Positions 1 to 20,733 of a stretch of 20,733 bases of DNA are shown here, one piece after another. The translations under genes were made by a program, and so were the position numbers. The stretch comes from a virus, in IMG/VR virus record IMGVR_UViG_3300021335_000115, positions 1 to 20,733 of that record; one strand, 5' to 3'. The notes beneath the pieces are model-generated. The model was not told where the DNA came from, ran no database searches, and was given only the letters and a program-made list of their open reading frames with translations. Each line of letters begins with the position of its first letter. The first letter of the stretch is position 1.

Positions 1-3
1 AAT

Positions 4-390
4 ATGTCAAACGCAAGAAACTTAGCAAATCTCTTAAACTCTGATACTGGAATTACTTCGGCTGACATTCTTGATGGAACTGTAGCAACCCTTGATATTC
101 AAGATTCTGCAGTTAGTACTGCCAAGATTGCTGACGGTGCTATTACCTCTGCAAAGATTGATAGTGGAGTTACACTTGGAGTCGGCGCGTTTCAAGGAGA
201 CAATGTTAGTGGTGCACTCAGGGGTGATACCACAGACGGAAAGAAAGACATCTTTCGAGTACACGAAAAAGAATTAAATACAAATGTGACCATTGCAGCT
301 ACTGATAATGCTTTGGCTTCTGGTCCGTTAACAGTTGCAAATGGTATTACATTGACCATTGCTAACGGTGGGAGGCTTGCAATAGTATGA
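4..390 (+). CDS. Short tail-fibre-like structural protein
   Basis: 128 aa protein, probably a virion fibre or fibre-attachment protein. What is visible: an N-terminus (MSNARNLANLL) of the type common to fibre proteins of marine T4-like phages; then about three ten-residue repeats at residues 21-50 with the pattern (D/K)I-x-D-(G/S)-x-(V/I)-x-T/S-A, typical of fibrous beta-structured shafts; then a C-terminal part rich in small residues with TVANGITLTIANGG. The ATG at position 4 is the first available codon and fits the family N-terminus, but its ribosome binding site lies outside the window, so a longer protein cannot be fully excluded. The stop overlaps the start of the next gene (ATGA, 387-390), implying translational coupling. 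The fibre role is inferred from sequence style and neighbours; no receptor or enzyme is identified. Confidence 0.6.
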   Translation: MSNARNLANLLNSDTGITSADILDGTVATLDIQDSAVSTAKIADGAITSAKIDSGVTLGVGAFQGDNVSGALRGDTTDGKKDIFRVHEKELNTNVTIAATDNALASGPLTVANGITLTIANGGRLAIV

Positions 391-1058
391 GTACACTAGC
401 AGTAGATGCAATTACCAACGCAACTGGTACAAGTGCAGTAACTATTGATTCTTCTGGAAATCTTGCTACTTCTGGAGATGTAACTATTCCAGCTGGCCAG
501 AAACTTGTTGCAGCGGATACAGCTTCGATTTATGCTCCGGGTATGGTAGTTAATATTACACAAAGTGATAAGATTGGAAGTTCAAATCTAGTAGTTAACA
601 CAACATCATATAGTAATAACAAAGCAAATTATCTTCATTTAGGATCAGCATATAATCTTACCGTCACTACCAAGCTAGCTAATTCTTGGATTGTTGTAGA
701 TGGAAGAATTGGTCTAGCTAATACTAATAGCTCACACGGTTACTTTGATATGAAAACATATCATAATGGAACTTTACAGTCTACAAATTGGCTATCTGAA
801 TTAACAGCTCCTGGAGCTACTGGCAACGCTTTACCAGATGGTCTTATTGCTAATCACATGAACAGTTACTCTCAAAACCATATTGAATCTTTTAAAGTAA
901 TCTATCAACCAAATGTTGCAGCTGGAACTGTTTTGAGATTTGATCCACATGTTGCAGCTTGGAGTGGTGGAAATGTGTATATCAATAAACACGCAAGTGC
1001 AGGTAACTACAATCAAATTTCATTTACAAGATTTATAGCTACGGAGATTGCGCAATGA
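387..1058 (+). CDS. Fibre/adhesin-like structural protein with MSTL N-terminus
   Basis: 223 aa. Residues 1-40 hold a shared N-terminal module (MSTLAVDAIT, then a T-G-x-x-x-V-T-I-D-S-S-G-N-L pattern and IPAGQKL) of the type found at the start of many marine phage fibre proteins; the rest is a beta-rich domain with SWIVVDGRIGLAN and HNGTLQS. The next two genes carry an equivalent NG turn, suggesting one jelly-roll-like fold in all three. The C-terminus ends ATEIAQ, resembling the QEIAG end of the following gene. The start lies in an ATGA overlap with the upstream stop, with GGGAGG at 370-375 as the likely ribosome binding site. Probably a tip or decoration domain that touches the host surface; this is inference. 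Confidence 0.6.
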   Translation: MSTLAVDAITNATGTSAVTIDSSGNLATSGDVTIPAGQKLVAADTASIYAPGMVVNITQSDKIGSSNLVVNTTSYSNNKANYLHLGSAYNLTVTTKLANSWIVVDGRIGLANTNSSHGYFDMKTYHNGTLQSTNWLSELTAPGATGNALPDGLIANHMNSYSQNHIESFKVIYQPNVAAGTVLRFDPHVAAWSGGNVYINKHASAGNYNQISFTRFIATEIAQ

Positions 1059-1618
1059 GTACTTTAGCAGTCAATACAATTACAACGCAAACTGGATCAG
1101 ATATCGTTGTTGCGCCAGGTAAAAATCTTTTAGCTCATGGGAATACTATTAACATTTATGAAGCTACTAAAACTGATGTTCAGTCTATGACTGGGTATAC
1201 TTTTGTCGATATAACTGGTCTTTCAATTACTCTTACACCAGTTAGCGCGTCAAGTAAATTCTTAATTCACTATGCTGTTGTAGCTTCAAGTGACTATTAC
1301 AAAACATATATAAATCTTTTAAGAAATGGTACTTTATTGGGAGCAAATGCTGATGGTGCTGGAGATAATAGATATAGAGGAACATCAGCTCATGCAACAG
1401 ATATGACTATTTCCAACGCGCACGGAATAGTTCATAACCACAGTATTACTTTTTTAGATTCGCCTGCAACTACAGGTTCGCTTACATATAAGCTTCAAAG
1501 CGCGGGCAGGGGATCGACTTATGTATCATACATTAATAGATCTGTTCCTGATCGAGCGTTTGGTGAATACGACGATAGAACAGTTTCACGCATGATTATT
1601 CAGGAGATTGCCGGATGA
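1055..1618 (+). CDS. Fibre/adhesin-like structural protein with MSTL N-terminus
   Basis: 187 aa. It starts MSTLAVNTITTQTG and continues IVVAPGKNLLAHG, the same N-terminal layout as the previous gene. From about residue 45 comes a beta-sandwich-like region (GYTFVDITGLSITLTP, then SSKFLIHYAVVA and LLRNGTLLGA), and the protein ends RMIIQEIAG. The Y/F-x-D-I-T-G-L-S-I-T-L-T-P segment is typical of C-terminal domains of marine phage structural proteins of unknown function. ATGA overlaps join it to both neighbours. Its ribosome binding site GGAG (1043-1046) lies inside the C-terminal EIA codons of the upstream gene. Virion role inferred; exact function unknown. Confidence 0.6.
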   Translation: MSTLAVNTITTQTGSDIVVAPGKNLLAHGNTINIYEATKTDVQSMTGYTFVDITGLSITLTPVSASSKFLIHYAVVASSDYYKTYINLLRNGTLLGANADGAGDNRYRGTSAHATDMTISNAHGIVHNHSITFLDSPATTGSLTYKLQSAGRGSTYVSYINRSVPDRAFGEYDDRTVSRMIIQEIAG

Positions 1619-2142
1619 GTACATTAAGAGTAGGTGCAATCCAATCAGCAACTGGTAATACTGCAATTACACTAGCAAATGATGGTACTCCAACCCTTGC
1701 GAGTCCTCCAATCATTACAGCTCCTATTATTCTTTCAGCTAGATCAGGTACAGACATAGGGTCGGCTGGCATTATACCATATAACTTAGTAAACATTGAT
1801 ACTGCTAACGCACATGATACTTCTACGTCACGATACACCTGCCCTCGAGCAGGATACTATGAAGTAGCTTTTAATTACCTGCTTCGTAACTGTACAAGCG
1901 GCCATAGAACAAATGTTCGCAAAAACGGAAATATACAAAGTGTTGGCTGGGACGGCACCAATACTAATAGATCTCTTGTCTGGACTTATGTAAATACCGG
2001 TGAAATAAACATAGCAGCTTCAACTATTGTTCAATGCGCGCAAAGTGATATACTAGATGTTCACTTATATTATATTGCTAATGGTGATATTTACGGTAAC
2101 ACAAATGCTCATAACCAACTAACGATTAAACTATTAAGCTAA
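1615..2142 (+). CDS. Fibre/adhesin-like structural protein, C1q-like C-terminal domain
   Basis: 175 aa, last of the linked fibre-like genes. The N-terminus MSTLRVGAIQSATGNTAITL repeats the shared module. From about residue 60 the sequence looks C1q/TNF-like: PYNLVNIDTANAHDTSTSRY, then a C-P-R-A-G-Y-Y-E-V-A-F strand pattern, NVRKNGNIQS and a hydrophobic C-terminal strand (QLTIKLLS). In C1q-like proteins the 'G-x-Y-x-V-x-F' strand and the following NG turn are characteristic; the match is by eye, so the fold is tentative. The start sits in an ATGA overlap with AGGAG at 1602-1606. No terminator is visible after the stop; gene 13 follows with its own late promoter. Confidence 0.6.
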   Translation: MSTLRVGAIQSATGNTAITLANDGTPTLASPPIITAPIILSARSGTDIGSAGIIPYNLVNIDTANAHDTSTSRYTCPRAGYYEVAFNYLLRNCTSGHRTNVRKNGNIQSVGWDGTNTNRSLVWTYVNTGEINIAASTIVQCAQSDILDVHLYYIANGDIYGNTNAHNQLTIKLLS

Positions 2143-2154
2143 ATTCTTAAAACG

Positions 2155-2162
2155 TATAAATA
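2155..2162 (+). promoter_or_regulatory. T4-type late promoter before gene 13
   Basis: Exact TATAAATA, the late-promoter -10 element recognised by gp55-RNA polymerase in T4-like phages. It starts 32 bases before the gene 13 ATG. With the usual T4 geometry the transcript would start near 2168. The bases that follow (GTATC) belong to the left arm of an inverted repeat. Confidence 0.8.
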
Positions 2163-2193
2163 GTATCGAACAGTTAATTTATGGGATACTATT
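2159..2193 (+). repeat. Inverted repeat overlapping late promoter and abutting gene 13 start
   Basis: Perfect 9-bp inverted repeat: AATAGTATC at 2159-2167 and GATACTATT at 2185-2193, with a 17-base spacer. The left arm overlaps the 3' half of the late promoter. The right arm contains the end of the weak GGGA ribosome binding site (2183-2186) and finishes one base before the ATG at 2194. RNA carrying both arms could fold over the start region. Confidence 0.65.
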
Positions 2194-2940
2194 ATGGCAA
2201 ATCCAACCACAAGAGCAGAACTGATTACGCATTGCCTTCGTAGGCTTGGTGAGCCCGTGCTTGAAGTTAACGTTGACGAAGATCAGTTAGAAGATCGTGT
2301 TGATGAGGCTTTACAGTTTTACCAAGAGTATCATTCGGACGCAATTGTAAAAAATTACTATAAGTATGCAATTACCGCAACTGATGTAACTAATGAGTAC
2401 ATTACTCTGCCTTCCACAATTACAACAGTACAAAGAATTTTTCCAATTGATAGCTCTGCATCAAGCAATAATATGTTTAGTGCACGATATCAATTGAGGC
2501 TTAATGACATTTATGATCTAGGTTTTATTGGATCACTTGCTCATTATGAACAGACACAACAATACCTATCAATGCTTGACATGAAGCTCAATGGCGCAGA
2601 GCAAGTAAGGTTTAATCGAAATTCAAATAGACTTTATATCGATGTAGATTGGTCAGCCGATTTACCAGTTGGTAAGTTTATTGTAGTAGATTGTTATTCA
2701 GTTATAGATCCAACTGCACATGCAGAAGTATATAATGATCTGTTTCTTAAACGATACACAACAGCTCTTATTAAAAGGCAATGGGGTCAAAATCTATCTA
2801 AGTTCGAAGGTATGCAATTACCTGGCGGAGTTCAGATAAATGGTCGGCAGTATTTAGAAGAAGCAAACGCAGAGATTGATAAAATCGAAGAAGAGATGCA
2901 ACTAAAATACGAAGCTATGCCAGAATTCTATGTAGGATAA
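2194..2940 (+). CDS. 13: Neck protein gp13
   Basis: 248 aa, recognised as the T4 gp13 family of head-completion/neck proteins (T4 gp13 is about 309 aa). gp13 and gp14 form the neck complex that closes the portal vertex after packaging and lets the tail join. Family features: the N-terminal helix ELITHCLRRLGEPVLEVNV followed by an acidic E-D-Q-L-E-D-R-V-D-E-A-L helix and QFYQEYHSD, and the C-terminal KRQWGQNLSKFEG with a helical ending. ATG at 2194 is chosen because the family starts this way and GGGA (2183-2186) sits seven bases upstream. It is followed after four bases by gene 14. Its leader has an unusual promoter/hairpin arrangement. Confidence 0.9.
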   Translation: MANPTTRAELITHCLRRLGEPVLEVNVDEDQLEDRVDEALQFYQEYHSDAIVKNYYKYAITATDVTNEYITLPSTITTVQRIFPIDSSASSNNMFSARYQLRLNDIYDLGFIGSLAHYEQTQQYLSMLDMKLNGAEQVRFNRNSNRLYIDVDWSADLPVGKFIVVDCYSVIDPTAHAEVYNDLFLKRYTTALIKRQWGQNLSKFEGMQLPGGVQINGRQYLEEANAEIDKIEEEMQLKYEAMPEFYVG

Positions 2941-2944
2941 AGAC

Positions 2945-3862
2945 ATGGCAACTAATGTATATTTTAGTCCTAAGGTAAAAACTGAACAAAATCTATATGA
3001 GGATATTGTTATTGAGTCGCTTAAGATGTATGGGCAAGATGTCATATACATTCCTAGGCAACTAATCAATCGCGATGAACTCTTAAATGAAGACTATTCT
3101 AAATTTACTGATGCATACACTATTGAAATGTACATTGAAACTTCTGAAGGCTTTGCAGGTGAAGGTGATTTACTTGGAAAGTTTGGAGTTGAAATACGTG
3201 ACCAAGCTACATTTGTAGTAGCACGTAAACGCTGGGAAAACTTAGTAGGGTTTTACAATAACTCAATTAATGATACAAGACCAAGTGAAGGTGACTTAGT
3301 ATACTTGCCGTTATCAAGATCTTTATTTGAAATTCGTTTTGTAGAACATGAACAGCCGTTTTATCAGTTAAATAACTTACCAACATATAAATTGGAATGT
3401 GAGTTATTCGAGTACTCTAATGAGGAACTGGAAACAGGCATACGTGAAGTTGATGAGTTACAAGAACGTTATTCATACCAACAGGTATTTACTGTTAATA
3501 ACGGATCGGGACATTTTGCTCCTGGTGAAACAATTAGGCAAAACACTGGTGAAGTTGATCAATTAGGTGCACCAATATATGTAACTGCCGAAGTTGTGGC
3601 CTTTAGTGTTTTAGTTGGTGTAGGTACTCTTACAGTTATTAATGAAGTCGGTAGTGATGGAACTGCAAGAAAGTTTAAGGTAAGTAGTTTAGCTGCTGAT
3701 ATTATTACTGGCTTAGACAGTGGAGCAACTTGGTATGTTCAGGTAGATGCGCCTGAATTAGCTATGTCTGGTGATCCATATGCACAAAACCAAGACTTTG
3801 AAACACTTGGTGATAATATAATTGACTTTACAGAGTCCAATCCATTCGGAGAAATTACATAA
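2945..3862 (+). CDS. 14: Neck protein gp14
   Basis: 305 aa, T4 gp14 family (T4 about 256 aa), partner of gp13 in the neck between portal and tail. Recognised by the N-terminus (NVYFSPKVKTEQNLYEDIVI, YGQDVIYIPR), the central FEIRFVEHEQPFYQLN and YKLECELFEYSNEEL, and the C-terminal DFETLGDNIIDFTESNPFGE. Between residues about 183 and 247 lies an extra beta-type segment (GSGHFAPGETI... GTLTVINEVG) that probably accounts for the greater length. AGGA at 2934-2937 is the ribosome binding site, seven bases before the ATG. The stop TAA shares one base with the ATG of gene 15, so the two are translationally coupled. Confidence 0.9.
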   Translation: MATNVYFSPKVKTEQNLYEDIVIESLKMYGQDVIYIPRQLINRDELLNEDYSKFTDAYTIEMYIETSEGFAGEGDLLGKFGVEIRDQATFVVARKRWENLVGFYNNSINDTRPSEGDLVYLPLSRSLFEIRFVEHEQPFYQLNNLPTYKLECELFEYSNEELETGIREVDELQERYSYQQVFTVNNGSGHFAPGETIRQNTGEVDQLGAPIYVTAEVVAFSVLVGVGTLTVINEVGSDGTARKFKVSSLAADIITGLDSGATWYVQVDAPELAMSGDPYAQNQDFETLGDNIIDFTESNPFGEIT

Positions 3863-4851
3863 TGTTCGGAACTTATTTTTATCATGCCGCCATCAGGCGA
3901 ACAATAGCTGTATTTGGTACTTTATTTAATAATATTGAAGTACATAAAGATGACGCAAGTGGAAACATTCTGCAAACTATTAAAGTGCCTTTAGCTTATG
4001 GACCTAGGTCTAAGTTTCTGGCAAGGGTACAAGATCAAAGTAATTTAAGTGATTCTAAGTTAGCGATTAAGTTACCAAGAATGTCTTTTGAAATTACTTC
4101 AATGACATATGATACTACACAAACAGTTAATAAAACAAACGAAATTAGAGTTGGCTCTATTACAAATAACACTCGCAATTCTGTAAGAACACCTACTCCA
4201 TATCGTCTTGGTATTCAATTAAATATCATGACAAAAAACCAAGATGAAGCTTTACAGATTTTAGAACAGATTCTGCCAACGTTTAAACCAGATTATACAG
4301 TAACTATTAATGAGGTTCCTGCAATTGGTATTAAGTCAGATATACCTATTGTTCTTACTGGTGTGACTATGAATGATGATTATGAAGGTGACTTTATAAC
4401 TAGACGAGCTATCATATATTCATTAGAGTTTGAAACACGAGTTAATTTCTATGAAGCAGTTCAGAATAAGAAAACAATACGTAAAGTAACAAATGACTTC
4501 TTTGATTTTGATGCACAAAATAATGCTCTACTAGAACGTCAAACAGTTACCACTAATCCTACAAGTGCAAATGTTACTGACTCATATACATATAATGTAT
4601 TATATCCATTCCCAGCTGTTGCTGATAGTATTAGAGTTGTATTAACTAATGTTGTTGGTAATTTTACCGTTGGTGAAACCGTTGCGGCCACTACATCTGG
4701 ATCTACCGGTGTAGTTAAATCATGGGATAGTACTGGTAATATATTAATCGTATCTAATCCTACAGCGTACTTTGTTATACCTGAAAGAGTTACAGGCGCA
4801 ACATCTAGTGCTTTAGGTGATGTACAAAGTTCAACTAATGTGTATGTATAA
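3862..4851 (+). CDS. 15: Tail completion and sheath stabiliser gp15
   Basis: 329 aa, T4 gp15 family (T4 272 aa). In T4 a gp15 hexamer caps the end of the sheath and tube and forms the joining surface with the neck. Clear family stretches: MFGTYFYHAAIRRTIAVFGT, the IEVHKD...VPLAYGPRSKFLAR segment, LPRMSFEITSMTYD, TPTPYRLGIQL and a GDFITRRAIIYSLEF strand pair. Residues from about 228 to the end form an added beta-rich tail with F-T-V-G-E-T-V and V-K-S-W-D-S, resembling modules repeated in other marine phage virion proteins. Start and stop are both TAATG one-base overlaps with genes 14 and 16. Confidence 0.9.
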   Translation: MFGTYFYHAAIRRTIAVFGTLFNNIEVHKDDASGNILQTIKVPLAYGPRSKFLARVQDQSNLSDSKLAIKLPRMSFEITSMTYDTTQTVNKTNEIRVGSITNNTRNSVRTPTPYRLGIQLNIMTKNQDEALQILEQILPTFKPDYTVTINEVPAIGIKSDIPIVLTGVTMNDDYEGDFITRRAIIYSLEFETRVNFYEAVQNKKTIRKVTNDFFDFDAQNNALLERQTVTTNPTSANVTDSYTYNVLYPFPAVADSIRVVLTNVVGNFTVGETVAATTSGSTGVVKSWDSTGNILIVSNPTAYFVIPERVTGATSSALGDVQSSTNVYV

Positions 4852-5204
4852 TGAAAAAAGATATTGAAGATGATTATGACTTTGCTAGGTCACAATACTA
4901 TAATCTAGCAGAAAAAGGTAATGAAGCGATCGATTTGATGATGGACTTAGCCCGTGAATCTGAACATCCACGTGCTTTTGAGGTTTTATCAACTGCAATT
5001 AAGCAAAATGCTGAAGTTGCAGATAAATTGATGAAGCTGCATAAAGAACGTAAAGAGGTAGAAACACCTACTGCAGCTCTTCCAAATAACAGTATGACAC
5101 AGAATAATCTCTATGTAGGTTCGGCAACCGACTTACAAAAGATGTTAATTCAAAAAGCGAAAGAAAAAGAGACAGTAATTGAATCAGATACGTATAAAGA
5201 ATAG
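4851..5204 (+). CDS. 16: Terminase small subunit gp16
   Basis: 117 aa, T4 gp16 family small terminase (T4 164 aa). It forms a ring that recognises phage DNA and stimulates the gp17 packaging motor. Seen: an N-terminal D-D-Y-D-F-A-R-x-x-Y-Y-N-L helix, helical YNLAEKGNEAIDLMMDLARE with SEHPRAFEVLSTAIKQNAEV, then NLYVGSATDLQKMLIQKAKE at the C-terminus, the pattern and spacing of small terminases from T4-like phages. It is joined to gene 15 by a TAATG overlap and overlaps the start of gene 17 by 26 bases, consistent with co-production of the two terminase subunits. Confidence 0.87.
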   Translation: MKKDIEDDYDFARSQYYNLAEKGNEAIDLMMDLARESEHPRAFEVLSTAIKQNAEVADKLMKLHKERKEVETPTAALPNNSMTQNNLYVGSATDLQKMLIQKAKEKETVIESDTYKE

Positions 5205-6786
5205 CGAACTCGGATATCTAGGTAACCCTAATATCAAAAGAGACGGTGTTGAACAGGGTTGGTCTTCTGAAGAAATACGTGAATACGCCAAATGTATGAA
5301 GGATCCTGTATACTTTGCAAAGAAGTATCTTAAAGTCATATCCCTTGACCAAGGCCTAGTTGATTTTAATCTCTATGATTATCAAGAAAAAATGTTTACA
5401 CATTTTAACGATAATCGATTTTCTATTGTATTAGCTTGCCGACAATCAGGTAAATCAATATCATCTGTTGGATACCTAGTGTGGTATGCAATCTTTCACC
5501 CTGAAAAAACTATTGCTGTTTTAGCTAACAAAGGTGCAACTGCACGGGAAATGCTAGCCAGAGTTACGCTTATGTTGGAGAATATTCCATTCTTTCTTCA
5601 GCCTGGTTGTAAAGCTGTAAATAAAGGATCCCTTGAATTTAGTAACAATTCTAGAATTATTGCAGCTGCAACAAGTGGTAGTTCTATTCGTGGTTTATCT
5701 GTTAACTTACTATTTCTTGATGAGTTTGCATTTGTTGAAAATGCTACAGAGTTCTACACATCAACATACCCAGTGGTTTCAGCTGGTAAAGATACAAAGG
5801 TAATTATTACATCTACTGCAAATGGACTAGGTAATATCTACCACAAATTATGGGAAGGTGCTGTTCAAAGCACTAATGAGTTTAAACCGTTTAGAATTGA
5901 TTGGTGGGATGTACCAGGCCGGGATGATGAATGGAAAAGACAAACTGTATCTAATACTTCTGAACTTCAGTTTGATCAGGAGTTTGGTAATAACTTCCAT
6001 GGAACTGGTAACACACTAATTTCTGGTAATAAGCTTTTAGAAATGAAAGCTAAAGCACCTATCTATACACAGGATCAAACATTAAGTGTATACGAAAGAC
6101 CTGATAAGTCTAAAAATTATATGATGTTTGTGGATGTTGCGAAGGGAAGAGGTCAGGACTACTCTACTTTTAATTTAATCGATATCAGTGCCAAACCGTT
6201 TAAACAGGTTGCTGTTTATCGCGACAATACTATCTCGCCATTACTCTTCCCTGACATTATATATAAGTATGCAAAAACCTACAATGATGCATATGTTGTT
6301 ATCGAATCTAATGATCAAGGATCTGTTGTGTGCAACGGCCTTTATTATGAATTAGAATACGAAAACGTCTTTGTTGAATCAATGGTAAAGAAAAATGCTG
6401 TTGGTGTAGAAATGACTCGCAAAGTTAAACGTATTGGTTGCTCTAATATTAAAGACTTAATTGAAAGAGACCAAATTGCAATTGTGGATGCTGAAACAAT
6501 TATAGAGTTTTCTACTTTTTGTGCAAAAGGATCTAGCTATGAAGCTAGTGATGGCAACCATGATGATCTTGTTATGAATTTTGTATTGTTTGGCTGGTTT
6601 GTTTCTACTAATATGTTTAATGATATGACTGACATTAGTATTAAACAAATGATGTATAATGAGCAAATGAGACATATTGAAGATGAGTTAGTGCCATTTG
6701 GTATCGTTGATACTGGTGTGCAAGAAAAAACAGAGGTAATTGATGGCGAAAGATGGGAAGTTGGAGAACCAACTGAGCTTTTCTAA
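5179..6786 (+). CDS. 17: Terminase large subunit gp17 (packaging ATPase/nuclease)
   Basis: 535 aa (T4 gp17 610 aa). It powers DNA translocation into the prohead through the portal and cuts concatemers into headfuls. ATPase domain: Walker A-type CRQSGKS at residues 87-93, Walker B LLFLDE at 177-182, coupling motif TSTANG at 211-216. RNase H-like nuclease domain: FVDVAKGRGQD with Asp319, VVIESNDQG with Glu376, and DGNHDDL with Asp462, matching the acidic triad known in T4 gp17. No ATG exists before residue 40, which is inside the conserved region, while the family-typical YLGNPN stretch is at residues 13-18. TTG at 5179 is therefore the best start, with a weak GAGA element upstream. It overlaps gene 16 by 26 bases. 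Confidence 0.95.
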   Translation: MNQIRIKNSELGYLGNPNIKRDGVEQGWSSEEIREYAKCMKDPVYFAKKYLKVISLDQGLVDFNLYDYQEKMFTHFNDNRFSIVLACRQSGKSISSVGYLVWYAIFHPEKTIAVLANKGATAREMLARVTLMLENIPFFLQPGCKAVNKGSLEFSNNSRIIAAATSGSSIRGLSVNLLFLDEFAFVENATEFYTSTYPVVSAGKDTKVIITSTANGLGNIYHKLWEGAVQSTNEFKPFRIDWWDVPGRDDEWKRQTVSNTSELQFDQEFGNNFHGTGNTLISGNKLLEMKAKAPIYTQDQTLSVYERPDKSKNYMMFVDVAKGRGQDYSTFNLIDISAKPFKQVAVYRDNTISPLLFPDIIYKYAKTYNDAYVVIESNDQGSVVCNGLYYELEYENVFVESMVKKNAVGVEMTRKVKRIGCSNIKDLIERDQIAIVDAETIIEFSTFCAKGSSYEASDGNHDDLVMNFVLFGWFVSTNMFNDMTDISIKQMMYNEQMRHIEDELVPFGIVDTGVQEKTEVIDGERWEVGEPTELF

Positions 6787-6798
6787 ATATCACTTTTT

Positions 6799-6806
6799 TA
6801 TAAATA
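6799..6806 (+). promoter_or_regulatory. T4-type late promoter before gene 18
   Basis: Exact TATAAATA in the 77-base gap between genes 17 and 18, 58 bases before the gene 18 ATG. Expected transcript start near 6812. It would drive sheath and tube genes together. Confidence 0.8.
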
Positions 6807-6863
6807 AAGGTATGAATATCCGTATTATGAAAATCTTTTAATGTTAACTAAGGGGAAATACAC

Positions 6864-8621
6864 ATGAGCTTCCAAGTCTCTCCAGGTGTGCGCGTACGTG
6901 AGATTGATCTCACCAACGTAGTTCCTGCTGTTTCTTCTTCAATCGGTGGTTTTGCGGGTGCATTCTCGTGGGGTCCAGTTGAAGAGGTACGTCAGGTAAC
7001 TTCCGAGAAAAACTTGGCCGAAACGTTTGGTGTTCCAAGCCTCACTAATAACACATCTTATTTTACTGCAGCTGGTTTTCTCCAGTATGGTAATAACCTA
7101 CAGACAGTAAGATGTGAGACAGCGGGTCTTAAGAATGCTATTGCGGACGGTACTGGAACAGCAGTACTGATCAAAGGTCAAGATAGCTACGACGCATCTT
7201 TTTCAGCCGGCCAGGCCAGCGTTGGTCCGTGGGCTGCCAAGTATCCAGGTACACTGGGTAATTCACTTAAAGTAGAAATTTGTGCGCCAGGGCATTATGC
7301 CACATGGACAAACGCAGCTAATTTCGACTCAGCACCAGGTACAAGCCAATACGCAGAAAGTCAAGGCGTATCAGCTGCACTTGATGAACTACACATTCTT
7401 GTCATTGACGAGGGTGGACAATGGACAGGCACCGCCGGTTCAGTTTTAGAAAAGTTTGCTTTTGTATCTCAAGCATCAGATGCAAAACTCTCAAATGGTG
7501 AATCAAACTTCTATAAAGACGTTATCAATGCTAGATCTGCCTACATTTGGTGGATGGATCATGATTCAGTCCTTACAGATGCAGGCACAGCTCTTAGCAC
7601 TGCTGCTAGTGGCTTTGCATTTACAGGTTCAAGTACTGTAATTACTGATTCACTTACGTTAGGTGTTGATGATAACACTCTAACTGCTTCCGCCATTCAG
7701 ACAGGTTTTGACCTGATGGAAGATGGCGAAACACTAGATGTTAATATGCTAATTTGTCCTCCATTGGATAACTCATTAGCTAATGCATCATCAGCTTGTG
7801 TCGCGGTTGCCAATGATCTCATTGCAATTGCTACAGCAAGAAAAGACTGCTTAGCAGTTATTTCACCGCCAGTACAATTTACTTCTAATCCTGCAGGACA
7901 ATCAATCACTGATGTTAACGGTGGTTCTGTTGCAGCTACAGCAGTAAATAACGTAGTGGCATTTGCCGATTACCTTACATCAAGTTCATATGGAACACTC
8001 GATTCTACAGCACTGAAAGTATACGATAAGTATAACGATGTGTTTATCGATATTCCTTCAAGTGGACATGTTGCTGGTCTTATGGCAAACACTGACACCG
8101 TTGCAGATGCATGGTTCTCACCAGCAGGCTTTACACGTGGACAAATTTTAGGCGTAACTCGCGTATCATTTAATCCTAAGAAAGCTGAACGTGATACATT
8201 GTACAAAGCAAGGGTCAATCCTATTGTTTCTTTCCCTGGCGAAGGTACCGTTCTTTTCGGTGATAAGACACTCTTATCTCGTCCTTCTGCTTTTGATCGA
8301 ATCAATGTACGTAGGCTATTCATGGTATTGGAAAAGGCAGTTGCTACTGCTTCTAAGTTCCAACTCTTTGAATTCAACGATGAATTTACACGGGCCCAGT
8401 TCCGTAATCTAGTTGAGCCGTTCTTAAGGGAGGTCAAAGGCCGCAGGGGTATTACAGACTTTAAAGTAGTCTGTGATGAGACAAACAACACTGGTCAAGT
8501 AATTGACGCTAATGAGTTTGTTTGTGACATCTACATTAAGCCTGCCCGTTCTATTAACTTTATCACATTGAACTTCATCGCCACACGTACTGGTGTTGAT
8601 TTCGATGAGATTGCAGGTTAG
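6864..8621 (+). CDS. 18: Contractile tail sheath protein gp18
   Basis: 585 aa (T4 gp18 659 aa). Stacked hexamers form the sheath that contracts to drive the tube through the host envelope. Recognised by the N-terminus SFQVSPGVRVREIDLTNVVP with GGFAGAFSWGPVEEV, and by the highly conserved C-terminal domain: FTRGQILGVTRVSFNPKKAE, FPGEGTVLFGDKTLL, RINVRRLFMVLEKAVATASK, FNDEFTRAQFRNLVEPFLRE and the ending TGVDFDEIAG. The middle region (about residues 100-330) is the variable outward-facing part. AGGGGA at 6851-6856 is the ribosome binding site. The stop TAG lies inside the ribosome binding site of gene 19. Codons here are richer in C-ending forms than in neighbouring hypothetical genes, as expected for an abundant virion protein. 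Confidence 0.95.
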   Translation: MSFQVSPGVRVREIDLTNVVPAVSSSIGGFAGAFSWGPVEEVRQVTSEKNLAETFGVPSLTNNTSYFTAAGFLQYGNNLQTVRCETAGLKNAIADGTGTAVLIKGQDSYDASFSAGQASVGPWAAKYPGTLGNSLKVEICAPGHYATWTNAANFDSAPGTSQYAESQGVSAALDELHILVIDEGGQWTGTAGSVLEKFAFVSQASDAKLSNGESNFYKDVINARSAYIWWMDHDSVLTDAGTALSTAASGFAFTGSSTVITDSLTLGVDDNTLTASAIQTGFDLMEDGETLDVNMLICPPLDNSLANASSACVAVANDLIAIATARKDCLAVISPPVQFTSNPAGQSITDVNGGSVAATAVNNVVAFADYLTSSSYGTLDSTALKVYDKYNDVFIDIPSSGHVAGLMANTDTVADAWFSPAGFTRGQILGVTRVSFNPKKAERDTLYKARVNPIVSFPGEGTVLFGDKTLLSRPSAFDRINVRRLFMVLEKAVATASKFQLFEFNDEFTRAQFRNLVEPFLREVKGRRGITDFKVVCDETNNTGQVIDANEFVCDIYIKPARSINFITLNFIATRTGVDFDEIAG

Positions 8622-8632
8622 GAGGATAAACA

Positions 8633-9160
8633 ATGGCAATTTTAGGCGTAGATGATTTCAAATCCAAACTTGTAGGTGGTGGAGCACGTGCTAACCTCTT
8701 CAAGGCAACCATTAACTTTCCTGGTTACGCAAATGGCGATGTAGAACTTACCTCGTTTATGTGTAAAGCAGCAGCTCTTCCAGCTTCTATCGTTGCACCG
8801 ATTGTAGTTCCATTTAGAGGACGTCAACTGCAAATTGCAGGTGATCGTACCTTTGAACCTTGGACCGTTACAATCATTAACGATTCGAATATGGAAGTGC
8901 GTAATGCATTTGAACGCTGGATGAATGGTATCAATGAGCATAACAATAATACTGGTTTGACTAATCCATTGGATTACCAGGCTGATATGGTAGTAGAACA
9001 GCTTAACAAAGCTGGAGTTGCGACCAAGCGTTATGACTTACGTGGTCTATTCCCAACTAATATCTCTCAAATCGAACTTTCATACGATACTGAAAATGCG
9101 ATTGAAGAGTTTACTGTTGAGCTCCAAGTTCAGTACTGGGAGTCCGGAACCACTACTTAG
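8633..9160 (+). CDS. 19: Tail tube protein gp19
   Basis: 175 aa (T4 gp19 163 aa), the subunit of the rigid inner tail tube through which DNA leaves. Family features: NLFKATINFPGYANG, the FMCKAAALPAS strand, FRGRQLQIAGDRTFEPWTVT, the helix NAFERWMNGINEHNNNTGL, and the C-terminal LRGLFPTNISQIELSYDTEN with a final Q-V-Q-Y-W-E strand. A very strong AGGAGG (8620-8625) lies seven bases before the ATG and overlaps the gene 18 stop, allowing high expression from the same mRNA as the sheath. Confidence 0.95.
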   Translation: MAILGVDDFKSKLVGGGARANLFKATINFPGYANGDVELTSFMCKAAALPASIVAPIVVPFRGRQLQIAGDRTFEPWTVTIINDSNMEVRNAFERWMNGINEHNNNTGLTNPLDYQADMVVEQLNKAGVATKRYDLRGLFPTNISQIELSYDTENAIEEFTVELQVQYWESGTTT

Positions 9161-9166
9161 TAGTGT

Positions 9167-9174
9167 TATAAATA
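9167..9174 (+). promoter_or_regulatory. T4-type late promoter before gene 20
   Basis: Exact TATAAATA followed by GTA, 52 bases before the gene 20 ATG and directly after the gene 19 stop. Expected transcript start near 9180, inside the left arm of the hairpin that follows. Confidence 0.8.
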
Positions 9175-9176
9175 GT

Positions 9177-9205
9177 ACTAGAGGCGGTCAAGTATCGCCT
9201 CTAGT
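9177..9205 (+). repeat. Hairpin in gene 20 leader
   Basis: Perfect 10-bp inverted repeat, ACTAGAGGCG at 9177-9186 and CGCCTCTAGT at 9196-9205, around a 9-base loop. There is no T-run after it, so it is not a standard intrinsic terminator. Its right arm overlaps a 12-base palindrome CTAGTTAACTAG at 9201-9212. It may be a 5' mRNA-stabilising stem, a processing site or a weak barrier to gene 19 read-through. Confidence 0.6.
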
Positions 9206-9225
9206 TAACTAGTTAGGGAAATATT

Positions 9226-10734
9226 ATGGCAGAATTATTCGGCTTTGAAATAAAAAGAAAAGACCAAGAGAAAGAAGATGCAAAGAAAGTTTCCTTTGTT
9301 GCACCTGAATCTGATGACGGTCTAGGTTATGTTGTTAATGCCGGTGGTCACTTTGGTCAATACGTTGACATGGAAGGTGACAAGGCTAAAACAGACCAAC
9401 AACAAATTATCAAGTATAGAAACTTGGCAATGCAGCCAGAATGTGATGCTGCAATTGAAGATATTGTTAATGAATCTATTGTAGCCGATGATGATTCAGC
9501 ACCCGTATCCTTAAAAATGGATGACTTAGATCAGTCAGATAAAATTAAAAAACTAATTACCGAAGAATTCCAAACAGTTATTGAACTGTTAAATATGAAT
9601 TGGCAAGGACACGATATTTTCCGTAGATGGTATATTGATGGCCGGCTTTATTTTCATAAAATTATCGATGAGAAGAACCCAAAGGCGGGTATCATTGAAC
9701 TAAGAAATGTAGACCCAATTAAGATTCGTAAGATTCGTGAAGTAAAAGAAGAAAAAGATCCGACAACTGGTACTAAAATGATTAAAGGTGTGAAAGAATA
9801 TTACCTTTATCAAAACAATTCTATGTCAAAGACATCTCAAGGTTTGAAAATTTCAAAGGATGCTATTACATATGTAACATCAGGTGTATTAGATCCAAGC
9901 CGTAAACGAGTACTTTCTTATTTGGATAAGGCAATGAAGACTGTTAACCAGCTTCGTATGCTTGAAGATTCCTTAGTCATTTATCGTTTGTCAAGAGCAC
10001 CTGAACGTCGTATATTCTATATTGATGTAGGTAACTTGCCAAAAGGTAAAGCTGAAGAATACCTAAGAAACATTATGACGAAGTATCGTAACAAGTTAGT
10101 ATACAATGCTTCAACTGGAGAAATGCAAGATGATCGTAAACACATGTCGATGTTGGAAGACTTCTGGTTACCGCGTAGAGAAGGTGGCAGAGGCACAGAG
10201 ATTACAACATTACCAGGAGGGGAAAACCTCGGGCAGATCGACGATATCGTCTACTTCCAAAAGAAACTATATAAGTCTCTCAACGTCCCAGTCAACAGGC
10301 TCGAACAAGAAGCCCAGTTCTCCTTGGGTCGATCTTCTGAGATAACAAGAGATGAATTAAAATTTCAGAAGTTTATTAACAGGCTTCGTAAACGTTTTTC
10401 TATGTTATTCATGGATTTGCTACAAACACAGTTAGTACTTAAAGGTATTGTTACTGAAGATGAGTGGCAGGAAATGAAGCAATTTATTAATATTGACTAC
10501 CAAAAAGATACTCACTTCTCAGAGCTAAAAGAATCTGAGTTACTTAGAGAGCGTCTTGGTACTCTTCGTGAAATGGATGAGTATGTTGGTAAATACTTCT
10601 CTGCAGAATGGTTACGTAAAAACGTACTTATGCAGTCTGAAGAAGATATTAAAATGATTGATGACCAAATTGCAGCTGAAGGTGATGAGAATGAAGAACC
10701 TGATGATGATGCAGATTTGGATGTAGAAAACTAA
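9226..10734 (+). CDS. 20: Portal vertex protein gp20
   Basis: 502 aa (T4 gp20 524 aa). A dodecameric ring at one head vertex that starts prohead assembly, docks the gp17 motor during packaging and later holds the neck. Conserved family stretches: DIFRRWYIDGRLYFHKIID, IELRNVDPIKIRKIREV, LRMLEDSLVIYRLSRAPERR, FYIDVGNLPKGKAEEYL, the FWLPRREGGRGTEITTLPGG segment, LYKSLNVPVNRLEQE and LGRSSEITRDELKFQKFINR. The C-terminus is strongly acidic (EPDDDADLDVEN). AGGGA at 9215-9219 precedes the ATG. It has its own late promoter and leader hairpin. Confidence 0.96.
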   Translation: MAELFGFEIKRKDQEKEDAKKVSFVAPESDDGLGYVVNAGGHFGQYVDMEGDKAKTDQQQIIKYRNLAMQPECDAAIEDIVNESIVADDDSAPVSLKMDDLDQSDKIKKLITEEFQTVIELLNMNWQGHDIFRRWYIDGRLYFHKIIDEKNPKAGIIELRNVDPIKIRKIREVKEEKDPTTGTKMIKGVKEYYLYQNNSMSKTSQGLKISKDAITYVTSGVLDPSRKRVLSYLDKAMKTVNQLRMLEDSLVIYRLSRAPERRIFYIDVGNLPKGKAEEYLRNIMTKYRNKLVYNASTGEMQDDRKHMSMLEDFWLPRREGGRGTEITTLPGGENLGQIDDIVYFQKKLYKSLNVPVNRLEQEAQFSLGRSSEITRDELKFQKFINRLRKRFSMLFMDLLQTQLVLKGIVTEDEWQEMKQFINIDYQKDTHFSELKESELLRERLGTLREMDEYVGKYFSAEWLRKNVLMQSEEDIKMIDDQIAAEGDENEEPDDDADLDVEN

Positions 10735-10739
10735 ATAAT

Positions 10740-10747
10740 TATAAATA
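10740..10747 (+). promoter_or_regulatory. T4-type late promoter before gene 67
   Basis: Exact TATAAATA just after the gene 20 stop, 29 bases before the start of gene 67. Expected transcript start near 10753. It would drive the whole head-assembly group down to the terminator after gene 23. Confidence 0.8.
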
Positions 10748-10776
10748 ATCATTAGTAACAGGAGTGAAACATTATT

Positions 10777-11085
10777 ATGGCAACTACAGAAGAATTGATT
10801 GATACCTTATCAAAAGGTGACATGGTACAAGCAGGACAAGCATTTACTGATTTAATGAATGCTAAAGTCCAAGACAGTTTAAACGATCGCAAGGTCGAAT
10901 TAGGACAGCAAATGCATCTCTCTCCAGAAGAGATTGAGGCTATGAATGCAGAAGCTGAGCCTGATGAGGATGAATTAGAAGAAGTCGAAACTGAGGAAGA
11001 GTCTGAAGAAGAATCTGAAGAGGATGCCGAAGAAGAGGAAGTTGAAGAAGATGAAGACATTCAACCAGATTCGACAGAGTCTTAA
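10777..11085 (+). CDS. 67: Prohead core protein gp67
   Basis: 102 aa. Same place (20-67-68-21) and same architecture as T4 gp67 (80 aa): an N-terminal helix (TTEELIDTLSKGDMVQAGQ with AFTDLMNAKVQDSL) followed by a very acidic tail from about residue 60, nearly all Glu/Asp. In T4, gp67 is a core component needed for correct head shape and is degraded by gp21 during maturation. The codons of the acidic tract form a long purine-rich run. AGGAG at 10760-10764 is the ribosome binding site. The 3' end overlaps the next gene in another frame. Confidence 0.82.
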   Translation: MATTEELIDTLSKGDMVQAGQAFTDLMNAKVQDSLNDRKVELGQQMHLSPEEIEAMNAEAEPDEDELEEVETEEESEEESEEDAEEEEVEEDEDIQPDSTES

Positions 11086-11284
11086 CGAAGCAATTAAGCT
11101 TGCTTCTGGAGAAAAAGAAGTTAAGAGTATGAAAGTTGGAAAAGGCAAAAAGTTTCCAGCTATTATTACTAAGAAAGGATCTGCTTTTATAGCATATATT
11201 GATGGCGATAAACTAGATCAGTTTAAGAGCCAAAAAGAAGCAGAAAAAGCAATTATGGATTTTACTAAGTTGATGGACAAATAA
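11051..11284 (+). CDS. Small protein in gp68 position (putative prohead core)
   Basis: 77 aa from the ATG at 11051. It starts MKTFNQIRQSLNEAI and ends in a compact basic domain with KKGSAFIAYIDGDKLDQF and an EAEKAIMDFTKLM helix. Position between 67 and 21 matches T4 gene 68 (prohead core, 141 aa), but I see no convincing sequence match, so no symbol is given. An in-frame ATG at 11024 would add MPKKRKLKK, but those codons lie in the acidic tract of gene 67 read in another frame; the MKTF start is more natural. It overlaps the end of gene 67 by 35 bases and stops two bases before gene 21. Confidence 0.68.
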   Translation: MKTFNQIRQSLNEAIKLASGEKEVKSMKVGKGKKFPAIITKKGSAFIAYIDGDKLDQFKSQKEAEKAIMDFTKLMDK

Positions 11285-11286
11285 AA

Positions 11287-11922
11287 ATGAAGTTAATCAC
11301 GGAACATATCGAAGACGTACAGGTTATTACCGAAGCTAAAACCGATGGTAGTAAAAAGTACATCATTGAAGGTATTTTTATGCAGGCTAACAAGCCAAAT
11401 AGGAATGGCCGTATGTATCCTCGTGAAATCCTAGAATCAGCGGTTAACAAATATGTAACCGAACAAGTTTCCAAAGGTAGAGCCGTTGGTGAGTTAAATC
11501 ACCCTGAAGGACCTACCATTAATTTGGATAAAGTATCTCACAAGATTACTGAACTTTCGTGGGACGGTAATAATGTTGTGGGTAAGGCAACTATTTTGGA
11601 TACTCCGATGGGTTTGATCGTACAAGGTCTGCTCGATGGTGAGGTTCAAGTGGGTGTCTCAAGTCGTGGAATGGGTAGTCTTGCTAATAAAGGCGGAGTG
11701 AATGTCGTAAATAATGACTTCATGTTAAATGCCGTGGATATCGTACAAGACCCATCTGCACCAGAAGCTTTCGTCAATGGCGTAATGGAAGGTGTAGAAT
11801 GGATCTTTGAAAATGGTATATTCAAACAGCAAGAAATTGAACAGTTCGAGACAGAGATCAAAAGAGCTCCAAATGCAGATATGCAAATGAAAGCCTTTAA
11901 AGATTTCCTCTCAAAACTTTAA
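11287..11922 (+). CDS. 21: Prohead maturation protease gp21
   Basis: 211 aa (T4 gp21 212 aa). Serine protease that degrades the scaffold and trims gp23 and gp24 during head maturation. Motifs: IEGIFMQANKPNRNGRMYPR at residues 27-46, GELNHPEG with the likely catalytic His72, and GVSSRGMG at residues 123-130 with the likely nucleophile Ser125 or Ser126. These match the His/Ser motifs of herpes/T4-type prohead proteases. It starts two bases after the upstream stop with only a weak GGA-type site. Its substrates gp22 and gp23 are the next two genes. Confidence 0.95.
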   Translation: MKLITEHIEDVQVITEAKTDGSKKYIIEGIFMQANKPNRNGRMYPREILESAVNKYVTEQVSKGRAVGELNHPEGPTINLDKVSHKITELSWDGNNVVGKATILDTPMGLIVQGLLDGEVQVGVSSRGMGSLANKGGVNVVNNDFMLNAVDIVQDPSAPEAFVNGVMEGVEWIFENGIFKQQEIEQFETEIKRAPNADMQMKAFKDFLSKL

Positions 11923-11940
11923 CTCTGAAGGAGTAATTAA

Positions 11941-12972
11941 ATGTCAGAAGAAAATCAAGTTGATGTTTCTGAAGATACACTCCAAGATGAACTCGTGAAT
12001 GATACTGTTGAAGTTTCTAATGAGGATAATCTTGAAGAAGCTGCTGCCGCAGATCCTAAAGCCGATGGCGTAAAAGCTGCCGATGAGACAGACAAAGCAA
12101 TTGATGCGTCTGCTCCTAAGCAAGCTCCAGTGCCAAAGACTAAGGCTGGGATGGTAAATGCTATGTATAAAGAGATGTCAAAAATGAATAAAGAAAAGCT
12201 CACTGCATCCTATAATAAAGTGATGAATAATGAGAGCACAGAAGCTGATGATGCTGAAGGAATCTTCGAAGAAGATCTTACTGCATTGGTTGATTCTGAA
12301 GCTACATTGTCTGAAGGTTTTAAGGATAAAGCTGAGATCATTTTTGAAGCTGCACTTAAGTCTAAGCTTGGAGAGCACGTTGAGCGTCTCGAAGAGTCTT
12401 ATGCTGAAGAGCTAGCCGAAGAAACAACTCGAATCCACAACGATCTCGTAGAGAAAGTTGATGGCTACCTTAACTACGTCGTAGAAAACTGGATGGAAGA
12501 AAATAAATTAGCGATCGAAACTGGTCTTCGTACCGAGATCTCTGAGTCTTTCATGAAGTCGTTACACGGTGTATTCACTGAGCATTACATTGATGTTCCT
12601 GAAGGTAAAGTCAATTTGGTTGATGAATTATCAACTGCAAAAGACAACCTTGAAGAGCAAGTTAATGCCACAATCGCTGATAACGTTGCACTTAAAGAGC
12701 AAGTTGAAAAACTTAATCGTATCGTTATCGTTAACGAAGCTTCTGCCGGTCTTTCTGAGGCCCAAGCTGATAAGCTTAAGTCATTGGTAAGTGATATTGA
12801 TGCCGACGATGCTGATGCATTTACTGCAAAAGTTGAGCAGGTAAAAGAATCATATTTCAAGACTAAAGTAACCTCAAATGATGCTACTGAAGAAGTTATT
12901 GCCGAAGGAACCGATCAAGAGATCGAAGTTTCTGGTTCAATGGCTCACTACTTAGCAGCACTTAACAAATAA
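11941..12972 (+). CDS. 22: Prohead scaffold (core) protein gp22
   Basis: 343 aa (T4 gp22 269 aa). Forms the inner core on which gp23 assembles; later cut up by gp21. Seen: an acidic, alanine-rich N-terminus (about residues 1-60); a family-like ATLSEGFKDKAEIIFEAALK stretch; long heptad-like helices (EHVERLEESYAEELAEE, DELSTAKDNLEEQVNATIAD, NVALKEQVEKLNRIVIVNEA); then LSEAQADKLKSLV. Several L-x-E sequences, such as LSE before G and LSE before A, fit the (I/L)-x-E cleavage rule of T4 gp21. AAGGAG at 11928-11933, seven bases before the ATG, is a strong ribosome binding site. Placement between 21 and 23 fixes the call. Confidence 0.93.
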   Translation: MSEENQVDVSEDTLQDELVNDTVEVSNEDNLEEAAAADPKADGVKAADETDKAIDASAPKQAPVPKTKAGMVNAMYKEMSKMNKEKLTASYNKVMNNESTEADDAEGIFEEDLTALVDSEATLSEGFKDKAEIIFEAALKSKLGEHVERLEESYAEELAEETTRIHNDLVEKVDGYLNYVVENWMEENKLAIETGLRTEISESFMKSLHGVFTEHYIDVPEGKVNLVDELSTAKDNLEEQVNATIADNVALKEQVEKLNRIVIVNEASAGLSEAQADKLKSLVSDIDADDADAFTAKVEQVKESYFKTKVTSNDATEEVIAEGTDQEIEVSGSMAHYLAALNK

Positions 12973-12992
12973 TCCATAGGGAGAAACTAATC

Positions 12993-14351
12993 ATGTTTAC
13001 TACTGATAAACTTCTCGAGAAATGGAACCCAGTACTCGACGTAGATGGCGATTTGAATGATCGTTATAAGCGTGGTGTAACTGCTACTGTTCTCGAAAAT
13101 ACTGAAAAAGCTCTTGCTGAAGAGCGTGGACACGGCCAGTTCCAACTGAACGAAGCCGCTCCAGCTAACGCAACTGGTTCGAACATCGGCAACTGGGATC
13201 CAATTCTGATCTCTTTGGTCCGTCGTTCTATGCCTAACCTTATTGCTTATGATATCGCTGGCGTTCAGCCAATGACTGGTCCAACAGGACTTATCTTTGC
13301 AATGAAATCTAAGTACGGCACACAGGGTGGTGATGAGGCTTTCTTTAACGAAGCTGATACTGACTTCTCTGGTGTTGGTTCAGGTCACCTTGGTGGTTCT
13401 TCATCTCTCGTAGGTGATATTAACCCTCCAGGTCAGTCTGGCCAAACTTCTGCTGACGCTAACAGCGACGGTGTAGAAGACGTATTCGGTGCTGGCCAGC
13501 CTGCAGCTACAGCTAAGGCTGAAGCTCTTGGTGATGGTTCCGTAACCGGTATGGGTACTGGTGGTCACTTTAATGAAATGGCGTTCTCAATCGAAAAAGC
13601 TACCGTTACTGCGAAGTCACGTGCGCTTAAGGCTGAGTACTCCATGGAATTAGCCCAAGACCTTAAAGCAATCCACGGCTTGGATGCTGAATCAGAGTTG
13701 GCAAACATCTTGTCTGCTGAGATTCTTGCAGAAATCAACCGTGAGATCGTTCGTACAGTTAACGTAAAAGCCAAGCGTGGTTCTCAGCAAGCTGATATCA
13801 CTGCTGCTGGTACTTTCGATGTTAACGCTGACTCAGATGGCCGTTGGTCAGTTGAGAAGTACAAAGGTCTTTTAGTCCAGACTATGCGTGAAGCTAATGT
13901 TATTGCTAAAGAAACACGTCGTGGTAAAGGTAACTTTATCCTGTGTTCTTCAGACGTAGCTGCTGCACTGAGCGCATCAGGTATGCTTGACTATACACCT
14001 GCTCTTGCTGGTAACGCTAACCTTACTGTAGACGATACAGGAACAACCTTCGCCGGTACTCTTTCAGGCGGAATGAAGGTCTATATCGATCCATATGCGA
14101 ACGTAGACTATATCAACGTCGGTTATAAGGGTGCAAATCCTTACGATGCTGGTCTTTTCTACTGCCCATACGTTCCATTAACAATGGTTCGTGCAGTTGG
14201 TGAGAACACCTTCCAGCCGAAAATCGGCTTCAAGACACGTTACGGTATGGTTGCAAACCCATTCGTTGGTTCAACACCAGGTAACGACACAGGTACCGAT
14301 GCTACTAACCAGTACTATCGTATCACAAAAATTACAAACATCCTTTCATAG
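12993..14351 (+). CDS. 23: Major capsid protein gp23
   Basis: 452 aa (T4 gp23 521 aa), HK97-type fold subunit of the head shell. Family stretches: LEKWNPVLD near the N-terminus, NIGNWDPILISLVRRSMPNL, YDIAGVQPMTGPTGLIFAMK with SKYG, the MAFSIEKATVTAKSRALKAE segment with EYSMELAQDLKAIHGLDAES, NREIVRTVNVKAKRGSQ, and the C-terminal KIGFKTRYGMVANPFV. A probable gp21 cleavage site is QLNE before AAPAN at residues 54/55, which would release a 54-residue propeptide, as in T4 where cleavage follows residue 65. AGGGAG at 12978-12983 is the ribosome binding site. An intrinsic terminator begins 22 bases after the stop. Confidence 0.97.
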   Translation: MFTTDKLLEKWNPVLDVDGDLNDRYKRGVTATVLENTEKALAEERGHGQFQLNEAAPANATGSNIGNWDPILISLVRRSMPNLIAYDIAGVQPMTGPTGLIFAMKSKYGTQGGDEAFFNEADTDFSGVGSGHLGGSSSLVGDINPPGQSGQTSADANSDGVEDVFGAGQPAATAKAEALGDGSVTGMGTGGHFNEMAFSIEKATVTAKSRALKAEYSMELAQDLKAIHGLDAESELANILSAEILAEINREIVRTVNVKAKRGSQQADITAAGTFDVNADSDGRWSVEKYKGLLVQTMREANVIAKETRRGKGNFILCSSDVAAALSASGMLDYTPALAGNANLTVDDTGTTFAGTLSGGMKVYIDPYANVDYINVGYKGANPYDAGLFYCPYVPLTMVRAVGENTFQPKIGFKTRYGMVANPFVGSTPGNDTGTDATNQYYRITKITNILS

Positions 14352-14372
14352 GTTTTGTAATTCAATATTGAG

Positions 14373-14399
14373 AAAGGCGGCCTTCGGGTCGCCTTTTTT
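14373..14399 (+). terminator. Intrinsic terminator after gene 23
   Basis: A 10-bp stem, AAAGGCGGCC (14373-14382) pairing with GGTCGCCTTT (14387-14396) with one G-T wobble, closed by the very stable C(TTCG)G tetraloop and followed by further T residues to 14399. It ends the head-gene transcript immediately before the next late promoter. Confidence 0.93.
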
Positions 14400-14404
14400 G
14401 TTTG

Positions 14405-14412
14405 TATAAATA
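14405..14412 (+). promoter_or_regulatory. T4-type late promoter after gene 23
   Basis: Exact TATAAATA followed by GT, six bases downstream of the terminator and 30 bases before the next ATG. Expected transcript start near 14418. Confidence 0.8.
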
Positions 14413-14434
14413 GTCTTGTACAAAGGAGGTTCTA

Positions 14435-14656
14435 ATGAGAAGAAATTACAATTTTCAAAAGCTACAAGCAAATGAATATATTGACGTTAGAATCAGCCAG
14501 CTTAAAGAGGACATGGCTAAGGCAAGTGATCCAATGGACCAAGCTTGGTACAATAGATTAATACAAGAACTTGACTGGGTAAAACAAATGGAAAGTAAAC
14601 CTACACATAACTGTTATATTGGTCAAGAACTAACTGGAACAATGGGGACAATTTAA
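14435..14656 (+). CDS. Small protein of unknown function downstream of gene 23
   Basis: 73 aa, not recognised as a named family. It reads as a mainly helical, charged protein: NFQKLQANEYIDVRISQLKE, a D-P-M-D-Q-A-W-Y-N-R-L-I-Q-E-L segment, then LDWVKQMES and a less structured end with one cysteine. Expression is well supported: an exact TATAAATA upstream, a near-perfect AAGGAGGT at 14423-14430 four bases before the ATG, and a TAATG overlap with the next gene. Short genes of this helical type between 23 and the next structural gene occur in marine T4-like phages. A late, virion-linked role is inference. Confidence 0.75.
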   Translation: MRRNYNFQKLQANEYIDVRISQLKEDMAKASDPMDQAWYNRLIQELDWVKQMESKPTHNCYIGQELTGTMGTI

Positions 14657-15192
14657 TGCCATATAATATATCTGTAGACTTTAAAGATAATCTTAGTCAA
14701 GGTAGTGTTGCTGCTTTGAACTTTGTAAACCCAACGGCATTTAAGTTAGTCATTGATTCACAAAAATATAAAAATGCACAGTTTATGGCCCAGACTATTG
14801 CTTTACCTGATATGTCTGTAACAGGAGCTGTGTTTAATACAAGAAACCGTAATATTGTAGAAGCTCCAGATAAAATCGAATATGGTCAATTTGATATGAC
14901 CTTTCTTATTGATGAGTATCTTCTCAACTATAAAGAATTACATGATTGGATGTTAGGTCTTGTGACTGAAGACGATCAAGGTGTTCGTAAAGAACGTGAT
15001 ATGACTTTACAAATTTTAAGTAGTCATAACAATGTAATATCTGAAATTCAGTTTACAAACGCAATTCCTGTTAACTTAAGCTCTTTACCGTTTGATGTTA
15101 AATCAACTGACGTAGAATATTTGACTGGCAATGTAACCTTCCAGTATAACTACTTTAAGTTCCTTACGAAAGGGTTTAACGGAGGCGTATAA
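14656..15192 (+). CDS. Tail-tube-fold structural protein (gp3-position)
   Basis: 178 aa. Visible layout parallels gp19: FMAQTIALPD (gp19 FMCKAAALPA), a central A-P-D-K-I-E-Y-G-Q-F-D-M-T-F-L-I-D strand pair, the helix ELHDWMLGLV (gp19 AFERWMNGIN), and the C-terminal IPVNLSSLPFDVKSTDVEYL followed by TFQYNYFKF (gp19 FPTNISQIELSYDTEN and VQYWE). I infer a tube-domain fold, so it should be a tail-tube-associated virion protein. My recollection is that marine T4-like phages often label the gene in this position gp3 (tail completion); a tube-initiator or baseplate-hub role like gp48/gp54 is the alternative. It is translated by TAATG coupling from the small gene before it. Its stop codon lies inside the next late promoter. 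Confidence 0.75.
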   Translation: MPYNISVDFKDNLSQGSVAALNFVNPTAFKLVIDSQKYKNAQFMAQTIALPDMSVTGAVFNTRNRNIVEAPDKIEYGQFDMTFLIDEYLLNYKELHDWMLGLVTEDDQGVRKERDMTLQILSSHNNVISEIQFTNAIPVNLSSLPFDVKSTDVEYLTGNVTFQYNYFKFLTKGFNGGV

Positions 15193-15195
15193 ATA
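15188..15195 (+). promoter_or_regulatory. T4-type late promoter before uvsY
   Basis: Exact TATAAATA that overlaps the TAA stop (15190-15192) of the preceding structural gene and lies 30 bases before the uvsY start. Expected transcript start near 15201. Confidence 0.77.
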
Positions 15196-15217
15196 ATTTT
15201 ACATAATGAGGTGAATG

Positions 15218-15661
15218 ATGAACTTAGATGATATATTTGAAATGTGGAAAAGGGACTCTCAAATTGACGAGAATAACCTAGATCAAGCCACGCTTGAGAA
15301 TGCTAAACTGCACTCAAAATACTTAGAACTACATTCCAATGCCAAACTACAAGTTAAGCGTAAAGAGCTTGCTTTCAAGATCTTGCTTAAAGACAAGTGG
15401 TTATGGTATAATGGAAAGATGACTCAAGAAGAAATGACAACTAAAGGTTGGAGTTTTGATCCACTTAATGGACTTAAAATATTGAAAGGTGAGATGGACT
15501 ACTACTATGATTCTGACAAAGAGATTCAAGAGGCACAGGCTACTATTGAGTACTGGAAAACGATTGAAGAGGCTTTGAAAGAAATTATGGATACTATAAA
15601 ATGGCGTCATCAATCTATCAAAAACATGATTGAATGGCGGAAGTTCACCTCAGGTGTCTAA
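15218..15661 (+). CDS. uvsY: Recombination mediator UvsY
   Basis: 147 aa (T4 UvsY 137 aa). It helps load the UvsX recombinase onto single-stranded DNA covered by gp32, starting recombination-dependent replication and repair. Recognised by MNLDDIFEMWKRDSQID (T4 begins MRLEDLQEELKKDVFID), the L-H-S-K-Y-L-E-L-H-S-N-A helix, the K-G-E-M-D-Y-Y-Y-D-S-D-K-E stretch, then TIEYWKTIEEALKEIMDTIK and a C-terminal helix ending EWRKF. Two adjacent ATGs exist (15215 and 15218); the second fits the family N-terminus and the GAGGTG site (15209-15213 region) better. The stop shares a base with the uvsW start (TAATG). Confidence 0.92.
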   Translation: MNLDDIFEMWKRDSQIDENNLDQATLENAKLHSKYLELHSNAKLQVKRKELAFKILLKDKWLWYNGKMTQEEMTTKGWSFDPLNGLKILKGEMDYYYDSDKEIQEAQATIEYWKTIEEALKEIMDTIKWRHQSIKNMIEWRKFTSGV

Positions 15662-17169
15662 TGCCCACAATTATTAAGATTAAGAAAAAGAATCATGCAA
15701 TGATTGTAGTTGATTCAGAACCAAGTGTTTTGAATGAGCTATCTGACTTCTTTACATTCTATGTTCCTGGATATAAGTTTATGCCAGCATATAAGAACAA
15801 AGTATGGGATGGAAAGATACGGTTGTTTGATATACGAACTCATGAACTGTATGCAGGTCTCTATAGGTATGTAAAAGAATTTGCAAATGCTGAAGGTAGA
15901 GATTATGCCATTGAGTTAGAGCATGATAATTATTATGGCTATCCAGAAACAACTGGTGAACCTGATATGAGTTTCTTAAATGACTATACAATTACTGGTA
16001 ACAAAGGCGAAAAGATTGAGCCAAGAGATTACCAGATTCGTGCTATAGAACACGGTTTAAGAACTAAATCGGCAATGTTGATATCGCCCACTGCATCTGG
16101 TAAGTCACTTATTATCTATTGTTTGATGCGTTGGTACTTAGAAAACCATGATAAGAAAGTGCTTATTGTAGTACCAACAACTTCTCTTGTTGAACAGATG
16201 TATTCTGATTTTGAAGCTTATAGTAAGTATGATGAGAATTTTGATAATAGTATTTGTCAAAGAATCTATTCTGGAGCACCCAAACATAACGATCCTTCAA
16301 GGGTTATTATATCGACTTGGCAATCAATTTACAAACTGCCTGGTACTTGGTTTTCACAATATGGTGCAGTATTTGGAGATGAGGCACACAACTTTAAAGC
16401 TAAATCATTGACCAGTATTCTTACAAAACTGAGAGATGCTGAATATAGATTTGGAACAACGGGTACTTTAGATGGAACACAAACTCATAAGCTAGTACTT
16501 GAAGGATTGTTTGGTCCTGCTTTCTATGTAACTACAACTAAAACTTTAATGGATAAAAATGATCTAGCTCAATTGGACATTAAGGTCTTATTATTGAAAT
16601 ATAAAGACGAGCACTGTCGTGTAGTGAATAAATATAAGTATCAGGACGAAATTGATTGGATTGTAAGATACGAAAACCGTAATAATTTTATTTCTAATTT
16701 AGCTTTAGATCAAGATGGTAACACGTTAGTTCTATTTCAATTTGTAGAGAAACATGGAAAACCTTTATACGACTTAATCTTAAAGAAAGCACATAAGAGA
16801 AGAAAAGTCTTTTATGTTTCTGGTGAAACCGATACTGACACAAGAGAACATGTACGCAAGATAACGGAGGAACAGAAAAATGCTATCATTGTCGCATCTT
16901 TGGGTACTTTTAGCACCGGTATCAATATTCGGAATTTACATAATATTATCTTTGCTTCACCATCGAAAAGCCAGATCAAAGTTCTTCAATCAATTGGACG
17001 AGGATTAAGGAAGAGTGATGATGGTAAGAATACCGTATTGTATGATATCGCAGACGACTTACATTGGAAGAGTTCCAAAAACTATACACTCTTACATGCG
17101 GCTGAGAGAATTAAAATATACACTAAAGAACAGTTTACTTTTAACATTATAGAGATCCCATTGCCATGA
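15661..17169 (+). CDS. uvsW: DNA/RNA helicase UvsW
   Basis: 502 aa, almost exactly T4 UvsW length (503). Superfamily 2 helicase that unwinds R-loops and branched DNA and remodels stalled forks, shifting replication from origins to recombination. Numbered from MPTIIKIKKK: Walker A SPTASGKS at 142-149, motif Ia VPTTSLVEQM at 171-180, DEAH at 240-243, motif III GTTGTL at 265-270, motif V ASLGTFSTGINI at 412-423, motif VI QSIGRGLRK at 443-451. The start at 15661 is chosen over an in-frame ATG at 15634 because it lies in a TAATG overlap with uvsY, has AGGTG four bases upstream, and MPTI matches the family start. The stop overlaps the next gene (ATGA). Confidence 0.95.
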   Translation: MPTIIKIKKKNHAMIVVDSEPSVLNELSDFFTFYVPGYKFMPAYKNKVWDGKIRLFDIRTHELYAGLYRYVKEFANAEGRDYAIELEHDNYYGYPETTGEPDMSFLNDYTITGNKGEKIEPRDYQIRAIEHGLRTKSAMLISPTASGKSLIIYCLMRWYLENHDKKVLIVVPTTSLVEQMYSDFEAYSKYDENFDNSICQRIYSGAPKHNDPSRVIISTWQSIYKLPGTWFSQYGAVFGDEAHNFKAKSLTSILTKLRDAEYRFGTTGTLDGTQTHKLVLEGLFGPAFYVTTTKTLMDKNDLAQLDIKVLLLKYKDEHCRVVNKYKYQDEIDWIVRYENRNNFISNLALDQDGNTLVLFQFVEKHGKPLYDLILKKAHKRRKVFYVSGETDTDTREHVRKITEEQKNAIIVASLGTFSTGINIRNLHNIIFASPSKSQIKVLQSIGRGLRKSDDGKNTVLYDIADDLHWKSSKNYTLLHAAERIKIYTKEQFTFNIIEIPLP

Positions 17170-17558
17170 CATACAGTTTAGACGATATCAATATTCAATT
17201 ATTCAAACTATCATCAGGAGATGAGATTATCTCTCTTGTATATGAAGAGCCTGGAGGTGTTCTTATTGGATTAGAAAGTCCACTTCTTCTTCATACGAAA
17301 GTAACTGCCGAAGCTCATTCATATGCATTTAGTGATTGGGCTCCAATGTCTAAGAATAGAGGTAAAATTAACCTTAACCCGACTCATGTCATATCTCAGT
17401 CAGAAGCAGATGATGAGATTAAAGAGCGATATATAAGAATGTGTTTACGGATGAGAGAAGATGAAATGGAACTAGAAGATGATCATCACGATCCTCTTAG
17501 AGATGAGCAACTAGAACAGTTCTCGAAATTAGTACCTAAGAAAGCTTCTATACACTGA
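17166..17558 (+). CDS. Putative Sm/Lsm-like protein
   Basis: 130 aa. Residues 8-80 read like an Sm fold: INIQLFKLSSGDEIISLVYE (bent strands with a G-D/E turn as in Sm1), GGVLIGLESPLLL, then a loop with FSDWAPMSK, and GKINLNPTHVISQSEAD resembling the closing Sm2-type strands. The remaining 50 residues are an acidic, helical tail (RMREDEMELEDDHHD). Small proteins with this pattern occur in marine T4-like phages; their function is not established. It could bind RNA, as Hfq/Lsm proteins do, or be a protein-only adaptor. It is translated by ATGA coupling from uvsW, so it should be co-expressed with the recombination genes. The fold call is by eye. Confidence 0.6.
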   Translation: MTYSLDDINIQLFKLSSGDEIISLVYEEPGGVLIGLESPLLLHTKVTAEAHSYAFSDWAPMSKNRGKINLNPTHVISQSEADDEIKERYIRMCLRMREDEMELEDDHHDPLRDEQLEQFSKLVPKKASIH

Positions 17559-17667
17559 CTGTGGGTATCCTCCCCTCCTCAGCCTACTCTCTTATTATAT
17601 CATACTTTTGGAGTTTTGTAAACCCCTAATTTCATTTATTTTCAATTTATTTTGCATAAAATATTCC
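17559..17667. other. Gene-free regulatory gap upstream of the early unit
   Basis: This is the left part of the longest gene-free interval in the window (17559-17731). It holds a pyrimidine run CCTCCCCTCCTC at 17569-17580, unusual in this AT-rich DNA, then the minus-strand promoter, then an AT-rich stretch up to the plus-strand promoter. No hairpin terminator for the uvsY-uvsW transcript is visible. Confidence 0.5.
17594..17622 (-). promoter_or_regulatory. Minus-strand sigma-70-type promoter
   Basis: Read on the minus strand: TTTACA (17622-17617), a 17-base spacer, then TATAAT (17599-17594) followed by AAGAG. The hexamers and spacing equal those of the plus-strand promoter nearby. Expected start is near 17587, running back into the 3' end of the Sm-like gene and uvsW. 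I see no open reading frame of useful length immediately behind it on that strand. Confidence 0.65.
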
Positions 17668-17696
17668 TTTACAAATGGATGAAATTGTGTTATAAT
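17668..17696 (+). promoter_or_regulatory. Sigma-70-type (early) promoter for the 55-47-46 unit
   Basis: TTTACA at 17668-17673, exactly 17 bases, then TATAAT at 17691-17696. The -35 differs from the TTGACA consensus at one base and the -10 matches exactly. Expected start is near 17703, about 30 bases before the first ATG. It would let unmodified host polymerase make the late sigma factor. Confidence 0.82.
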
Positions 17697-17731
17697 AATA
17701 GTATTAAAAATGAAATAAAGGATATAAACAT

Positions 17732-17929
17732 ATGGACATAAACTTACAAACTCACTATCGGGACTTTCAATCAATTATGGATACTGATCTTAAAATCAAA
17801 TACCTTAAAGATAACATGGATGATCTATCAACATATAACATTAACGTTCCTAATCTAATCAAAGGGTTTGAAACTAATCAATGGCCATGGAATCGTCCAA
17901 AACAACTAGGGGAATCTGAAACCGTATGA
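17732..17929 (+). CDS. Small protein of unknown function coupled to gene 55
   Basis: 65 aa, not recognised. Seen: a charged helical first half (TDLKIKYLKDNMDDLSTYNI) and a C-terminal part with VPNLIKGFETNQWPWNRPKQ, containing two tryptophans. No membrane segment or signal peptide. Expression is supported by a consensus sigma-70 promoter, AAAGGA at 17717-17722 ahead of the ATG, and an ATGA overlap with gene 55. As first gene of the early unit it might act with gp55, for example as an adaptor for host polymerase, but no similarity to T4 gp33 or AsiA is evident. Confidence 0.65.
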   Translation: MDINLQTHYRDFQSIMDTDLKIKYLKDNMDDLSTYNINVPNLIKGFETNQWPWNRPKQLGESETV

Positions 17930-18513
17930 AACCAAAACAAAAGCCACACTATGTAAATAATAAAGAGTTTTCACAATCTGTGGTTGACTATGTGAAACTC
18001 GTAAATGATGCACAGGAACAAGGGAAACCTTTACCTGTGGTAACTGATTATATTGCAACTTGCTTTCTAAAGATCGCACAGGGCTTGTCACACAAGGCCA
18101 ATTTTATTCGCTATACATATCGCGAAGAGATGGTAATGGACGCGGTAGAAAACTGTTTGAAAGCAATTACCAATTATAATATTGAAGCGGCTACTCGTAC
18201 TGGTAAGCCAAATGCATTTGCATACTTTACACAGATATGTTACTATGCATTCTTACGAAGACTTGCAAAGGAGAAGAAACAGCAAGACATTAAGTTTAAG
18301 TACATTGAAAAAGCTGGTATTGAAGATTTTATTATGGGTGCAGATACCGATAGTACTATTGACTCTACCACAAGAGCCTTTGTTGACCAACTAAGAGATC
18401 GTATTTCTGTAGTGCGCTCAAACGATGGTGCAATCAAAGAATTTGCAAAAGAAGAAAAGAAGAAAGAAAAGGCTCGCAAAGCGGAAGGCCTGGAACTCTT
18501 CATGGGAAACTAA
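17926..18513 (+). CDS. 55: Late-transcription sigma factor gp55
   Basis: 195 aa (T4 gp55 185 aa). Directs host core RNA polymerase to TATAAATA late promoters. Recognised by FIRYTYREEMVMDAVENCLK at residues 60-79 and NAFAYFTQICYYAFLRRLAK at 96-115, the sigma region 2-like core. The extreme C-terminus, EGLELFMGN, has the short hydrophobic ending that in T4 gp55 contacts the sliding clamp gp45. Six exact TATAAATA elements precede gene groups in this window, consistent with an active late system. The start is in an ATGA overlap with the small gene upstream; gene 47 begins directly after the stop. Confidence 0.93.
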   Translation: MKPKQKPHYVNNKEFSQSVVDYVKLVNDAQEQGKPLPVVTDYIATCFLKIAQGLSHKANFIRYTYREEMVMDAVENCLKAITNYNIEAATRTGKPNAFAYFTQICYYAFLRRLAKEKKQQDIKFKYIEKAGIEDFIMGADTDSTIDSTTRAFVDQLRDRISVVRSNDGAIKEFAKEEKKKEKARKAEGLELFMGN

Positions 18514-19575
18514 ATGAAAATAGCAGTCTTGAATGACACCCACGCTGGTGTTAGAAATAGCTCAGACATATTTCTTAATTATCAAAAGAAGTTTTACGAA
18601 GATCAGTTCTTTCCATATTTGAAAGAACATGGTATTACACAGATCCTGCATCTGGGTGATTACTATGATCACCGTAAGTTTATTAACTTCAAAACACAAA
18701 ACGAAAATAGAAAGATGTTCCTTGAACCTATGAGAGAAATGGGTATCACAATGGACATTATTCCAGGCAACCATGATGTATTCTATAAGAACACAAACGA
18801 CTTATGTTCCTTAAAAGAGCTTCTTGGTTACTATACAACTAACGTCAATATCATCATGAAGCCTACTGTAGTAGATTATGACGGTTTACGGATTGCATGC
18901 ATTCCATGGATCAATAATGAAAATTATGAATCTACTATGAAGTATCTTGCAAAGGTAGATGCTGATTGGGTAGGATCTCATTTAGAGCTTGAAGGCTTTG
19001 AAATGATGAGAGGCGTAACTAATACACATGGTATGAGTAAGAAAACGTTTAAACGATTTGAATGTGTTATGTCAGGTCACTTCCATACTAAATCAGCACA
19101 AGACAATATACATTACCTAGGTTCACAGTTTGAGTTTACATGGGCAGATGCCAGTGATCCTAAGTACTTTCATATTATCGATACTGAAGACCGCTCACTT
19201 ACACCTGTCAGAGTAAATCAAACTTTGTTCAAAAAAGTCCTTTACAATGACGACAAAATGGATTATAATAACTATAATTGCAATGAACTAATAGATAAGT
19301 TCGTTAAAGTTGTCGTAGTAAATAAGACAGATCACTTTATGTTTGATCGGTTTATTGACCGCATTCAGAGCATTGATCATCATGATTTGAAAATTGCAGA
19401 GACCTTTGACGAATATCTTGGTGAAAATGTAGTTGATGAAGGTATCTCTGTTGAAGATACTACTGAATTGTTAGACTCATATGTCGAAGCAGTTGAGACC
19501 GAGTTAGATAAGGAAAGGATGAAAGCCTTAATGAGAGGTCTATATGTTGAAGCACAAAATAGCGAGGTGCTATGA
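18514..19575 (+). CDS. 47: Recombination nuclease subunit gp47 (Mre11-like)
   Basis: 353 aa (T4 gp47 339 aa). Metal-dependent nuclease that resects double-strand ends with gp46, making single strands for UvsX-driven recombination. Calcineurin-like phosphoesterase motifs in order: NDTHAG (Asp8, His10), GDYYDHR at 48-54 (Asp49), GNHD at 85-88, SHLE (His156) and GHFH at 188-191. The C-terminal third is the usual variable, acidic region. The start directly follows the gene 55 stop, with GGGA six bases upstream. The stop overlaps gene 46 (ATGA), giving paired expression of the two subunits. Confidence 0.95.
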   Translation: MKIAVLNDTHAGVRNSSDIFLNYQKKFYEDQFFPYLKEHGITQILHLGDYYDHRKFINFKTQNENRKMFLEPMREMGITMDIIPGNHDVFYKNTNDLCSLKELLGYYTTNVNIIMKPTVVDYDGLRIACIPWINNENYESTMKYLAKVDADWVGSHLELEGFEMMRGVTNTHGMSKKTFKRFECVMSGHFHTKSAQDNIHYLGSQFEFTWADASDPKYFHIIDTEDRSLTPVRVNQTLFKKVLYNDDKMDYNNYNCNELIDKFVKVVVVNKTDHFMFDRFIDRIQSIDHHDLKIAETFDEYLGENVVDEGISVEDTTELLDSYVEAVETELDKERMKALMRGLYVEAQNSEVL

Positions 19576-20733
19576 TTAGATTTAAGTCAGTTCAGTGGAA
19601 GAACTTTCTTTCAACTGGTAATAATGTAACACGCATCGATTTGGTAAAGTCACCATCCACTCTTGTGGTTGGTCAGAATGGTGCTGGTAAGAGTACTTTA
19701 CTAGATGCACTTTCGTTTGGATTGTTTGGTAAACCTCACCGAGCGATCTCTAAAAATCAGCTAGTCAATACTATAAACAAGAAGCAGTGTATTGTTGAAG
19801 TTGAATTTGATGTTGGTGTACATAAGTTTAAGATCATTCGTGGTATTAGCCCTGGCAAGTTTGAGATTTGGCAGAATGGTAATATGATTAATCAATCATC
19901 AACTGCTCGTGATTATCAGAAGTTCCTTGAGACTAACATATTGAAATTAAACCATAAATCCTTCCATCAAATTGTAGTGCTTGGATCATCATCGTTTATC
20001 CCATTTATGCAGTTAAACTCTGGTAACCGTAGAGATGTTATTGAAGATCTATTAGACATTCAAGTATTCTCTAAGATGAATAGTATCCTTAAAGATAAGA
20101 TCTCTAAGAATAAAGAAGAGATCAATGATGCTAATTATCGTCTTGACTTAGCTAAAGAGAAAATTACCATGCAAAGAAAGTACATAAGGGATATTACTGA
20201 GATTAATGACGAAGTAATACGCGAGAAGGGAGTTCTGATTGAGCAGAATAGAGATGAATGGGTATCTTTACAATCAAGTAACACAGAATTGTTTAGCATA
20301 ATCGAAAAAGAAGAATCTCCTCTAAATAATAGTCTGTCAACCTTTCATGACAAAAAACAGTCTCTTTTAGGATACTCTGCTCAATTTAAGCAACAAATGC
20401 AGGGTGTAGTCAAGGATGCAAAGTTCTATGAGGACAATGAAAATTGCCCTACTTGTCAACAAACAATAAATGAAGATTTAAGGCAAAATAAGCTTAAAAG
20501 TGCTAAAAGTCGAGCTAAAGAATTACAAGAAGCTATGGATAAAATCTCTAGTGAAGGAGCTGAAGTAGAAAGTTCTATTGGTAATATCAATAACGAGTTA
20601 TCTAAGATCCGTGAGATGCATTCTACAATCAGTGCTAACAATATGGCTATTACTCGTTTACAAAAAGAGATCACTGCTTTAGAAGCTGATATAAATAAAC
20701 TTACTGGTAGTGAAGGAGATTTAGGTCAAGCTA
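19572..20733 (+). CDS. 46: Recombination nuclease subunit gp46 (Rad50/SMC-like), partial
   Basis: Open to the right edge; 387 residues are present of a protein that is about 560 aa in T4. ATPase partner of gp47. Seen: N-terminal IRFKSVQWKNFLSTGNN, Walker A GQNGAGKST at residues 34-42, LDALSFGLFG after it, GSSSFIPFMQLNSGNRRDVI around residue 140 (typical of Rad50/SbcC-like ATPases), then a long coiled coil interrupted by the zinc-hook motif CPTC at residues 292-295. The returning coiled coil runs to the window end; signature and Walker B motifs would lie beyond it. The start ATG is in an ATGA overlap with gene 47, with GAGGTG just upstream. Confidence 0.95.
   Translation, partial: MIRFKSVQWKNFLSTGNNVTRIDLVKSPSTLVVGQNGAGKSTLLDALSFGLFGKPHRAISKNQLVNTINKKQCIVEVEFDVGVHKFKIIRGISPGKFEIWQNGNMINQSSTARDYQKFLETNILKLNHKSFHQIVVLGSSSFIPFMQLNSGNRRDVIEDLLDIQVFSKMNSILKDKISKNKEEINDANYRLDLAKEKITMQRKYIRDITEINDEVIREKGVLIEQNRDEWVSLQSSNTELFSIIEKEESPLNNSLSTFHDKKQSLLGYSAQFKQQMQGVVKDAKFYEDNENCPTCQQTINEDLRQNKLKSAKSRAKELQEAMDKISSEGAEVESSIGNINNELSKIREMHSTISANNMAITRLQKEITALEADINKLTGSEGDLGQA

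Follow-up and report, generated by a model that had tools for sequence, protein, structure and literature searches.

What happens to the translation of a gene when its late promoter lies inside one arm of a hairpin and the other arm runs up to its start codon? The gene for the gp13 neck protein raises this question in the window, by which we mean the whole 20,733-nucleotide stretch of viral DNA analyzed here (IMG/VR record IMGVR_UViG_3300021335_000115). We consider it likely that a cis-acting translational gate is built into the gp13 late promoter, as in T4 e and soc. Through sequence comparison we show a conserved plus-strand RNA hairpin, with its 5′ arm over TATAAATA and its 3′ arm over the Shine-Dalgarno (SD) region up to the start codon. 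What we infer is where transcription starts (+1) in this phage, that read-through RNA exists and that translation is affected.

The promoter, both arms and the start codon of gp13 are packed into a few tens of nucleotides (Table 1). The initial annotation had placed TATAAATA, the 9-bp arms, the GGGA and the gp13 ATG, and all of these coordinates are exact. The arms, AATAGTATC and GATACTATT, are perfect 9-bp complements; their stem is short and A+U rich, with two G-C pairs among nine. The promoter-to-ATG gap is 31 nt, and the gp13 ORF is followed by gp14 and gp15 homologues. Late elements of T4-like phages sit at −13 to −6 from the transcription start (PMC1524935). This spacing would put +1 at 2168, in agreement with the start proposed earlier, immediately past the left arm. 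There are seven exact copies of TATAAATA in the window, all on the plus strand, against a chance expectation of 2.33 for both strands. The other six are at 6799, 9167, 10740, 14405, 15188 and 20690, and five of them sit 19–57 nt before an ORF start. Within the window, no promoters for the upstream fibre-like genes were found.

Table 1. Features of the gp13 leader and neighboring genes in the window
Feature	Position	Strand	Remarks
Late promoter element TATAAATA of gp13, T4-type	2155-2162	+	Exact match; position −13 to −6 in T4-like phages (PMC1524935)
Left (5′) hairpin arm AATAGTATC	2159-2167	+	First four bases belong to the promoter; covaries in relatives
Predicted late transcription start (+1)	2168	+	From the −13 to −6 spacing; first base past the left arm
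Hairpin loop, 17 nt	2168-2184	+	
Weak Shine-Dalgarno GGGA of gp13	2183-2186	+	Last two bases inside the right arm
Right (3′) hairpin arm GATACTATT	2185-2193	+	Ends one base before the ATG
gp13 neck protein / head-tail adaptor Ad2, 248 aa	2194-2940	+	PHROG 211, E 1.4e-44; ATG 2194-2196
Upstream co-directional gene, phrog_15750 (unknown function)	1615-2142	+	Last read-through source; stop 51 nt before the gp13 ATG
Tail fibre-like gene, same orientation, upstream	1055-1618	+	PHROG 6942 tail fiber, E 5.3e-13

The stem in the window is, on its own, weak evidence: its placement is unusual, but the stem itself is unremarkable for an A+T-rich window. RNA folding of 2150-2220 gives a minimum free energy of −9.1 kcal/mol with the gp13 stem included, whereas the stem is impossible in 2168-2220 (−2.8 kcal/mol), as the initial annotation had foreseen. 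The bare hairpin element (−7.2 kcal/mol) has a z of −3.55 against shuffles; longer folds are ordinary (z −0.7 and −1.0). There is no window-wide excess of 9-bp inverted repeats with 3–30 nt loops (4, vs. 4.3 in shuffles). When the promoter-ATG spacer was shuffled, a perfect 9-bp arm that overlaps the promoter and has its partner ending at most 6 nt from the ATG arose in 55 of 20,000 cases (~0.3%). The promoter/SD duplex of the window scores −10.4 kcal/mol on the arm-duplex metric also used for the relatives and T4, and was equaled in 17 of 4,000 spacer shuffles. Searched alone, the window matches a covariance model of the hairpin weakly (20.6 bits, E 0.03). None of the 4227 Rfam covariance models matches at the gp13 site of the window at E up to 5, and 17 related loci have no Rfam match whatever at E up to 0.5.

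The relatives settle the matter: judged by covariation, the gp13 hairpin is a real and selected RNA structure. We gathered gp13 loci by protein similarity only, using three different queries plus named phages, and obtained 196 distinct leaders. These are of four kinds: 50 have no TATAAATA within 80 nt, 17 have it 5–7 nt before the ATG, about 48 have a gap of 18–27 nt, and about 80 have a gap of 28–39 nt. Counting as a hairpin any promoter/SD duplex at least as strong as −7 kcal/mol, a cut-off chosen after the data were seen, we find a promoter-overlapping hairpin in 47 of the 79 distinct leaders of the 28–39 nt class. Across these 79 leaders, a phage's own arms form duplexes averaging −9.19 kcal/mol, vs. 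−6.03 when arms are swapped between phages (z −12.8; no permutation among 20,000 reached the observed value). In the 18–27 nt class, used as a control, a single leader of 46 reaches −7, and z is −2.5.

Arm sequences change while their pairing and place stay constant. In the clade to which the window belongs, the two arms are GTATC/GATAC (window), GTCTCAG/CTGGGAC (L002), GTCCTG/CAGGAC (L003), GTCTTATAG/CTATAGGAC (L004) and GTAGTAT/GGTACTAC (L022). When all long leaders were aligned with MAFFT, the register of the right arm was split, so we relied on the swap tests and on an alignment of 14 leaders, picked for consistent register and hence leaning to good stems. In this alignment 90.7% of cells pair, and both sides have changed in 7 of 13 pairs. 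Cells with double-sided change number 19, vs. 6.0 in shuffled and 0–4 in slid alignments. If the partner is slid by 1–3 columns, pairing falls to 36–47% and double-changed pairs to 0–2. Compensatory changes in both arms, put forward earlier as a check on the stem, are thus present across related phages. An exploratory analysis anchored on exact CTATT, covering 32 of the 79 leaders, is weaker than the energy swap, with the observed pairing reached in 8 and 98 of 10,000 shuffles. With the register set by Watson-Crick pairs only, interior non-Watson-Crick positions comprise 23 G.U and 2 A.C (p 2e-5). This asymmetry indicates that the selected object is the plus-strand RNA.

The hairpin is positioned where it could control initiation. 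Among 48 hairpin leaders, the right arm overlaps the SD core in 46 and ends 0–5 nt (median 3) from the ATG. For 71% of pairs in hairpin leaders, the 5′ base lies upstream of the predicted +1 and would hence be lost from late RNA. Opening the initiation site in these leaders is computed to cost 11.2 kcal/mol (median) in read-through RNA and 3.7 once the RNA is late; the window's own values are 9.7 and 3.8 kcal/mol. Read-through RNA from upstream genes would contain both arms and fold, and the initiation site would be hidden. RNA from the gp13 late promoter would start roughly where the 5′ arm ends, lack the stem and be translated. Under this scheme gp13, and perhaps the genes downstream, would be made mainly from their own late transcripts, and the neck gene would be insulated from the variable fibre/cargo module upstream. 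The e/soc logic invoked in the initial annotation, a hairpin present in read-through RNA and lost from late RNA, fits both the anatomy and the comparative test, and this mechanism is probably right.

The initial annotation also had RNA entering from upstream fibre genes. These genes are fibre-like and co-directional in the window, and in relatives the genes at this place are often virion proteins; such genes are usually late. The contrast may thus be between gp13's own promoter and read-through rather than between early and late in a strict sense. A more specific version is that the gate is a late-vs.-late switch, tying neck-protein synthesis to its own promoter while late RNA of the fibre module runs through, and that the promoter-hairpin cassette, repeatedly gained and lost and sharing its design with endonuclease genes, is a portable insulator. 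We put this forward tentatively, as somewhat less than an even bet. If true, the cassette would separate a fast-changing adhesin/cargo region from the conserved neck-tail-head operon.

Upstream gene orientation is consistent with a role in read-through RNA. Wherever a hairpin locus has a clear upstream gene (43 loci), that gene is co-directional; at the 12 loci where the promoter follows a divergent upstream gene, no hairpin occurs (Fisher p 0.0035, and 1.7e-4 inside the long-leader class). A hairpin that acts on read-through RNA would be useless behind a gene pointing the opposite way. The contrast therefore supports the read-through role without proving it; only four of its instances are independent on the well-supported, starred branches of the gp13 tree (seven in all), and phylogeny could explain the pattern. 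Upstream genes at other hairpin loci include many baseplate, fibre or virion proteins, together with some cargo enzymes, e.g., 2OG-Fe(II) oxygenases.

On the gp13 tree, the hairpin appears in at least three separate clades. It undergoes 17 parsimony changes, at least eight of them forced by starred branches. In the window's own clade, 8 of 10 leaders have the hairpin; L006 and L012 of this clade are among the many close relatives that lack it. As the tree reads, the gp13 hairpin is often gained and lost, a recurrent option rather than a fixed feature of gp13. The initial annotation had counted relatives that keep TATAAATA but lack the pairing against its proposal. Many such relatives do exist, namely the 18–27 nt and 5–7 nt leaders and 32 leaders of the 28–39 nt class, yet the pairing is kept, and covaries, in 47 of 79. 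Among sequenced phages, the closest gp13 is about 50% identical, and all 13 reference phages that were checked lack the gp13 hairpin.

Other explanations of the same site can be weighed against the gate. The hairpin might be a promoter-overlapping transcription terminator or attenuator that stops upstream polymerase at the gp13 promoter, so that insulation would occur at the level of RNA synthesis. Such an element would likewise be useless behind a divergent gene, and 8 of the 48 hairpin leaders do have 6–7 T right before the ATG. The other 40 lack a T-run, however, and the coverage of the SD in 46 of 48 would be left unexplained; we regard this reading as unlikely. For the window itself we reject an intrinsic terminator, since there is no T-run, only two of nine pairs are G-C and the terminator scan gave no hit there. 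The eight T-run leaders (L002, L005, L009, L309, L311, L319, L321 and L325), with a hairpin and then the T-run, are terminator-like in appearance, and in these the hairpin may possibly have a second function. Alternatively, the hairpin could be a real RNA structure with another job: in read-through RNA it might be processed by an RNase or affect mRNA stability, and masking of the SD would then be a secondary effect. Other late leaders of the same phages hold unrelated structured RNA, such as a gp20 5′ hairpin that would stay in late RNA, but the gp13 stem is tied to the SD/ATG and to the predicted +1, and a processing site needs neither. This seems to us quite improbable.

Two further readings dispense with RNA structure or with selection altogether. 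A DNA-level dyad, serving as operator for a protein at the late promoter, would account for the overlap with the promoter and has a precedent in I-TevI, where endonuclease operators lie over T4 late promoters (PMC2988022). Yet pairing persists through free variation of the arm sequences, and the 23:2 ratio of G.U to A.C is predicted by plus-strand RNA pairing only; on this asymmetry we reject the operator, to which we give very little credence. Chance complementarity between an A+U-rich promoter and leader in the window would agree with the ordinary number of 9-bp inverted repeats there, but it is hardly credible given that only 0.3–0.4% of spacer shuffles match and that the window belongs to a clade with the hairpin in 8 of 10 leaders.

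The translational gate as proposed here resembles known T4 switches. In the leader of T4 gene e (lysozyme), late promoters lie inside the 5′ arm (PMC3014915). Both e and the window gp13 have TATAAATA in the 5′ arm and a 3′ arm over the SD/AUG, and late RNA lacks the 5′ arm (for gp13, by prediction). On the same metric, the duplex of the upstream e promoter, P2, scores −13.8 kcal/mol, compared with −10.4 for gp13. Unlike gp13, e has two tandem late promoters and is shielded from early transcripts against early lysis; gp13 is a neck gene, and its upstream genes look largely late and structural. The likeness to T4 soc is closer in dimensions (gap 29 vs. 31 nt; duplex −9.5 vs. −10.4 kcal/mol), and both have a single late promoter, but soc immediately follows segF and gene 56, whereas the window gp13 follows fibre genes. 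Homing endonuclease genes (T4 I-TevI and segB; Aeh1 mobE) have a documented switch made of a late promoter and a hairpin that hides the ribosome-binding site (PMC2988022; PMC3014915). This combination is common to their leaders and that of gp13, although homing endonucleases are mobile elements, whereas gp13 encodes a structural protein and keeps its normal position ahead of gp14. In T4 itself, gene 13 belongs to the same head-tail adaptor family and is also followed by gene 14, but neither TATAAATA nor a comparable hairpin occurs in its leader. Wac and the gene 13 SD are separated there by a stable G+C hairpin.

The duplex score distinguishes e P2 and soc from 12 other scored T4 late leaders, which range from +1.1 to −4.8 kcal/mol: nine structural or other late leaders, I-TevII (−0.5), rI.1 (−3.3) and e P1 (−4.8), whose gap is so short that it divides the e stem. 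Switches with most of the stem upstream of the promoter escape this measure, as I-TevII shows: its initiation site costs 12.9–14.1 kcal/mol to open in read-through RNA vs. 0.4 in late RNA, despite the low duplex score.

Gates of this kind are already known, and gp13 would be a further carrier, for which we found no earlier description in the searchable literature. No description of a gp13 switch was found in openly licensed PMC papers, which is weak evidence since most subscription papers fall outside that scope. The promoter-in-hairpin gate has so far been described for a few T4 genes, namely lysozyme, Soc, endonuclease VII and homing endonucleases. The gp13 case would add an ordinary structural gene, with a leader that covaries and is widespread among uncultured marine T4-like phages. 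It also offers a route to finding such gates from sequence data alone, and raises the question of why a neck gene would need protection from read-through.

The promoter-overlapping hairpin is concentrated at gp13 within the contigs searched. A gene-blind scan of viral contigs with the pattern TATAAATAGTC...GACTATT found at least 81 places, and gp13 lies downstream in 44 of the 81 places listed. When whole contigs were searched with the covariance model, the gp13 site ranked first in five (141, 133, 102, 56 and 46 kb), with nothing else below E 0.1. Weaker matches had E 0.26 to 1, and the 102-kb contig has one of these at another place. The gp13 duplex scores −18.8 kcal/mol in the 141-kb contig and −15.4 in the 102-kb contig, vs. 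−9.7 and −8.9 for the strongest other scorable late promoters.

Other genes have similar leaders among the matches listed. SegE-like GIY-YIG genes (PF19835, E 6e-37 and 4e-36) lie behind a like late-promoter hairpin (L129, L152, L102, L141, L148 and L153). In HNH-type endonuclease genes (L105, L107, L120, L161 and L124), the first codons, ATGGACTAT, make the right arm of a promoter-overlapping hairpin, such that the gene's own opening codons ATG GAC TAT belong to that arm. A DUF7207 gene and a ferritin/Dps-like gene (L125 and L113) lie behind a TATAAATAGTCC...GGACTATT hairpin.

Late leaders of a different design also occur. The late leader of gp20 (portal) in the window, at 9167-9225, has a strong hairpin, CTAGAGGCG/CGCCTCTAG, without an Rfam match. 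It starts at about the predicted +1 and would largely remain in late RNA. In the related gp20 leaders examined, the hairpin is kept in place with quite different arms (e.g., GGAGGCA/TGCCTCC, GGGGGAG/CTCCCCC and GGAGGGA/TCCCTCC). Among gp13 leaders, the 17 with TATAAATA only 5–7 nt before the ATG (L015, L018, L019, L033, L035, L036, L038, L040, L042, L052, L054, L059, L060, L062, L073, L074 and L077) would, with T4 late spacing, have their mRNA start at or beside the AUG. This predicts leaderless late messages of a structural gene.
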